From NCBI GenBank assembly GCA_018700895.1, contig JABIUV010000050.1, positions 1 through 59,003 of the forward strand: DNA of 59,003 nucleotides, given 5' to 3'. Below are positions 1-59,003 of the stretch, one piece after another. Position 1 is the stretch's first letter, and each line of letters opens with the position of its first letter. The notes below the pieces were generated by a model. It ran no database searches, had not been told where the DNA came from, and saw only the letters and a program-made list of their open reading frames with translations. Source of the stretch: Bacteroidota bacterium (lineage in GTDB: Bacteria; Bacteroidota; Bacteroidia; NS11-12g; UBA9320). A program made the position numbers and the translations under genes.

Positions 1-560
1 TCAAAGGCAACTGCAGCCGGGTCGGTATTCATCCCTTTGGCTACTACCTCTACTCCTACTCGTTCACCCCATATTTTGATTTGGTCTACGGCAGCGGCTC
101 TAAAAGTATCTGCTGCACCCAGTACTACTTTGAGACCTTGCTGCTTGAACATATTAGAAAGTTTGCCAATAGTAGTGGTCTTACCTACACCGTTTACGCC
201 CACTACCATTATTACGTACGGTTTTACTGTTGTGTTTTTAATGGATGTTTCGTGCTCAGCTATGAGGTTCACTATTTCCTCTTTAAGCATGCTATTGAGT
301 TCCTCGGCTCCGAGGTACTTGTCTTTAGAAACTCTAGCCTCTACACGCTCTATTATTTTTACCGTAGTAGCAACGCCCACATCTGATGAGATTAATATTT
401 CCTCTAACTCGTCCAAGAAATCATCGTCTACACGACTCTTACCGGCTACTACTTTAGAAATTTTTCCAAAAAGCGAGGTTCTGGTTTTTTCTAATCCTTG
501 GTCCAGCTTTTCTTTTTGCTCTTCCGAAGGTTTCTTTTTAAAAAAATCTAATAATCCCAT
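1..560 (-). CDS. ftsY: Signal recognition particle receptor FtsY (3' part beyond window)
   Basis: FtsY is the SRP-receptor GTPase that docks ribosome-nascent chain complexes at the inner membrane. Read on the minus strand from the ATG at 560-558, the protein begins MGLLDFFKKK, has a short charged N-terminus and an NG-type helical N domain. The P-loop GVNGVGKTTT follows VIMVV, and then DTFRAAAVDQ, typical of FtsY/Ffh. About 186 codons are visible and the stop lies outside the window, so the gene is truncated only by the window edge. It is the last visible gene of the conserved Bacteroidota cluster rpmB-rpmG-DUF4295-ftsY. A strong hairpin terminator (575-609) sits just upstream of its start. 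The long plus-strand frame over this region is a shadow. Confidence 0.95.
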   Translation of the reverse strand, partial: MGLLDFFKKKPSEEQKEKLDQGLEKTRTSLFGKISKVVAGKSRVDDDFLDELEEILISSDVGVATTVKIIERVEARVSKDKYLGAEELNSMLKEEIVNLIAEHETSIKNTTVKPYVIMVVGVNGVGKTTTIGKLSNMFKQQGLKVVLGAADTFRAAAVDQIKIWGERVGVEVVAKGMNTDPAAVAF

Positions 561-574
561 GGGTTTTTGTTTCA

Positions 575-609
575 ATAAAAAAGCTTCCAACTGTAAAGAA
601 GGAAGCTTT
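575..609 (-). terminator. Intrinsic terminator between DUF4295 and ftsY
   Basis: On the minus strand a perfect 9-bp stem (580-588 pairing with 601-609, arms AAAGCTTCC and GGAAGCTTT, 12-nt loop) is followed by a run of six T. It lies 31 nt after the DUF4295 stop and only about 15 nt before the ftsY ATG. It should stop most transcription coming from the ribosomal protein genes. Confidence 0.75.
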
Positions 610-640
610 ATCTCTTTTAAATTTTATTTGAAAAGATAAA

Positions 641-796
641 CTACTTAGCCAATGCTTCTTTAACAGACTCTGTAGGCATCATTTCTTCTCTAAACGAGTA
701 TGCACCCGTTTTTGGAGATTTTACGCATCTTATAACTTTAGCCCAATCTCTACCAGATCCAGCTTTCTTGAGTGTTGCTACTACTTTCTTTGCCAT
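641..796 (-). CDS. DUF4295 family small basic protein
   Basis: This 51-aa basic protein begins MAKKVVATLKKAGSG and contains the family core VKSPKTGAYSFREEM. DUF4295 is a Bacteroidota-restricted family of unknown function always found with rpmB, rpmG and ftsY; the setting and basic composition suggest a ribosome-associated protein, which is inference. The start ATG at 796-794 lies 1 nt after the rpmG stop codon, so the two are tightly coupled. Its length is normal for the family. Confidence 0.9.
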   Translation of the reverse strand: MAKKVVATLKKAGSGRDWAKVIRCVKSPKTGAYSFREEMMPTESVKEALAK

Positions 797-797
797 T

Positions 798-980
798 TTA
801 CTTTATCTCTTTGTGTACAGTTACCTTCTTCATGAACTTATTGTATTTTTTCAATTCAATACGCTCAGTTGTATTTCTCTTATTCTTGGTGGTGATGTAT
901 CTAGACATACCTGGCACTCCAGAGCCTTTCTGCTCTGTGCACTCCAAGATTACTTGTACTCTATTACCTTTCTTTGCCAT
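798..980 (-). CDS. rpmG: 50S ribosomal protein L33
   Basis: A 60-aa basic protein of the large ribosomal subunit near the E site. [17 protein letters not shown] and [19 protein letters not shown] are typical of bacterial L33. This copy keeps only one cysteine (C14 of LEC) rather than the four zinc-ligand cysteines of the C+ form, so it is a zinc-independent C- type. It lies 6 nt downstream of rpmB and ends 1 nt before DUF4295. Confidence 0.96.
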
Positions 981-986
981 TACTTA

Positions 987-1220
987 CTATATTTTTCCGT
1001 TTTTCAACAAGCTATTTAGACAAGCACTAATTCCTTTCTTGTTGATGGTTTTCAACGCAGAAGTGCTCACCTTTAATGTAATCCACTCATCTTGCTCAGG
1101 AAGATAGAACTTCTTAGTTTGAAGATTTGGATAAAATCTTCTCTTCGTTCTTCTTTTAGAGTGAGAAACGTTGTTCCCGCTCATTGCTTTCTTTCCTGTT
1201 AAATCACAAACTCTAGACAT
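987..1220 (-). CDS. rpmB: 50S ribosomal protein L28
   Basis: A 77-aa large-subunit protein. The N-terminus MSRVCDLTGKKAMSGNNVSHS and the following SKRRTKRRFYPNLQ are hallmark L28 sequences. It is the first gene of the rpmB-rpmG-DUF4295 transcript. A Bacteroidota-like -7 box (1241-1248, minus) followed by GCAGCCCTAAA lies about 20 nt upstream of the ATG. Confidence 0.96.
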   Translation of the reverse strand: MSRVCDLTGKKAMSGNNVSHSKRRTKRRFYPNLQTKKFYLPEQDEWITLKVSTSALKTINKKGISACLNSLLKNGKI

Positions 1221-1240
1221 ACCTCTCTTTTTTAGGGCTG

Positions 1241-1248
1241 CAAAGATG
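1241..1248 (-). promoter_or_regulatory. Probable -7 box of the rpmB operon
   Basis: On the minus strand CATCTTTG (consensus TANNTTTG, first base off) is followed by GCAGCCCTAAA, about 20 nt before the rpmB ATG. The same TTTGCAGCCCTAAA string lies in front of rpsF. Confidence 0.5.
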
Positions 1249-1274
1249 TATCTAATATTTTATTTATCCAACAC

Positions 1275-2498
1275 TTAAGGATACAAAAGATATTTTTTTC
1301 TCATCTCTTTGTATTTGCTCAAGTCCTCCTGCCAACTCGCACGTATATCATCTTCGCTCATCCCCCTTTCTATCTGCTCTCGCAAGGTTTTGTTCCCCGC
1401 TAATTTATAGAAAAAGGATTTGAAAAACGGGCCAGTGGAAGCCTCATTACTTTGATAAAAAAGCAAAAGCCAATCCAATTTCATGCGTGGATTGGAAAAC
1501 AAATCACCATTGGCCACATCATTCACCTTAAAGCCAGTACATACCTTATTCTCGTACTTAGGGTGATCAGATACACCTGGAATACTAACCGGTGTAAATG
1601 CAAAATCACTCTCGTAACCGGGCCTACCCACTATCTGAAAAGGCTCTGCTGTTCCTCTCCCTATGCTCACGTTAGTTCCTTCGAACATTCCCAGATACGG
1701 ATATAGATAAACAGAGTTCATATTTGGTAAGTTTGGACTTGGCTTGATAGGAAGTTGATACATACTATCGTGTGAATAGTTCTGGCAAGCTATGACCGTC
1801 ACGTCACATTGTACGTTTCCTTTGAGCCAGTGCTCCCCATTTATCATTCCCGCCAACTCTCCTATGGTAAGTCCGTGAACGGTAGGTATAGGATGCATAC
1901 CGATGAATGATTTATACGCAGGCTCCAATATGGGTCCATCTACGTAAAATCCGTTTGGATTCGGCCTATCAAGCACCAAGACTTTCTTATTTTGCTCGGC
2001 ACACGCCTCCATAACGTAATGCATGGTAGAGATATAGGTATAAAATCGAACCCCGACATCTTGTATATCAAAAATCACAACATCCACATCTGCAAGCATA
2101 GCAGCCGTGGGTTTCTTATTTTTTCCATAAAGTGAAACTACGGGCAGGCCTGTTTTAGGATCTTTTCCATTGCTAATGATAGCACCGGCACTATGATCTC
2201 CTCTGAAACCGTGTTCTGGTGCAAAGACCTTCACGATATTCACTCCTAAGCTGCTGAGTGTGTCTACCAAATGAGTTTGGCCGATAGTAGAAGTCTGATT
2301 CACTACCAACGCAATGCTCTTTTCTTCGAGCAAATGAAGATATTCGTCTATTCGCTCAGCTCCCAGTACAATAGATTGCTCTACTAAGCTAGCACTATCT
2401 GTCAAAGTTGCTAGTTGTGCCTCTGACGCTTTGTTTTCTGATGACTTACAGGCAACAAAAATTACCGTGAAAAGCAGAATAAATACCGATTTCTTCAT
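1275..2498 (-). CDS. NamZ-like exo-N-acetylmuramidase lipoprotein (DUF1343)
   Basis: A 407-aa lipoprotein of the DUF1343/YbbC family. Characterised members (NamZ) release terminal N-acetylmuramic acid from peptidoglycan fragments, so a role in muropeptide recycling is likely. The signal peptide ends in the lipobox FVAC (C17). Conserved motifs are VNQTS (about 67-71), FAPEHGFRG (92-100) and FDIQDVGVRFYTY (143-155). Lipidation suggests attachment to a membrane facing the periplasm. It stands alone, 54 nt before rpmB on the same strand, and is divergent from the permease at 2529, with only 30 nt between start codons. The exact substrate is inferred from the family. Confidence 0.87.
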   Translation of the reverse strand: MKKSVFILLFTVIFVACKSSENKASEAQLATLTDSASLVEQSIVLGAERIDEYLHLLEEKSIALVVNQTSTIGQTHLVDTLSSLGVNIVKVFAPEHGFRGDHSAGAIISNGKDPKTGLPVVSLYGKNKKPTAAMLADVDVVIFDIQDVGVRFYTYISTMHYVMEACAEQNKKVLVLDRPNPNGFYVDGPILEPAYKSFIGMHPIPTVHGLTIGELAGMINGEHWLKGNVQCDVTVIACQNYSHDSMYQLPIKPSPNLPNMNSVYLYPYLGMFEGTNVSIGRGTAEPFQIVGRPGYESDFAFTPVSIPGVSDHPKYENKVCTGFKVNDVANGDLFSNPRMKLDWLLLFYQSNEASTGPFFKSFFYKLAGNKTLREQIERGMSEDDIRASWQEDLSKYKEMRKKYLLYP

Positions 2499-2528
2499 AT
2501 AAGTTTATAATCTTGCAGGGTCAAAAGT

Positions 2529-3761
2529 ATGAAAATAGGGTACTACATAGCGAAGAAACTAAGCTTTAGTAAACAACAATCATTTACCAAAATGATTACT
2601 AGACTAGCCATTCTTGCTGTGAGCATCAGTGTGTGCGTGGTTATACTTGCCTTTGGTATACTTCTTGGGTTTAAGCAAGAGATCCGCTCTAAAGTACGCG
2701 GATATGCTGGAGACATCAGCATTAGCAGATATCAACTTGCCGATGGTACGCAGTCAAATTTGTTTGATATTGACTCTACTTTTATCCGAAAATCGTTAGG
2801 AAGTTCTGGTGTGGAGTCTGTTTATCCTTTCATTTACAAGGAGGGTATTCTAAAATCAGATTCGACCCTAGAAGGTATTTTATTTAAAGCAGTACCTGCG
2901 AATTACGATTTTTCATTTTATAAAAAACACTTAAAACGCGGCACTCTCCCGCACTATACGGATAGCGTAGACAGTTACGAGATTTTAATATCGGCATATA
3001 CTGCCGCTATCATGAACGTAGATATTGGAGATAGACTCAACCTATATTTCATTGATAAAAATGGTGTGAGACGACGAAAACCAAAGATTGTAGGCATTTT
3101 CGATACGGGGCTACAAGAATTTGACAAAAAATTTGCGGTTGCACATATACGCAGCATCCAGCGTATTGTCACCGATGATTACACCATAGCCTACAAAAAA
3201 GCTGCGGGTTACGAAGTAAGAATTACGGATTTTGACAAAACAATCAATACTCAACTAGCCCTTAGCACCATGTTGGATTATAATTATGCAATCAAGTCGG
3301 TAGAAGAGATATACCCTATTATGTTTCAATGGCTTGATGTTGTAGACCAAAATGTGCTAGTGATTATTATTCTAATGTTTATTGTAGCCATTATTAATAT
3401 CATCACAGTATTACTCATTCTTATTATAGACCGTATACCGATGATCGGGCTGCTCAAATCTATGGGAGCAACTTCATCTAAGGTTATGGGGATATTCAAT
3501 TGGCAAGGCGTTTTTATACTTCTAGGAGGCCTTGTTCTCGGCAATTTTATTGCTCTGAGTTTTGCTTATCTACAAGTGAAATTTAAAATAATAGGTCTGC
3601 CCGCCGATACGTATTACATGGATGCCGTTCCATTTACCTTGCCGCCTATATATCTGTTACTAATCAACTTGGGGGCATTAGCCGTATGCTTTGTATTCAC
3701 ATACATTCCCGTGAGGATGATTAATAAGATTCAACCTTCGGAGAGTATAAAATTTAGATAA
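2529..3761 (+). CDS. ABC transporter permease, LolC/E-FtsX type
   Basis: A 410-aa inner-membrane permease with the four-helix MacB/FtsX plan: one helix near residues 20-47, a large periplasmic domain (about 50-270) and three C-terminal helices (about 273-300, 323-345, 370-395). In Bacteroidota such proteins are annotated as LolC/LolE-like lipoprotein-release permeases; KIQPSESIKFR at the C-terminus is typical. No ATPase gene is adjacent, so it must use a LolD encoded elsewhere. A weak -7 box (TAATCTTG, 2508-2515) precedes the ATG by 13 nt. Lol function is inference from fold and phylum. Confidence 0.85.
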   Translation: MKIGYYIAKKLSFSKQQSFTKMITRLAILAVSISVCVVILAFGILLGFKQEIRSKVRGYAGDISISRYQLADGTQSNLFDIDSTFIRKSLGSSGVESVYPFIYKEGILKSDSTLEGILFKAVPANYDFSFYKKHLKRGTLPHYTDSVDSYEILISAYTAAIMNVDIGDRLNLYFIDKNGVRRRKPKIVGIFDTGLQEFDKKFAVAHIRSIQRIVTDDYTIAYKKAAGYEVRITDFDKTINTQLALSTMLDYNYAIKSVEEIYPIMFQWLDVVDQNVLVIIILMFIVAIINIITVLLILIIDRIPMIGLLKSMGATSSKVMGIFNWQGVFILLGGLVLGNFIALSFAYLQVKFKIIGLPADTYYMDAVPFTLPPIYLLLINLGALAVCFVFTYIPVRMINKIQPSESIKFR

Positions 3762-3774
3762 GCATTACTATAAC

Positions 3775-3930
3775 CTAAGCTTTGTTTGGGACATTGACGT
3801 AGTCAAACGGGCAGTGTTTACACTTATTTCCGCAGCACGTTCCGCGTTTCAGATGAAATGCCTCGGTAAAAACCAAAAATCCTTCCTCGTTGATATAATA
3901 GTCTTCTACTTCTTTAGTTCCGTTCCGCAT
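3775..3930 (-). CDS. DUF5522 family cysteine-rich mini-protein
   Basis: This 51-aa gene was found by translating the region after the channel gene. It starts MRNGTKEVEDYYINEEG and contains VFTEAFHLKRGTCCGNKCKHC, then PFDYV. The CC-X3-C-X2-CP arrangement and HLKRG are typical of DUF5522, a small family of unknown function, probably metal-binding. The ATG at 3930-3928 lies inside the last 25 nt of the upstream channel gene in a different frame, which suggests translational coupling. It is the last gene of the rnhB operon and converges with the permease stop 13 nt away. Confidence 0.82.
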   Translation of the reverse strand: MRNGTKEVEDYYINEEGFLVFTEAFHLKRGTCCGNKCKHCPFDYVNVPNKA

Positions 3931-4745
3931 TTTCGGCAATATTTGGAGGTTCGGTCTTTTTCAAGATGCTCACAGTTAGAACAAATAATATGCTCATTGG
4001 TTTGCGACATCTCCACACTTACAATACCCGTAGGCACTGCGATAACTGCATAACCAAGAATCATCAGCACTGCACTCAAAAATTGACCAAGGGCCGTAAC
4101 TGGAGCAATATCACCATAGCCCACCGTAGTTAAGGTCACAATCGCCCAATAAATACTACGTGGTATGCTGGTAAATCCTGCTTCAGGAGGTTCGATGATG
4201 AACATAACTGTACCCATTACTACAACTACGATAAGTACTACACCAAAGAATACCGTAATCTTAGCCCCACTTCTTCTCAAAGCCTTGCCCATATTTTGGG
4301 CTTCGCCCATAAAACTAGTGAGTCGCAATACTCTGAAAATTCGAAGTAATCTAAATGTACGAAATACCGAAAAAAACTGTGGCCCGTGTATAAATATACC
4401 CAAATATGTCGGCACAGTACTCAATAAATCTATGAGCCCCCAGCCGCTCAACACATATTTTCGTTTGTCGTGGCTTACATAAAGCCTAGCAACATACTCT
4501 AAGGTAAAAAGACCCGTAAAAAAATACTCCAAGTAACCTAAAGCAGTTCCATACTTGGTATTTATTTCGGTTACGCTATCTATCATTATGACGATAACAC
4601 TTGCCAAAATGGCCCAAAGCAACCAGATATCAAATCGCCTACCTTCTATAGTATCTGCACCAAAAATGATATGGTGCCATTTTTCTTTATTACTCGGATA
4701 TGAATGATCTTTTACAGAAGGATACTTGCTCATAAGTGACTGCAA
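3906..4745 (-). CDS. Voltage-gated-type potassium channel with C-terminal zinc ribbon
   Basis: A 279-aa six-helix ion channel of the inner membrane. An S4-like segment carries arginines at every third position (R129-R141, RTFRLLRIFRVLR). The pore loop holds the K+ selectivity filter TTVGYGD (206-212), followed by S6 (about 221-245). After S6 comes a short tail with two CxxC pairs (C255/C258 and C270/C273), a zinc-ribbon-like module instead of an RCK or cyclic nucleotide domain. It lies 24 nt after the outer membrane protein gene on the same strand, and its end overlaps the DUF5522 start. K+ selectivity is well supported; the role of the ribbon is unknown. Confidence 0.92.
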   Translation of the reverse strand: MQSLMSKYPSVKDHSYPSNKEKWHHIIFGADTIEGRRFDIWLLWAILASVIVIMIDSVTEINTKYGTALGYLEYFFTGLFTLEYVARLYVSHDKRKYVLSGWGLIDLLSTVPTYLGIFIHGPQFFSVFRTFRLLRIFRVLRLTSFMGEAQNMGKALRRSGAKITVFFGVVLIVVVVMGTVMFIIEPPEAGFTSIPRSIYWAIVTLTTVGYGDIAPVTALGQFLSAVLMILGYAVIAVPTGIVSVEMSQTNEHIICSNCEHLEKDRTSKYCRKCGTELKK

Positions 4746-4769
4746 AAATAGAGCGACAAGCTACATACG

Positions 4770-5513
4770 CTACTCAAATGCTGCAATTTGATACTTAAAT
4801 CCAATATTGAGGCTAAGCCCAGCTCCACTTGTAGCTATTACAGCTCTTTGCTTTTCTGGCTGAGAGGTGCTACTGTATTCTATCTCAAACTCATTAAGAC
4901 TATTGGTGGATGTACGAGCGGTAACTCCTAGGTCCACACTCAATGATTTAGAGACCTTTAGGAATATTCCTGCATCTGCACGCACCAAAAAATTTCCAGC
5001 TTCTAGTCCATTGCTAAACGTATTTATCGCAATTTGCTCTCGCACACCGTCTACCTCTATAACCGATTCTCTGATGTGCAACTGAGTTCCGTCTCTCGAT
5101 AGCTTTTTGGATAGAAAAATTTGCAACCCTACTCCACCATAAAAGCTGACTAACTGCGAATGTGCGTGGCGGTATCCGCCGTTTAACAGTAGTTGCGAAG
5201 ACGTGAATGTAGGATATAAATCCTCATCAAACCAGCGGTAATCTGCACCAAGATTATTTTGCGTGAGAATATCAAACTTGGCAGAATAATCGTTTTTGAG
5301 TAGTCCTAACTCGCCGTACCAATTGGGTGTAAAACGCTTACCTACGAGAACGCTTGCACCCACGTCCATGTGAAAGAGAGCATTTACATTTTCATTGCCT
5401 GTAACCGTGTAATTCTCAAATTTTGGACTCAGATTAACTCTAAAGTAATGTAGTTTTTGAGCCATCAGTGGTGTTGTAAGACAAACAAGAAGAACGGCGA
5501 TAATCTTTTTCAT
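4770..5513 (-). CDS. Secreted outer-membrane beta-barrel-like protein, unknown function
   Basis: A 247-aa protein with a clear signal peptide (MKKIIAVLLVCLTTPLMAQ). The mature part is rich in alternating aromatic/hydrophobic strands, with glycine-containing segments such as GYRHAHSQLVSFYGGVGLQIF and GAGLSLNIGFKYQIA, typical of small outer membrane barrels. It starts 5 nt after the rnhB stop, so it is cotranscribed with rnhB and precedes the channel gene. I do not recognise a specific family. Confidence 0.7.
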   Translation of the reverse strand: MKKIIAVLLVCLTTPLMAQKLHYFRVNLSPKFENYTVTGNENVNALFHMDVGASVLVGKRFTPNWYGELGLLKNDYSAKFDILTQNNLGADYRWFDEDLYPTFTSSQLLLNGGYRHAHSQLVSFYGGVGLQIFLSKKLSRDGTQLHIRESVIEVDGVREQIAINTFSNGLEAGNFLVRADAGIFLKVSKSLSVDLGVTARTSTNSLNEFEIEYSSTSQPEKQRAVIATSGAGLSLNIGFKYQIAAFE

Positions 5514-5518
5514 ATGAG

Positions 5519-6106
5519 TTAAGTTTTTAGCTTCTTCAAATTAAAGGTTTTACGATGACAGTCGAGGTAACCTAATTCATCAATAGCTTGTATGTGTTGA
5601 GCAGTGCCGTAACCCTTATGCTTTTCGAATCCATACTCTGGATGTTGACGTGCGAGCTCTTTCATATAAGCATCGCGATGCGTTTTGGCCAAAATACTTG
5701 CAGCGGCGATATTCCTAAACTTACCATCTCCCTTTATCACTGTGGTATACGGATAAAAATCAAATGGCTTAAACCGATTGCCATCTATGAGCAGATGCTC
5801 TGGCCGTACCGCCAACATTTGCACCGCTCGTTGCATTGCTAATATGCTACAATTGAGAATATTATATTTTTCTATTTCACGCTCTGTGCAACTAGCTACT
5901 GCCCAGGCTACGGCCTTCTGCTCTATCTGTAGGCGTAGATTGTCTCTGGCACTTTCGGTTAGTTTTTTAGAATCGTCAAGCAGCGGGAGTCTCGCACGCG
6001 GAGGAAGGATGACCGCCGCGGCATATACCGGCCCTGCCAGACAACCACGCCCAGCTTCGTCGCAACCCGCTTCTATCAATCCTTTGTGCAAATAGCTTTT
6101 GAGCAT
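5519..6106 (-). CDS. rnhB: Ribonuclease HII
   Basis: RNase HII cleaves RNA in RNA:DNA hybrids, including single ribonucleotides in DNA. The 195-aa protein has the family signature CDEAGRG (D16, E17), LIDG (D108) and KGDGKFRNIAAASILAKTHRD (D127), which supply the DEDD metal-binding residues. Length is normal. It heads the operon rnhB / barrel protein / channel / DUF5522. A -7 box (6111-6118, minus) ends 4 nt before the ATG, suggesting a leaderless transcript. It is divergent from the methyltransferase gene. Confidence 0.95.
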   Translation of the reverse strand: MLKSYLHKGLIEAGCDEAGRGCLAGPVYAAAVILPPRARLPLLDDSKKLTESARDNLRLQIEQKAVAWAVASCTEREIEKYNILNCSILAMQRAVQMLAVRPEHLLIDGNRFKPFDFYPYTTVIKGDGKFRNIAAASILAKTHRDAYMKELARQHPEYGFEKHKGYGTAQHIQAIDELGYLDCHRKTFNLKKLKT

Positions 6107-6129
6107 CGAACAAAAATAACATAAGTTTG
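6098..6129 (+). promoter_or_regulatory. Promoter of the methyltransferase gene (-33 and -7 boxes)
   Basis: TTTG at 6098-6101 and TAAGTTTG at 6122-6129 are separated by 20 nt, a full match to the Bacteroidota sigma-70-type consensus. The -33 box lies inside the rnhB coding start. The -7 box overlaps a TTG that would otherwise be a possible start, which favours the ATG at 6139. Confidence 0.7.
6111..6118 (-). promoter_or_regulatory. -7 box of the rnhB operon, leaderless arrangement
   Basis: On the minus strand TATTTTTG matches TANNTTTG exactly. Only 4 nt separate it from the rnhB ATG (6106-6104), so transcription should begin at or within a base or two of the start codon. Confidence 0.6.
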
Positions 6130-6138
6130 CACGCAGCT

Positions 6139-6864
6139 ATGCTACAATATCGCGACGCCATCTACAACAACTATTTTAGCAATCAAGTAAACAAGCTTGA
6201 TCGTGATTATGCAAGTATGCTTGCCGAGCAGGCCTCTCACAATGGTGCGGAGTTGATAGACCTTTTACCAGCCAATAAAGATGCGAAAATAGTAGACCTC
6301 GGTTGTGGTTTTGGCACCTTTGTAAAACCCGCTATGGATGCTGGCTACACTAACGTAAGTGGTTATGACATTAGCCAAGAACAAGTAGATGTGGCCCACC
6401 AACTAGGCTTGAAAAATGTACATCTGAGTAGTATTGACGATTACTTTGCCAAAGGCGAGAAAGCAGATGTCATTGTTGGGCTAGACATTATCGAACATTT
6501 TACCAAAGATGAGTTGATCGCGTTTTTACACAATGTAAAAGAATCGCTCAATCCGGGTGGTAAGGCCATCTTCCGAACGCCCAATATGGACGCTCCGCAG
6601 ACGAGCGTGTTTGCATACGGAGATATAAGCCACGAGGTTTTTCTAAACAAGAGCTCTGCACTTCAAGTGATGAGTGCAATGGGGTTCAGCAAGACAGAGG
6701 TTTATGGTGGTTTGGTACGTAATACAAATCCACTGCTAGAAGTCGTGCGACGTATAGGCTGGTGGAAATACAAGACTTTTAGAAAAATTGTACTTTTCTG
6801 CTCTGCACGCACGTGGCACAACGTGGTTTTCGAACCCAATTTACTAATTGTGGCGGAGGGTTAG
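6139..6864 (+). CDS. Class I SAM-dependent methyltransferase
   Basis: A 241-aa Rossmann-fold methyltransferase. Motif I is IVDLGCGFGTF (about 51-61), followed by GYDISQEQVDVA (motif II region) and ADVIVGLDIIEHF (motif post-II/III). The type-11-like layout and FRTPNMDAPQT resemble methyltransferases of small metabolites or surface polysaccharide biosynthesis; the substrate is unknown. The start was set at ATG 6139 because the upstream in-frame TTG (6127) falls in the -7 promoter box. It is monocistronic and followed by a 177-bp repeat-containing gap. Confidence 0.82.
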   Translation: MLQYRDAIYNNYFSNQVNKLDRDYASMLAEQASHNGAELIDLLPANKDAKIVDLGCGFGTFVKPAMDAGYTNVSGYDISQEQVDVAHQLGLKNVHLSSIDDYFAKGEKADVIVGLDIIEHFTKDELIAFLHNVKESLNPGGKAIFRTPNMDAPQTSVFAYGDISHEVFLNKSSALQVMSAMGFSKTEVYGGLVRNTNPLLEVVRRIGWWKYKTFRKIVLFCSARTWHNVVFEPNLLIVAEG

Positions 6865-6874
6865 AAGAGGTGCA

Positions 6875-6890
6875 TTCCGCTAAGGCGGAA
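6875..6890. repeat. Short hairpin in repeat-containing gap
   Basis: A perfect 6-bp stem TTCCGC/GCGGAA with a TAAG loop, 11 nt after the methyltransferase stop. There is no following T run, so it is a weak terminator candidate or part of the adjacent repeat element. Confidence 0.4.
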
Positions 6891-6940
6891 CACTCAGCTT
6901 GACATCCTGCTATCCAAAAAAGCTCGAGTTTAAACGCGTG

Positions 6941-6990
6941 TTATTCTGAGTGATTTTTGACGGCACGAGAAAATCGTATCGAAGAAGGAC
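6941..6990 (+). repeat. Dispersed intergenic repeat, copy 1
   Basis: The block contains TTCTGAGTG, TTTTTGACGG and GAGAAAATCGTATCGAAGAA in order. The same words in the same order occur on the minus strand at 30961-31010. Both copies lie in non-coding gaps. The motif resembles the TTCTGAG...TCGAAGAA intergenic repeats common in Bacteroidota genomes. Confidence 0.6.
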
Positions 6991-7041
6991 AGAAAATGTT
7001 TAATCGTTTTAGACCAATATAAGTTTATCGCCCAAGAAACA

Positions 7042-8726
7042 CTACTCAAACTCCAGGTTAAACCGATTGGCAAAGTCCTCTAGAATAGGAATCTCTTTTA
7101 CCATGGCTTCAAACTGCTGCTTGGGCGTGAATATTTTGTACTCGCTGACCGCTTTGGCGTTTACGATACAGTGAATGCCTCCGAGCTTATAACCTTGCCC
7201 AGCAAAGTAGCTTATAAGCTTATGTTGCTCCGCCATAATTTCATTTTCCACCATTTTAGAGCCTACGGTTATTGATATTTGATCTCCCTCCAGAGCTACA
7301 ATAGGATCTGCAAAAAATGCCGCAAGACTTCCCCGTTTCTCCATCTCCAACTGTTCAGAGTAATCCTTGAGCAGCTTAGTACTCATTTCTATGGTTAAGG
7401 TAGTGAGCGACTGTTGTTTTTCCTTAGGTTCGGTTGTATCTTTTACCTCTGTCTTCTCATTGGACGCCTTGCGTAGCATAGCTGAGCGTAGTCCACCTAT
7501 CTTTACCGTAGCGGCGGGTGCATCGTCCTCTCCTCTCGATTTTTTGACCGTAGTGGTAGAAGTGCCTCCAGTTTTTGTTTCAGAGTCTCCCGTCTCTGCA
7601 AATAGATACGCGTAATAGCCTGATTCTATTAGTTTGGCTAGCCTAGGCTTTTTTTTTTAGTCACGTCTATCGCGTGTTGGAGCGACGCTAATTTTATGAG
7701 GCATAACTCCACGTGCAAGCGTTGATTTCGGCTTGCTTTATAGTTTACATCGGTCTCGCCCAATATGTTGATAGCATTGATAATAAAGCTCGCTGATACG
7801 GCTTGTGCTTGCTTGTGATACTTGCCTGCTATTTCTTTTGATTTTTCTAAAAGCTGTTGGCTACTCGCATTTTGAGCTACGAGCAAATCGCGAAAATGAT
7901 TCGCTAGGCCATTGATAAATAACTGCCCATCAAAACCATTTCGTTGTATCTCATCAAAAAGCACAAGTACATTGCTGATATCGCCTTCAGAAAAGAAGTC
8001 TACCACCTTGAAGTAGTAATCGTAATCCAATATGTTAAGATTGTCAATTACCTCTTGGTAGGTAATCTTGCCCTCCGTTCCGAAGCTGGCCATTTGATCA
8101 AAAATAGAGAGAGCATCCCGCATAGCACCATCTGCTTTTTGAGCGATAATGTGCAGTGCCTCTTCTTCTACTTCCAAACTTTGATCGGCAGCGATACCCT
8201 TGAGGTATTCTATGATTTCAGGAATCTGTATTCTATCAAAGTTGAATACTTGACACCTTGATAGGATAGTTGGCAGTATTTTATGCTTTTCTGTAGTAGC
8301 CAGTATAAATATGGCGTACTTAGGTGGTTCTTCTAGCGTTTTCAGGAATGCATTGAAGGCGGCAGATGAGAGCATATGTACCTCATCTATGATATACACC
8401 TTGTAATCTCCAGTTTGCGGCGGTATGCGAACCTGTTCGGTAAGTGCTCTAATATCATCTACAGAGTTATTAGATGCTGCATCCAGCTCAAAAATGTTAA
8501 ATGAGTAATCGTAACCTTCGGGTACACTGTTCTTATTGATTTCCTTAGCTAGAATACGGGCACAAGTAGTTTTGCCTACACCACGTGGACCACAAAAGAG
8601 AAATGCTTGGGCAAGTCGGTCGGTCGTTATTTCGTTTACCAGCGTTTCAGTAATATGCCCTTGACCCACCACCGTATCAAAGGTTTCTGGTCTATACTTA
8701 CGTGCACTTACTACATAACTTCCCAT
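7042..8726 (-). CDS. dnaX: DNA polymerase III tau subunit (dnaX, via -1 frameshift)
   Basis: Tau is the full-length clamp-loader subunit that links polymerase cores and helicase. The reading frame that starts at 8726 runs through the AAA+ module (Walker A GPRGVGKT, Walker B IIDEVHML, SRC motif SRCQVF) and domain III, then stops at 7638. If one base is re-read at the A10 run (7649-7658) the frame stays open to 7042 and gives 561 aa: a Lys/Thr/Glu-rich linker and then a compact C-terminal domain (about the last 115 residues, starting near TIEMSTKLLKDY). The arithmetic fits exactly: 1685 nt plus one re-read base is 562 codons. The same architecture is known for dnaX of E. coli (ribosomal frameshift) and Thermus (transcriptional slippage). 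A sequencing error in the homopolymer is the main alternative. Confidence 0.82.
7638..8726 (-). CDS. dnaX: DNA polymerase III gamma subunit (dnaX, zero-frame product)
   Basis: The unshifted product is 362 aa and ends ...VTKKKSLG-stop, 18 nt (six codons, counting the stop) after the third lysine of the slippery run. It contains domains I-III only, which is what gamma is in other bacteria: an ATPase for clamp loading lacking the polymerase-binding C-terminus. Walker A (GPRGVGKTT, near residue 45), ELDAASNNSVDDIR, and IIDEVHMLSSAAFNAFLKTLEEPP are clear. The Cys4 zinc module that normally lies between Walker A and ELDAASN is absent: that stretch is short and has no cysteines. Start ATG 8726 gives the family N-terminus VSARKYRPETFDTVVGQ. 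Confidence 0.9.
   Translation of the reverse strand: MGSYVVSARKYRPETFDTVVGQGHITETLVNEITTDRLAQAFLFCGPRGVGKTTCARILAKEINKNSVPEGYDYSFNIFELDAASNNSVDDIRALTEQVRIPPQTGDYKVYIIDEVHMLSSAAFNAFLKTLEEPPKYAIFILATTEKHKILPTILSRCQVFNFDRIQIPEIIEYLKGIAADQSLEVEEEALHIIAQKADGAMRDALSIFDQMASFGTEGKITYQEVIDNLNILDYDYYFKVVDFFSEGDISNVLVLFDEIQRNGFDGQLFINGLANHFRDLLVAQNASSQQLLEKSKEIAGKYHKQAQAVSASFIINAINILGETDVNYKASRNQRLHVELCLIKLASLQHAIDVTKKKSLG
7649..7658 (-). promoter_or_regulatory. A10 slippery site of dnaX (programmed frameshift or slippage)
   Basis: The coding strand reads ACT followed by ten A and then GCC. Zero-frame lysine codons are K357-K359. Slippage by one position joins the gamma frame to the tau frame. It is directly followed by the palindrome AGCCTAGGCT (7640-7649) and by a possible 5-bp stem TAGCC/GGCTA (7636-7640 with 7616-7620). 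No Shine-Dalgarno-like stimulator is visible upstream, and an A run this long favours RNA polymerase slippage. Confidence 0.7.
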
Positions 8727-8900
8727 TGCAGTGCAAATTATATTTAGATGGTTGTGATAAACAAGCCGTGTTGAAAAATTACAGCAATATTTTCACTAAG
8801 TGATACCCTCATTTACACGCCGCAAAGAGGGCAACTTACTTCGCAATTCACTTTCGTAAATATTAAGCACTTAAGATGTGTCTATTTTACAAAATAATTT

Positions 8901-8908
8901 TACTTTTG
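8901..8908 (+). promoter_or_regulatory. -7 box of rpsF-rpsR-rplI
   Basis: TACTTTTG matches TANNTTTG. A TGTG at 8877-8880, 20 nt upstream, is a three-of-four match to the -33 box. GCAGCCCTAAA follows directly, as at rpmB. The leader to the ATG is about 27 nt. Confidence 0.65.
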
Positions 8909-8939
8909 CAGCCCTAAATTTTTAGATAACATTAACACA

Positions 8940-9386
8940 ATGGCAAAAACTAATTACGAGTCTGTGGTTGTACTTACACCCGTGCTTAGCGAAAAGATGT
9001 TACAGGAAGCTGTAACGTCTTACGAGAAGCTGATCACAGAAAACGGTGGAGAGCTCATCCACAAAGAGAACTGGGGCCTAACTAAAATGGCGTACCCAAT
9101 TCAGAAAAAAACAACAGGTTTCTATCAAATTTTTGAATTTGCAGCTGAACCAAGTGCTGAAATCGTAGATAAGCTAGAACTAGCTTACAGACGAGATGAG
9201 CAAGTTTTGAGATACTTATGTATCAAACTTGACAAGCACGCGGTAAAGTACAACGAGAGAAGAAGAAACGGAGAATTTAACAAGCCAAAAGAGGTAGCAG
9301 CTGCTGAACCAGCTAAACCCCAAACTAAAGCTGCTCCTGTAGCTGAAGCAAAGGCAGAATCAACAACATCTAACGAGGAGGCATAA
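8940..9386 (+). CDS. rpsF: 30S ribosomal protein S6
   Basis: S6 binds 16S rRNA with S18 on the platform of the small subunit. The 148-aa protein has the S6 pattern [13 protein letters not shown] at the N-terminus, [19 protein letters not shown] in the middle and [11 protein letters not shown] near 95. It then carries an Ala/Pro/Glu/Lys-rich tail (about 115-148), longer than the E. coli form but usual for Bacteroidota. It is first in rpsF-rpsR-rplI, 2 nt before rpsR. Confidence 0.97.
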
Positions 9387-9388
9387 GA

Positions 9389-9643
9389 ATGGCAAAAAGA
9401 AAAAGATATACTAGAACGCCTATTGTACGTCCAAAGAAGTATTGTAGGTTTAAGAAAAGTGGTATCAAGTACATAGATTACAAGAACCCAGATTTCTTAA
9501 TGGCATTTATTAATGAGCAAGGTAAACTTCTACCAAGAAGAATCACCGGAACATCATTAAAGTATCAACGTAAAATTGCTGTTGCAGTAAAAAGATGTAG
9601 ACACATAGCTCTACTTCCTTACGTGGCAGACCAAATGAAATAA
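9389..9643 (+). CDS. rpsR: 30S ribosomal protein S18
   Basis: An 84-aa basic small-subunit protein that pairs with S6. [19 protein letters not shown], then [15 protein letters not shown] and [12 protein letters not shown], are diagnostic of S18. It starts 2 nt after rpsF and is followed by rplI 26 nt later. Confidence 0.98.
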
Positions 9644-9669
9644 GTCTAACCCAATAAATTTTAAACTAC

Positions 9670-10110
9670 ATGAAAGTAATATTAAAAGATTTCGTAAAAG
9701 GGTTTGGTGAGAAGAATGATATCGTAGAAGTAAAAAATGGTTTCGGTAGAAACTATTTGATACCTCAAGGATTAGCAACCATTGCTACCCCTTCTGCAAT
9801 CAAAATAGCAGAGGAAAATATCAGACAAGCTGCTCACAAGCAAGAGAAGATAAAAGCAGATGCACAAGCAATTGCCGAAAAACTAGAAGGACTAAAACTT
9901 ACTGTACAAACCAAAGCTGGTAGTAACGGTAAGATATTTGGTTCGGTGACCACTATACAGCTTGCTCAAAGCTTAGCTGATAGAGGTTTCGACATTGATA
10001 AGCGTAAGATTTCTGCTCCAGAAATGAAAAACCTTGGAGAATACAAGGCTACTTTAGGCTTACACAAGGAAGTTTCTGTAGAGATAGATGTAGAAGTCGT
10101 TCAAGAGTAA
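9670..10110 (+). CDS. rplI: 50S ribosomal protein L9
   Basis: L9 is the elongated large-subunit protein near the L1 stalk. The 146-aa product starts MKVILKDFVKGFGEKNDIVE, with VKNGFGRNYLIPQGLA (about 20-36), the L9 signature, a central helix and a C-terminal domain with KIFGSVTTIQLAQ. It closes the operon and is followed by a strong intrinsic terminator. Confidence 0.97.
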   Translation: MKVILKDFVKGFGEKNDIVEVKNGFGRNYLIPQGLATIATPSAIKIAEENIRQAAHKQEKIKADAQAIAEKLEGLKLTVQTKAGSNGKIFGSVTTIQLAQSLADRGFDIDKRKISAPEMKNLGEYKATLGLHKEVSVEIDVEVVQE

Positions 10111-10140
10111 TACCACTATTTTTTCGAATAAATAAATGTG

Positions 10141-10174
10141 AATCCCGATGCACTTGAGTATCGGGATTTTTTTT
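10141..10174 (+). terminator. Intrinsic terminator of rpsF-rpsR-rplI
   Basis: A perfect 9-bp stem AATCCCGAT/ATCGGGATT (10141-10149 with 10160-10168), a 10-nt loop and a run of eight T, 30 nt after the rplI stop. The remaining 210 bp up to the next gene hold nothing I can identify. Confidence 0.9.
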
Positions 10175-10384
10175 AATTAAAATTTGACCCTCCTAACCGA
10201 TGACTTATACCAACACATTGTCAAGCTCACCGATTCTAAAAAACATCCGGGTAAGGTCAACTTAATCTACGTACTTACGTCAGCTACTGTAGGTGTGTAG
10301 CCATTGTGATGTAAAACTGGAGTGAATTGCTGAGCCTCAATTACAAGTCAAGATGCGTTTGGCAATTAGCCCTAAGCATAAAAC

Positions 10385-11617
10385 CTACCCCTCGTGCCTC
10401 AATGCCTCTATTGGGTTTATCTTAGATGCTTTGTACGCCGGCCATATCCCCGCTCCTAAGCCTACTATGGTACAAACGAATAAGGCGAGTAGCATCCAAT
10501 TCCACGGCACGATAAAACTACCGCCTATATAACTACTCGTGATATTACCCATAATAAGGCCTAGCACAATTCCTCCCAAGCCACCTATTTGGCATATCGT
10601 AATGGCTTCTATTACAAACTGATTGAGAACCGTAGAGCTTTTGGCTCCTATAGCCTTGCGGGTTCCTATCTCTTTTGTTCGCTCCGTTACCGAAACCAAC
10701 ATTATATTCATCAGTGCTATGGCAGCTCCTACCAACGTAATAGCCGCAATAAAAATAGCCCCTAATAGCACGTATTTCAAATTCTCCATTAGAGCAGCTG
10801 ATATGCTGTCTGACTTGATAATGCTAAAATTGGTCTCCTCCTTTACCTTCAATCTACGCACTTGCCTGAATAAGTTTTCGGCATATCCTGCTGTAGTCTC
10901 CATTTGTATCACATCTGCAACGCTTATCCCAATATTATAACTCTGATTGCTTCGCGGAAACTGAGCTCTCGCCAAAGACACTGGCACGAGTACTATACGG
11001 TCTCCTCCAAAATCGAACGCACCACCTTTGGGAGCTACAAGGCCAACTACGCGAAGCTTCACCCCTCCTATTTTGATAAAATGATTCAGACATTCTTCCT
11101 CGCCAAAGAGGGTCTGCTTAATTTCTTGACCGATTACCGCCACATTACTATTACGCTCTACGTCAGCTTCGGTAATATTTCTACCCAGAGCCAAGTCATA
11201 TCCTGCTACGGTAAGGTACTGACCGTCACCTCCCAAGATATTCGTGTTTGGATTGGTTTTCTTGGCACCTCGTTTAGCTATGGCATTCCAAGAGTTGTTA
11301 CTATTTACCGAGACCTCTGCATCAAACTCAAATCGATCCTTGAACTCTTGTGCTTGCTTATAGGATATGTTTTCATAATACACCCGTTTTTTGTTTCGCC
11401 CGAGGCTAAAGCCCGAACTCCTGTTTTGGATATTAAATGAATTAGCCCCCATAAAACTAAAGTTCTTCACTAGGCTAGATTCTACCCCATCTATCGCTGT
11501 CAGTATTCCAACCAATGCCATTATGCCAAAAGAGATAATAAGGCAGGTAATCACCGTACGTGTGATATTGCCTCTAATAGAGGTAAGAGCTTCTTTTATA
11601 TTTTGGAAAATGGTCAT
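10385..11617 (-). CDS. ABC transporter permease, MacB family
   Basis: A 410-aa permease with one N-terminal helix (about 20-45), a MacB-type periplasmic domain with SFNIQNRSSG and IGQEIKQTLFGEEECL, and three C-terminal helices. The C-terminus holds the family motif SVTERTKEIGTRKAIGAKSS and IWPAYKASKINPIEALRHEG. The ATG at 11617 is preferred over an in-frame start 17 codons upstream, because MTIFQNIKEALTSIRGN aligns with family N-termini and the extra residues are polar. No ATPase or membrane fusion gene adjoins it, so partners lie elsewhere. Substrate unknown. Confidence 0.88.
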   Translation of the reverse strand: MTIFQNIKEALTSIRGNITRTVITCLIISFGIMALVGILTAIDGVESSLVKNFSFMGANSFNIQNRSSGFSLGRNKKRVYYENISYKQAQEFKDRFEFDAEVSVNSNNSWNAIAKRGAKKTNPNTNILGGDGQYLTVAGYDLALGRNITEADVERNSNVAVIGQEIKQTLFGEEECLNHFIKIGGVKLRVVGLVAPKGGAFDFGGDRIVLVPVSLARAQFPRSNQSYNIGISVADVIQMETTAGYAENLFRQVRRLKVKEETNFSIIKSDSISAALMENLKYVLLGAIFIAAITLVGAAIALMNIMLVSVTERTKEIGTRKAIGAKSSTVLNQFVIEAITICQIGGLGGIVLGLIMGNITSSYIGGSFIVPWNWMLLALFVCTIVGLGAGIWPAYKASKINPIEALRHEG

Positions 11618-11933
11618 TGAACTACAAAGTAAGTGTGAATAATAGATAGATGCGGGTTCATCTATCAATCAAGGTATTTTTTCGACTTTGTTGACTCCTA
11701 TTGTTACACTTTGTGAATATACTGACACCAGGGTAATGCCATCAAACTTTGAATGAACGTGAATTATTCACGCTAACAGCTTGTTTGAAATTAGGAAACG
11801 CAAATTTTGAAAATCTCCTTGCTATAATTCTTTGCAGTTTTGAGCTTTTCTATCTAGGCACGTGCCTCTAATCAAAATTTCTAGGTTAAAATATTCGCCA
11901 TAAAATGCAAGATAGCTTAATTTCGTTAGCTTT
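11618..11933. other. 316-bp divergent intergenic region with two inverted repeats
   Basis: The gap separates the MacB-type permease (-) and a small membrane gene (+). It holds an 8-bp hairpin GATAGATG/CATCTATC with a 6-nt loop (11645-11666), which falls in the leader of the permease, and a near-perfect palindrome CGTGAAT-T-ATTCACG (11758-11772) that looks like an operator. I see no ORF, tRNA or terminator in it. Confidence 0.4.
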
Positions 11934-12482
11934 ATGATGATAGCAGAAATGAACAACTGGATTTTACCCTTATCAGGCATAGGTTTAGCTCTAGTAGCGG
12001 CAGGAATTGTATTTGGGGTAACGTATTATCTTATGGATAAAATGTTTGCGGAACAGCATAAAACACGACTGTTGGAACTCAAAAAGGCACAACTTGCAGA
12101 AATCACCCCTGTAAAGCTTCAAGCTTATGAGCGACTTACGCTATTTCTAGACCGAATAAGTGCGGATAATATCGTAATACGCATCACAAAACCTAACCAA
12201 ACTGCCCAACAGCTACGTCAAGGTTTGATTCAAACCATATCCAGCGAGTATAATCACAACATCAGTCAGCAGATATACGTGAGTAATGATGCTTGGAATA
12301 TGATAAAAGCGGTAAAAGAACAGATGATTGCTATCATAGAGGATAGCTATAAAAACAGTGAAGCCGATACGAGCGGACCAGATTTGGGCAAAGCAATTCT
12401 CACACGCATGATGGCTGAAAACACTATGCCTAATCAGCGTGCCATCGAACTATTGAAAAAAGAAATTGAAATTGCGCTATAG
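11934..12482 (+). CDS. Single-pass membrane protein with cytoplasmic helical domain, unknown function
   Basis: A 182-aa protein with one N-terminal transmembrane helix (about 10-34, WILPLSGIGLALVAAG onwards) and a mostly helical, charged remainder (EQHKTRLLELKKAQL, RLTLFLDRISADNIVIRI). It resembles a group of uncharacterised proteins conserved in Bacteroidota; I cannot name a function. Its last 17 nt overlap the start of the 5'-nucleotidase C-terminal-domain gene, so it is likely the first gene of that operon. Two consecutive ATGs (11934 and 11937) are possible starts. Confidence 0.65.
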   Translation: MMIAEMNNWILPLSGIGLALVAAGIVFGVTYYLMDKMFAEQHKTRLLELKKAQLAEITPVKLQAYERLTLFLDRISADNIVIRITKPNQTAQQLRQGLIQTISSEYNHNISQQIYVSNDAWNMIKAVKEQMIAIIEDSYKNSEADTSGPDLGKAILTRMMAENTMPNQRAIELLKKEIEIAL

Positions 12483-13155
12483 TATCATATGGATTGTAGT
12501 GTTGTTGTTCGGTTGCAAACTTGTAAAGCACGCGTATGTACAACCTACCAGTAACATTACAATAGACGAGCAAGCTCCAGAAGACAATACTATAGAGCAA
12601 ATGATCCTGCCTTATAAGGAGGGTATGAGTGCTGCTATGAATGAGGTTATTGGTTTTAGTCCTGTATTTTTAGAAAAAAAGAAACCCAAGAGCATTCTTG
12701 GTGATTTCATGGCTCAAGCAACGTATACTGCAGCTGCTGCTACCGGCGAACGAGTAGATCTTTGCCTACTCAACTATGGAGGTATACGCAGCACCTTAGA
12801 CTCTGGCGATATTACCATAGGAGAAGTATACCAGATAATGCCTTTTGAAAATGAGATAGCCATACTTACCCTCTCCAAGTCACAAATGGACACGCTTATG
12901 AGCGTAGTAGCCGCCAAAGGAGGCGAACCTTTTGCCAATCACCTATGGGAAAAACAAACCGCCTATAACATTATGAATAGAGCTACCTACCGCATAGCAA
13001 CTAATGATTATATGGCAAATGGCGGTGATAATTATGCTATCCTTACACGGGCCTTGGAGCGAATAGACACCGGCATTAAAATACGCGATGGACTCATTAC
13101 GTACATAAAGGCCAATAATCCACTTCCTCTCACCTATCCATCATCCACTCATTGA
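12466..13155 (+). CDS. 5'-nucleotidase C-terminal domain lipoprotein
   Basis: A 229-aa lipoprotein (lipobox LLFGC, C17) that carries only the substrate-recognition C-terminal domain of the UshA-like 5'-nucleotidase family. Motifs include ERVDLCLLNYGGIRSTLDSGDIT, a family hallmark, YQIMPFENEIAILTLS and YRIATNDYMANGGDNY. The metallophosphatase half is encoded by the next gene, which overlaps it by 4 nt (TTGA). The pair therefore encodes in two chains, in reversed order, what is one polypeptide in E. coli UshA. Probably periplasmic nucleotide hydrolysis for phosphate or nucleoside scavenging. Confidence 0.88.
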   Translation: MKLRYSIIWIVVLLFGCKLVKHAYVQPTSNITIDEQAPEDNTIEQMILPYKEGMSAAMNEVIGFSPVFLEKKKPKSILGDFMAQATYTAAAATGERVDLCLLNYGGIRSTLDSGDITIGEVYQIMPFENEIAILTLSKSQMDTLMSVVAAKGGEPFANHLWEKQTAYNIMNRATYRIATNDYMANGGDNYAILTRALERIDTGIKIRDGLITYIKANNPLPLTYPSSTH

Positions 13156-14054
13156 ATCGTAAAGAATTTATACAGAAAGCAGGAATAATCGCAGCAGGTT
13201 CTCTTTTCGCTCCTAGCTTTGGCTTTGGTCAAAACAGAGATAGATTGGTAATACTACATACCAATGACTGGCACAGTCATATCGAACCTTTTGCCCAGGA
13301 CCACAAGCGGTATCCTAATCAGGGAGGTGCGGCACGCAGAGCACAGATCATAAAACGTATACGTCAAGAATATAAAAATGTACTATTGTTGGATAGTGGT
13401 GATATTTTTCAAGGCACACCGTATTTCAACTATTACGGAGGGGAATTGGAATTTAAGCTAATGAGCGAGATGGGCTATGATTATGCAACACTTGGCAATC
13501 ATGATTTTGATGGCGGAGTAGATGGACTTATAAAGCAAATGCCTCATGTGAATTTCAAATTTTTAAATGCGAATTATGATTTCAGCAAATCTCCATTGCA
13601 GGAACATATAGAACCTTATGCGATTATTCGTAAAGGAAAATTCAAAGTAGGAGTTTTCGGCGTTGGGATAGAACTAGACGGATTGGTTCCAAAGAAACTT
13701 TATGGTGATATTGCCTATCAAGATCCCATACCAAAAGCGAATGAAACAGCCGCTATTTTAAAAGCAAAAGGATGTAATCTCATTGTCTGTTTATCACACT
13801 TAGGGTATAAATACAAATCTAACAAGGTGAGTGACATAAAGTTAGCTCAAACGTCCACTAATATAGACTTAATATTGGGTGGTCATACGCATACATTTTT
13901 AGGTTCTCCACAACCAATTATGAACCAAGAGGGAAAAGAAATTTTCATCAATCAAACAGGCTGGGCAGGGATAAACTTGGGACGTATTGATTATGAGCAC
14001 TCTAGCTCACAAACCACATATATGCACAGTTCTAATGTGTTAAATATTTTATAA
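13152..14054 (+). CDS. 5'-nucleotidase metallophosphatase domain protein
   Basis: A 300-aa calcineurin-like phosphoesterase. Metal-binding motifs are in order: HTNDWHSH (D39, H41), GDIFQGTPY, TLGNHDFD, LSHLGYK and GGHTHTF. The N-terminus MNRKEFIQKAGIIAAGSLFA resembles a Tat-type or similar export signal, so it is probably periplasmic. The start is TTG overlapping the TGA of the upstream gene, giving close translational coupling with the C-terminal-domain protein. It lacks its own C-terminal domain, consistent with a two-subunit enzyme. Confidence 0.9.
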   Translation: MNRKEFIQKAGIIAAGSLFAPSFGFGQNRDRLVILHTNDWHSHIEPFAQDHKRYPNQGGAARRAQIIKRIRQEYKNVLLLDSGDIFQGTPYFNYYGGELEFKLMSEMGYDYATLGNHDFDGGVDGLIKQMPHVNFKFLNANYDFSKSPLQEHIEPYAIIRKGKFKVGVFGVGIELDGLVPKKLYGDIAYQDPIPKANETAAILKAKGCNLIVCLSHLGYKYKSNKVSDIKLAQTSTNIDLILGGHTHTFLGSPQPIMNQEGKEIFINQTGWAGINLGRIDYEHSSSQTTYMHSSNVLNIL

Positions 14055-14175
14055 AAGCAATACTAAAATTATTTTTTTAGAAACTTTTTTTACCCCAACT
14101 TGCACCCATATTAGGATGCACCCCCCTAGTATAGTTTATAACTTTATTTAACAAAATCATTAACCGAAACTGTAT

Positions 14176-15612
14176 ATGACTGAACATCACGAAGCTGTGT
14201 GGAAAAATTGTCTTCAGACAATAAAAGACAATGTAAATCCACAAAGTTTTAAAACTTGGTTTACTCCCGTTAAGCCACTCAAACTTGAAGATAAAGTTTT
14301 AACCATTCAAGTACCTAGTCAGTTTTTTTATGAATGGCTAGAAGAGCACTATGTTGCACTTTTGAAAAAAACGTTAGAAAAGGAACTCGGAGCCGGGTCT
14401 AAATTAGAATATAACGTTATTGTAGAAAATAGTGGCGGAGCAAATAGTCGTCCTTACACGGTGAGCATGCCAACACGTAACGTGACGCACAATAATAAGA
14501 ATGAAATGGGAATGCCCATCAATCTTTCTAACAACATTCACAATCCGTTTATCATCCCTGGACTCAAAAAACTTAATGTAGATTCACAATTGAACTCCAA
14601 TTACACCTTTGATAATTTTGTGGAGGGGGAGTGTAATCGATTGGCACGTTCAGCAGGATTTGCCGTGGCAAATAAGCCTGGAGGCACAGCCTTTAATCCA
14701 TTGATGATATTTGGCGGGGTAGGTTTGGGTAAAACGCACCTCGTACACGCCATCGGTAACCGCATTAAAGAGATCTCAAGCAGTAAGTCTGTACTGTTCG
14801 TATCATCTGAGCGATTTATAAACCAATATGTAGATAGTGCCAAAAATGGCAACTACAATGATTTCTTACATTTCTACCAAATGATAGATGTTCTTATCGT
14901 AGATGATGTACAGTTTCTAGCTAAGAAAGAAAAAACGCAGGAGATATTCTTCCAAATATTCAACTACCTGCACCAAAACGGTAAACAGCTTATACTAACC
15001 TCTGACAGAGCCCCTAAAGACCTTAAGGACGTAGATGAGCGACTGCTGTCACGTTTTAAGTGGGGACTATCTGCCGACTTGCAGAATCCAGACTTCGAAA
15101 CACGTGTAACCATATTGGAGCAGAAAATGTATCAAGATGGGATAAAATTCGCACCTGAAGTGATAGAATATGTTGCCAATAAGGTAGATAGCAACATTCG
15201 CGAACTAGAAGGAGCACTGATATCACTTATTGCACAAGCTTCGCTCAATAGAAAAGAGATAGACTTGGATATGACCAAGAAAATGATGAAGAACTTTGTG
15301 AAGAATTCATCACGTGAAATCTCTATAGAGTTCATACAGAAACTAGTTTCGGACTACTTCGGTGTGAGTGTAGACCTTATGAAATCTAAGACGCGTAAAC
15401 GTGAGATAGTGCAGGCACGACAAATATCAATGTTCTTTGCTAAGCAACTTACACAAGCAAGTTTGAAAAACATAGGCATGTACTTTGGCGGAAGAGACCA
15501 CTCTACGGTAATACACGCTTGCCAAACGGTAAATGACTTGATAGACACCGACAAGAAATTCAAATCGGATGTAGATGAGCTTACCAAGCGTATCAAGATA
15601 AACACCTACTAG
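14176..15612 (+). CDS. dnaA: Chromosomal replication initiator DnaA
   Basis: DnaA binds oriC and opens the duplex. The 478-aa protein has domain I (about 1-85, VWKNCLQTIKDNVNPQSFKTW), a variable linker with Asn-rich sequence (about 85-140), the AAA+ domain (Walker A GGVGLGKT 180-187, Walker B VLIVDDVQFL near 240) and the DNA-binding domain with the signature GGRDHSTVIHACQ (about 440-455). It is monocistronic, followed by a bidirectional terminator. I found no cluster of DnaA boxes on either side, and dnaN is not adjacent, so the origin is probably elsewhere. Confidence 0.98.
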   Translation: MTEHHEAVWKNCLQTIKDNVNPQSFKTWFTPVKPLKLEDKVLTIQVPSQFFYEWLEEHYVALLKKTLEKELGAGSKLEYNVIVENSGGANSRPYTVSMPTRNVTHNNKNEMGMPINLSNNIHNPFIIPGLKKLNVDSQLNSNYTFDNFVEGECNRLARSAGFAVANKPGGTAFNPLMIFGGVGLGKTHLVHAIGNRIKEISSSKSVLFVSSERFINQYVDSAKNGNYNDFLHFYQMIDVLIVDDVQFLAKKEKTQEIFFQIFNYLHQNGKQLILTSDRAPKDLKDVDERLLSRFKWGLSADLQNPDFETRVTILEQKMYQDGIKFAPEVIEYVANKVDSNIRELEGALISLIAQASLNRKEIDLDMTKKMMKNFVKNSSREISIEFIQKLVSDYFGVSVDLMKSKTRKREIVQARQISMFFAKQLTQASLKNIGMYFGGRDHSTVIHACQTVNDLIDTDKKFKSDVDELTKRIKINTY

Positions 15613-15630
15613 TTAGGGTAAGATAAAGCA

Positions 15631-15674
15631 AAAAGCGGGTGCGATTTCTAACGAAATCACACCCGCTTTTTTTT
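15631..15674. terminator. Bidirectional terminator between dnaA and DUF975 gene
   Basis: A long hairpin: AAAAGCGGGTG-CGATTTC pairs with GAAATC-A-CACCCGCTTTT around a 4-nt loop, with A tracts on the left and an eight-T tract on the right. It can serve both convergent genes. Confidence 0.88.
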
Positions 15675-15696
15675 GTGTAGTGTATGCTTAGATTTA

Positions 15697-16329
15697 TTAG
15701 TCTACCTCGCCTATCATTTCTATCTCGCTGTCAAAACCACTTTCTCCGTCATATTTCATTCGCACTTCTTCGTAGAATTTAGCCATTGCTACTTTTGAGA
15801 CTGGGAAAAGAAATAGAAAGCCAATGCCTAGGGTAAAAATACAAGCAATTGCAAGCAGACCAAGAATAAGTCCAAGTAAAAAATACTTGGTTTTGTTTCC
15901 TTTCATCATAGCCTCGCTTTTTCTGAGAGCATCCATAGCTCCTATTTCTGGCTCGTCTGCTAAGATGAAAATCACCTGAGAATAAGCCAAAGATTTAACT
16001 ATTCCGGGGATGATAAAGAGTAATGACCATAGAATAATGAGCAGAACCATAAGAAGATACGTGCCCAATGCTTTTGCAAAATTATTGAATCCAGCAAAAA
16101 GACTCTCCAAGTCAAATTCATCATTTCTCAAAATATTTAAAGACCAAATGGAAAGCCCTAAAACAAGTGGACCCGTTAGAATGATGGAACCAAACGGAAC
16201 AAATGACAAGAGACTTGAGACTACAATATAAATCACAAAGGCGAGAATTGCCATTCCCCAATTAGCAGAAACCTTTTCCTTTGCATATTGAATAATCTCT
16301 TGATTAGGCATTGATATTGAATTATTCAT
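15697..16329 (-). CDS. DUF975 family integral membrane protein
   Basis: A 210-aa polytopic protein. It starts with a cytoplasmic stretch (NQEIIQYAKEKVSANWGMAI), then about four to five hydrophobic segments (25-48, 55-68, 88-112, 148-180). FIIPGIVKSLAYSQVIFILAD followed by EIGAMDALRKSEAMMKGNK is the conserved core of DUF975. Function is unknown in the family. It is convergent with dnaA and shares its terminator. No partner genes adjoin it. Confidence 0.82.
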   Translation of the reverse strand: MNNSISMPNQEIIQYAKEKVSANWGMAILAFVIYIVVSSLLSFVPFGSIILTGPLVLGLSIWSLNILRNDEFDLESLFAGFNNFAKALGTYLLMVLLIILWSLLFIIPGIVKSLAYSQVIFILADEPEIGAMDALRKSEAMMKGNKTKYFLLGLILGLLAIACIFTLGIGFLFLFPVSKVAMAKFYEEVRMKYDGESGFDSEIEMIGEVD

Positions 16330-16401
16330 ATTTCAAAAGTAAACAAACCGACCTAGCAAACAACATCAAAAAGTAATAGCATTATCCCCAACTATTAACC
16401 G

Positions 16402-16409
16402 TACCTTTG
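16402..16409 (+). promoter_or_regulatory. -7 box of typA
   Basis: TACCTTTG matches TANNTTTG exactly, 22 nt before the typA ATG. I see no good -33 box at the expected spacing. Confidence 0.55.
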
Positions 16410-16431
16410 CACCTATTTTTAGAATAGCATT

Positions 16432-18240
16432 ATGCAGAATATTAGAAACGTAGCTATCATAGCCCACGTTGACCACGGCAAAACTACCCTAGTAGATAAA
16501 ATACTAGAGGCTTGTAAATTCTTTAAGGATCACCAAAAACCTGGTGAGCTTGTAATGGACAACAATGACTTGGAAAAAGAACGTGGTATAACTATTCTTT
16601 CTAAGAATGTATCGGTGCAATATAAAGACACTAAAATCAACATCATTGACACTCCTGGTCACTCCGACTTTGGTGGAGAGGTAGAGCGTGTAATGAATAT
16701 GGCCGATGGAGTACTACTGCTCGTAGATGCTTTTGAAGGACCGATGCCACAAACGCGTTTTGTAATGGAGAAAGCTCTAGAAGCTGGCTTGAAACCTGTA
16801 GTAGTGGTAAACAAAGTAGATAAAGAGAACTGCACGCCAGACGAGGTACACGAAAAAGTATTTGACCTTATGTTTGCCTTAGATGCAAACGAGGATCAAC
16901 TAGACTTTGCCACCGTATATGGTAGTGCCAAAAACGGATGGATGAGCAACGACTGGCAACAACCTACGGACAATATGTTCGCAGCACTAGATGCCATTTT
17001 AGAGCACGTACCGCCACCGGTACAAGAGGAAGGTGATACGCAGATGATGATAACCTCACTTGACTTTAGTAAGTACACGGGTAGAATTGCCATCGGAAAA
17101 CTAAAACGAGGTGAGCTAGTATTGAATCAAAATGTGGCCTTGGTAAAAAGAGACGGAACAGTAACCAAGACGAAGGTAAAAGAGCTTTTCTTGTACGACG
17201 GATTAGCTAAGGTAAAAGTAGAAAAAGTAACCGCTGGCGATATTTGTGCTATTACTGGACTCGAAGGTTTTGAAATAGGTGATACTATTTCTGACCCCGA
17301 AAATCCAGACGCACTTCCAGCTATCACCATAGATGAACCTACTATTAGCATGTTATTTACCATCAACGATTCACCGTTCTTTGGTAAAGAAGGTAAGTAC
17401 GTGACGAGTAGACACATCAAAGATAGATTAGAACAAGAGCTAGAGCGTAACCTTGCTATGAAGCTAAAGGAGACGAGTGCTGCGGATTCATTCTTGGTAT
17501 ACGGTCGTGGTGTACTTCACTTGGCTGTACTCATAGAAACAATGCGTAGAGAGGGGTATGAGCTTCAAATAGGCCAACCACGCGTTATCATCAAGGAAAT
17601 AGATGGCGTAAAATGTGAACCGATAGAGGAACTAACCATTGATGTACCAGAACATCACAGTGGTAAGGTTATAGAATTTGTTTCTACGCGTAAGGGTAAC
17701 ATGCTTACGATGGAGCCCAAGGGTGATGTTATGCACCTTGAGTTTGAAATACCATCACGTGGTATCATTGGACTTAGAAACACATTGCTTACGGCTACAC
17801 AAGGTGAAGCTATTATCTCCCACCGATTCAAGGAGTTTCAAGCACACAAAGGAGATATCCCGCAGCGTATAAACGGTTCGCTTATCAGTATGGAAAATGG
17901 CAATGCCATTCCTTACTCGCTCAACAACTTGCAAGACAGAGGGAAATTCTTTGTATCGCCTAACCAAGAAATATACGAAGGTCAGGTAGTAGGTGAGCAC
18001 TCACGTCCAGGTGATGTAGTAGTGAATCTTACCAAAGCTAAAAAGCAAAGTAACGTACGTAGTAGTGGAGCAGACGATAAGATAAAACTTATCCCACCAC
18101 AAATATTCACGCTAGAAGAAGCATTAGAATATATACAAGCCGATGAGTATGTGGAGGTAACACCCGAAAATATTCGTCTACGTAAGATATACCTAAAAGA
18201 GCACGAACGTAAGCGTGCTAAAAATGCTGCTTTAGCTTAA
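16432..18240 (+). CDS. typA: Translational GTPase TypA (BipA)
   Basis: TypA/BipA is a ribosome-binding GTPase used in stress and 50S assembly. The 602-aa protein has G1 AHVDHGKT (11-18), the switch I motif ERGITIL, G3 DTPGH, G4 NKVD and the C-terminal domain typical of BipA with HHSGKVIEFVSTRKGNM and PSRGIIGLRN. Length matches the family. It is followed by a terminator hairpin whose T tract overlaps the promoter of the next gene. Confidence 0.97.
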   Translation: MQNIRNVAIIAHVDHGKTTLVDKILEACKFFKDHQKPGELVMDNNDLEKERGITILSKNVSVQYKDTKINIIDTPGHSDFGGEVERVMNMADGVLLLVDAFEGPMPQTRFVMEKALEAGLKPVVVVNKVDKENCTPDEVHEKVFDLMFALDANEDQLDFATVYGSAKNGWMSNDWQQPTDNMFAALDAILEHVPPPVQEEGDTQMMITSLDFSKYTGRIAIGKLKRGELVLNQNVALVKRDGTVTKTKVKELFLYDGLAKVKVEKVTAGDICAITGLEGFEIGDTISDPENPDALPAITIDEPTISMLFTINDSPFFGKEGKYVTSRHIKDRLEQELERNLAMKLKETSAADSFLVYGRGVLHLAVLIETMRREGYELQIGQPRVIIKEIDGVKCEPIEELTIDVPEHHSGKVIEFVSTRKGNMLTMEPKGDVMHLEFEIPSRGIIGLRNTLLTATQGEAIISHRFKEFQAHKGDIPQRINGSLISMENGNAIPYSLNNLQDRGKFFVSPNQEIYEGQVVGEHSRPGDVVVNLTKAKKQSNVRSSGADDKIKLIPPQIFTLEEALEYIQADEYVEVTPENIRLRKIYLKEHERKRAKNAALA

Positions 18241-18261
18241 AAGCAATAAACAACTAATTAC

Positions 18262-18296
18262 AGCCCAATTTTCATTTGAGAATTGGGCTTATTTTT
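18262..18296 (+). terminator. Terminator of typA overlapping the next promoter
   Basis: A 9-bp stem AGCCCAATT/AATTGGGCT (18262-18270 with 18281-18289) is followed by TATTTTTG. The T-rich tail is itself an exact -7 box for the acyltransferase gene. Confidence 0.75.
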
Positions 18297-18297
18297 G
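18290..18297 (+). promoter_or_regulatory. -7 box of the acyltransferase gene, leaderless arrangement
   Basis: TATTTTTG fits TANNTTTG and ends 4 nt before the GTG start codon at 18302. It coincides with the T tract of the typA terminator. Confidence 0.55.
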
Positions 18298-18301
18298 CCC
18301 T

Positions 18302-19159
18302 GTGAGCAAAGTCTTATACTACCTCGTACTCAAGCCGCTATCCTATTTACCTTATGGTATTTTATACGCGACATCTCGTGTTTTGGCATTCGTATTTTAT
18401 TACCTTATCCCCTATCGTAAGAAAGTAGTACTGCATAATTTACAGAACTCATTCCCCGATAAGAGCAATGATGAAATCAATGTGATATGTCGCAATTTTT
18501 ATTGTCATCTATGCGATTTGATTGTCGAGAGTATCAAGTTATTCAGCATATCGGATGCTCAAATTAGACAACGATTTGTAGTAAACAATCCGGAGATACT
18601 GGAACCCTACTTTGAAGCAGATCAAAGTATCATTATAGTAGGTGGACATTACAACAACTGGGAAATGCTAGCAGCAGGCATAGACCAACAAGCACCTCAC
18701 GACACGGTAGCCTTATACAGTAAGTTGAGTGATGCTTTTTTTGATGGTAAGATGAAATCATCTCGTGGTGCATTTGGCCTCAGAATGGTAACAACCAAAG
18801 ATTCTTTCGCCTATTTCAAAGAAGCACACGAGGTTCCGCGTATGACCATATTTGGTGCAGACCAAAGCCCAACATACAGTAAATCAGTACACTGGACCAC
18901 ATTTTTGAATCAAGATACAGCGGTAGCCTTAGGTACGGAGCGATTTGCCAAAAAGTACGACTTGCCTGTGGTATATGGTGCAATTAATAAGATAAAACGA
19001 GGGCACTATACACTCGATATATCTGTACTATGTAACAACCCATCAGAAACTGCGGATGGCGAGATAACCGAAAGGCATACCCGCAAACTCGAAGAACAAA
19101 TTCTCAACCAACCAGAGTACTGGCTGTGGACACACAAACGCTGGAAAAGAAAGCGGTAG
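18302..19159 (+). CDS. LpxL/HtrB-like lipid A acyltransferase
   Basis: A 285-aa member of the LpxL/LpxM (LPLAT) family that adds secondary acyl chains to lipid A or to related lipids. There is an N-terminal hydrophobic anchor (about 6-36), the catalytic motif HYNNWE (H116-X4-E121), and FGADQSP (about 180) as in the family. The start is GTG, supported by the adjacent -7 box and by the lack of any earlier in-frame start. Acceptor not determinable by sequence alone. It is followed 41 nt later by a methyltransferase gene, possibly in one transcript. Confidence 0.87.
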   Translation: MSKVLYYLVLKPLSYLPYGILYATSRVLAFVFYYLIPYRKKVVLHNLQNSFPDKSNDEINVICRNFYCHLCDLIVESIKLFSISDAQIRQRFVVNNPEILEPYFEADQSIIIVGGHYNNWEMLAAGIDQQAPHDTVALYSKLSDAFFDGKMKSSRGAFGLRMVTTKDSFAYFKEAHEVPRMTIFGADQSPTYSKSVHWTTFLNQDTAVALGTERFAKKYDLPVVYGAINKIKRGHYTLDISVLCNNPSETADGEITERHTRKLEEQILNQPEYWLWTHKRWKRKR

Positions 19160-19200
19160 TAGATTAGTACAATTCCTCATATTTAATTTCTTTTGAAGTA

Positions 19201-19908
19201 ATGACCATAAAAATCATCCGCTGGGCTAAAAGAAGTCTACTACGCATCGGAATACACCGAGCACTACCGGCTAGAAAACTAGCAAAGCTCAGTTATACGG
19301 CTTACTTATCTAAGTGGATACGCCAAAATAGACCGGCATTTAGCACATTTCCTTTCAACGGATTTGATAGCTCATTGAGGTACAAACTGTATGATCACTT
19401 GATGGCTACCGAAAATTTGGACGATGCAATTGACTATTTTGAGTTTGGCGTGGCAGCCGGGCAATCATTCAAGTGGTGGGAGAGTAAGATTACGCATGTT
19501 GATGCGGTATTCCACGGTTTCGACACCTTCACTGGACTCCCCGAAAATTGGGGCCATTTTAAAAAAGGTGATATGTCAAGCAATAACGAAAAACCATCCA
19601 TAAATGGAACCCGTCATCACTGGCATCAAGGTCTTTTTCAAGCAACGCTGCCTCTTTTTCTGAAAGACTATAGCGGTGATAAACGAAAAATCATCCATCT
19701 AGATGCCGACTTATTTTCATCTACTCTATTTGTCCTTACTTCATTATCACCATACCTTAAGTCAGGAGATATCATCATGTTTGATGAGTTTAATGTTCCC
19801 TTGGACGAATTTAAGGCCTTCAAAGTTTGGGTAGATTCATATTACGTGGAATACGAAGTACTAGGCGAGGTAAACAATTATTATCAAACGGCCATAAAAA
19901 TAAAGTGA
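19201..19908 (+). CDS. Class I SAM-dependent methyltransferase, TylF-like
   Basis: A 235-aa protein whose layout matches TylF/MycF-type methyltransferases: [11 protein letters not shown] (80-90, motif I), [14 protein letters not shown] (104-117), [16 protein letters not shown] (165-179) and [10 protein letters not shown] (189-198). The N-terminal basic stretch ([15 protein letters not shown]) is amphipathic. Such enzymes O-methylate sugars, so a role in surface glycan or glycolipid decoration is plausible, especially next to an LpxL-like gene, but is inference. It overlaps the gamma-carbonic anhydrase start (GTGA). Confidence 0.72.
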
Positions 19909-20420
19909 GCTTTTTAGATAAACCTATCCAGAAGGGGGAAGGTGTTTTCATGGCCCCTACAGCTACTATCATAGGAGATGTCACTCTGGGCGAAGAGGTA
20001 AGCATTTGGTTTGGGGCAGTGTTACGTGGAGATAGCGACAAGATAACGGTGGGTGCTCGTAGCAATATACAGGATAACGCAGTTATTCATTGTGATCCAA
20101 ATGAGCCTGCTATCATCGGAGAGGAATGTATCATAGGACATTGTGCTATAGTACATGGAGCCACACTCGCTAATAACGTGTTAGTAGGCATGAACGCTAC
20201 CGTATTAAATAATGCAGATATTGGTGAATTTTCGATTATTGGAGCAAATGCCCTGGTACCTGCTGGCACTGTCATTCCTCCATACTCACTCGTTTTGGGT
20301 TCGCCAGCTAAGGTTGTAAAACAAATTTCGAAAGAGCAAGCTGAGGGTATCAAAAAAAATGCGGAGGTATATGTAACAAAGGCGAAGGAGTATGAGGCAC
20401 ACTATAAAAATAAGGCATAA
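19905..20420 (+). CDS. Gamma-class carbonic anhydrase family protein
   Basis: A 171-aa left-handed beta-helix protein made of hexapeptide repeats ([30 protein letters not shown]). Metal ligands of gamma-carbonic anhydrases are present as H62, H79 and H84 ([14 protein letters not shown]), with R41/D43 (LRGDSD) and Q56 (NIQDNAVIH). The acidic loop of the archaeal Cam enzyme is missing, as in CaiE/YrdA-like proteins, so activity is not certain. The GTG start overlapping the TGA of the upstream gene is chosen; earlier in-frame starts lie inside that gene. Confidence 0.9.
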
Positions 20421-20423
20421 AAA

Positions 20424-20451
20424 ATGCTGCTAATCGGCAGATTAGCAGCAT
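20424..20451. terminator. Perfect 12-bp hairpin between convergent genes
   Basis: ATGCTGCTAATC and GATTAGCAGCAT form a perfect 12-bp stem with a GGCA loop, 3 nt after the carbonic anhydrase stop and before the end of the minus-strand MORN-like gene. T tracts are short (four T on the minus side). Confidence 0.7.
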
Positions 20452-20475
20452 AACAAAAAATCAAAGCAATAAAGC

Positions 20476-20937
20476 TTACTGCTCAAAAGTCTTTGTGGTG
20501 ACTTTGCCTTCAGCATCCCACATTTTCCAGGTGCCTATTTTCACACCTTCATTATAGAACATTTCGAAACGTTTGTTTCCTTGCTCATCCCAAACAATCC
20601 ATTTCCCGTGTTTTTTATCCGCCTTATATGATGCAGCTGTACGCAACTTACCTAGTTCATTATACTGAGACCAATTTCCGCTACGCTTTCCATTAGCATA
20701 AGAACCAGACTCTTTTACACTTCCATTAGCATAATAATACATTGCCGAACCAGAGAGTACTCCGTCTACTACATTGAGCTCAGCTACTTTGTTACCATCT
20801 TCATACTGAGCATATTGCCCATTAAATAATGTGCCATTAAGATTGTAATACTTGCCGTTTTCTACCTTGAGCTCGTCAGTTTGAGCCATTGCTAATGTAG
20901 CGAATGCTACCATTATAAGTGTGAATACTTTTTTCAT
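20476..20937 (-). CDS. Secreted MORN/YwqK-like repeat protein
   Basis: A 153-aa exported protein (signal peptide MKKVFTLIMVAFATLAMA, cut before QTDE). The mature part is a run of 20-24-residue repeats with a Gly-x-Trp/Tyr pattern such as NGKRSGNWSQYNELGKLR, KHGKWIVWDEQGNKR and KIGTWKMWDAEGKV, the MORN-variant repeat also found in YwqK-type proteins. Function unknown, probably a periplasmic or surface protein. A -7 box (20966-20973) precedes it. Confidence 0.82.
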   Translation of the reverse strand: MKKVFTLIMVAFATLAMAQTDELKVENGKYYNLNGTLFNGQYAQYEDGNKVAELNVVDGVLSGSAMYYYANGSVKESGSYANGKRSGNWSQYNELGKLRTAASYKADKKHGKWIVWDEQGNKRFEMFYNEGVKIGTWKMWDAEGKVTTKTFEQ

Positions 20938-20965
20938 TTTGCTTCGTTCGTTAACAATTACATAA

Positions 20966-20973
20966 CAAATTTA
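20966..20973 (-). promoter_or_regulatory. -7 box of the MORN-like gene
   Basis: On the minus strand TAAATTTG matches TANNTTTG, 28 nt before the ATG at 20937. Confidence 0.5.
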
Positions 20974-21071
20974 ACATTAAATTAACATACGGCCAAATCT
21001 GGTATTAGAATTTTCTATTCTCATATATCAATTAGGTATCTAAAACCAATCGCTCGGCTTAGTGTTATTCC

Positions 21072-21079
21072 TATCTTTG
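21072..21079 (+). promoter_or_regulatory. -7 box of the peroxiredoxin gene
   Basis: TATCTTTG is an exact TANNTTTG match, 36 nt before the ATG at 21116. Confidence 0.55.
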
Positions 21080-21115
21080 CAATACATTATTAAAGCATTT
21101 AACTAATAAAAAAAT

Positions 21116-21748
21116 ATGTCAGTACTAGTAGGAAGAAAAGCTCCACAATTCAGTGCAGGAGCCGTAATTAACGGAGAGGAAATAGTAGAAAATTTCTCTT
21201 TACACGAATATGCGAAAGACAGCTATTCTATCTTTTTCTTTTACCCAAAGGATTTCACCTTCGTGTGCCCAACAGAGTTGCACGCTTTTCAAGCTAAGCT
21301 TGCAGAGTTTGAGGCTAAGGGATGTAAAATAGTAGGTTGCTCTACCGATACAGAAGAGAGCCACTGGGGTTGGTTACAAATGCCAAAAGATAACGGTGGT
21401 ATACAAGGTGTTACCTACCCTATCGTAGCGGATACTACTAAAACTATCACTACTAATTACGGTGTTCTCTTTGGAGATTATGACTACAATGAGAATAATG
21501 AACTAATGGCTACCGGACCAATGATAGCGTACAGAGGTTTATTCTTAATCGACAAAAATGGTGTAGTAAGACACCAAGTAGTAAACGATTTGCCACTAGG
21601 CAGAAACGTAGATGAGGCTATGCGTATGCTAGATTCATTGATACACTTGGAAACTCACGGTGAAGTATGCCCAGCAAACTGGAGCGAAGGTAAGGAAGCT
21701 ATGAACGCCACTTTTGATGGTGTAGCTGATTACCTTTCTAAAAACTAA
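21116..21748 (+). CDS. Peroxiredoxin, typical 2-Cys (AhpC/Tsa type)
   Basis: A 210-aa thiol peroxidase reducing H2O2 and organic hydroperoxides. The peroxidatic cysteine is C51 in FYPKDFTFVCPTEL, the resolving cysteine C185 in GEVCPANW. GCSTDTEESHWGWL is typical of the group. Thioredoxin, a probable reductant, is encoded 3.7 kb downstream on the opposite strand. The gene is monocistronic and ends in a clear terminator. Confidence 0.95.
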   Translation: MSVLVGRKAPQFSAGAVINGEEIVENFSLHEYAKDSYSIFFFYPKDFTFVCPTELHAFQAKLAEFEAKGCKIVGCSTDTEESHWGWLQMPKDNGGIQGVTYPIVADTTKTITTNYGVLFGDYDYNENNELMATGPMIAYRGLFLIDKNGVVRHQVVNDLPLGRNVDEAMRMLDSLIHLETHGEVCPANWSEGKEAMNATFDGVADYLSKN

Positions 21749-21769
21749 AGTTTACATTCTACAATATAC

Positions 21770-21805
21770 AAGCCGCAGGTAATGATGTACTTGCGGCTTT
21801 TTTTA
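21770..21805 (+). terminator. Intrinsic terminator of the peroxiredoxin gene
   Basis: An 8-bp stem AAGCCGCA/TGCGGCTT with an inner GTA/TAC pairing, followed by seven to eight T, 21 nt after the stop. Confidence 0.88.
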
Positions 21806-21952
21806 TGTCTTAATTCTTGCACTGTTGATGAAAATAGACATTACGCACAATGAAGTAAACACTCCGGCAGTATCGCAACCCATCACGAGGCCCAATACTT
21901 AGACTATTTATTATAAATTTGTAATTGGAATGTCAATTGCATTATCGGCAAT

Positions 21953-23185
21953 ATGAAACACCTACCCGCTTACGCCCTACTTTTTTCAATCCTCTTTGCC
22001 CAACCTATTTATGCCGAAAAGTCTCCTATCGTAGATGTGGTGATTGCTAATGATCTTGCTGATTTCTATGAACGCACTACAAGTGCCATTTATTTTAGAT
22101 TCATAAAGAAAGATGGCACATCTGTATATACGCGAGGCTATGGCGATGGCTGCATCTCTTGGCCCAGAATCAGTGCTCGGAGCAAACAAGCCACCATAGG
22201 TAATGGTCGGATATATGTAAATATGAAACACCTAAGAGCTAATGATTACAAAATAGACATCGACCTTTTTGTAACCTTTAGGGGGCAAGATTTTCAGAAA
22301 ACTATTCAATATGCGTTACCACGCATTACGAGCATAGAAATAGTACAAGACATCAGAGTCCCGTATACGTGGTACGGGTGTAAGGTCAAGATAAATACGA
22401 CCGCAAAAAGTTATTACTTCTTTGGTGATCATCGCACAGCGGCTTTCGCCACCACTGACTTTGTGTGGACATTAGACAAACGTTTTAACCAAAGAGACAA
22501 TCTCTTTCGGTACGAGCCTTCACCAAATGACCGTGCGAAAACCATTCGTATCCAAGTGGTGAATGAGAAACTCGGCTTGCAGGATATCGTTGATGTTCCA
22601 CTGCAACAGGTTCAAAAGAAATCATTTGTATTTGCACCTAAGCCGAGAGCTGCAGGAGAAAATGGAGAGGATGGAGAAGATGGTGATACGGGCGAAAACG
22701 GAGGTAGTAGCGGAGGTGGCTGGCACGGTGCCGATGGATATGAAGGAAAGCACGCTGAACTGGTGATAACCAAGTACGGGGCAGACAAAATTATATTTAC
22801 CCTCTACCTCGACGGAAATAAGGAAGTATATTACTTGCCCACCAACTCCAAGATATCACTCCAACTGCCAGGTGGGCGAGGTGGAGATGGTGGCAGAGGC
22901 GGAGATGGTGGTGACGGCGGCTCATCGTCTGACGAGTATGAAGCCGGAAGCACAGGCTACGGAGGCCCAGGAGGTAATGGTGGTAATGGCGGTCAAGGAG
23001 GGTATATACATGTATACAGTGATTTGGAAATAAGTATGCTCTCACGCATACTCGATATACAGACCCCAGGAGGATTGCCTGGGAATGGAGGTAGAGGTGG
23101 AGATGGATCTCCTAGTGGCACAGGCGGAAAAGCAGGAAACCGTGGCAAACGTGGTTCTGTCAACTATGAGATACTAATTACGTAA
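21953..23185 (+). CDS. Secreted protein with glycine-rich collagen-like blocks
   Basis: A 410-aa exported protein (signal peptide to about residue 21, ending IYA-EKS). Residues 22-230 look like beta-rich domain(s) without a family I recognise. From about 235 on there are three Gly-rich blocks: GENGEDGEDGDTGENGG, a longer GGRGGDGGRGGDGGDGG block (about 305-345) and a third near 371-403 (GGLPGNGGRGGDG). The periodicity is mostly Gly-Gly-X and Gly-X-Y, so it is collagen-like only in part. The last residues (VNYEILIT) do not form a T9SS sorting domain. It lies 91 nt before a T9SS cargo gene on the same strand, with which it may be cotranscribed. Confidence 0.72.
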   Translation: MKHLPAYALLFSILFAQPIYAEKSPIVDVVIANDLADFYERTTSAIYFRFIKKDGTSVYTRGYGDGCISWPRISARSKQATIGNGRIYVNMKHLRANDYKIDIDLFVTFRGQDFQKTIQYALPRITSIEIVQDIRVPYTWYGCKVKINTTAKSYYFFGDHRTAAFATTDFVWTLDKRFNQRDNLFRYEPSPNDRAKTIRIQVVNEKLGLQDIVDVPLQQVQKKSFVFAPKPRAAGENGEDGEDGDTGENGGSSGGGWHGADGYEGKHAELVITKYGADKIIFTLYLDGNKEVYYLPTNSKISLQLPGGRGGDGGRGGDGGDGGSSSDEYEAGSTGYGGPGGNGGNGGQGGYIHVYSDLEISMLSRILDIQTPGGLPGNGGRGGDGSPSGTGGKAGNRGKRGSVNYEILIT

Positions 23186-23276
23186 GACATTAGCAAAATG
23201 CGGAAAGAACTAGACTTGTAAATAAAAATCCTAAAAGCGTGCAACACTTTACAAGCTATAAGTGTCTTACTGTAAT

Positions 23277-24989
23277 ATGAAGACATTTTGCACACTCCTC
23301 TTTTTATTGATTAGTATCCTAAGCCAAGCTGTAACACCTATGGGTGGTTATATATCCTATAGTAAAAAAGATAAGAGGATTATCACCGTAACCTATCACT
23401 TGGTCTTCCCACTACAGGACTCTCTGAACTATGCAGACAGCATAAACTCTGAGTTAAGCTGTGACAACAATACTGCACCCGTAAGGATAAATGGAATAGC
23501 ACAGCTTAAAAAGCAGAAGTACTATTTAGATTGTGAGAGAACAACATATAACTGGGAAGTCACTTACAGAGCAACTATAGACCTTGACAATGCCAAATAT
23601 GCAGCTTTACGAAATTGCTGTAATTTACGGATAGAAGCATCACTCGGCCAACGGCTAGCAAGCATTACCTCCTTGGCAAGCCAGAGTAGTAATTTTTACG
23701 TCTACACCCAGTTTGAAAATTGTGGGACCACCATAAATGAAACGCCTATATCCACAGGCAGTTTATCTTCCGCCGTCTGTCAAAATCAACCTTTCTTCTA
23801 TAATCAGGGAACATTAGACACGGCCAACTTTGACTCCTTATCATATCATTTATCACGCACATACAGTGGCAACAACCAGCCTGTGAGCTATGCAGTAGGA
23901 TACTCAAAAACTGCTCCGCTTAAGAGTTCGGCAAATTTTCCATTTTATCTAGACAGTCTATTTGGCGACTATTATTTTTTGGCTACCCACGCAGCAGAAA
24001 GGGCACCTATTACTTTCGTAATAAAAGAATGGCGGAAAGACGGTAGTGACAAATTGATAAACGTAAGTTCTACACTCAAAGAAGTTTACATTGAGGTAAA
24101 TCCCTGTCCCGAAAACAAGCCCCCCGTAATTAATGGCCCATTTACACATACCGTTTGTGAAGGGAGCCAATTATGTTTTAATATTACTACCGATGACCTC
24201 CCTTATATACCTCCACCGCCCGCTCCTATTCCGCCTTTAGACACCGTGTCGCTAAGTTGGAATGGGGCGATTCCAAAAGCCTCCTTTGTCGTAATAAACC
24301 CAACGGAACGCCTAAAAACTGGAAGATTCTGCTGGACACCCGCTATAGGCCAAGCGAGCAACTTACCTTACGTAGTCTACGTAACAGCTCGTGATGATGC
24401 TTGTCCGCTCAATGCCGTTACAACTCGTTCATTTCGTATTACGGTAAAAGAAAAAGCTAGTGTATCGCGTGACTTAGAGCGAATAAACGATACCATGATA
24501 CGAGTAGAACTCACTCCACGTTCTGATGCTCGCGGCACATATAGCTATATTAATACTTTGCTAGATGAGAACAGAAGATTAATAATTGATGCCTCTATTG
24601 GTAGATTTAAGTCTACCGGCAATTCTCTTAGTTATGGTGCTATTGATACGTTAATATTGACAAAATCTCAGCCATTTGTATTGAATACACTCATTAACAA
24701 TAACCCGCTAAACTGCCCTACCTCCTACTTCGATACGATTTATTTTCACACGGCGAGTATGACGGATGTTCCATTTCAGTCGTTTAAAGTATATCCCAAT
24801 CCAGCTCATAGTCGTATCACATTTGATCGACCCGTGGAGCTCGTTGAAGTATATGATTTACTAGGCAACTTAGTCCTACAAGGACAAAAGGCCAAAAGCT
24901 TAGCGATACATACGCTACCTAATGGCATTTACATTCTGAAAGCGACAGCAGAAGACAAGTCCTTCACTACCCGATTTATGAAGCAATAG
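23277..24989 (+). CDS. Secreted T9SS type A cargo protein
   Basis: A 570-aa exported protein with a signal peptide MKTFCTLLFLLISILSQA and a C-terminal T9SS sorting domain: VYPNPAHSRITFDRP, then VYDLLGNLVLQGQ, LPNGIYILKA and TTRFMKQ. The centre holds a cadherin/Ig-like segment (NKPPVINGPFTHTVCEGSQLC followed by FVVYVTARDDACP-like strands) with several cysteines. Such proteins are exported by the T9SS and attached to the surface or released. The ATG at 23277 is chosen because the signal peptide begins there; five extra codons upstream are not typical. Confidence 0.85.
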   Translation: MKTFCTLLFLLISILSQAVTPMGGYISYSKKDKRIITVTYHLVFPLQDSLNYADSINSELSCDNNTAPVRINGIAQLKKQKYYLDCERTTYNWEVTYRATIDLDNAKYAALRNCCNLRIEASLGQRLASITSLASQSSNFYVYTQFENCGTTINETPISTGSLSSAVCQNQPFFYNQGTLDTANFDSLSYHLSRTYSGNNQPVSYAVGYSKTAPLKSSANFPFYLDSLFGDYYFLATHAAERAPITFVIKEWRKDGSDKLINVSSTLKEVYIEVNPCPENKPPVINGPFTHTVCEGSQLCFNITTDDLPYIPPPPAPIPPLDTVSLSWNGAIPKASFVVINPTERLKTGRFCWTPAIGQASNLPYVVYVTARDDACPLNAVTTRSFRITVKEKASVSRDLERINDTMIRVELTPRSDARGTYSYINTLLDENRRLIIDASIGRFKSTGNSLSYGAIDTLILTKSQPFVLNTLINNNPLNCPTSYFDTIYFHTASMTDVPFQSFKVYPNPAHSRITFDRPVELVEVYDLLGNLVLQGQKAKSLAIHTLPNGIYILKATAEDKSFTTRFMKQ

Positions 24990-25024
24990 AAGAAAGAAAA
25001 AGTCGAACTAATCAGACCACATCC

Positions 25025-25267
25025 CTATGAAATACTATTCCGCACCTTCACGGTATATTCTCTTAGAGCTGTTTTGAGGTCGGAACCGTGCTCGGCCATA
25101 TGTTCTTTGATGAATACCGCCGCAAGCACGTGAGTGAGTTGTTCGCCCTCATCATCGCCTTTTATTTCTATGGCAGGTGTTTCTTCATTGTACAAGGCCT
25201 CTTCGGCTGCTTGTAATTCTTCTAGGCTATGTGCCTCTGCTAGTTTTTTTATTACTGGTATTTTCAT
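25025..25267 (-). CDS. DUF6952-like small cytoplasmic protein
   Basis: An 80-aa acidic protein beginning MKIPVIKKLAEAHSLEELQ. The central part has EALYNEETPAIEIKGDDEGEQ and THVLAAVFIKEHMAEHG. It resembles the family annotated DUF6952 in Bacteroidota, commonly found beside thioredoxin and peroxiredoxin genes, as here. Function unknown. It is 147 nt downstream of the thioredoxin gene on the same strand, with a structured, probably terminating, region between. Confidence 0.68.
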   Translation of the reverse strand: MKIPVIKKLAEAHSLEELQAAEEALYNEETPAIEIKGDDEGEQLTHVLAAVFIKEHMAEHGSDLKTALREYTVKVRNSIS

Positions 25268-25324
25268 GGGAAGAATAAGTTTAATTCTAAGTTAAAGTTT
25301 AAAGTTTTTTGCTAAGGCAAAAAA

Positions 25325-25398
25325 ATAAAAAAGTCTAGGCGACTAAGGCCTCATCAATCCATTAAGCCTTCGGAGTAAATAATTTAAATCTTAGACTT
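25325..25398 (-). terminator. Structured terminator of the thioredoxin gene
   Basis: On the minus strand AAGTCTA (25392-25398) pairs with TAGACTT (25331-25337), enclosing an inner AAGGC/GCCTT stem, and is followed by a T-rich tail. A further hairpin TTTTTTGC/GCAAAAAA (25305-25324) lies just beyond it. Confidence 0.5.
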
Positions 25399-25414
25399 AA
25401 GCTTTAATTTAGGA

Positions 25415-25732
25415 TTACGAAAGGCTCTCTATCATTTCCACTACCTTAGGCTCAAGGCTAGTGGCTGCTCCTTCTACAAGTTTTCCGCCTTTGAATACCG
25501 CAAAAAACGGAAGGCTATTCACGCCTGCTTGTTTACGTGCTTCTGGATTTTCTTCTGCATTTACATCTAAAAAAGTAACCTCTGCAAAGCGTTCATCGTT
25601 AGACAATCGTTTAAACTTGGGTGAAAACAGCTTGCAGCTCCCACACCAATTGGCAAAGTATTTTACCACCACTTTATCATTAGAAGCTAACGCCTCGTTA
25701 AAATCACTATCTGTTGCTACTTGTATTGACAT
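25415..25732 (-). CDS. Thioredoxin family protein
   Basis: A 105-aa thioredoxin fold with active site ANWCGSCKLF (C30, C33), a WCGSC instead of the usual WCGPC, cis-proline segment SLPFFAVF (about 74-81) and the C-terminal helix. It has no signal peptide, so it acts in the cytoplasm, probably as reductant for the nearby peroxiredoxin (inference from context). Start ATG at 25732 gives the normal length. Confidence 0.92.
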   Translation of the reverse strand: MSIQVATDSDFNEALASNDKVVVKYFANWCGSCKLFSPKFKRLSNDERFAEVTFLDVNAEENPEARKQAGVNSLPFFAVFKGGKLVEGAATSLEPKVVEMIESLS

Positions 25733-25898
25733 AGTACAAAGGTAAAGCGGATATGGCTCGTAGTGATAATAATAAAATTGATTTGCGTATAAGGGAGTGT
25801 TATAGAACGATTTAAAACGGCCTCGCGAAACTTCGGCAACATAGGTTTTAGAATTACCTTACGTTTTTTTCTACTCAAAAACTTACTTTCCTTAATGG

Positions 25899-25919
25899 CA
25901 AAAAACGGGACATCCCGTT
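25899..25919 (-). terminator. Intrinsic terminator of the small CarboxypepD_reg gene
   Basis: Read on the minus strand, AACGGG-ATGT-CCCGTT is followed by a T run. It begins about 10 nt after the stop of the gene at 25930. Confidence 0.75.
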
Positions 25920-25929
25920 ATCAGAATTT

Positions 25930-26220
25930 CTACTTCTTGCGAAGCACTATCGTAATCTCCTTTTTAGAGTTTGGAGATACTTTGATATAGCCTGACTCGT
26001 AACCTACATACTCTACTTTGAATACTTTGGTATTGCGGATATCCGTGAGTTCACTTGTTCCCTCAAAATCGGTAAACAATACGTCGTGGTCTTCAACGGC
26101 AACTAACTTCACTCCCGTGAGTGGTTCATTGTTCTCGTCGAGCACTTGCACCTTAAGGGTGTTACCTGCCATAGCAACTAAGCTACACAATACGAATAAT
26201 ATGGCTGTGATGTTTTTCAC
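25930..26220 (-). CDS. Small secreted protein with carboxypeptidase-regulatory-like domain
   Basis: A 96-aa exported protein: signal peptide KNITAILFVLCSLVAMA, then a single beta-sandwich of the CarboxypepD_reg-like type (KVQVLDENNEPLTGVKLVAV, TDFEGTSELTDI, VEYVGYESGYIKV). This domain is usually the N-terminal plug-side extension of TonB receptors, but here it stands alone. The start codon is GTG (26220-26218). Function unknown; divergent from the HEAT-cyclophilin gene. Confidence 0.75.
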   Translation of the reverse strand: MKNITAILFVLCSLVAMAGNTLKVQVLDENNEPLTGVKLVAVEDHDVLFTDFEGTSELTDIRNTKVFKVEYVGYESGYIKVSPNSKKEITIVLRKK

Positions 26221-26293
26221 TACTGCAACGGTATTGGAGCTATGTTATGCTAATGTTAACCTAATACTATTAAAATAGAAAATGGATAAATAG

Positions 26294-26301
26294 TACTTTT
26301 G
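26294..26301 (+). promoter_or_regulatory. -7 box of the cyclophilin lipoprotein gene, leaderless arrangement
   Basis: TACTTTTG matches TANNTTTG and ends 5 nt before the ATG at 26307. The G of an alternative GTG start is the last base of the box, which excludes that start. Confidence 0.6.
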
Positions 26302-26306
26302 TGACG

Positions 26307-27902
26307 ATGAGATACGCCCTGATACTGCTACTTTTTGCTGCAGCTTGCCAACCCAAAAACCAAGGACCTAACAAATTTGCTAATGATGAAAAACTCATCA
26401 ACATATACGAACTGCAAGATCGTAGAGATACCAAAGCCCTGCTCCCACTCCTAAAAGCAAAAAAAGAGCACCATCGTATAGCAGCGGCAATGGCATTTGC
26501 GAGTATACAAGACACGGTTGCTATACCCTATCTCAACCAGATGCTACAGATAGACCAAGACCCGATGCCACGCAGAGCCGCGGCTTATGCTCTTGGGCAG
26601 ATAGGGAGTACCAAAGCACTGGGAATTCTCACCGCAGCTTTTGACCAAGAACTATTCCCTGCAAACAGACCGTATGTGATAGAGGCCATCGGTAAGTGTG
26701 GAGACTCAACGACAATAGCTCTCTTCGAAAAAGTAGAATATACGGACTCTGCCTTGCAGATGGGCTGGGCATATGGTGTATTTAGACTGGGGTTGAAAGG
26801 GTATAGTTCGGAATCATTGAATACCCGTATGATGAATTTTTTGGATGATGACAATAAGGATTTGGCGATATTGGCGAGTCATTACGTGTATCGGGATTTG
26901 AGGAGTGGTGGTAATTTGGAATTGGTTGATTCGTTGATTGGAGTAGCAAAGTATGTTGAAGTAAAGGAGAGATTTGGGTTGTTATCCAGTGAAAAGCCAA
27001 AGGCTAAAAGCTTAAAGTGGTCTGAGTTTAATACCTTAAATGATTATCAAAAAATAGAGCTAATAAATCATAAACAATCTTGGTCTTGGGAAGAGTCAAA
27101 TCAACTACGAAAATTCATTAATGACACGGCAGTAAATATCGGTGTTCGAGGTGCAGCATTCTCACATACCGTATCTCACTCTCACCCTGATAGCGAAAAC
27201 TCCTATGTACGAGATGCATTAAAATCCGGTGATATGGCATTACAAAGTTTAGCTGCCATTAGAATACAAGAATCTTTTACCATTTACCAAGACACAGAAT
27301 TATCTGAGCTCTTGAACGATGTTAAATCCCAACTCAAACTCCCACAACAAGCAGAAACCTACATCGATGTTTGCAAGGCAATAGAAGCTCTGGGTGGCGA
27401 TAAGTTCGAAGGATACCAACCCGAGTACAATCACCCAATAGATTGGGAATATGTAAAGACCATTCCTGCAAATCAACAAGTACTTATCAAAACCAATAAA
27501 GGAAATATCACGCTTCAGCTTTTCGTGGAAGATGCTCCGGGTACAGTTGCCAACTTTCTTCAGCTCACAGATTCTGGGTTCTATGATGGCAAGTTCTTCC
27601 ATAGAGTGGTGCCACAGTTTGTGATACAAGGTGGCTGCCCCCGTGGTGATGGATGGGGAGGATTAGACTGGACACAACGTAGTGAGTTTAGCAATTACCA
27701 ATCATACAAAGAAGGCACCGCAGGCATAGCTTCGGCAGGCAAAGACACCGAAGGCGTGCAGTTTTTCATCACCCACTGCCCTACTCCGCATCTTGACGGT
27801 AGATATACCATATTCGCTAGAGTAGTGGATGGTACGGATGTAGTGAATCAGATTGAGGTTGGGGATAGGATGGTAAAGGTGGAGCGTATAACTTTACCGT
27901 AG
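26307..27902 (+). CDS. HEAT-repeat peptidyl-prolyl isomerase lipoprotein (cyclophilin type)
   Basis: A 531-aa lipoprotein (lipobox AAAC, C14) with two parts. Residues about 35-340 form HEAT-like helical repeats (for example HHRIAAAMAFASIQDTVAIP and MPRRAAAYALGQIGSTKALG). Residues about 385-531 form a cyclophilin-type isomerase: ITLQLFVEDAPGTVANFLQL, GFYDGKFFHRVVPQFVIQGG and GVQFFITHCPTPHLDGRYTIF. Conserved catalytic Arg (FHR), Phe and Gln (FVIQGG) are present. It probably folds proteins in the periplasm or at the outer membrane inner face. Start chosen at ATG 26307. Confidence 0.9.
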   Translation: MRYALILLLFAAACQPKNQGPNKFANDEKLINIYELQDRRDTKALLPLLKAKKEHHRIAAAMAFASIQDTVAIPYLNQMLQIDQDPMPRRAAAYALGQIGSTKALGILTAAFDQELFPANRPYVIEAIGKCGDSTTIALFEKVEYTDSALQMGWAYGVFRLGLKGYSSESLNTRMMNFLDDDNKDLAILASHYVYRDLRSGGNLELVDSLIGVAKYVEVKERFGLLSSEKPKAKSLKWSEFNTLNDYQKIELINHKQSWSWEESNQLRKFINDTAVNIGVRGAAFSHTVSHSHPDSENSYVRDALKSGDMALQSLAAIRIQESFTIYQDTELSELLNDVKSQLKLPQQAETYIDVCKAIEALGGDKFEGYQPEYNHPIDWEYVKTIPANQQVLIKTNKGNITLQLFVEDAPGTVANFLQLTDSGFYDGKFFHRVVPQFVIQGGCPRGDGWGGLDWTQRSEFSNYQSYKEGTAGIASAGKDTEGVQFFITHCPTPHLDGRYTIFARVVDGTDVVNQIEVGDRMVKVERITLP

Positions 27903-27933
27903 AAGCATATTCAGAAGCTGATGTAATTAGACT

Positions 27934-28311
27934 TTAATTAGAAGATTGACTAACATTAGTATAAAAGTTCCAATCTTTAAATTTACGTTTATACATGTAA
28001 TTACGACTTGGATCATCCTCTCTGTAAGCTATCTTAATCGAATCTGAAATATTGAAACTTGATATACTTAGCATCTTTTGGTCCATTTTATATGGATATA
28101 CACCAGTAAAAGTCTCGTCAGCAACTTTAAATTTATACTCTACAAACTGAGTCCATCGAAACTTTCTTGTAGTAAAACTGTCGCATCTGGTTATCTCACC
28201 TTGTTTCATCAGGTATCTGCTTCTTTCTGTTTTCCCTTCCTTGCACCCAAGACTGTTAAAAATGAACAAGCCGAAAATAAAAAAATAGAAATATTTAAAG
28301 TCTTTATGCAT
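27934..28311 (-). CDS. Small lipoprotein, unknown function
   Basis: A 125-aa protein with a hydrophobic N-terminus and lipobox SLGC (C23). The mature part is charged and contains RCDSFTTRKFRWTQFVEYKF and DSIKIAYREDDPSRN, likely beta-rich. It converges with the cyclophilin gene, 31 nt away. No family recognised. Base usage looks like its neighbours. Confidence 0.62.
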   Translation of the reverse strand: MHKDFKYFYFFIFGLFIFNSLGCKEGKTERSRYLMKQGEITRCDSFTTRKFRWTQFVEYKFKVADETFTGVYPYKMDQKMLSISSFNISDSIKIAYREDDPSRNYMYKRKFKDWNFYTNVSQSSN

Positions 28312-28512
28312 CAGTATATAATCCCAATAAACAATGAATTCAAATATAAGTCATCCTACTCAAAGCTCAAATGTAGCTTGTTTTTCTCTATGTAGTCAAC
28401 GACAAACAACACCTCTACTGTGTTTCTTCACCTTGAATTAGTATCACATTGCACTTATTTATATTTAGAACTATTTCACCCACTAAAATCAATCTACAGA
28501 ACTTTCAGTTCT

Positions 28513-28520
28513 TACCTTTG
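28513..28520 (+). promoter_or_regulatory. -7 box of the ABC exporter operon
   Basis: TACCTTTG matches TANNTTTG, 13 nt before the first permease ATG at 28534. Confidence 0.5.
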
Positions 28521-28533
28521 TTAGGTAATCAAA

Positions 28534-29742
28534 ATGCTTCTAAAACTCGCTTGGCGGAATATTTTCAGAAACAAACGTAGAAGTTTAATCACCGTATCGT
28601 CTATCATTTTTGCGGTACTATTCGCGGTATTTATGCGTAGCCTTCAGTATGGAGCCTATGACAATATGCTCAAAAATATTGTAGGCAGCTACATGGGTTA
28701 CATCCAAGTACACAACAAAGGTTTTTGGGAAGAAAAAACACTCGATAACAGCTTCGCTATCAGTGACATACAAGAACTAACCAACCAAGATGGCATCACT
28801 TACCTTAGTCCACGTATAGAAGGATTTGCCCTTGCAAGTTTTGGTGAAGTATCTAAACCCGTAGCACTTTTAGGCCTAGATGCCGCCCTCGAAAAACAAT
28901 ACATCAAGCTAGACCAAAAGATAATAGAAGGCACCTACTTTTCCGCCGCCAATCCCGGTTTACTCATAGGTAAGGGTGTGAAGGAAATAATGAAGCTACA
29001 GGTGGGCGACACCCTTGTATTTCTAGGACAAGGATACCAAGGCTCTATTGCAAGTGGCGTGTATCCCATAGTAGGCATCGTAGATCTCAAAACTCCAGAG
29101 CTGAATAAACGCACCGTTTTGATGAACTTGGAGCAGGCACAGTCTTTCTTTGCATTGCCAGACATGGTTACCACAGCCGTAGTAGGCATAGACCACGATG
29201 ACTGGCAAGATGCCCAACAGAAAGCCATCTCCACCCTCGATACTTCGTCGCTAGAAGTAATGAACTGGCAAGAAATGCTTCCCGAGCTCAAGCAACTCAT
29301 CGCCGTAGACAAGGCAGGTGGTATGTTTGTGCTCCTTATTTTGTACAGTATCATCGCTTTTAGCCTATTTGGCACCGTGCTAATGCTCACAGAAGAACGC
29401 AGCTTTGAGTACGGTGTTCTTGTGGCAATAGGTATGGATAAATCCAAAGTAATACAAGTTGCTATTTTAGAAACCATATTAATGGCAATAGCCGGAGTTA
29501 TAGCTGGTTTGATTGTCGCCTTTCCATTTGTCCTTTATTTCAATATCAATCCTATCAACCTTAGTGGACAGATGCAGGAAGTTGTAGAGCGTTTTGGATT
29601 TGAAGCACTCATACCCACCTCGCTAGACCCTAGTATAGCACTTACACACGCAGGAATTATCTTCCTTATTGTGCTAATAGTTAATATTTATACGATAGTA
29701 AAAATCAAAAACTTGAACCCTATTACCGCAATGCGAAAATGA
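28534..29742 (+). CDS. ABC transporter permease, FtsX/MacB-type (first of two)
   Basis: A 402-aa permease. N-terminal sequence MLLKLAWRNIFRNKRRSLIT with one helix, an extracytoplasmic domain (about 45-260) and three C-terminal helices; LTEERSFEYGVLVAIGMDKSKV (after helix 2) and NLNPITAMRK at the end are typical of FtsX-family permeases. Its stop overlaps the start of the second permease (ATGA). With the partner permease and the ATPase at 31151 it likely forms one heteromeric exporter. Confidence 0.88.
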   Translation: MLLKLAWRNIFRNKRRSLITVSSIIFAVLFAVFMRSLQYGAYDNMLKNIVGSYMGYIQVHNKGFWEEKTLDNSFAISDIQELTNQDGITYLSPRIEGFALASFGEVSKPVALLGLDAALEKQYIKLDQKIIEGTYFSAANPGLLIGKGVKEIMKLQVGDTLVFLGQGYQGSIASGVYPIVGIVDLKTPELNKRTVLMNLEQAQSFFALPDMVTTAVVGIDHDDWQDAQQKAISTLDTSSLEVMNWQEMLPELKQLIAVDKAGGMFVLLILYSIIAFSLFGTVLMLTEERSFEYGVLVAIGMDKSKVIQVAILETILMAIAGVIAGLIVAFPFVLYFNINPINLSGQMQEVVERFGFEALIPTSLDPSIALTHAGIIFLIVLIVNIYTIVKIKNLNPITAMRK

Positions 29743-30953
29743 TTTTTAAGATTGCCTTCAAAAATATATGGAGAAATAAACTCCGCAGCTGGACGGTCAT
29801 CATCGCTATAGCCTTAGGCATATTTGGTGGTTTGGCGGTAATAAGCACCGCTACAGGACTAAGTGATATGCGGCAGGACAATGCTATTCGAACCTACGTA
29901 AGCCACATCCAAGTACATGATAGCAACTATCTCAAATTCAATGGTTTAACCGACATAATCGCCGAGGAAAATGAGATTGTTAGCTATATAAAAAAGCACC
30001 CCAATACCGAGGGTGTAAGTGCTCGTCTACGGGTAGAAAGTTTCATACAAAGTGCCGGAGGAACTAGCGGTGTTATCCTAAACGGTATTAACCCAGCTGA
30101 CGAAAAGCGAGTAACCAATATCTCTGAGATGTTGCAAGACGACAATTTCTTGGAACGGTACAAACGCAAACCACCAATATTGATAAGTCAGAAGTTGGCC
30201 ACCAAACTCAATGCTAAAATCAAAACTACGATTCAGTGTTCATTTACAGATGCTAACGGTATGCCGGTTACGGGTGTATTTAAGGTAGTTGATATTTTTA
30301 GTACGAGCAACTCCATGTATGACGAGGTGAATGCCTTTGTGCGATTAGAAGATTTACAAGCTATAAGTGCAGTATATGGCAGTCACGAAATAGCCCTTAC
30401 CTTAAAAGATGATGAGCAGGTAGAAGCATATAGAAAGGAGTTAATACAAAATTTTCCCAAGCAACACATTGCTAGTTGGCGAGGAATAGCACCTGAGCTG
30501 GGCTATGCGGATAAAATGATGGACTTGGTGATGACCATATTTCTAATCGTGATAATGCTTGCCCTTGCTTTTGGCATAGTCAATACAATGCTAATGGCAG
30601 TACTAGAACGGAAAAAAGAACTGGGGATGCTGATATCTGTCGGGATGAATAAGCGTAAGGTATTTTGGATGATCGTATGGGAGTCTATTTTTTTGGCACT
30701 CATTGCAGGACCACTAGGCATTATAGCATCATATTTAGCAATTAGCTTTTTTGGCCGTTATGGTATTGACCTAAGTTTTGCAGCAGAGGGATTACGCAGT
30801 GTTGGGCTAGAGAGTATGATTTACCCTACGCTTAGTTCTAATTACTATATTGTGATAAGTGTGCTTGTAGTTACTACGGCTATATTATCATGTATATATC
30901 CTGCTCTCAAAGCATTAAAGTTGAACCCAGCAGAAACATTGAGAACGGCATGA
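29739..30953 (+). CDS. ABC transporter permease, FtsX/MacB-type (second of two)
   Basis: A 404-aa permease, MIFKIAFKNIWRNKLRSWTV at the N-terminus, an extracytoplasmic domain with VSARLRVESFIQSAG, and three C-terminal helices after YADKMMDLVMTIFLIVIMLA; ERKKELGMLISVGMNKRKVF and LKLNPAETLRTA are family motifs. It overlaps the first permease by 4 nt. The ATPase follows after a 197-nt gap containing repeats. Confidence 0.88.
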   Translation: MIFKIAFKNIWRNKLRSWTVIIAIALGIFGGLAVISTATGLSDMRQDNAIRTYVSHIQVHDSNYLKFNGLTDIIAEENEIVSYIKKHPNTEGVSARLRVESFIQSAGGTSGVILNGINPADEKRVTNISEMLQDDNFLERYKRKPPILISQKLATKLNAKIKTTIQCSFTDANGMPVTGVFKVVDIFSTSNSMYDEVNAFVRLEDLQAISAVYGSHEIALTLKDDEQVEAYRKELIQNFPKQHIASWRGIAPELGYADKMMDLVMTIFLIVIMLALAFGIVNTMLMAVLERKKELGMLISVGMNKRKVFWMIVWESIFLALIAGPLGIIASYLAISFFGRYGIDLSFAAEGLRSVGLESMIYPTLSSNYYIVISVLVVTTAILSCIYPALKALKLNPAETLRTA

Positions 30954-30960
30954 GGTTGTT

Positions 30961-31010
30961 TGGTCTTCGATACATTTTCTTCCTACCGTCAGAAAACACT
31001 CAGACTGACA
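30961..31010 (-). repeat. Dispersed intergenic repeat, copy 2
   Basis: Read on the minus strand it contains TCTGAGTG, TTTTCTGACGG and AGAAAATGTATCGAAGA in the same order as 6941-6990 on the plus strand. It forms part of the 48-bp tandem array that follows. Confidence 0.6.
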
Positions 31011-31074
31011 AATCACGATACATGTCCTTCCTGTCGTCAGAAAACACTCAGACTGACAAATCACGATACATGTC
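30979..31074 (+). repeat. Two tandem 48-bp direct repeats inside the ABC operon
   Basis: 30979-31026 and 31027-31074 are the same 48-nt unit with two differences (CTTCCTACCG versus CTTCCTGTCG at the start). They end in TCACGATACATGTC and lie between the second permease and the ATPase gene. Confidence 0.85.
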
Positions 31075-31130
31075 ATACATCATAAATCCTACGTCATACA
31101 TCCTCCATCTTAAATCCTAAATCATACATC
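31073..31130 (+). repeat. Degenerate short repeats before the ATPase gene
   Basis: TCATACATC occurs at 31073, 31094 and 31122, and TAAATCCTA at 31083 and 31111. The block follows the 48-bp tandem array. Confidence 0.6.
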
Positions 31131-31150
31131 CTATATCAACGAAGTAAAAC

Positions 31151-31828
31151 ATGATACAAGTAACCAACATACACAAAACCTACGACGATGGTAAAGTACA
31201 AGTGCGTGCTTTACGCGGTATAGATGTACAGATAGAAGAAGGTGAGTTTACAGCAATTGTGGGGCCCAGTGGGAGTGGAAAAACGACATTGCTCAATATC
31301 ATAGGCGGGCTTGATACTCCCACTCAAGGAGATGTAATGATAGGCGAGACTAACATCGCTCAACTATCTGAAAATGAGCTGATAGACTTCAGGCTAAATC
31401 ACATTGGATTTGTGTTTCAGAGTTATAATCTGATACCCGTACTTACAGCCAAGGAAAATGTAGAGTTTCTAATGCTCTTACAAAAAAGAGACGAAACCGA
31501 ACGGAATGAACGCACCACAAAATTACTCCAAGCAGTAGGTCTGGGCGATCAAATCAATAAAAAACCAAACGAAATGAGTGGCGGACAGCAGCAGCGTGTG
31601 GCTGTAGCCCGAGCATTGGCTAGTAAGCCCGATTTTGTGTTGGCTGATGAGCCTACGGCAAACTTGGACAGTACCTCCACCGCAAACTTGCTTGATATAA
31701 TGCTAAGACTGAATGAAGAGGAAAATATCACTTTTGTATTCAGCACACACGACCAAAGGGTAATAGACCGAGCTAAGCGAGTAATTACCGTAGAAGACGG
31801 TAAAATCCTGAGTGACGTAGCTAAGTAA
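31151..31828 (+). CDS. ABC transporter ATP-binding protein, LolD/MacB type
   Basis: A 225-aa ATPase: Walker A GPSGSGKT (about 38-45), Q-loop FVFQSYNLIPVL, signature MSGGQQQRVAVARAL, Walker B FVLADEPTANLD and H-loop STHDQRVI. Length and the SYNLIPVLTAKENV segment fit the LolD/MacB exporter class. It belongs to the exporter whose two permeases lie upstream; substrate unknown. The 197-nt separation from the permeases holds repeats, so an internal promoter or read-through is needed. Confidence 0.92.
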   Translation: MIQVTNIHKTYDDGKVQVRALRGIDVQIEEGEFTAIVGPSGSGKTTLLNIIGGLDTPTQGDVMIGETNIAQLSENELIDFRLNHIGFVFQSYNLIPVLTAKENVEFLMLLQKRDETERNERTTKLLQAVGLGDQINKKPNEMSGGQQQRVAVARALASKPDFVLADEPTANLDSTSTANLLDIMLRLNEEENITFVFSTHDQRVIDRAKRVITVEDGKILSDVAK

Positions 31829-31834
31829 GAACTC

Positions 31835-32082
31835 TCACGCTTTGGTATTAAGGCGATCTAATAAAGCAGACAAGCACATTATCAGCTGATAAAACCCGAA
31901 TGTAGTTAATGAAGAAGCTAAAATCACCTTGGCCTGAATAAGCAAGGCATACTCCGGAAAATAAAAAGACGAAAAAAGCGAAACGAGCACCAATGCCACT
32001 GCTAATACGGTGAAAATCCAAACACCTTGTATCTCAATAGTAACAGCAAGGTCGGAATTAAAATACCCTGTAAATTATTCAT
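31835..32082 (-). pseudogene. Small two-helix membrane protein gene with a 1-nt frameshift
   Basis: On the minus strand an ATG at 32082-32080 reads MNNLQG and then leaves the coding frame. A second frame reads on from YFNSDLAVTIEIQGVW through two hydrophobic segments (IFTVLAVALVLVSLF; ILASSLTTFGFYQLIMCLSAL) to the TGA at 31837-31835. The span is 248 nt, one base short of 83 codons, so one missing base would restore an 82-aa protein. No family recognised. The remaining part of the 478-bp gap (32083-32306) holds only the porQ promoter. Confidence 0.5.
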
Positions 32083-32282
32083 TTTATTTATAGTGTTGTT
32101 TCCCTTATAGAGTAGGGCAAGTAAGATTAGGTTACACATTTAAAAAAATATTTCAGTGATGTTCGTTAAGGTAGAACAGAAGGACACAAAACATTCACCT
32201 AAATTGGCTCTAGTCAACACCTTACTACTTCACTTATTTCTAGTGATTGCAACAAACTTGCAAAACTTGACTCAATAAATTC

Positions 32283-32290
32283 TAACTTTG
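32283..32290 (+). promoter_or_regulatory. -7 box of porQ
   Basis: TAACTTTG matches TANNTTTG, 16 nt before the porQ ATG at 32307. Confidence 0.5.
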
Positions 32291-32306
32291 CTCGTTAGAT
32301 AGCTGT

Positions 32307-33380
32307 ATGAGAAATCTACCGATTATATTACTCCTTGTCCTGGGGATGAACGTCACTGCTCAGATAGGTGGCACAAGTGCGTTTACCTTCGCTCTGATAG
32401 AAAATAGTGCACGCCATGCGGCCCTGGGGGGCATATCCATTGCCAATACGGATAGTGATCCGGCAGCTGGTTTTCAGAACCCCGCTCTTATCAATGCGAG
32501 TATGCACCATTCCGCATCTCTCTCCTATGCAAATCACGTGGCCGACTTGAACTACGGATTTGCGAGTTATGGCTATTCTGCTGACACTGTTAGTTCTTGG
32601 TTATTTAGCATTGGGTATTATGATTATGGTAAGTTTACCCGTACCAATACTTCTGGTGAAATACTAGGAGAATTTACGGTAGATGACTATAATTTTCAAG
32701 TAGGATACAGTAGGCAATATACTGACAAACTGAGTTTTGGTGCCAATGGTAAGTTTCTATACAGTGTATATGAGGCTTACGTAAGTACTGCCGGAGCATT
32801 AGACTTAGGATTTTCGTATCGTGACACAGCAAAACTAGTAAACGCTGCATTCCTAGTTAAAAATATGGGCTATCAGTTTATTCGTTATGACGACAATAGT
32901 CCGCGTGAGCCTCTACCCTTTGATGTGCAGGCAAGCATCAGTAAGAAACTAGCTCATAATCCACTACGATTTACCCTTACACTCCACAACCTTCATCGCT
33001 GGAACAACTCGTATGTAAATGTAAACTCGCGTAACAAAGAAATAGACTTGGAAACCAACCAAATAAAAAACCAAGAGTTAACCTTTAGCCAAAAAGCTAT
33101 GCGTCACGTAGTATTCAATACCGAGTTTGTATTTAGCGATAATTTTCAATTACGTATGGGATATAATCACCAGCGTAGAGCAGAATTAGGCCCCGAAAAC
33201 CGACGTGCAACGACAGGTTTTAGCTGGGGATTTGGCATTGGGGTAAAAAAACTTACGCTCAGCTACGGTAGTGCTGGTTACTTCCCTGGTATAGCATCAA
33301 ACTATTTCTCCGTAAGCCGAGACCTCAGTGGTTACAAGAAAAAAAGCAAGTCTAAAATAATAGGTCAACCTAGCTTTTAG
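32307..33380 (+). CDS. porQ: Type IX secretion system protein PorQ
   Basis: PorQ is an outer-membrane barrel that assists the T9SS attachment complex (PorU/PorV/PorZ). The 357-aa protein has a signal peptide (to about residue 18, TAQ) and the PorQ/PorV-family N-terminus GGTSAFTFALIENSARHAALG, followed by NTDSDPAAGFQNPALI. The remainder has long barrel strands such as YNFQVGYSRQYTDKLSFGANG. The gene order porQ-cmk is common in Bacteroidota, which supports the call. Confidence 0.9.
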   Translation: MRNLPIILLLVLGMNVTAQIGGTSAFTFALIENSARHAALGGISIANTDSDPAAGFQNPALINASMHHSASLSYANHVADLNYGFASYGYSADTVSSWLFSIGYYDYGKFTRTNTSGEILGEFTVDDYNFQVGYSRQYTDKLSFGANGKFLYSVYEAYVSTAGALDLGFSYRDTAKLVNAAFLVKNMGYQFIRYDDNSPREPLPFDVQASISKKLAHNPLRFTLTLHNLHRWNNSYVNVNSRNKEIDLETNQIKNQELTFSQKAMRHVVFNTEFVFSDNFQLRMGYNHQRRAELGPENRRATTGFSWGFGIGVKKLTLSYGSAGYFPGIASNYFSVSRDLSGYKKKSKSKIIGQPSF

Positions 33381-33447
33381 ATAGCGAGTAGTTATAAAAA
33401 TACGTCGACTTTTCATTCACTCCGTTTTCATAATCCAAAATTTGCTT

Positions 33448-33455
33448 TAAGTTTG
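33448..33455 (+). promoter_or_regulatory. -7 box of cmk
   Basis: TAAGTTTG matches TANNTTTG and ends 8 nt before the GTG start. A TTTTC at 33425-33429, about 19 nt upstream, is a weak -33 candidate. Confidence 0.5.
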
Positions 33456-33463
33456 AACAGACA

Positions 33464-34159
33464 GTGAGCGAAAAAATAAACATAGCAATAGACGGACATA
33501 GCAGTTGTGGCAAAGGAACACTTGCCAAGAATCTAGCTAAAGAATTAGGATACCTATTCATAGACAGCGGTGCTATGTACCGAGCAGTTACTCTATACAT
33601 TCTGAATGAAGGCCTTGGCTTGGAAGAGGTTGAACAAGACCCTGCGGTATTAGGAAATATCAAAATCACGTTTGAATTTGACCCCGTTAGAAGTTATTAC
33701 GAAACTTTTCTGAATGGTGTAAATGTAGAAAATGAAATACGCTCTATGCGTGTAAGCAAATTTGTAAGTCCAGTAAGTACCCTCAAAGTAGTGCGAGACT
33801 TCCTGGTCACACAACAGCAAAATATAGGCAAGGACAAAGGCGTAGTAATGGATGGCCGCGACATAGGCACTGTGGTATTTCCTGATGCTGAACTCAAAAT
33901 ATTTATGACGGCTAGTGCCGAAATACGTGCCAAGAGACGCTATGAGGAGTTAGAGAAAAAAGGAGTACACGTAAATTATCAAGAGGTACTACACAACATA
34001 AAAGAACGGGACCATATGGACAGCACCCGCGAGGAAAGTCCACTTGCCAAAGCAGAAGATGCGATTACACTAGATAATAGCTCTATGACCAAAGATGAAC
34101 AAGCTCGATTATCTCTCTCATGGGCACGAGGTGTAATCAAATCATTGGCCTCTAGCTAA
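33464..34159 (+). CDS. cmk: (d)CMP kinase
   Basis: Cytidylate kinase phosphorylates CMP and dCMP. The 231-aa protein has the P-loop GHSSCGKGT (11-19), DSGAMYRAVTLY (CMP site), VMDGRDIGTVVFPDAE and RAKRRYEEL, all Cmk hallmarks. The start codon is GTG, with a -7 box 8 nt upstream. It lies 84 nt after porQ and 7 nt before the next gene. Confidence 0.96.
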   Translation: MSEKINIAIDGHSSCGKGTLAKNLAKELGYLFIDSGAMYRAVTLYILNEGLGLEEVEQDPAVLGNIKITFEFDPVRSYYETFLNGVNVENEIRSMRVSKFVSPVSTLKVVRDFLVTQQQNIGKDKGVVMDGRDIGTVVFPDAELKIFMTASAEIRAKRRYEELEKKGVHVNYQEVLHNIKERDHMDSTREESPLAKAEDAITLDNSSMTKDEQARLSLSWARGVIKSLASS

Positions 34160-34166
34160 ATATACC

Positions 34167-35648
34167 ATGCTCAAAAAGACCATCTTAATCGGTTTTTTTG
34201 TATACCTCACACTCTACGTCGTATTTCTTTTTTTAAACCTTCATCTTATACCAATTGCGTGGATAGATGAGATTATGGGGCTAGATCCATCATTCAGGCT
34301 ATTCAATGGTCAAGGTTTCAACTCATATATATGGCCGCAGGAAGGTGCTGAGGATTTTTTTATGTCGTACCTTCCACTCCAGCAGTGGCTGCACTACCTT
34401 CATCTCCAAGTACTCCCCTTTGATATTTACTGGATACGATTCCCTTGGGTTATATACTTAGTCCTCGGTAGTATTATACTCTTGTACCTGTTTCGCAAGC
34501 AGGGATTTACTATGCTTTTTGCATTGTTCTTGGTTATACTATTAGTCAATGACAAATCCATATTCGAAACTACAAGAGCTGTACGCATAGAGCCCCTTAT
34601 TTTCTTGCTCATAGGACTAGGAGTATCTGCTCAGCATAAAGGCCAACACCTGCTCTTATGCATAATAGCTACTGCACTGCTATTTGCCCATCCCAATGTT
34701 TGGCCAATGGCACTTGTCTTTTACCTTCAAGCAATTTACACCACATATGGTGTTTCAAAATTCAGTATTAAAACCATAATGTGTGGCTTTGCACCTATCA
34801 TCGGGCTTTTACTCTTTTCAGTGTTCATCGATTTCAGATACGCTGATTTTGCATCCCAATTTTTACACCAAGGAGCAGATCACGCTGTAAACGGCAATAT
34901 TCTACATCGTCTACATTCACATTTCATTACACGACTTTGGCCGTACTATACCACCCAGCCCTGGGGGCCATTCATTGTTTATGGAGCATTAGTACACGCT
35001 ATTATCCATTTGCGGAAGCAAGGAGAAAACACCTACTTCGCCTACGGAATTGTCCTCACTCACTTAGTTTGGTTACTGATACTTGGGCCTTTTGCACGCT
35101 ACAATGGCATCCTCTTACTCCTTAGTGTGCTTTATATAGCAAAGCCTGCTTACACGTATATACAACAAAGGAATGCTCGAAAAATGGGTGTCATAATTTT
35201 ACTTATCGCGATCATAAGCACTGCCAATGTGGTTGGCCGACACACCATGGCACTTGCCCAGCGAGCTGAGCGTAATCCTTATCCTGTGATTAATTGGCTA
35301 AAGCAGGAATTGCCTCAAGGTGATACCACTTATCTGATAACAGGCAGTGCTATATCATACTATGCTATGGCCCCTAATTCAAGTGCAGGGTATTTCTTAG
35401 AAAACATTCCGCCGTACAAATATGATTTTGATAAATACGAGCAGCATCTGTTGCTACTCGATTATCCTTTAGAGGAGTGTGAGCAAATGGTCACTTATGA
35501 GGTAAAACAGAGCAAATGGAGTGCCTTATTCAAGTCTCGAACGTATAGCCACCTTTACCTTCAGCGGAGTAAAAATGCTCAATCCTATGCGACAATATTA
35601 AAAAAACTAGATAATGAAAGCCGTGCAGAAGTGCAGAGCAGAAAGTAA
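34167..35648 (+). CDS. Polytopic membrane protein, GT-C glycosyltransferase-like
   Basis: A 493-aa protein with about nine to eleven transmembrane segments and a C-terminal soluble region (from about 375). A conserved-looking Asp/Glu pair lies in the first loop (IAWIDEIMGLDPSFRLF, about 30-46), as in GT-C type mannosyl/arabinosyltransferases, and RAVRIEPLIFLLIG follows. Exact family uncertain. It begins 7 nt after cmk, so it is cotranscribed, and ends 8 nt from the convergent T9SS cargo gene. Confidence 0.6.
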   Translation: MLKKTILIGFFVYLTLYVVFLFLNLHLIPIAWIDEIMGLDPSFRLFNGQGFNSYIWPQEGAEDFFMSYLPLQQWLHYLHLQVLPFDIYWIRFPWVIYLVLGSIILLYLFRKQGFTMLFALFLVILLVNDKSIFETTRAVRIEPLIFLLIGLGVSAQHKGQHLLLCIIATALLFAHPNVWPMALVFYLQAIYTTYGVSKFSIKTIMCGFAPIIGLLLFSVFIDFRYADFASQFLHQGADHAVNGNILHRLHSHFITRLWPYYTTQPWGPFIVYGALVHAIIHLRKQGENTYFAYGIVLTHLVWLLILGPFARYNGILLLLSVLYIAKPAYTYIQQRNARKMGVIILLIAIISTANVVGRHTMALAQRAERNPYPVINWLKQELPQGDTTYLITGSAISYYAMAPNSSAGYFLENIPPYKYDFDKYEQHLLLLDYPLEECEQMVTYEVKQSKWSALFKSRTYSHLYLQRSKNAQSYATILKKLDNESRAEVQSRK

Positions 35649-35656
35649 TCTTTGAT

Positions 35657-38600
35657 TTATCGGATAAAAGTTACCGTTCCATTTTTAATATGACGGATTC
35701 CGTCCCATCCTTTATAGGTAACTATCCAAAAATAGACATTGCTATAATCAAGCGGTTGGTCTTTGTACATACCATCCCACTTAGTGTTCTTATCTGTACT
35801 CTCAAAAACCTTCTCGCCCCAGCGATTATAAAGTTTCATTTCAAACTCTTTTACAAACACATCTCCCCAACCAAATTTATCATTCAGATTGTCGCCATTG
35901 GCCGTCACGGCATTTGGCACATAAACTTCTGGCGGCTGTATGAGGTATATATCATTACTTCTGCTTGTGGCATTGTGTTTGCCTTCATTTTCATAGGCTA
36001 TAACACTATACCAGTAGCCTCCCCAGTCATAGTCTAAATCGGCATCCGTATATGAGAGTGTAGGATCGTTGAGTTGCACAATAGGTCGTAATATTCCTGT
36101 GTCTACCGAGCGGATAAGCTCGTAGTAATCTACGCCATTTGGCCAGTTTACATAATCTAGCCAATCGAGGTCCATATAATATCGTGGCGTTTCTCCTTCT
36201 TTGTTTTGTGATTTTCCTGTTATCACAATGGTACAACCTTCGTTACTATTTGGGCTTATGTGTCCGCAGTTATCAAGCACCTTGATAACATAGCAGTATG
36301 ATATGGCATTCACGTTCACATTTATATCTGTGAAAGTAGTGTCGTCTATATCAAATTTGGAATCAATATACTCATAGGAATTAGCACCTCTCACTTTGCG
36401 GTAGATTTCGTAGCTGCTAAAATCGTCTTCGGTAGACCGCTCATAATAAAGCATAATAGAGTCTGCTTGCACCGTAGTCGCTATCAAATACGTAGGATCT
36501 ACAGGCACTTCACTCTCTTTTACACTATTAAGTTCGTATGTCCTATCTCCTAGCTGGTCGCATATATTCTGGACTACAAGATAGTACATATAATTATTTT
36601 CACGTGGTTTATCTACATCAAAATCTGTATACGAACCTTCTCCTTGGTTATCAATTTCTAACAATCGTGTGGTTACTCCTTTGGGAGTTACTTTGTACAA
36701 ATCCATCTGTTTGAAATATGGACTTGTTTCTGTGGATCCCCAATCTATTCTAAGTTCATCACTTCTACCAAAGTTGATACATAATACCCCTGGTGGTGGC
36801 AGCACGGGTACGCTATCTACTATTATCCTGATTTGGCCGCTGTTACTCTCCGGAAACGGACAACCTAAGTCCTTTGCTCCTGTATTAATAATGAATGTAT
36901 CACCTGCACTTGCACAGTCGAATTGCACGGTAAAATTAACTGTTGAACTATTCAAGGCTGTATCTGTAGCCTGCCCCGTTTGTAAGTAAGAACTCAGAGC
37001 TATTGGAATATTATATGCCACATATATAGAATCTTGCTCAGGGTCACTTACTTCATAGTCAAAACTAAGCGGATTTAAAATATCTGTGGTATACGTAATT
37101 GTAGGGACAACTGGCTTCTCATTCACCGGAACCACTTGTATTTTGAATGACGCATTACTACATCTCGGACTAGGGTTATTCTCACTATATGCACCCACAG
37201 ATGTGGGAAAATCACTTACCTGCCCGCCGTCATTAGGGCCAGGACAGCTGCTACACACGCTTTGGTATATACTTCCACGTTTATCAAATCTACTGGTCCC
37301 TCCGTCTACGTGATCATCGGTACGTGTCCCACCATAGTATGTTCCATATAGAATGTCAGATAGATTTTCTTCCAACACCATAATGTGAAAATCTTGACCA
37401 TTAGTAGTGCTTTGATACGCATCTGGAGTTAATGGCATATTGGTCAATTTTCGAGACTGGAGAGTCTCAAAATTAGTTCCCCATCCACTTAAATAAACCC
37501 TATCACAATTATCTACAAGTAAGGCATTTATGGTTAAATCTGTAAATGCTCTTCCACTTCCATATACTGTACTTACGATTATGGAGGACAAATCATTGGT
37601 CAACTTAGCAACGAATTGCTTGCCGTTTGAGTTACTATATACGTTACCTATTACAGGCATACTTCCGGTAGTATGACCAGCTACATATACATTATCATTT
37701 CGGTCGCGGTCAGATGCCAAAACCTGATCATATTGGTCTGTTCCAAAATAAGTACAAGCCAAAAGGGAATTTCCAGTAGCCGTTAACTTAGCTACAAACC
37801 CATCTACTGTTCCACCTTGATAATCTGTTTGATAGGCACTCGCCGTAGTAGGTAGGTCTGTACTATTCGTAGCTCCTGAAACGAGCAAATTCCCATCGGT
37901 CATTACGTCTACACCGTAAATCGCCTCTGCTCCCGAGCTCCCGAAGTACGTACTCCAACGTATATTGCTAAAGTCTTTATTAAGACTAAAAATCACTCCT
38001 TCTTGATCTCCGTTTGATGTATTTTGAAAGGCATTAACCGTTATTGGAAAATCATTAGAATACGTACTCGATGCTATAATTACATTACCATTATTATCTA
38101 AGTTCACCTCACCACGGTACTCATCAGCATAATAAGAGTTCATATCACTCTGACTATTAAGCCCATCATTGCCTATACCCCCAATAAATGTGCTACCTAC
38201 GAGAGCACTACCATCTGCCGAAAACTTAGTTAATATAATATCTACACCGCCATTGAGTGAGGGGCTAAAAGCTCCATTGGTGGTAGGGTAATTAGGCGAA
38301 GCACTTGTACCGAATACAACTAGTTCATCATTTTCGTTTACGATAAGACTATGCGGATATTCATTACGAGACCCACCCAAATATGTGGCATATTCTAGTG
38401 TGGAGCCATCGGGCGAGTATTTACTTATCCCTATATCCCAAGGTGTATTATTAGGATTTGTGGGCGTAGGATTATCTCCCCCATTAAATGTTTCATCAAA
38501 AGCACCAGGCGTTGCTGGATATCGACCATTGGCTACAGACGTAGGACTTGTTACGATTCCACCGGAGTACAATGCACCATCCAAATCAAAAGTAGCGGTA

Positions 38601-39403
38601 AATCCAAAATTATCTACCGTACTGCCAGAGTATGTAGAAAATATGAGCTCTGGGTCTATGACCGTTTTTACCTTGTTTTTGAAAAATTGGGTTTTAAATC
38701 CGATCACATCACCACGTTTCTCATAAAACATCTTAATCTGATTTCGGCGGCCATTCTGCTCTTCATAACTAAGTGGCATCACCTCAGAAAAATCTCCAAA
38801 ACGTGTATGAACTATTAATCGTTCTTCTGTAACACGCACACTGTCTGCTCCTACTATCTTGAGCTTAATAGCACTTAGATCTGCTCCTTTGTTGAGGATA
38901 AAATTATACTTAAAACGTTTTTCTATGACTTCATATTCCAAATCAATGTTTGGATATATATTCTTATAAAGTACTTTTTCAAAACTACGTACATTACCCG
39001 CCCAACGTGTAGAGTCATCCCCTATGAAATAATTATAATAAGCTTCTTGAATCTCAGTACCCTGGTGATTGCTAAAATCTGCATCTACCAATTCAAACTT
39101 GATATGCTGCATTCGCAACTTATCAGGGTATTCAAAGTTATCTTCTGCCACCCGCGTTTGGTGATGGTGTAGATGCTCTATAATATTACCCCAAACCTCT
39201 TGGTCATGAAGCAAAATGCTAAAGCCCGTCTGATCTAAGAAAACAACATGAGATCCATAATTAACCCTATAAGTTATTGGCTCATCAAACTGCCCCTTAT
39301 TCTCGTGCAAGCCTATTTGTGAAGATGCGGATAAAATCGCACAACACATTGACAACACCCATAATTGAAAGCGAATCGATTTTCCTAGCATTAGTCTATA
39401 CAT
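35657..39403 (-). CDS. Very large T9SS type B cargo with SBBP repeats
   Basis: A 1248-aa secreted protein. The N-terminal signal peptide ends near ASSQ; residues about 30-240 form the DUF7948-type head (LHENKGQFDEPITYRV, NIDLEYEVIEKRFKYNF). From about 250 to 740 there are SBBP-type repeats (FSTYSGSTVDNFGFTATFD, ATYLGGSRNEYPHSLIV, STFIGGIGNDGLN), then fibronectin-type segments and the type B sorting domain (VYVPNAVTANGDNLNDKFGW ... MKLYNRWGEKVFE ... NVYFWIVTYKGWDG). It is exported by the T9SS to the cell surface. A start at residue 5 (ATG 39391) is possible. Last gene of the operon from 42806. Confidence 0.92.
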   Translation of the reverse strand: MYRLMLGKSIRFQLWVLSMCCAILSASSQIGLHENKGQFDEPITYRVNYGSHVVFLDQTGFSILLHDQEVWGNIIEHLHHHQTRVAEDNFEYPDKLRMQHIKFELVDADFSNHQGTEIQEAYYNYFIGDDSTRWAGNVRSFEKVLYKNIYPNIDLEYEVIEKRFKYNFILNKGADLSAIKLKIVGADSVRVTEERLIVHTRFGDFSEVMPLSYEEQNGRRNQIKMFYEKRGDVIGFKTQFFKNKVKTVIDPELIFSTYSGSTVDNFGFTATFDLDGALYSGGIVTSPTSVANGRYPATPGAFDETFNGGDNPTPTNPNNTPWDIGISKYSPDGSTLEYATYLGGSRNEYPHSLIVNENDELVVFGTSASPNYPTTNGAFSPSLNGGVDIILTKFSADGSALVGSTFIGGIGNDGLNSQSDMNSYYADEYRGEVNLDNNGNVIIASSTYSNDFPITVNAFQNTSNGDQEGVIFSLNKDFSNIRWSTYFGSSGAEAIYGVDVMTDGNLLVSGATNSTDLPTTASAYQTDYQGGTVDGFVAKLTATGNSLLACTYFGTDQYDQVLASDRDRNDNVYVAGHTTGSMPVIGNVYSNSNGKQFVAKLTNDLSSIIVSTVYGSGRAFTDLTINALLVDNCDRVYLSGWGTNFETLQSRKLTNMPLTPDAYQSTTNGQDFHIMVLEENLSDILYGTYYGGTRTDDHVDGGTSRFDKRGSIYQSVCSSCPGPNDGGQVSDFPTSVGAYSENNPSPRCSNASFKIQVVPVNEKPVVPTITYTTDILNPLSFDYEVSDPEQDSIYVAYNIPIALSSYLQTGQATDTALNSSTVNFTVQFDCASAGDTFIINTGAKDLGCPFPESNSGQIRIIVDSVPVLPPPGVLCINFGRSDELRIDWGSTETSPYFKQMDLYKVTPKGVTTRLLEIDNQGEGSYTDFDVDKPRENNYMYYLVVQNICDQLGDRTYELNSVKESEVPVDPTYLIATTVQADSIMLYYERSTEDDFSSYEIYRKVRGANSYEYIDSKFDIDDTTFTDINVNVNAISYCYVIKVLDNCGHISPNSNEGCTIVITGKSQNKEGETPRYYMDLDWLDYVNWPNGVDYYELIRSVDTGILRPIVQLNDPTLSYTDADLDYDWGGYWYSVIAYENEGKHNATSRSNDIYLIQPPEVYVPNAVTANGDNLNDKFGWGDVFVKEFEMKLYNRWGEKVFESTDKNTKWDGMYKDQPLDYSNVYFWIVTYKGWDGIRHIKNGTVTFIR

Positions 39404-39448
39404 TGATAGACGTGCAAGGTACTATAAATGTTGCAGAATGTTTACCAC

Positions 39449-41743
39449 TTATTTGGAAGGGTCGTAGTAAAATGACTTTACCATGTAGTTGTAGCGTTTC
39501 CCATCTTTTAGGGTTACGGTTACATCAAAGTTGCTTTTTTCAGGCAAAGTTGTTTTGTCATACTTTGGTTTGAATACCAAAGTAGGTGCTCCGTATCCTC
39601 GTACAAACTTCTCTACTACCACCGGTATCGTTTTACCATCTTGTTTCACCTCTACTTCAGCATCTGTGAGGTCTCTGTACAAGCCAAATGTCCAATTACT
39701 AAATAGCACGATTTGAGGCACGTACCCTTTAGGAGGCCACGCAATGGGCTCATCCATATAGATTACCGTATCTGTACTTCCACTATCGTCTAACGCCCAT
39801 ATTACAGCCATATCATCGGTACTTCCGTGTCCGTAAACACGTCCGTTAGGATAGAGTAGCCAGCGTCTATTACCAGCCGCAGGATTTTTATCATCCATAA
39901 TGTAAGTGACCGCCATGGTATTATTCGCATCTTTTATAAGCAAAGAATGCTTAGCTGCATAAGCTCCTTCTCCACTCCAACATCTCCACGTTTTTGGTGG
40001 ATCGTGCGTCAAACTCTTGTTAGCCGTCATCATCAAAGCTGCTTTTTGGCAATACTCATTCGTAGCTTCATCTAGCAGCACTTCTGGCACTCCTGCATTT
40101 CTTCGGAAATAGTTGATCCGATTGGCAACCTTATTTTGCATATCTATGTCAATGCTTCCTGCTTCGCAGCCAGTCGTTCTGCCGTTCCATACATAAGGCT
40201 GAATAGCTTTACCGTTCATATCTGTACCTCGTGTTCGGGTATTGAAATAATTTTGAAAGAAATCTTCACGAGCGATAAGCTGCTCACGTTCGCTATGATC
40301 TACGTCTGGAGCCAGTCGTTTTTGGTCTTCCATCACATCTAGTGCCGTGCTAAATCTATTCTCAGACACCAATAAGCCAATGTACTTATCATTAATAGCC
40401 ACAAGGCTTTCTAGGTTTTCTTTACTCTTATCAGCTTCGTACTCGTCCAGCATTAGGCTGTAGAGAGCTGCTTGCTCATCTACATTGGTGCGGATAGCCG
40501 CTTTCTCTACAATTACCTTAGTACGAGTAGCCTTGAGGTCTGTATTTGTTGGATACTTAGCAATTGCCTGTTGCAATACAAAGCTTGCATACGGCATACC
40601 TTTGGTTTCAAAAGCGTAGTTGGTAATCAAGTTCCATCTGTCAGCAATGTCAGTAGCCGATTCACTTTTTGCAGTGGCAGCAATATACTTGTCTAGCGTG
40701 AACTTACTGCTTGCGATGTGATTGTACGTTTGAAAATATTCGGCCAATCGCCAAAGTACATTTTCAGGTTTTTTCTCTACAAAAATGTCCGTCTTTTTAA
40801 TCTTACGAGCTTTTTCGTGAGAAGCCTTGAGCACCTTTTCTCGCACCATTTTATTGATGAGCGAGTCAGCATCAGCTTCTCGATTATTGGTGACGTTATT
40901 TTTTATTAGGTAGATGTAAAGTGAATTCTCCTTATTAAGAAGGTCTGCATCTGCTGGGTTAAATGCTATAGCCTCTTGAACGTAGTCTAACATCAACGTG
41001 CTAGGCGGCATTGATTTAATCTGATCTTGCACAACACTTTTATGAAAGAAATTAATCTTAGCATTATTCTCAAAATGCTTTCGCCCTTCATTTATCATAT
41101 ACTTCGCACTATCGTATTTGGAAGCTTTCCAATACTTGTCTATGAAGTATGTATAAACATCTACTTCTTGCTCAGTATCTTCTAAATTTTGTTCCAAGTC
41201 GGTAGCATACCAAACCAATAAGTTTTTGTACATAGGCTCACCCATTGCCGTATCTTCATACCCTATAGCACTTTTTGCCGCCATAAAATAGGGGTAACGC
41301 TGTGTACTGTCCAACTGATAAGCAAGATTGAAGAGCTTTACAGCTTTAGCCATTTTATTAATATTATATTGTGTCTCGCCGAGTTTTATCTGCTCAGCAA
41401 CAATCTCATCTCTTACTTTATCAAAATCTTCTTCTAAGATACGAGCACCTTCATCACGCTTCAATCCTTTTAGCATGTATTTCACGGCTAACTTTATTGC
41501 ATCGGGATTTTTTTCTAGGTAAAATTCATCTTTCGCTTGCTCAGCGTATGCTTGTGCAAGATAAAAATACGTTTGAGGCTTCTTTTTGAGTGCCTTATCT
41601 TCCAATGCGTCTAAGCACACTTTTTCTAATCGTTTGAAGTTGCCCAAATCTACGGCTTCCTTCATTTTGTATACCTGACTGAAAACTGCGTTGGCCAAAA
41701 ACAAGCCAACTGCCATAAATAAGGTTCTTAATGCTAATTTCAT
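39449..41743 (-). CDS. Secreted TPR protein with C-terminal CAP (SCP-like) domain
   Basis: A 764-aa exported protein (signal peptide to about 22, VFSQ). Residues about 25-500 are TPR-like helical repeats (VYKMKEAVDLGNFKRLEKVC, KAVKLFNLAYQLDSTQRYPY). Residues about 538-690 form a CAP domain: NRINYFRRNAGVPEVLLD, EYCQKAALMMTANKSLTHD, TWRCWSGEG and WLLYPNGRVYGHG. A short beta-rich tail follows. CAP domains bind lipids or act as proteases in other systems; the role here is unknown. It lies 17 nt after the preceding gene on the minus strand. Confidence 0.85.
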   Translation of the reverse strand: MKLALRTLFMAVGLFLANAVFSQVYKMKEAVDLGNFKRLEKVCLDALEDKALKKKPQTYFYLAQAYAEQAKDEFYLEKNPDAIKLAVKYMLKGLKRDEGARILEEDFDKVRDEIVAEQIKLGETQYNINKMAKAVKLFNLAYQLDSTQRYPYFMAAKSAIGYEDTAMGEPMYKNLLVWYATDLEQNLEDTEQEVDVYTYFIDKYWKASKYDSAKYMINEGRKHFENNAKINFFHKSVVQDQIKSMPPSTLMLDYVQEAIAFNPADADLLNKENSLYIYLIKNNVTNNREADADSLINKMVREKVLKASHEKARKIKKTDIFVEKKPENVLWRLAEYFQTYNHIASSKFTLDKYIAATAKSESATDIADRWNLITNYAFETKGMPYASFVLQQAIAKYPTNTDLKATRTKVIVEKAAIRTNVDEQAALYSLMLDEYEADKSKENLESLVAINDKYIGLLVSENRFSTALDVMEDQKRLAPDVDHSEREQLIAREDFFQNYFNTRTRGTDMNGKAIQPYVWNGRTTGCEAGSIDIDMQNKVANRINYFRRNAGVPEVLLDEATNEYCQKAALMMTANKSLTHDPPKTWRCWSGEGAYAAKHSLLIKDANNTMAVTYIMDDKNPAAGNRRWLLYPNGRVYGHGSTDDMAVIWALDDSGSTDTVIYMDEPIAWPPKGYVPQIVLFSNWTFGLYRDLTDAEVEVKQDGKTIPVVVEKFVRGYGAPTLVFKPKYDKTTLPEKSNFDVTVTLKDGKRYNYMVKSFYYDPSK

Positions 41744-41760
41744 TTATGCTACAATATTAT

Positions 41761-42045
41761 TTACTTTAACTTCAAACTCCAAGCCATCGGCTTATCTGCA
41801 AACATTGCTTTTGTCTTGGGCCACACTTCCTCAAAAAAATCCGATTTACGATACACATCTAAACAACTACTATTCAACCAAGTACTATGCGTGAAGATAA
41901 TATTCGGATTTGTTTCATCTTGATATAATTTCAAATTTATCATACCATCCATTTCTTCAATTTTGTATTTTATAGTGTTAAAGTAGGTCAAAAAACTGGC
42001 CGTTTCCTCTGGTTTGAACGTCATCTTCACCAATCTAAGTATCAT
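41761..42045 (-). CDS. Antibiotic-biosynthesis-monooxygenase (ABM/Dabb-like) fold protein
   Basis: A 94-aa dimeric alpha-beta barrel type protein: MILRLVKMTFKPEETASFLT, MDGMINLKLYQDETNPNIIF, then YRKSDFFEEVWPKTKAMF. Such proteins degrade haem, oxidise quinols or only act as stress proteins. Here the ATG overlaps the stop of the SAM hydroxide adenosyltransferase gene by 4 nt. Substrate unknown. Confidence 0.78.
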   Translation of the reverse strand: MILRLVKMTFKPEETASFLTYFNTIKYKIEEMDGMINLKLYQDETNPNIIFTHSTWLNSSCLDVYRKSDFFEEVWPKTKAMFADKPMAWSLKLK

Positions 42046-42806
42046 CGTTTCTTTATTATTATGGGCTTCGTTTTACGCAGGTTTAGTAATCGAGAGGCAC
42101 TACTCTGTTTGATAGCCACTACTAAAAATCCGTGATCAGAAAAATAACATATCGGATCCCCAGCTTTAACTTCTGCAAAATTTTCACGTATGCTATTTAC
42201 TACCGTATGCCTTCCGAGCAGAATATCGCAACTTTGATTAGAGGCAAAACGCTCATAATCATACTTGCTTATATTGGTGTATGCATTTCCGAAATGATCT
42301 ACAAACAACACCGCACCTCGCAGTTCCGCCCCATCTTGAGTGGGATATTGCCTTGTTTTAACGATAAAATCATTTGCTACCGGTGCAATAGGTGCTAAGT
42401 TTTTGTTTTCCATCAATAACTGGATAAAAGGCAAATACACATTCTGGATATTCTGCTCGTATCGCTCCGTGGGTATTAGGTAATAATCAGAAAAGTATTC
42501 ACCAAATACGAGGGACAAAATACCATTATCTGGAGCCAAAAAATAATGCCCATTGTACATAGCAGCCAAGTGCCCAGCAAATGATGTAGCCACGACATTA
42601 GTCGCAAGTATATGTATGCTGCCTTTGGGGAAATCTTGGTATACCATATCACTCAGGTAAGCCGCTTCTACTATATCAAAAGGTTCTATCCTACTACTAA
42701 TCTCTATGAAGGGAATTTGGATATTCTGTTTATACATTGCTCCTCTGAAGGAAGCCATGTAGTGAGAATCAGCCCCAAAATCACTCAAAAAAGTTAGTAC
42801 AGACAA
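42042..42806 (-). CDS. SAM hydroxide adenosyltransferase (DUF62 family)
   Basis: A 254-aa enzyme of the family that hydrolyses S-adenosylmethionine to adenosine and methionine using hydroxide. Motifs are TFLSDFGADSHYMASFRGAM at the N-terminus, IEISSRIEPFDIVEAAY, ILATNVVATS and YFLAPDNGILSLVFGE. A C-terminal domain with RGAVLFVDHFGNAYTNISK is present, as in the SalL/duf-62 fold. The start is TTG (42806-42804); no in-frame ATG is positioned better. It heads the minus-strand operon and is divergent from phoH, an arrangement frequent in Bacteroidota. Confidence 0.88.
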   Translation of the reverse strand: MSVLTFLSDFGADSHYMASFRGAMYKQNIQIPFIEISSRIEPFDIVEAAYLSDMVYQDFPKGSIHILATNVVATSFAGHLAAMYNGHYFLAPDNGILSLVFGEYFSDYYLIPTERYEQNIQNVYLPFIQLLMENKNLAPIAPVANDFIVKTRQYPTQDGAELRGAVLFVDHFGNAYTNISKYDYERFASNQSCDILLGRHTVVNSIRENFAEVKAGDPICYFSDHGFLVVAIKQSSASRLLNLRKTKPIIIKKR

Positions 42807-42871
42807 TGTGAATTATTTATCTAATTTAGCCGACGAAAATAACGCAGAACGGAACAATAAAACAATTTACA

Positions 42872-43819
42872 TTGGCAGAAAGAAAATATTTAATAGAAGA
42901 CATAGAACCATCGCGTTTTTTTGGCCCATACAACGCTCATTTTAAAGTATATAAGGCCAAATACCCCAACCTGCAACTCTCTAGCAGAGGTGGAGTTATT
43001 ACCATAAAAGGTGAAGATACAGATATAAATGATTTTGTAAAGGCGGTAGATAGCATTGTGAAATACCTCAAAATAAATAAACACGTGACACTGGGCGATA
43101 TAGAACGTGTGGTACAGGGAGAAGAAAATGCCAGTGATGGTGAAACCGAAGTAAAAAAAGGCATCATCATACACGGACAAGGTGGTAAAATAATCACCGC
43201 AAGAACCAAGAACCAACAAGAAATCGTAGACAAGGTATACAAGAACGACTTAGTATTTGCTACAGGACCAGCAGGTACTGGCAAAACCTACACAGCCGTT
43301 GCCTTGGCATTAAAAGCCCTCAAAAACAAGGAGATAAAACGCATTATACTATGTAGACCAGCAGTAGAGGCAGGCGAAAGTCTTGGTTTTTTACCTGGTG
43401 ATATGAAAGACAAGGTAGATCCCTACCTTAGACCATTGTATGATGCATTAGGAGATATGATACCTCACGAAAAAATGAAAGCTTACATTGAAAAAGGTAT
43501 CATAGAGGTAGCACCGTTAGCATTTATGAGAGGCCGTACACTCGACAATTGCTTTGCCATATTAGACGAAGGACAAAACGCGACTAATACCCAACTCAAG
43601 ATGTTCTTAACCAGAATGGGTCCTATCTCTAAAGTAGTGGTAACAGGTGATTTGACTCAGGTAGACCTTCCCAATCGAATACAAAGTGGACTAGAGCCAG
43701 CACTTAACCTACTAAAGGGTGTAAAAGGGATAGGAATGGTAAAGCTGAATGAAAACGACGTGGTTCGCCACAGATTAGTAAAAGACATTATAAAAGCGTA
43801 CAATAGGATTGAAAAGTAA
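42872..43819 (+). CDS. PhoH family protein
   Basis: A 315-aa PhoH-like ATPase. Walker A GPAGTGKT (132-139), KRIILCRPAVEAGESLGFLPGD, PYLRPLYDALGDM, and Walker B FAILDEGQNA (about 228) with VVTGDLTQVDLP are typical. An N-terminal KH-like domain (about 10-70) is present, as in bacterial PhoH. Linked to RNA metabolism in other bacteria. The start is TTG at 42872; no earlier in-frame start exists. The 276-bp region downstream is AT-rich and precedes actA. Confidence 0.92.
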   Translation: MAERKYLIEDIEPSRFFGPYNAHFKVYKAKYPNLQLSSRGGVITIKGEDTDINDFVKAVDSIVKYLKINKHVTLGDIERVVQGEENASDGETEVKKGIIIHGQGGKIITARTKNQQEIVDKVYKNDLVFATGPAGTGKTYTAVALALKALKNKEIKRIILCRPAVEAGESLGFLPGDMKDKVDPYLRPLYDALGDMIPHEKMKAYIEKGIIEVAPLAFMRGRTLDNCFAILDEGQNATNTQLKMFLTRMGPISKVVVTGDLTQVDLPNRIQSGLEPALNLLKGVKGIGMVKLNENDVVRHRLVKDIIKAYNRIEK

Positions 43820-43856
43820 TGAGGCGATTAACACACCATTTTGGGAGGTATTTTTT

Positions 43857-43907
43857 CACAATAACAATTATGATTTAACCTTTTTTTTGACAAAAAAAAT
43901 TATTGTG
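43857..43907 (+). other. AT-rich nested inverted repeat after phoH
   Basis: CACAATAA (43857-43864) pairs with TTATTGTG (43900-43907), and inside it T8 (43881-43888) pairs with A8 (43892-43899), leaving a 16-nt bulge. It lies 37 nt after the phoH stop. It could be a weak terminator or an RNA element in the act leader region. The rest of this gap shows only T and A runs and the act -7 box. Confidence 0.35.
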
Positions 43908-44058
43908 CGATTAAATTTATCAAGGTTATTTGATGCGTAAATTTTTTTTTTTAAAATCCTGACTAACAAATTTTTACGAGCCAAAAAATGTTCTATTTGA
44001 AAACCTTCTAAATTAAAGAATTGTGCATATCTCAAAGTGCCTCATTTTGTAGCCTAAT

Positions 44059-44066
44059 TATATTTG
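44059..44066 (+). promoter_or_regulatory. -7 box of the act operon
   Basis: TATATTTG matches TANNTTTG and is followed by GCAGCC, as at rpsF and rpmB. The leader to the actA ATG is about 25 nt. No convincing -33 box. Confidence 0.55.
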
Positions 44067-44095
44067 CAGCCGCGTGATTATTACGCCGAAACTGA

Positions 44096-45025
44096 ATGTA
44101 TAAACCAAAAAAAAACATTGTCTTAACGACGCTTTTTACATCCATTAGCATTTTATCATTTTCACAAAATAGCATGTCATCTTTTTATTCGGAATCTACA
44201 TTCCTAGCATTGATCATTTTATCCGTAGTATTGGCAGCCATCGCTGCACTACTTTTCGGAATCAAAAGACACTTATCTGCTCTTAACAAAGAAAGAAACG
44301 CAGAAGAAGACGAACCGTCATTATACGAAAGTAAAATAAAGCCGGTGATAGACGGATGGAATCCCACCATCGCTACGCTCGTGATTGCAGGATTATTCCT
44401 CGTTGTGCTGGGTGGATTTGGTTATAAATTTGGGATGGACGAGGTTGGTGTACAGCAAGGCTATGCTCCATCACAACCTATTAACTTTTCACACAAGATA
44501 CACGCTGGCCAGTATGAGATAGATTGCAAATACTGTCACAGTACTGTGGAGAAATCTAAATCGGCGAGTATCCCGTCACTCAATACTTGTATGAACTGTC
44601 ACAAATACGTGAAGGCTGAAGAAAAGTATAATGGTAAAACATCTCCTGAAATACAAAAAATATATAATGCTATTGGTTTTGATGGTGAGAATATGGAATA
44701 CATAGAGGGGTATGAGCAGAAACCAATAGAGTGGGTGCGTATACATAACCTTCCCGATTTAGCTTATTTCAACCACTCTCAGCACGTTGTGGTAGGTAAA
44801 TTAGAATGTCAGACCTGTCACGGCCCGATCCAAGAAATGGAGAAAGTGTACCAATACTCTACCCTACAGATGGGCTGGTGTATTGACTGTCACCGTGAGC
44901 GAGGCATCGACTCAGAAAACAACGATTACTATGAAGAGGCACATAAGAATATGATAGCCGAAGGAAAAGACTTTATATCGGTTGCCGACAACGGAGGCCT
45001 AGAATGTAGCAAGTGTCACTATTAA
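44096..45025 (+). CDS. actA: Alternative complex III pentahaem cytochrome subunit ActA
   Basis: ActA is the multihaem c-type cytochrome of the membrane complex that oxidises quinol in place of cytochrome bc1. The 309-aa protein has five CXXCH motifs: CKYCH (144-148), CMNCH (165-169), CQTCH (238-242), CIDCH (262-266) and CSKCH (304-308). Before them are a signal-like N-terminus (to about 24) and two hydrophobic helices (about 35-55, 90-110). The gene opens the six-gene act operon (27 nt to actB) after a -7 box. Confidence 0.95.
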   Translation: MYKPKKNIVLTTLFTSISILSFSQNSMSSFYSESTFLALIILSVVLAAIAALLFGIKRHLSALNKERNAEEDEPSLYESKIKPVIDGWNPTIATLVIAGLFLVVLGGFGYKFGMDEVGVQQGYAPSQPINFSHKIHAGQYEIDCKYCHSTVEKSKSASIPSLNTCMNCHKYVKAEEKYNGKTSPEIQKIYNAIGFDGENMEYIEGYEQKPIEWVRIHNLPDLAYFNHSQHVVVGKLECQTCHGPIQEMEKVYQYSTLQMGWCIDCHRERGIDSENNDYYEEAHKNMIAEGKDFISVADNGGLECSKCHY

Positions 45026-45051
45026 TCAATAACTAAAGAGAAAATCACATT

Positions 45052-48000
45052 ATGTCTTCAAATAATTATTGGAAAGGTGTAGAAGAGTTAGACCAAACAC
45101 AAGAGTTTGTGACTTCTAATGCCAACGAATTTTCAGAAGGATTACCACTAGAGCAAGTTTTTTCTAACGATGATGCTACAAGAGCAAATCGTAGAGACTT
45201 CCTAAAATACTTTGGTTTCGGATTAGGAGCTGTAACCTTAGCCGCTTGTAACAAAACACCTATTAAGAAAGCAATACCTTATACCGAAAAACCGGATAAT
45301 GTAACACCAGGTGTTCCGTTGTACTACGCAAGTAGCTCTGTTAGTAATAACGAAGGTTTCCCTGTGCTAGTAAAGGTCCGTGAAGGTAGACCAATCAAAT
45401 TTGAACCAAATAAGGAAGCTACCTACTTCGGTGGTGGATTAGATGGCCTTGGTCATTCGGCTCTTCTTTCTTTATATGATACAAATCGCCTTCCTGGAGC
45501 TATGGTTGCAGGTAAGAGGAAAGCACAAGAGTGGTCTAAATTTGACAAGGAGGTAGTAGCTGCACTGGACAAAACAGCAACAAGCGGTAAGTCAATTGCG
45601 ATTATCACCAACGGAAGTACAAGTTTGGTAACGAACCAAGCTATTGAAGATTTCAAAGCCAAATATAGTAATACTGAAGTAGTTTCTTACGAGCCTATCA
45701 CTTACAGTGGTATCAAACGAGCAAATAAGAAATCCTTTGGACAAGCTATCATCCCCGCTTACAATTTTGACAAAGCGGAGGTAATTGTAAGTTTTGGAGC
45801 TGATTTTCTTGGAACTTGGATAAGCCCTATCAAATTTCACTCTGATTACAGTAAGAACAGAGTACCTAAAGATGGTAAAATGTCTAAGCACTACCAGTTT
45901 GAGTCATTGATGTCCCTCACAGGAAGTAATGCGGACGTACGTGTACCTATGAAAATGAGTAACGTAAGTCAACACCTAATCGCCTTATACCGCGAATTAG
46001 GAGGAGCAACTCCTCATCAAGGGATGGAAGTTGCTGGTAATAACATAAAAGCAGCGGCGAAAGAATTAGAAGCAGCTGGTAGTAAAGGACTCGTAGTATG
46101 CGGAAGCAACAATGAGGCCGACCAATTATTGGTAAATGCTATCAATATGATGCTTGGTGCTTATGGGTCTACTATAGACTCCACCAACTACTATAAAGGT
46201 CAAAGTGCTGATGAAGCTGATTTTACAGCATTTTTAGTAGAAGCCAAAGCAGGTAAATACGGTGCGGTAATCACAATAGATGCTAACCCCGTATATTCAC
46301 ATCCTGAAGCTGAGGCTGCATTTGCCAAAATACCTACTCGTATTAGCACGGCAATCACCTTAGACGAAACTTCGGTAGAAGCTACACACATAGCAACCAA
46401 TTTGCACCCACTAGAAAATTGGGATATAAAAGAGCCTTACAAAGGTCGGTTTGTTGTATCTCAACCTACTATCTCTCCTGTATTCAATGGCAGAGCAGTA
46501 GCAAGTTCATTAGTAGCTTGGTCAGGTGGTAAAGTAGCAGACAAAGACGAAACTACCCACGCTTATAAATACACCAAAGCTGTTTTTGCTAAAGCTATCG
46601 GCGGCGACTTCAATAAAGCATTAGAACTTGGTGTTGTAGAAAACACCTCAAGTTCAAGCGTACCATCATTTAACATTACAGGAGGTGCTGCAGCAGAAGC
46701 ATTAGCACAAGTAAAAGGTGCAGAAAAAGAACTTATACTTTACCAAAAAGTAGGTGTAAGAGATGGAGCTTACGGTAATACTCCTTGGGCTCACGAAATG
46801 CCTGATCCAGTAAGTAAGGTGACTTGGGATAACTATATCAGTATCTCAATGCCTGATGCCAAAGCTCAAGATTTGGAAACTGGTGACACAGTTAAGTTAA
46901 CTACTAAATCTGGCGATATCGAATTACCCGTATTGGTACAACCGGGACAAACAAAGTCTACCTACGGTATAGCCTTAGGATACGGAAGAAAATTGCCAGA
47001 GGGAGTTAAGAATGACTTAAAAGACTTGGGTAAAAATGCCTACGGTTTAGTAGATATGTCTGCCGGATATGCAGATTACACTGTAGGTGGTATCAAGATA
47101 GAAAAAGTACCTACTACATTCAAATATGAATTCGGTATTACCCAAACACATTATAGTATAGAAGGTAGAGATATTATACGTGAAGCAACGCTTGACGAGT
47201 ACAATAAAGATCCAATGGCCGGTGGACACGTTCACAAGCCAAAGATGATATCGCTTTGGGATGATTACGATTATAGCAAAGGTCATCATTGGGCTATGGC
47301 CATCGACCTGAACTCTTGTACAGGTTGTAGTGCGTGCATCGTAAGTTGTAGTATAGAGAACAACGTTCCTATCGTAGGTAGAGACGAAGTAAGACGCAGA
47401 CGTGAAATGCACTGGTTGCGAATAGATAGATACTACAGTTTTGAGGCTCCAGCTAAAAAAGACTTGAGTATGAGTATCGTACACGGTGGAGACCAAACCG
47501 TAGAAGCCGGTGAGCAAATGACCAAAGAAAAGGTGATGGAAGCTTACTCTGCCGCCTCAGAGAATGAGGCCACTGCTTATGATTACTACGAGAATGTACG
47601 TGTAGCACATCAACCAATGATGTGTCAGCACTGTGATAATGCTCCTTGTGAGACGGTATGTCCTGTACTTGCAACTACACACAGTAGTGAGGGACTAAAC
47701 CAGATGACGTACAACAGATGTATTGGAACAAAGTATTGCGGTAATAACTGCCCATACAAAGTGCGTAGATTCAACTGGTTTAGATACAACGAAAACGAGA
47801 AGTTTGACTACCACTTCAGCAATGATTTAGGTAAGATGGTAATCAACCCAGACGTTACTGTACGTTCTAGAGGTGTGATGGAGAAATGTAGTTTCTGTGT
47901 ACAACGTATTCAGTCTACTAAGCTTGCAGCTAAGCGTGAGAATCGTAAAATGAAAACAGATGAATTCACTACAGCGTGTGCTCAAACTTGTCCATCTAAT

Positions 48001-48141
48001 GCTATTGTATTTGGTGACTTAAACGACCAAAGCAGTGAAATAGCTAAATTATATGCTAACGAGAGATCATATCACGTACTTGAGGAGCTAGGCGTTAAAC
48101 CTTCAGTTCAGTACATGACCAAAATCAGAAATAAGAAATAA
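45052..48141 (+). CDS. actB: Alternative complex III molybdopterin-like/Fe-S subunit ActB
   Basis: A 1029-aa fusion of a molybdopterin oxidoreductase-like half (about 90-730, cofactor-less in known ACIII) with a ferredoxin-like half. N-terminal ANRRDFLKYFGFGLGAVTLAAC (residues 45-66) is a Tat-type signal followed by a lipobox-like Cys. Fe-S ligand groups are CTGCSACIVSC (756-766), CQHCDNAPCETVC (from 858), CIGTKYCGNNC (from 890), CSFC (from 946) and CAQTC (976-980), enough for several clusters. It transfers electrons between ActA haems and the quinol site. Confidence 0.95.
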   Translation: MSSNNYWKGVEELDQTQEFVTSNANEFSEGLPLEQVFSNDDATRANRRDFLKYFGFGLGAVTLAACNKTPIKKAIPYTEKPDNVTPGVPLYYASSSVSNNEGFPVLVKVREGRPIKFEPNKEATYFGGGLDGLGHSALLSLYDTNRLPGAMVAGKRKAQEWSKFDKEVVAALDKTATSGKSIAIITNGSTSLVTNQAIEDFKAKYSNTEVVSYEPITYSGIKRANKKSFGQAIIPAYNFDKAEVIVSFGADFLGTWISPIKFHSDYSKNRVPKDGKMSKHYQFESLMSLTGSNADVRVPMKMSNVSQHLIALYRELGGATPHQGMEVAGNNIKAAAKELEAAGSKGLVVCGSNNEADQLLVNAINMMLGAYGSTIDSTNYYKGQSADEADFTAFLVEAKAGKYGAVITIDANPVYSHPEAEAAFAKIPTRISTAITLDETSVEATHIATNLHPLENWDIKEPYKGRFVVSQPTISPVFNGRAVASSLVAWSGGKVADKDETTHAYKYTKAVFAKAIGGDFNKALELGVVENTSSSSVPSFNITGGAAAEALAQVKGAEKELILYQKVGVRDGAYGNTPWAHEMPDPVSKVTWDNYISISMPDAKAQDLETGDTVKLTTKSGDIELPVLVQPGQTKSTYGIALGYGRKLPEGVKNDLKDLGKNAYGLVDMSAGYADYTVGGIKIEKVPTTFKYEFGITQTHYSIEGRDIIREATLDEYNKDPMAGGHVHKPKMISLWDDYDYSKGHHWAMAIDLNSCTGCSACIVSCSIENNVPIVGRDEVRRRREMHWLRIDRYYSFEAPAKKDLSMSIVHGGDQTVEAGEQMTKEKVMEAYSAASENEATAYDYYENVRVAHQPMMCQHCDNAPCETVCPVLATTHSSEGLNQMTYNRCIGTKYCGNNCPYKVRRFNWFRYNENEKFDYHFSNDLGKMVINPDVTVRSRGVMEKCSFCVQRIQSTKLAAKRENRKMKTDEFTTACAQTCPSNAIVFGDLNDQSSEIAKLYANERSYHVLEELGVKPSVQYMTKIRNKK

Positions 48142-48165
48142 TAACGAAACAGCTCACTAACTAAT

Positions 48166-49512
48166 ATGTATTCAGCAGATATAAGACAGCCACTAGTAAC
48201 TGGTGGCAAAACGTACTCAGATGTTACAGCTGACATTTGCAGACCTATTGAAAACAAGCCTACCAGCTCTTGGTGGGTTGGATTCATAACAGGTGTCGTA
48301 CTTCTCATGGTATTAGCAGGGACACTTGCTTGGACCGTATGGGAAGGAATAGGTACTTGGAACACCAATAAATCTGTAATGTGGGGTTGGGATATTACCA
48401 ACTTTGTATTTTGGGTTGGTATAGGTCACGCAGGAACTTTGATTTCGGCGGTTCTCTTACTCTTCAGACAAAAGTGGAGAATGTCGATTAACCGATCTGC
48501 AGAGGCCATGACCATTTTCGCTGTATTCTGTGCCGCGATTTTTCCTTTGTTTCACATGGGTCGTGTATGGTTAGGCTTTTGGCCACTACCATTGCCTAAT
48601 GCCTTTGGATCACTTTGGGTAAACTTTAACTCTCCCCTACTTTGGGACGTATTCGCGATATCTACTTACCTATCTGTATCGCTAGTATTTTGGTACTTAG
48701 GTTTGATTCCTGATATTGCTACTGTACGTGATAGAGCAACCACCAAAGCTCGTAAGTTTTGGTACGGATTCTTCGCGATGGGCTGGAATGGTTCGGCTAA
48801 GTCTTGGGGACGTTACGAGGTTGTAGCACTTATACTTGCGGGTATATCTACTCCGCTTGTACTTTCGGTACACACCATTGTATCTATGGACTTTGCAACA
48901 TCTGTAATTCCTGGATGGCATACCACGATATTCCCTCCATACTTCGTAGCTGGAGCCATTTTCTCTGGGTTTGGTATGGTACTTACGCTTTTGCTTATCG
49001 CAAGACACGTAATGAATTACGAAGCATACATAACTTCTGAGCACTTAGAGGCTATGTGTAAGGTAATCTTACTTACGGGTTCTGTAGTAGGTTTGGCATA
49101 TATCACCGAGTTCGTAATCGCTGCATACTCAGGATATGAGTATGAGCAGTACGCGTTTGCTAATAGAATGTTTGGACCTTATGCTTGGGCATATTGGACT
49201 ATGATGTTCTGTAACCTTATGGCACCACAGGTATTCTGGTTCAAATGGTCTAGAACTACACCTTGGTTCATATTTGTGATATCTATAGTAGTAAACATAG
49301 GAATGTGGTTTGAGCGTTTTGTTATTATCGTAACCTCACTTCACAGAGACTTCCTTCCAAGTAGCTGGGTTATGTATCACGCGACGTGGGTAGAGGTAGG
49401 AATATTCTTAGGAACATTTGGATTATTCTTCACGTGCTTCTTCCTATTCGCTAAATTCTTGCCAGTAATCAATATGGCAGAGGTTAAAACCATCCTAAAA
49501 GACAAAGAGTAA
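48166..49512 (+). CDS. actC: Alternative complex III membrane subunit ActC (NrfD/PsrC-like)
   Basis: A 448-aa polytopic protein with about ten transmembrane helices. GHAGTLISAVLLLFRQKWRM (helix 2-3), PLFHMGRVWLGFWPLP and SVHTIVSMDFATSVIPGWH are family hallmarks of the quinol-binding NrfD/PsrC-like subunits; a conserved His/Asp-containing proton pathway is probable. It lies 24 nt after actB and 1 nt before actD. Confidence 0.95.
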   Translation: MYSADIRQPLVTGGKTYSDVTADICRPIENKPTSSWWVGFITGVVLLMVLAGTLAWTVWEGIGTWNTNKSVMWGWDITNFVFWVGIGHAGTLISAVLLLFRQKWRMSINRSAEAMTIFAVFCAAIFPLFHMGRVWLGFWPLPLPNAFGSLWVNFNSPLLWDVFAISTYLSVSLVFWYLGLIPDIATVRDRATTKARKFWYGFFAMGWNGSAKSWGRYEVVALILAGISTPLVLSVHTIVSMDFATSVIPGWHTTIFPPYFVAGAIFSGFGMVLTLLLIARHVMNYEAYITSEHLEAMCKVILLTGSVVGLAYITEFVIAAYSGYEYEQYAFANRMFGPYAWAYWTMMFCNLMAPQVFWFKWSRTTPWFIFVISIVVNIGMWFERFVIIVTSLHRDFLPSSWVMYHATWVEVGIFLGTFGLFFTCFFLFAKFLPVINMAEVKTILKDKE

Positions 49513-49513
49513 T

Positions 49514-50482
49514 ATGATTGATAAAAGTATATTATTAGATGATAAGAAGTTTACCGTAGGCATCTTTGATGACTCTGATAAACTATTGCATGCAGTACAC
49601 ACACTGAAGGAAAAAGGTGTTAAGATTTTTGATTGCTACACACCATTTCCAGTACACCATCTAGATAAAGCTCTAGGTTATAATAGAACTAACCTTTCTA
49701 TAGGTGCATTTTTATGCGGTATGTTAGGTTCACTCACTGGGTTTACACTTGCATATTATATGAACGTGGTAGATTGGCCAATGATTATAGGTGGTAAGCC
49801 ACAGGATATATCAGTATTCACTAGTTTCATTCCGGTGATTTTCGAACTTACCATCCTGTTTACAGCATTTGGTATGGTGATTATGTTTTTTGCACGCAGC
49901 AGAATGATACACGGCATCAAAGAGGACTTGCTTTCTCGTCGTCAAACAGACGACCATATGGTTCTAGCTATAGACAACGATGAAGACCAAGACGTAAGCA
50001 GCTCAGATATACAAGCTATTCTTCGAGGAGAAGGTGCTATAGAAGTAAGTGGATCACGAGAGGCGTTTCATACATCATTAAACGACGAAGAAACATTAGC
50101 TCAAATAACTGCTAACAACGACACATCTGAACCAGTACTTAACGTCACAGAACCTGAGGTAGCGGCAGAAGAACCTGCTCCGGCTCTTACAAAAAAAGCA
50201 GAGAAGGTAGTACTAACCGAAGATGAAAAAGAAGAGCGACTAAACGCAATTAAATCTACGCTTGGTGATGCTTCCGGGGCTAAAGACGATCTAAAGCTAA
50301 TAAGTGGCGTAGGACCAAAATATGAAGAGACCTTGAATTCCATAGGTATTTATACGTTTGAGCAGATTTCTAAGATGACGCTTGAAACTATTAAGGCTGT
50401 TGAGGAAATAACCAACTACTTCCCAGGAAGAATAGAACGAGACGATTGGATTAATCAGGCTAAAAAATTAATGAGCAAATAA
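49514..50482 (+). CDS. actD: Alternative complex III subunit ActD with extra C-terminal HhH domain
   Basis: ActD (DUF3341 type) is a two-helix membrane subunit; residues 1-150 match it (KKFTVGIFDDSDKLLHAVH, PFPVHHLDKALGYNRTNLS, two helices near 65-85 and 105-130). It should end near residue 175, but this protein runs to 322 aa. The extra part holds an acidic Ala/Glu/Pro linker (about 155-255) and a helix-hairpin-helix domain (258-322: DDLKLISGVGPKYEETLNSI ... PGRIERDDWINQAKKLM). No stop or frame change separates the parts. Confidence 0.93.
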   Translation: MIDKSILLDDKKFTVGIFDDSDKLLHAVHTLKEKGVKIFDCYTPFPVHHLDKALGYNRTNLSIGAFLCGMLGSLTGFTLAYYMNVVDWPMIIGGKPQDISVFTSFIPVIFELTILFTAFGMVIMFFARSRMIHGIKEDLLSRRQTDDHMVLAIDNDEDQDVSSSDIQAILRGEGAIEVSGSREAFHTSLNDEETLAQITANNDTSEPVLNVTEPEVAAEEPAPALTKKAEKVVLTEDEKEERLNAIKSTLGDASGAKDDLKLISGVGPKYEETLNSIGIYTFEQISKMTLETIKAVEEITNYFPGRIERDDWINQAKKLMSK

Positions 50483-50486
50483 TACG

Positions 50487-51551
50487 ATGAAGCTGAACAA
50501 TTTATTAAAATACGGAATCATCTTAAGTATACCAGCATTGGGTTTGGTATCTTGCGTAAGCTCTGGAGATAATCCAGGAATTGAGTACGCACCTAATATG
50601 TACGTATCTCAGGCTTATGAGCCATTCTCTCAGGAGAAAAAATTTGACTACAACCCTAACGGAATGACGATGCGTCTTCCTGTGAATGGTACCGTGGCGA
50701 GAGGTCAAGGTTCATTCATTTACCCTCACGCAAATACGGGAGATGGATATACGGCAAGTGCTGGATTCACTCCTTGGGTTGCTGCTACTCAAACCAATGT
50801 AGAAGAAGGGCAACGCCTTTATAATATATACTGCTGGCATTGTCACGGTAAAAAAGGTAAAAACAATGGCCCGATTTTCAAGGATAAAAAAATGCCTGTT
50901 CCATCCTGGCCAAATTACCAGTCTGAGTATATCCAAAACTTACCTGTGGGTAAAGCATATCACACCATTACTTATGGTAAAGGTTTGATGGGTTCTCATG
51001 CATTTATGCTTAACCCTGAAGAGCGTTGGAAAGTGATACACTATGTAAAGTCGTTAGCGTATGGTGACGATTTCAAATTCGCACCAGAAGCTTCAACTAG
51101 CGGAGAAGGAGCAGATATAGATGAAATAGAAGGGATATCCTCTGACGTAGATGGCACGATGGGTGTACATCACGATTTTCCTGGAACGGCTGCTGAAAAA
51201 GCAATGATTATGACTGCAATGTCTAAAGTTGATTTTAAAGGATTCCCAAATAGAAGAGTAATGAAAGCATCTTCTGAAGGACAGTTGGATAAAGTAGCAG
51301 TGTATCTTGCGAAGCATCCTGATTTTAAAGCTACCGTTGTAGGACAAACGTGGGCTACCTTGACAGAAGAAGGTGCAGCAACCTTAGGTCTGGACAGAGC
51401 TAAAAATATTGTTGCATACCTTACCAGCAAAGGAGTTAATGCGGCAAATCTATCTGCACGCAATGTAGCTGATGCAGGTATGACCGGAGATATTACATCT
51501 AGTGCCGACAGACAAGCCAATAGACGAGCAGAAATAGAAATTTATAAATAA
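50487..51551 (+). CDS. actE: Alternative complex III monohaem cytochrome ActE with OmpA-like tail
   Basis: A 354-aa lipoprotein (lipobox LVSC, C23). The haem c site is CWHCH (116-120) and LMGSHAFML (167-175) may hold the axial Met, as in ActE. Residues about 245-354 are added and resemble OmpA-like domains: KASSEGQLDKVAVYLAKHPD, the VVGQT strand, GLDRAKNIVAYLTSKGV and a terminal NRRAEIEIYK. In typical OmpA domains GHTD carries the aspartate that binds diaminopimelate; here it is GQTW. The Arg after GLD is kept. It lies 4 nt after actD and 15 nt before actF. Confidence 0.92.
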   Translation: MKLNNLLKYGIILSIPALGLVSCVSSGDNPGIEYAPNMYVSQAYEPFSQEKKFDYNPNGMTMRLPVNGTVARGQGSFIYPHANTGDGYTASAGFTPWVAATQTNVEEGQRLYNIYCWHCHGKKGKNNGPIFKDKKMPVPSWPNYQSEYIQNLPVGKAYHTITYGKGLMGSHAFMLNPEERWKVIHYVKSLAYGDDFKFAPEASTSGEGADIDEIEGISSDVDGTMGVHHDFPGTAAEKAMIMTAMSKVDFKGFPNRRVMKASSEGQLDKVAVYLAKHPDFKATVVGQTWATLTEEGAATLGLDRAKNIVAYLTSKGVNAANLSARNVADAGMTGDITSSADRQANRRAEIEIYK

Positions 51552-51566
51552 CCGAAACTGAATAAA

Positions 51567-52958
51567 ATGGGACACCATATAATAAACGAAGTATCGCAAG
51601 AAAAATTTGAGTTCACAGGAAGAGCCAAAATGATTGCTATTGCTCTATTTGTAATAGGAGCTATACTAGCAGGAGTAGGTGCTATGAATGTTAAGAAAAA
51701 CTGGGATAACCATGGCGAACAAATAGAAGCTCACGAAGAGCATGAAACAGATGCACATGGAGATCATCACGCTACATTAGCTCAAGATGATGCTCACGAA
51801 GGTGCGTCTCAAGCAGCACACGGTGAAGCAGCACACGGTGAGCACGAAGTAACTTACATGTCTCGTGTATGGGCTAACTTGCTTATGAATAGCTACTACT
51901 TTTGGTTATTTGCTATATCAGCAGTATTTTTCATAGCTGTGAACTATGTGGCCAACGCCGGATGGGCAGTTATGCTCAAGCGTGTGATGGAAGCACAATC
52001 AAGCTATATTTACATTGGTTCAGCAATATTGGTTGCTGTACTAATTGGAGCGAAGGATACACTATATCATTGGGTACAATACATTCACAGTTCTGCTGCG
52101 GGAAATCCTGCAGATGCTGGATATGATGCCATATTAGAAAGTAAGCGATGGCTACTAAATGAGTCATCTTTATTCTTCTTTATACCATTTGTACTTATTG
52201 TTTGGGTTCTTATAAGACGTAAGTTAAGAAACAACAGTACTGCAGAAGACGAAACCAAGGACCTTGGACTATTCAAAAGTTCAACAAGATGGTCTGCAGG
52301 ATTTATATTCTTCTTTGCTTTTTCATTCTCAGCCTTATCTTGGTTAATCATAATGAGTATAGATGCACATTGGTATTCTACTATGTTCTCTGTATACAAC
52401 TTTGCGATCTCATTTGTTACAGGTCTATCTGTAATGATGGTAATAGCTCAATATTTGAAATCAAAAGGATACATGGAAATGGTATCTGATGAGGTAATAC
52501 ACGATTTGGGTAAATTTATGTTTGCCTTCTGTGTATTCTGGGGATACATTTTCCTTGGACAGTGGTTACTTATATGGTACACCAACTTACCAGAGGAAAC
52601 AGTGTACTTCGCTGCTCGATTACAGGGTCAGTACAAAACATTATTTGCAGTGAACATATTCATGTGCTTCCTAGCTCCATTCTTAGTACTTATGATGCGT
52701 AACGCTAAACGTTCGCCCAAAGTATTATTAACTGCAGCAGCTATTATCCTTATTGGCCATTGGGTAGATGTATACTTGCTTATTATGCCAGGTACAATAG
52801 GTGACCACGCAGGAATTGGTATGTTAGAAGTAGGAACTACTATGGCGTTTGCAGGATTGTTTATATATGTAGTGCTCAACTCGTTGAGCAAAGCAAATAT
52901 GTATCCTACCCATCACCCGTACTTACTAGAATCAGCAAATCACGATGTTGGACCATAA
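51567..52958 (+). CDS. actF: Alternative complex III membrane subunit ActF
   Basis: A 463-aa polytopic subunit of the NrfD/PsrC-like group, about ten helices, pairing with ActC. Between helix 1 (about 20-42) and helix 2 (about 105-130) lies an acidic, histidine-rich stretch (HEEHETDAHGDHH and HEGASQAAHGEAAHGEHE, about 55-95). Core motifs include GDHAGIGMLEVGTTMAFAGL near the C-terminus. It is the last gene of the operon; a strong terminator follows. Confidence 0.94.
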   Translation: MGHHIINEVSQEKFEFTGRAKMIAIALFVIGAILAGVGAMNVKKNWDNHGEQIEAHEEHETDAHGDHHATLAQDDAHEGASQAAHGEAAHGEHEVTYMSRVWANLLMNSYYFWLFAISAVFFIAVNYVANAGWAVMLKRVMEAQSSYIYIGSAILVAVLIGAKDTLYHWVQYIHSSAAGNPADAGYDAILESKRWLLNESSLFFFIPFVLIVWVLIRRKLRNNSTAEDETKDLGLFKSSTRWSAGFIFFFAFSFSALSWLIIMSIDAHWYSTMFSVYNFAISFVTGLSVMMVIAQYLKSKGYMEMVSDEVIHDLGKFMFAFCVFWGYIFLGQWLLIWYTNLPEETVYFAARLQGQYKTLFAVNIFMCFLAPFLVLMMRNAKRSPKVLLTAAAIILIGHWVDVYLLIMPGTIGDHAGIGMLEVGTTMAFAGLFIYVVLNSLSKANMYPTHHPYLLESANHDVGP

Positions 52959-52980
52959 TTACTTGGTTATATAAATTATC

Positions 52981-53014
52981 AAAATCCCATTGGTTTTCGC
53001 CAATGGGATTTTTT
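52981..53014 (+). terminator. Intrinsic terminator of the act operon
   Basis: A 13-bp stem AAAATCCCATTGG/CCAATGGGATTTT with a 6-nt loop, followed by further T, 22 nt after the actF stop. Confidence 0.93.
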
Positions 53015-53027
53015 AGTTTTAAAGCAA

Positions 53028-53035
53028 TATATTTG
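53028..53035 (+). promoter_or_regulatory. -7 box of alkB, leaderless arrangement
   Basis: TATATTTG matches TANNTTTG and ends 5 nt before the ATG at 53041, 14 nt after the act terminator. No obvious -33 box. Confidence 0.55.
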
Positions 53036-53040
53036 ATACG

Positions 53041-54060
53041 ATGCAGCGTCTTGGAGCACTTCGATATATAGGAGCTTATGTATTTATCGTCTTAGGGTAT
53101 TTCGCCTTCACATCGTCAGGCATCGCAACCTTTAGTCTTGTTCTGTTCTCGTTTGTGTTCATTCCGTTGGTAGAACTAATAGCCAGTCCTCGTCCAAGTA
53201 CAAATAACCCACGCTACATTATAGCTTATGACATCATACTTTATTCATTGGTATTGCTGTATTCCGGCCTGCTCGTGTTCTTCTTAAGTGATATTTCTAT
53301 GGAGCATAATCCAGTTGATTTTATTGGTAAAACAACTTCTATGGGGATGCTTATGGGCATATTTGGGATCAACATGGCTCACGAGCTTGGACACAGACGA
53401 AGTAAGTTTGATCAATTTTTAGCTCAATATCTGCTCTTTACTTCACAGTATACACATTTCTTCATTGAACATAATCGGGGTCATCACAAACGAGTAGCAA
53501 CTCCCGAAGACCCAGCAACTGCTAGAAAAGGTGAAGCGATTTACGCATTTTGGTTTAGAAGCATACGCGACTCCTACACCTCAGCTTGGGATCTTGAAAA
53601 CCAGGCTATGAAACTAAAAGAAACTCGTCTCTATTCGTGGAAGAATGATATGGTAAAATACACGGTGTTTCAGCTTATACTTCTAATTATCATAGGTTTT
53701 GTATTCGGAGGCACAACACTCTTAGCATATGTCATCGCTAGTTTATTGGGGATTTTACTCTTGGAGAGTATCAACTATATAGAGCATTATGGGATCCTTC
53801 GTAAGAAGATAAATACCATAGCCTATGAGCGAGTGCAACATTATCACTCGTGGAACTCAGACCACATACTTGGTAGATATCTATTATTTGAGCTTACACG
53901 CCACTCCCATCATCACGAAAACAGTACTGTTAAATATCCAGAACTACAGAGCAAGCAGGACTCACCCCAACTCCCCACAGGCTATCCAGGGATGATGCTC
54001 TTAAGTTTTATTCCTCCGCTGTTTTTTATGATAATGAATAAACGAATACCACAACCTTAA
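53041..54060 (+). CDS. alkB: Alkane 1-monooxygenase (AlkB-type membrane di-iron hydroxylase)
   Basis: A 339-aa integral membrane fatty-acid-desaturase-superfamily hydroxylase. Histidine boxes: HELGH (114-118), EHNRGHHK (143-150), NYIEHYG (245-251) and the third box TRHSHHH (286-292), with a further His pair in HSWNSDH. Helices at about 8-28, 30-48, 65-85, 205-225, 228-245. AlkB of Pseudomonas has about 400 aa, so this is short at the N-terminus but in line with other Bacteroidota members. The third box reads HSHHHEN rather than HSDHHAN. Rubredoxin partners are not adjacent. Hydroxylation of alkanes or similar hydrophobic chains is inferred. Confidence 0.85.
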   Translation: MQRLGALRYIGAYVFIVLGYFAFTSSGIATFSLVLFSFVFIPLVELIASPRPSTNNPRYIIAYDIILYSLVLLYSGLLVFFLSDISMEHNPVDFIGKTTSMGMLMGIFGINMAHELGHRRSKFDQFLAQYLLFTSQYTHFFIEHNRGHHKRVATPEDPATARKGEAIYAFWFRSIRDSYTSAWDLENQAMKLKETRLYSWKNDMVKYTVFQLILLIIIGFVFGGTTLLAYVIASLLGILLLESINYIEHYGILRKKINTIAYERVQHYHSWNSDHILGRYLLFELTRHSHHHENSTVKYPELQSKQDSPQLPTGYPGMMLLSFIPPLFFMIMNKRIPQP

Positions 54061-54078
54061 TGTTTTAAGACCTCATTA

Positions 54079-54915
54079 TCAGAGTTTAAACCGATAGAGC
54101 TTGTTCCCGATTAGGCGATATTCATCAGAAACATAACGGTAATCACGCCCCGCAAATAGAATGGTTTCCTTCTGAGAAAGGTGAATCTTGTATTGTTTCC
54201 ACTTCATATGGCCCAACGGATGAGTGCCAAAGCCCACATCTAACAGCACCTTGTTGCTACTCAATAGAACTAAGCTATCTCCACGTACATCGGCCGATGT
54301 TATCCCACCTAGTTCTTTGATCACTCCTTTTATGAGTACACTATCCCTTAACTGAGCTTTATGATCGCCTCCCGTAGCTGGCAACACGTACATATAACTC
54401 CATCCATCAAAGGGTGTGGTTCTGTTTTTGGTGAATAGATAAATGCTATCTGCGTACCACACCATTGCTTCACAGTCAAAGTTTTGTTGATTTAAAGGTG
54501 TAGGAAATGCCTTTTGATTACTATAGGTAAATGTAATTTTCTCGGTATATTCCTCTCCTTCCATTTCAGGATGCACGATTTTATAAATGAACAAATCTTT
54601 GCGAGCATTATAATTATTGCCGAAATCTCCAATATATACGTTACCAGTATCGTCTGTTGTCAATTCTTCCCAATCTCTATTTTGAGCATCTGAGATATGA
54701 CGCACACTCCAACTATCTGACGACAGGTCATAACGATAGAGGGAAGCTCCACCTCCACCATCATTGATAAAGTATAAAACACAATCACTATACTTGGCTA
54801 TCACTGAGTTTTCTCTCAACACCGAGGGAAGCTTTACCATACATTTCAGCCGTTGAGCGTGAGCATAGTACATTAGGCCAACGCTAAAAAGAATATATAA
54901 ACCGAGGCGTTTCAT
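54079..54915 (-). CDS. Secreted beta-propeller-like protein, unknown function
   Basis: A 278-aa exported protein, signal MKRLGLYILFSVGLMYYAHA. Repeated segments such as CVLYFINDGGGGASLYRYDL, NRDWEELTTDDTGNVYIGDF and NKVLLDVGFGTHPLGHMKW look like propeller blades; WEELTTDDTGNVYIGDFGNN resembles the NHL/SdiA-type pattern. ATG 54915 is chosen over an in-frame TTG at 54927, which lies in a probable -7 box (TATTATTG, minus, 54925-54932). It is divergent from rsmI. Confidence 0.6.
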   Translation of the reverse strand: MKRLGLYILFSVGLMYYAHAQRLKCMVKLPSVLRENSVIAKYSDCVLYFINDGGGGASLYRYDLSSDSWSVRHISDAQNRDWEELTTDDTGNVYIGDFGNNYNARKDLFIYKIVHPEMEGEEYTEKITFTYSNQKAFPTPLNQQNFDCEAMVWYADSIYLFTKNRTTPFDGWSYMYVLPATGGDHKAQLRDSVLIKGVIKELGGITSADVRGDSLVLLSSNKVLLDVGFGTHPLGHMKWKQYKIHLSQKETILFAGRDYRYVSDEYRLIGNKLYRFKL

Positions 54916-54924
54916 TCTAAAATT

Positions 54925-54932
54925 CAATAATA
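54925..54932 (-). promoter_or_regulatory. Probable -7 box of the propeller-like gene
   Basis: On the minus strand TATTATTG (one mismatch to TANNTTTG) ends 9 nt before the ATG at 54915. Confidence 0.4.
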
Positions 54933-54949
54933 CCTATTTTCGCACGACA

Positions 54950-55630
54950 TTGAGCAGCGGAACTTTATATATCGTGCCTACTCCAATTGGCAACCTTGGA
55001 GATATCACCTATAGAGCAATAGAGGTATTGGGCCGTGTGGACGCCATCTTAGCTGAGGATACGCGACAAACCAAGAAATTACTAGACCACTACGGAGTAG
55101 AAAAAAAACTCATTCCCTATCATCAGCACAACGAGCATAAAAACCTAAATGTGGTGATTGATAAACTCAAAGGAGGTGAAAGCTTTGCCGTATGCACCGA
55201 TGCTGGAATGCCCGGTATTTCTGACCCTGGATTTTTACTCATACGTGAGGCCGTAAAAGAAGGCCTAGGGGTGGTCACCTTACCCGGAGCCGTTGCCGCC
55301 ATTGTAGCCTTGGTGAATAGTGGCTTGCCTTGTGACACCTTTGTGTATGAAGGATTTTTGCCACACAAAAAAGGAAAACAAACCAAGATATTGAGTCTCG
55401 TCGAGGAAAAACGGACCACCATATTTTATGAGAGCCCCCACCGTATTGTGAAGACACTCAGCATGATAAAGGAGCTCTTAGGCGAAGAACGGGGCATAGT
55501 CATCGGCAGAGAATTAACCAAAAAATTTGAGGAGTATGTACGCGGCACAGTGACCGAAGTACTTGCACATTTTGAAACAAATGCACCCAAAGGAGAGTTT
55601 GTACTCTTAGTAGCTGGAAATGAAAAATAA
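54950..55630 (+). CDS. rsmI: 16S rRNA (cytidine(1402)-2'-O)-methyltransferase
   Basis: RsmI methylates the 2'-OH of C1402 in the decoding centre. The 226-aa protein begins GTLYIVPTPIGNLGDIT and has AEDTRQTKKLLDHYG, CTDAGMPGISDPGF and LPGAVAAIVALVNSGLP, all RsmI hallmarks. The start is TTG (54950). Its end overlaps the lnt start by 11 nt. Slightly shorter than E. coli RsmI, as usual in the phylum. Confidence 0.95.
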   Translation: MSSGTLYIVPTPIGNLGDITYRAIEVLGRVDAILAEDTRQTKKLLDHYGVEKKLIPYHQHNEHKNLNVVIDKLKGGESFAVCTDAGMPGISDPGFLLIREAVKEGLGVVTLPGAVAAIVALVNSGLPCDTFVYEGFLPHKKGKQTKILSLVEEKRTTIFYESPHRIVKTLSMIKELLGEERGIVIGRELTKKFEEYVRGTVTEVLAHFETNAPKGEFVLLVAGNEK

Positions 55631-57203
55631 AAAACTACAACTGGCCTTACTTACGGTATTGCCCGCCCTCCTATTTTGGTTGGCGTGGCCACCAAGAGAT
55701 TTATTCTTTTTGAGTTTTGTGGCGTTTGTGCCGCTCTTTATGCTAGAAGAAGAGACCAAAGACATCAAATATGGTGCGTGGCTCATATACCTATCGCTTC
55801 TAATGTGGAATGCCGCCATTTCTTGGTGGGTGTGGAACGCGGAAGCAAGAAGTAGTATATTTATGATGCTCGCCAATGCTGGACTGATGTACCTGCCTTG
55901 GTTGGGCTATCGCAAAGCCAAAAAAACCTTCTCACAAAGCCGAGCATACTTGGTATTCATATCCTTGTGGCTCGGGTATGAGTATTTGCACCTCAGCTGG
56001 CAAATTACGTGGCCTTGGTTTACCCTAGGCAATATTTTTGCGAAGCATAATGAAGTAGTACAGTGGTATGAAATGACCGGTACCTTGGGCGGAAGCCTTT
56101 GGGTGCTCGTTACCAACACACTAATATTTAGCACCATCTACAAAATACAGAAATGGACCAAATGGATAAAACCTGCATTGGTGGTGATAGTGCCAATGTT
56201 GATTTCTCTACCATTTTATTTTTCTGCATTTGAACGTTTTTTCATCTATGAATCAGAAGAACACGAAACACTTCTCGTTCAGCCCAATATAGATCCGTAT
56301 CATAAGTTTCAGCAAGGACAGGAGGTCAATAACCTACTTCAAATGCTCAAGATGGTAGAGCCCAAGGTTACTCCGCTTACCAAGTACGTGGTGATGCCGG
56401 AGACTGCCGTCGTTGAATTTGTGGACGAGGATCATCCCGAACGCTTTGCGAGTATTCGTGTGCTGCAGGATTTTTGTAAACGTCACCCTCAGATTCACTT
56501 GATTACAGGGATATCTACCTATAATTTTTATGACCAAGGGGAAACCATGAGTGAAACGGCTCGTGAAACAGAGTCTGGCTTATTCTACGAAAGTTATAAC
56601 ACCGCTTTAGAGATGGACAGCAGCGGAACAATGACTTTTTACCATAAAGGAAAGCTGGTACCCGGTGCAGAGAGGATGCCTTATCCTCAGCTCTTTGGAT
56701 TCTTAGAATATTTTGCCTTAGACCTCGGCGGTATTACAGGCAGTTTGGGCAGCGACCCCTATCCTACTGTTTTTGATGCAGGAACAAAACCCGACCTTGC
56801 TCCGCTCATATGTTATGAAAGTGTGTTCCCCGGCCACGTGGCACAATTTACCCGCAAGGGTGCTAACATCCTACTCGTAATAACCAATGACGGCTGGTGG
56901 CGAGACACCGATGGATACAAGCAGCATATGTATTACGCTTGTTTGAGAGCCATAGAAAACAGAAGAGAAGTACTACGGAGTGCCAATACAGGCATCACCT
57001 GCCGAATAGATGCCCTCGGACAGATACAAGAGCGTACCGAATGGTGGGAACCTACCGTACTAAGCGTAAATGCTCAAGAGCATTCTACCCTTACTTTTTA
57101 TAGTCAATACGGTGACTACATCGGCAGACTAGCTAGTTTTATCGGAGTGTTTTTTGTTTTGGGGATGTTTGTAAAGGTGCGTAGTAAGATTGGTAAAGGT
57201 TAG
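55620..57203 (+). CDS. lnt: Apolipoprotein N-acyltransferase
   Basis: Lnt adds the third acyl chain to lipoproteins, needed for Lol-dependent sorting. The 527-aa protein has about eight N-terminal helices (to about residue 205) and a nitrilase-type domain with Glu (VVMPETAVVEF, about 258-268), Lys (FYHKGKLVPGAERMPY, about 340) and Cys (APLICYESVFP, about 396-406), the expected catalytic triad. ITNDGWWRDTDGYKQH follows, as in the family. It overlaps rsmI by 11 nt and is followed 12 nt later by lipB. Confidence 0.94.
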   Translation: MKNKKLQLALLTVLPALLFWLAWPPRDLFFLSFVAFVPLFMLEEETKDIKYGAWLIYLSLLMWNAAISWWVWNAEARSSIFMMLANAGLMYLPWLGYRKAKKTFSQSRAYLVFISLWLGYEYLHLSWQITWPWFTLGNIFAKHNEVVQWYEMTGTLGGSLWVLVTNTLIFSTIYKIQKWTKWIKPALVVIVPMLISLPFYFSAFERFFIYESEEHETLLVQPNIDPYHKFQQGQEVNNLLQMLKMVEPKVTPLTKYVVMPETAVVEFVDEDHPERFASIRVLQDFCKRHPQIHLITGISTYNFYDQGETMSETARETESGLFYESYNTALEMDSSGTMTFYHKGKLVPGAERMPYPQLFGFLEYFALDLGGITGSLGSDPYPTVFDAGTKPDLAPLICYESVFPGHVAQFTRKGANILLVITNDGWWRDTDGYKQHMYYACLRAIENRREVLRSANTGITCRIDALGQIQERTEWWEPTVLSVNAQEHSTLTFYSQYGDYIGRLASFIGVFFVLGMFVKVRSKIGKG

Positions 57204-57215
57204 TTTAACAATAAG

Positions 57216-57866
57216 ATGATTAAATTATTAAACATTGGCCTCACGCCATACGCTCAAGCTCTCGCAAAACAAGAAGAAGTACACCAAGGTGTATTAGCTG
57301 GCGAAGAGGATACACTCATCATCTGCGAGCATTCTCACGTATACACCTTTGGTAAGCGAGCTAATAAAAATAACCTACTCATTAATCCTGATTTTTTAAA
57401 AAGTATAAATGCCGAAGTGCACGAAACCGAACGTGGTGGTGACATCACCTACCACGGCCCAGGTCAATTGGTAGGCTACCCGATTATCAACTTACGGAAG
57501 CACGGTATTGGGGTTAAAAAATATGTAGAAACCATAGAATTAAGTATTATCAAAGCACTAGCTACTTTGGGCATCACGGCCTATCAAATAGATGGACTTA
57601 CGGGTATATGGGTAGGTGAAGACAAAGAAGTAAAGCGAAAAATAGGAGCCATTGGCATACGTGTACGCAATGGCGTGAGTATGCACGGATTTGCACTTAA
57701 CGTGAGTACAGATCTCACCTATTTCAACCATATCGTGCCTTGTGGCATTACGGATAAGGCCGTAACATCCATAGAGCAGGAAAGAACTGGAGTCTCCCTT
57801 GCCGATTTCAGCAATGCGTTTGAACAGCATTTTAATCACGAATGGCAGAAAGCCTTAGCTTTGTAG
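57216..57866 (+). CDS. lipB: Lipoyl(octanoyl) transferase
   Basis: LipB transfers octanoate from ACP to lipoyl domains. The 216-aa protein contains RGGDITYHGPGQLVGYPI (about 72-89), RKIGAIGIRVRNGVSMHG and the catalytic cysteine in VPCGITDKAVTS (C176). Length and motif order are normal. It follows lnt closely and is itself overlapped (or closely followed) by a small membrane protein gene. Confidence 0.96.
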   Translation: MIKLLNIGLTPYAQALAKQEEVHQGVLAGEEDTLIICEHSHVYTFGKRANKNNLLINPDFLKSINAEVHETERGGDITYHGPGQLVGYPIINLRKHGIGVKKYVETIELSIIKALATLGITAYQIDGLTGIWVGEDKEVKRKIGAIGIRVRNGVSMHGFALNVSTDLTYFNHIVPCGITDKAVTSIEQERTGVSLADFSNAFEQHFNHEWQKALAL

Positions 57867-57883
57867 CACATAATCATAAACCC

Positions 57884-58249
57884 GTGGATATCATCAAAAA
57901 AATACTACTCTGGACTATTGGACTTACCACAACAGGAGCTGTGCTTCTTGTTCTCTTTGCCTTGTTCGGTAACTACAGTGGGGGTGAACGCGTAGGTCAT
58001 ATCATAAAAATAAGTAAAAAAGGCTACGTATTCAAAACGTGGGAAGGTCAACTCAATACGGGTGAGATACAACAAGGGTTATGGGAATTTTCGGTAAAAC
58101 AAGATGATACTGAAATACTGGACCAACTGCGAGAAGCAATGAAAATTGGGAATCGTGTTGCCCTGCATTATGATGAAAAATATGTATCCTTACCTTTCCT
58201 AGGCGACACCAAAAATTTCATTACAGAGGTTGAGCTGTTGGAGGATTAA
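57884..58249 (+). CDS. Small membrane-anchored protein, unknown function
   Basis: About 121 aa from a GTG at 57884, or 135 aa from the ATG at 57842 that overlaps lipB by 25 nt. One helix (about residues 6-30, LLWTIGLTTTGAVLLVLFA) is followed by GERVGHIIKISKKGYVFKTW and EGQLNTGEIQQGLWEFSV. It matches a group of conserved Bacteroidota proteins sometimes mislabelled 6-phosphogluconate dehydrogenase; no function known. The GTG start is preferred because family members begin right before the helix. Confidence 0.68.
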   Translation: MDIIKKILLWTIGLTTTGAVLLVLFALFGNYSGGERVGHIIKISKKGYVFKTWEGQLNTGEIQQGLWEFSVKQDDTEILDQLREAMKIGNRVALHYDEKYVSLPFLGDTKNFITEVELLED

Positions 58250-58253
58250 AATC

Positions 58254-58306
58254 TTGTAGGAACACACCTTTGAGGCGTGTTCCTACAAAGGCATGTTCCT
58301 ACAAAG
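58254..58306 (+). repeat. Palindromic repeat overlapping the ung 3' end
   Basis: TTGTAGGAACACACC (58254-58268) and GGCGTGTTCCTACAA (58274-58288) form a 15-bp stem with one mismatch and a 5-nt loop. A second, partial copy of the right arm (GCATGTTCCTACAAAG, 58291-58306) follows and contains the ung stop codon. Confidence 0.7.
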
Positions 58307-58979
58307 ACCAATCTACCTCTTCTTCTAAAAAGGCATTAGCCTTACTAAAAGGTCTACTACCAAAAAAACCTGCTTTACCGCCGGCATACACTTCGGCTGC
58401 GGGATGAGGTGCTGCAAGTACCAAGTGTTTTGATTCGTCTATGAGCGATCTTTTCTTTTGAGCGAATGCTCCCCAAAGGATAAACACCACCTTTTCTCTC
58501 TCTTGCGAAATAAATCGAATTGCAGCATCTGTAAATGTCTCCCATCCTTTGTCTTTATGAGCTGCGGGAGTCTTTTGCTCCACCGTCAGAATTGAATTGG
58601 GTAAGAATACTCCGTTTTTAGCCCAAGAGGTTAGTTCCCCACTATTGGGTATTTCTGTCCCTAAGTCTGCGTGTAATTCTTTGAAAATATTGCGAAGTGA
58701 TGGTGGAATTCTATTACCACCTCTCACGGAAAAACATAATCCGTGGGCTTGATCTTCACCGTGATAAGGATCTTGACCTAGGATTACGACTTTAAGCTTA
58801 TCTAATGATGTTAGTTCAAAAGCATTGAAAATTTCTTTTTCAGGTGGATAGATGATTGCTCCTTCTTTTCTTCTGCTCTCTAAAAAGGCTTGTAGTTCTT
58901 TGTAGTAGGGTTTCAAGGTTTGGGTGTTTAGGAAGGGTTGCCAGGATGACAAAGAATATGAATCATCTAATCCTTTCAT
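58299..58979 (-). CDS. ung: Uracil-DNA glycosylase
   Basis: Ung removes uracil from DNA. The 226-aa protein has LGQDPYHG (67-74, catalytic Asp of the family), HGLCFSV (79-85) and the C-terminal APHPAAEVYAGGKAGFFGSRP with the leucine-loop region; VFILWGAFAQKKR fits the family too. Slight changes such as HPAAEVYAGG instead of HPSPLSAHRG are seen in other Bacteroidota. Its last codons and stop lie in a repeat. Confidence 0.95.
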   Translation of the reverse strand: MKGLDDSYSLSSWQPFLNTQTLKPYYKELQAFLESRRKEGAIIYPPEKEIFNAFELTSLDKLKVVILGQDPYHGEDQAHGLCFSVRGGNRIPPSLRNIFKELHADLGTEIPNSGELTSWAKNGVFLPNSILTVEQKTPAAHKDKGWETFTDAAIRFISQEREKVVFILWGAFAQKKRSLIDESKHLVLAAPHPAAEVYAGGKAGFFGSRPFSKANAFLEEEVDWSL

Positions 58980-59003
58980 TTATCAAAATATTTAGTAAAA
59001 TAA

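Follow-up and report, generated by a model that had tools for sequence, protein, structure and literature searches.

The window, the whole stretch of 59,003 nucleotides from a Bacteroidota bacterium that was analysed here, carries an alternative complex III (ACIII) operon, actA to actF, at 44096-52958 on the + strand. Its genes and the features of ActD and ActE are:

44096-45025, + strand: actA, with five CXXCH motifs
45052-48141, + strand: actB, iron-sulphur subunit
48166-49512, + strand: actC, NrfD-like subunit, in the window without an HhH tail
49514-50482, + strand: actD, 322 aa with a C-terminal HhH extension (PF11821, 177 bits)
50285-50479, + strand: HhH domain of ActD, residues 258-322, found by profiles and predicted to be cytoplasmic from the R. 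marinus topology
50487-51551, + strand: actE, 354 aa, monohaem cytochrome c lipoprotein of ACIII with a C-terminal OmpA-like tail
50544-50555, + strand: lipobox LVSC of ActE, residues 20-23, read from the sequence
50832-50846, + strand: haem motif CWHCH of ActE, residues 116-120, read from the sequence
51219-51548, + strand: OmpA-like domain of ActE, residues 245-354 (Pfam, AlphaFold, Foldseek, alignment)
51351-51353, + strand: codon of Trp289, at the place of the canonical diaminopimelate-binding Asp (gapless alignment)
51375-51377, + strand: codon of Ala297, at the canonical Asn place (from the alignment; the motif, TD(x)7NxxLSxxRA, follows PMC5104382)
51396-51398, + strand: codon of Arg304, the conserved Arg, kept
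51519-51527, + strand: NRR of ActE, residues 345-347, kept
51567-52958, + strand: actF, second NrfD-like membrane subunit (orthologues at the same operon place)

ActE consists of a lipobox, a cytochrome c domain, a linker and then the C-terminal domain. Like the ActE proteins of F. johnsoniae (PDB 6btm) and R. marinus (6f0k), it is a monohaem cytochrome lipoprotein encoded at the same operon place, here between actD and actF. Its cytochrome part is homologous to 6btm chain E (residues 28-190, E 1.2e-24) and also matches 6f0k_E (E 2.2e-13). However, the solved chains match only this part, and the window protein has about 160 extra residues with the OmpA-like domain at the end. Cys23 of the lipobox and C116, C119 and H120 of the haem motif are invariant in an alignment of the 12 tailed ActE proteins. 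ActE of F. johnsoniae is described in PMC8552683 as dispensable for electron flow to the oxidase, although its loss slows growth.

The initial annotation of this DNA had assigned an OmpA-like domain to the C-terminus of ActE, and Pfam, AlphaFold and Foldseek agree that the domain is real. Against a Pfam cut-off of 27.2 bits, the whole protein reaches 33.6 bits with PF00691 and the tail 36.6 bits. The AlphaFold model of the tail, calculated from 12 aligned tails, has a pLDDT of 81.8 and a pTM of 0.78. OmpA-family domains were listed as its structural matches, the best Foldseek match being OmpA of C. gingivalis (5wtl, E 8.1e-9), and structure comparison with 5wtl gave a VIA Z of 15.6 and an rmsd of 2.8 over 119 aligned residues. 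A new fold for the tail is ruled out by the model, the Foldseek search and the structure comparison.

The annotation had further held that the key aspartate of the domain is lost while the downstream arginine and NRRAEI are kept, and both parts proved correct. The canonical GHTD reads GQTW in the window strand VVGQTW. A phmmer alignment of the tail with K. pneumoniae OmpA (GYTD...NQQLSEKRA) runs without gaps through LSxxRA and places Trp289 on Asp, Ala297 on Asn and Arg304 on Arg. The window tail contains no Asp or Glu within four residues of Trp289, which together with the gapless alignment rules out that the Asp was shifted by an alignment error. Arg304 and NRRAEI are present in the window tail, and Arg and NRR are found in all 12 tails. 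The change of Asn to Ala297 is a second loss of a pocket residue that the annotation had not mentioned; the Asp loss is confirmed, and with Asn lost too the observation is slightly stronger than first reported. Compared with OmpA-like PF00691 domains such as Acinetobacter OmpA (3td5), Pal and 5wtl, the window tail shares the fold, the Arg and the NRR, but differs in the pocket, where Asp and Asn are replaced by Trp and Ala.

As a yardstick we used 39 OmpA-domain matches in three genomes, of which the 30 with loci were aligned and the nine without a locus were left unaligned. Asp is kept in 24 of the 30 aligned domains. The six exceptions are the window tail (W), the ActE tail of G020 (A) and four other proteins, two with Ser and two with Asn. 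Loss of the Asp in OmpA domains is uncommon yet not unique, even within the window's genome. Ser in place of Asp (GHTS) is seen in a pair of OmpA-family proteins other than ActE, L100 (G000:C11:42285-42569) and L101 (G020:C19:13446-13733). A change of the same kind has been described in Treponema: according to PMC5104382, the OmpA-like domain of Tp0624, in which Asp is replaced by Ala and Arg is kept, does not bind diaminopimelate. Domain 3 of Tp0624 resembles the window tail in the lost Asp and the retained Arg. It belongs, however, to another host protein and organism, and its Ala is fixed in all 15 homologues covered by the same source, whereas the replacement varies in the window's family.

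Within this family (f1), 9 of 38 genomes have an OmpA tail on ActE. At the Asp position the window tail has W, that of G002 has G and that of G009 has D, while A is found in five g3 tails and S in G024; the sister tails in the alignment thus mostly have A, S or G, and Asp is absent from eight of the nine. The G009 tail (L066), which does have the Asp, is degenerate in the rest of its domain. In a second family, f65, all three ActE tails have D and the complete motif is intact. Because the Asp is missing in eight of nine f1 tails and present in three of three f65 tails, canonical wall binding by the window copy is unlikely; judged by its pocket residues, this copy has probably lost canonical diaminopimelate binding. 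The nine f1 tails form one clade (99/95), so the Asp was probably lost early in f1. The wider class was sampled with ActE and ActD profile searches of 295 genomes, and results from it refer to the matches listed; G209 and G238 are not among the ActD matches listed.

ActD, encoded directly upstream of ActE, carries a second tail, which the annotation had not seen as the other half of a pair. PF14520 matches residues 259-300 and scores 27.2 bits on the tail alone (cut-off 27); a profile of the aligned ActD tails matches PDB 8yy9 chain O with E 3.7e-17, and the NCBIfam NuoE family matches the tail with 86.6 bits. The model of the ActD tail has a pLDDT of 83.2 and no Foldseek match at E 0.001 or better. 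HhH tails of the same domain type occur on NuoE, bL21, uS2 and the RC-LH1 protein-O (8yy9 chain O), and those of NuoE and protein-O likewise sit on membrane bioenergetic complexes. In contrast to the ActD tail, no OmpA partner is reported for any of them in the literature examined. The function of HhH on the photosynthetic RC-LH1 subunit is called obscure in PMC12079452. In the R. marinus structure, as described in PMC5928083, the termini of ActC, ActD and ActF are cytoplasmic and ActE is periplasmic. Therefore, the ActD and ActE tails would face opposite sides of the membrane.

The two tails occur together. Among 47 operon rows, 11 have both tails, 34 have neither, one (G024) has only the OmpA tail and one (G013) only the HhH tail; the rows represent the operons retrieved, are no random sample and are related by descent. 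Expressed differently, the HhH tail is found in 11 of 12 operons with a tailed ActE and in 1 of 35 others, and the HhH-only row also has an OmpA remnant. The tree requires no fewer than five changes of the OmpA tail and no fewer than six of the HhH tail. A sign test on four independent pairs found the same direction in 3.3 on average and never the opposite (median p 0.25); it is underpowered, with too few pairs for significance. This joint gain and loss suggests that the two tails may work as a pair, and on balance we consider a functional link between the ActD and ActE tails more probable than not, G024 with its OmpA tail and no HhH tail counting against the pairing.

Other families reach a similar arrangement by other routes. 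In each of the three f65 operons read, HhH is present on ActC (563-579 aa) as well as on ActD (298-301 aa), and ActE has the canonical OmpA tail. The f65 HhH domain is another subtype. One clade with the f1 HhH tails is rejected (AU p 1.4e-4), and with it a shared single origin of the ACIII HhH tails in the two families; at least two separate HhH recruitments are demonstrated. A single origin of the f1 and f65 OmpA tails is not rejected (AU p 0.155). From the tree of OmpA tails the control rows L109 and L115 were dropped because the same proteins were already among the pair rows, as were three ActE tails that were already included. In a third family, f63, the genome G257 was chosen for its HhH, the stand-alone HhH profile having matched a 617-aa frame just before actD. 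Its operon has HhH on ActC, recognised by similarity to the ActD tail with a Pfam score below the cut-off, no HhH on ActD and no OmpA on ActE. After actF, however, lies the following gene, and then COX1:

L203, 12395-13891: cytochrome oxidase subunit II (COX2 and COX2_TM over the cut-off) with a C-terminal canonical OmpA domain (88.5 bits)

COX2 could be seen in six other operons (three of f65, L057, L058 and L074), and in none of them does it have an OmpA tail. By profile and predicted topology, all three families thus have ACIII-oxidase operons with at least one cytoplasmic HhH domain and one periplasmic OmpA domain.

The same two domains are also encoded away from the act operon, where a gene for a membrane-anchored OmpA protein lies directly beside a gene for a membrane-anchored coiled-coil HhH protein. 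The window's genome has this stand-alone pair, which was found in five genomes (G000, G009, G020, G024 and G209). The loci are:

L153, 3821-5328: stand-alone OmpA-HhH operon
L154, 6336-8175: stand-alone OmpA-HhH operon
L155, 3224-4622: stand-alone OmpA-HhH operon
L156, 6246-7715: stand-alone OmpA-HhH operon
L158, 5059-6697: stand-alone OmpA-HhH operon

Profile searches detected a near-full-length OmpA partner in 13 of the 295 class genomes among the matches listed. Outside the five training genomes, the HhH gene adjoins the OmpA partner in eight of eight cases, seven by profile and one (G342) by reading. G257 has a further stand-alone pair with two HhH domains in one protein, and in total the pair occurs in at least six families (f1, f65, f63, f3, f68 and f55). 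A full stand-alone HhH gene is present in 19 of the 38 f1 genomes, including all nine with ActE tails. The gene is also kept by 10 of the 28 f1 genomes in which ActE has neither tail nor remnant, so the stand-alone pair does not require the ACIII tails. Six of the 47 operon rows (L065 and L073-L077) were left out when the rows were compared with the stand-alone pair, their genomes being incomplete or not profile-searched. In six genomes of the window's genus, g1 (G007, G008, G010, G011, G014 and G017), the HhH gene is reduced to a membrane stub of 73-79 aa and the neighbouring OmpA gene is without a recognisable OmpA motif; Pfam found no OmpA domain in the G011 copy. Both ACIII tails are absent from the five of these six genomes in which ActE and ActD are fully readable. 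Judged from these gene remnants, one g1 subclade has lost both domains of the stand-alone pair too. Neither OmpA on ActE, nor HhH on ActD, nor an OmpA-HhH gene pair was found in the open-licence literature searched; the mentions of OmpA in PMC8552683 refer to the ompA promoter.

The same HhH domain is also fused to many ribosomal proteins in the class, which were named by reading the sequences and not by family search: bL21 (L159, L160 and L208), uS2 (L161), bS1 (L163, L164 and L205), bL27 (L200, L204 and L207), a bL20-like protein (L209) and bL17-like proteins (L210-L212).

Established at the level of sequence are both tails, their joint distribution, the differing choice of subunits that carry them in the three families, and the existence of the stand-alone operon. 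Based on them we hypothesize, with evenly divided confidence, that the tails form a paired trans-envelope tether for the ACIII-oxidase supercomplex, the wall-binding half of which is decaying in the window's genus. The ActE tail would be the periplasmic half of a two-domain attachment module on the ACIII-oxidase assembly, with the OmpA-like domain outside the inner membrane and the HhH domain, in the window that of ActD, on its inner side. Such a module may be used alone as a two-gene operon, with the anchored OmpA protein in the periplasm and the anchored HhH protein in the cytoplasm, and may have been grafted onto the respiratory supercomplex. Its OmpA half would originally have bound peptidoglycan via the Asp/Asn/Arg pocket, which is intact in f65 and f63, while the HhH half would bind something cytoplasmic, perhaps nucleic acid or another HhH-bearing assembly. 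Together the two halves could set the position or the spacing of the respiratory complex with respect to the wall. We put this mechanism forward tentatively, as somewhat less probable than not and as less probable than a functional link between the tails. Because HhH domains are also found on ribosomal proteins, the HhH domain need not serve OmpA at all.

Membrane-anchored periplasmic OmpA domains fix inner-membrane machines to the wall in MotB and TagL. Both families are among the fold matches of the ActE tail in the structure comparison. In MotB and TagL the OmpA domain serves a motor or a secretion system, whereas in the window it would serve a respiratory complex and have a cytoplasmic HhH counterpart. 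The earlier suggestion that the ActE tail ties the respiratory complex to the wall is plausible for an ancestral state, given the intact Asp in other families. With one of the three key pocket residues left in the window and a rapidly evolving tail, contact with the wall is probably weak or gone in the window's genus, where the HhH half is probably still maintained; in the window bacterium, erosion of the wall-binding half seems to be under way.

The proposed tether matters for the questions whether respiratory supercomplexes are envelope-anchored and whether ActE has a role beyond electron transfer. Should the two tails function as a pair, they would provide a genetically tractable handle on the positioning of respiratory complexes, and the HhH tail, with its role on the photosynthetic complex described as obscure (PMC12079452), would gain a candidate partner. 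The Asp loss in the window could then be read as the late decay of one member of a pair and not as the acquisition of a new ligand. In its widest form, which we consider doubtful, the hypothesis would be that Bacteroidia use a previously undescribed two-part trans-envelope module as a stand-alone operon and have grafted it at least three times onto the ACIII-oxidase supercomplex (ActD/ActE, ActC plus ActD/ActE, and ActC/Cox2). Respiration would thereby be held at a fixed position between the wall and an HhH-marked cytoplasmic partner, for example the nucleoid or the ribosomes (HhH on bL21, uS2, bS1, bL17, bL20 or bL27).

The OmpA tail in the window's genus might instead be functionless and drifting to loss, with Trp289 a random change in a dying domain. 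The g1 ActE tails have accumulated 1.9-3.3 times the nonsynonymous change of the cytochrome part, most g1 relatives are without the tail, and in G013 a remnant of about the last 30 residues is left in which NRR is gone. This looks like relaxed constraint on the g1 ActE tail. The stand-alone OmpA protein in g1 also varies at the Asp position, with D in G000, G009, G005 and G015, Y in G006, G016 and G002, K in G012 and G004, and a deletion in G018. Nevertheless, the fold of the window tail is still well predicted, Arg and NRR are kept, and the dN/dS of the g1 tails (0.24-0.63, by a simple pairwise count near saturation) lies below 1. The ActD HhH tail, moreover, shows no consistent acceleration (0.8-1.8 times in four g1 pairs). 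We consider a tail entirely without function unlikely, and prefer a tether that is eroding on its wall side.

Covariation of the tails could also arise from joint exchange of the neighbouring genes actD and actE, or from a general trimming of domains in lineages with small genomes. The g1 genomes are indeed small (1.4-2.5 Mb), and G017 (L040), with signs of local exchange, takes a different place in the ActE and ActD core trees than in the ActBCF trees. The ActE core does not reject one clade of the three tailed g1 rows (AU p 0.29 with protein, 0.15 with DNA); since actD and actE adjoin, some of the g1 covariation may stem from exchange of the two genes as a block. However, one clade of tailed g1 rows is rejected by ActBCF (AU p 3.6e-5) and by the ActD-core DNA (2.3e-4). 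Furthermore, the same pair recurs in f65 and f63, where the HhH subtype differs or the domains sit on other subunits, and one g1 subclade has lost both domains of the stand-alone pair, which is not linked to the ACIII tails. Linkage or streamlining as the full explanation is thus rather improbable, and functional pairing of the two tails remains our preferred reading.

It is similarly improbable that the pocket was repurposed, as the initial annotation had proposed, so that the domain with its conserved fold and Arg would have a different ligand, for instance a D-amino-acid peptide or a partner protein. Such a change would agree with the retention of Arg and NRR in all 12 tails and with the g3 ActE tails, which are strongly constrained despite the missing Asp (dN/dS 0.05-0.14, by the same near-saturated count) and in four of five cases carry an Asp two residues further along (GHVASD or GHIASD), where a shift of the canonical Asp is possible. 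The authors of the Tp0624 study speculated about D-Glu for a similar change (PMC5104382). In the window, by contrast, the pocket loop is not conserved with the sister tails (W, G and the degenerate D) and evolves fast, and nothing points to a new ligand or to an outer-membrane partner for a g1 tail that changes quickly, is mostly absent and survives as a remnant in G013. Functional loss, linkage and a repurposed pocket each keep some weight, and they could hold together in part alongside the eroding tether. An assembly artefact or a false fusion of two genes has a negligible probability despite the rarity of ActE tails in the class (among the matches listed for 295 genomes), because the gene is one open frame and the same architecture is shared by the independent assemblies of eight other f1 genomes, making nine in f1, and of three f65 genomes.

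Some variation was also seen in the act genes themselves. The window ActA (44096-45025; five CXXCH motifs, 309 aa) is shorter than the ActA proteins of several other families, which have 408-561 aa (e.g. L081, L082 and L087), and is without their N-terminal extension. In G086 (L055, 5119-6210), ActD and ActE form an apparently single open frame of 364-368 aa, an unexpected topology, given that ActD terminates on the cytoplasmic side and ActE lies in the periplasm. ActF in G031 (L063) and ActC in G033 (L064) are split into two frames each, by frameshifts or assembly errors. In G635, G620, G406 and other f85 genomes, the ActE frames of 337-398 aa end in a C-terminal extension to which the OmpA portion of the profile does not match.
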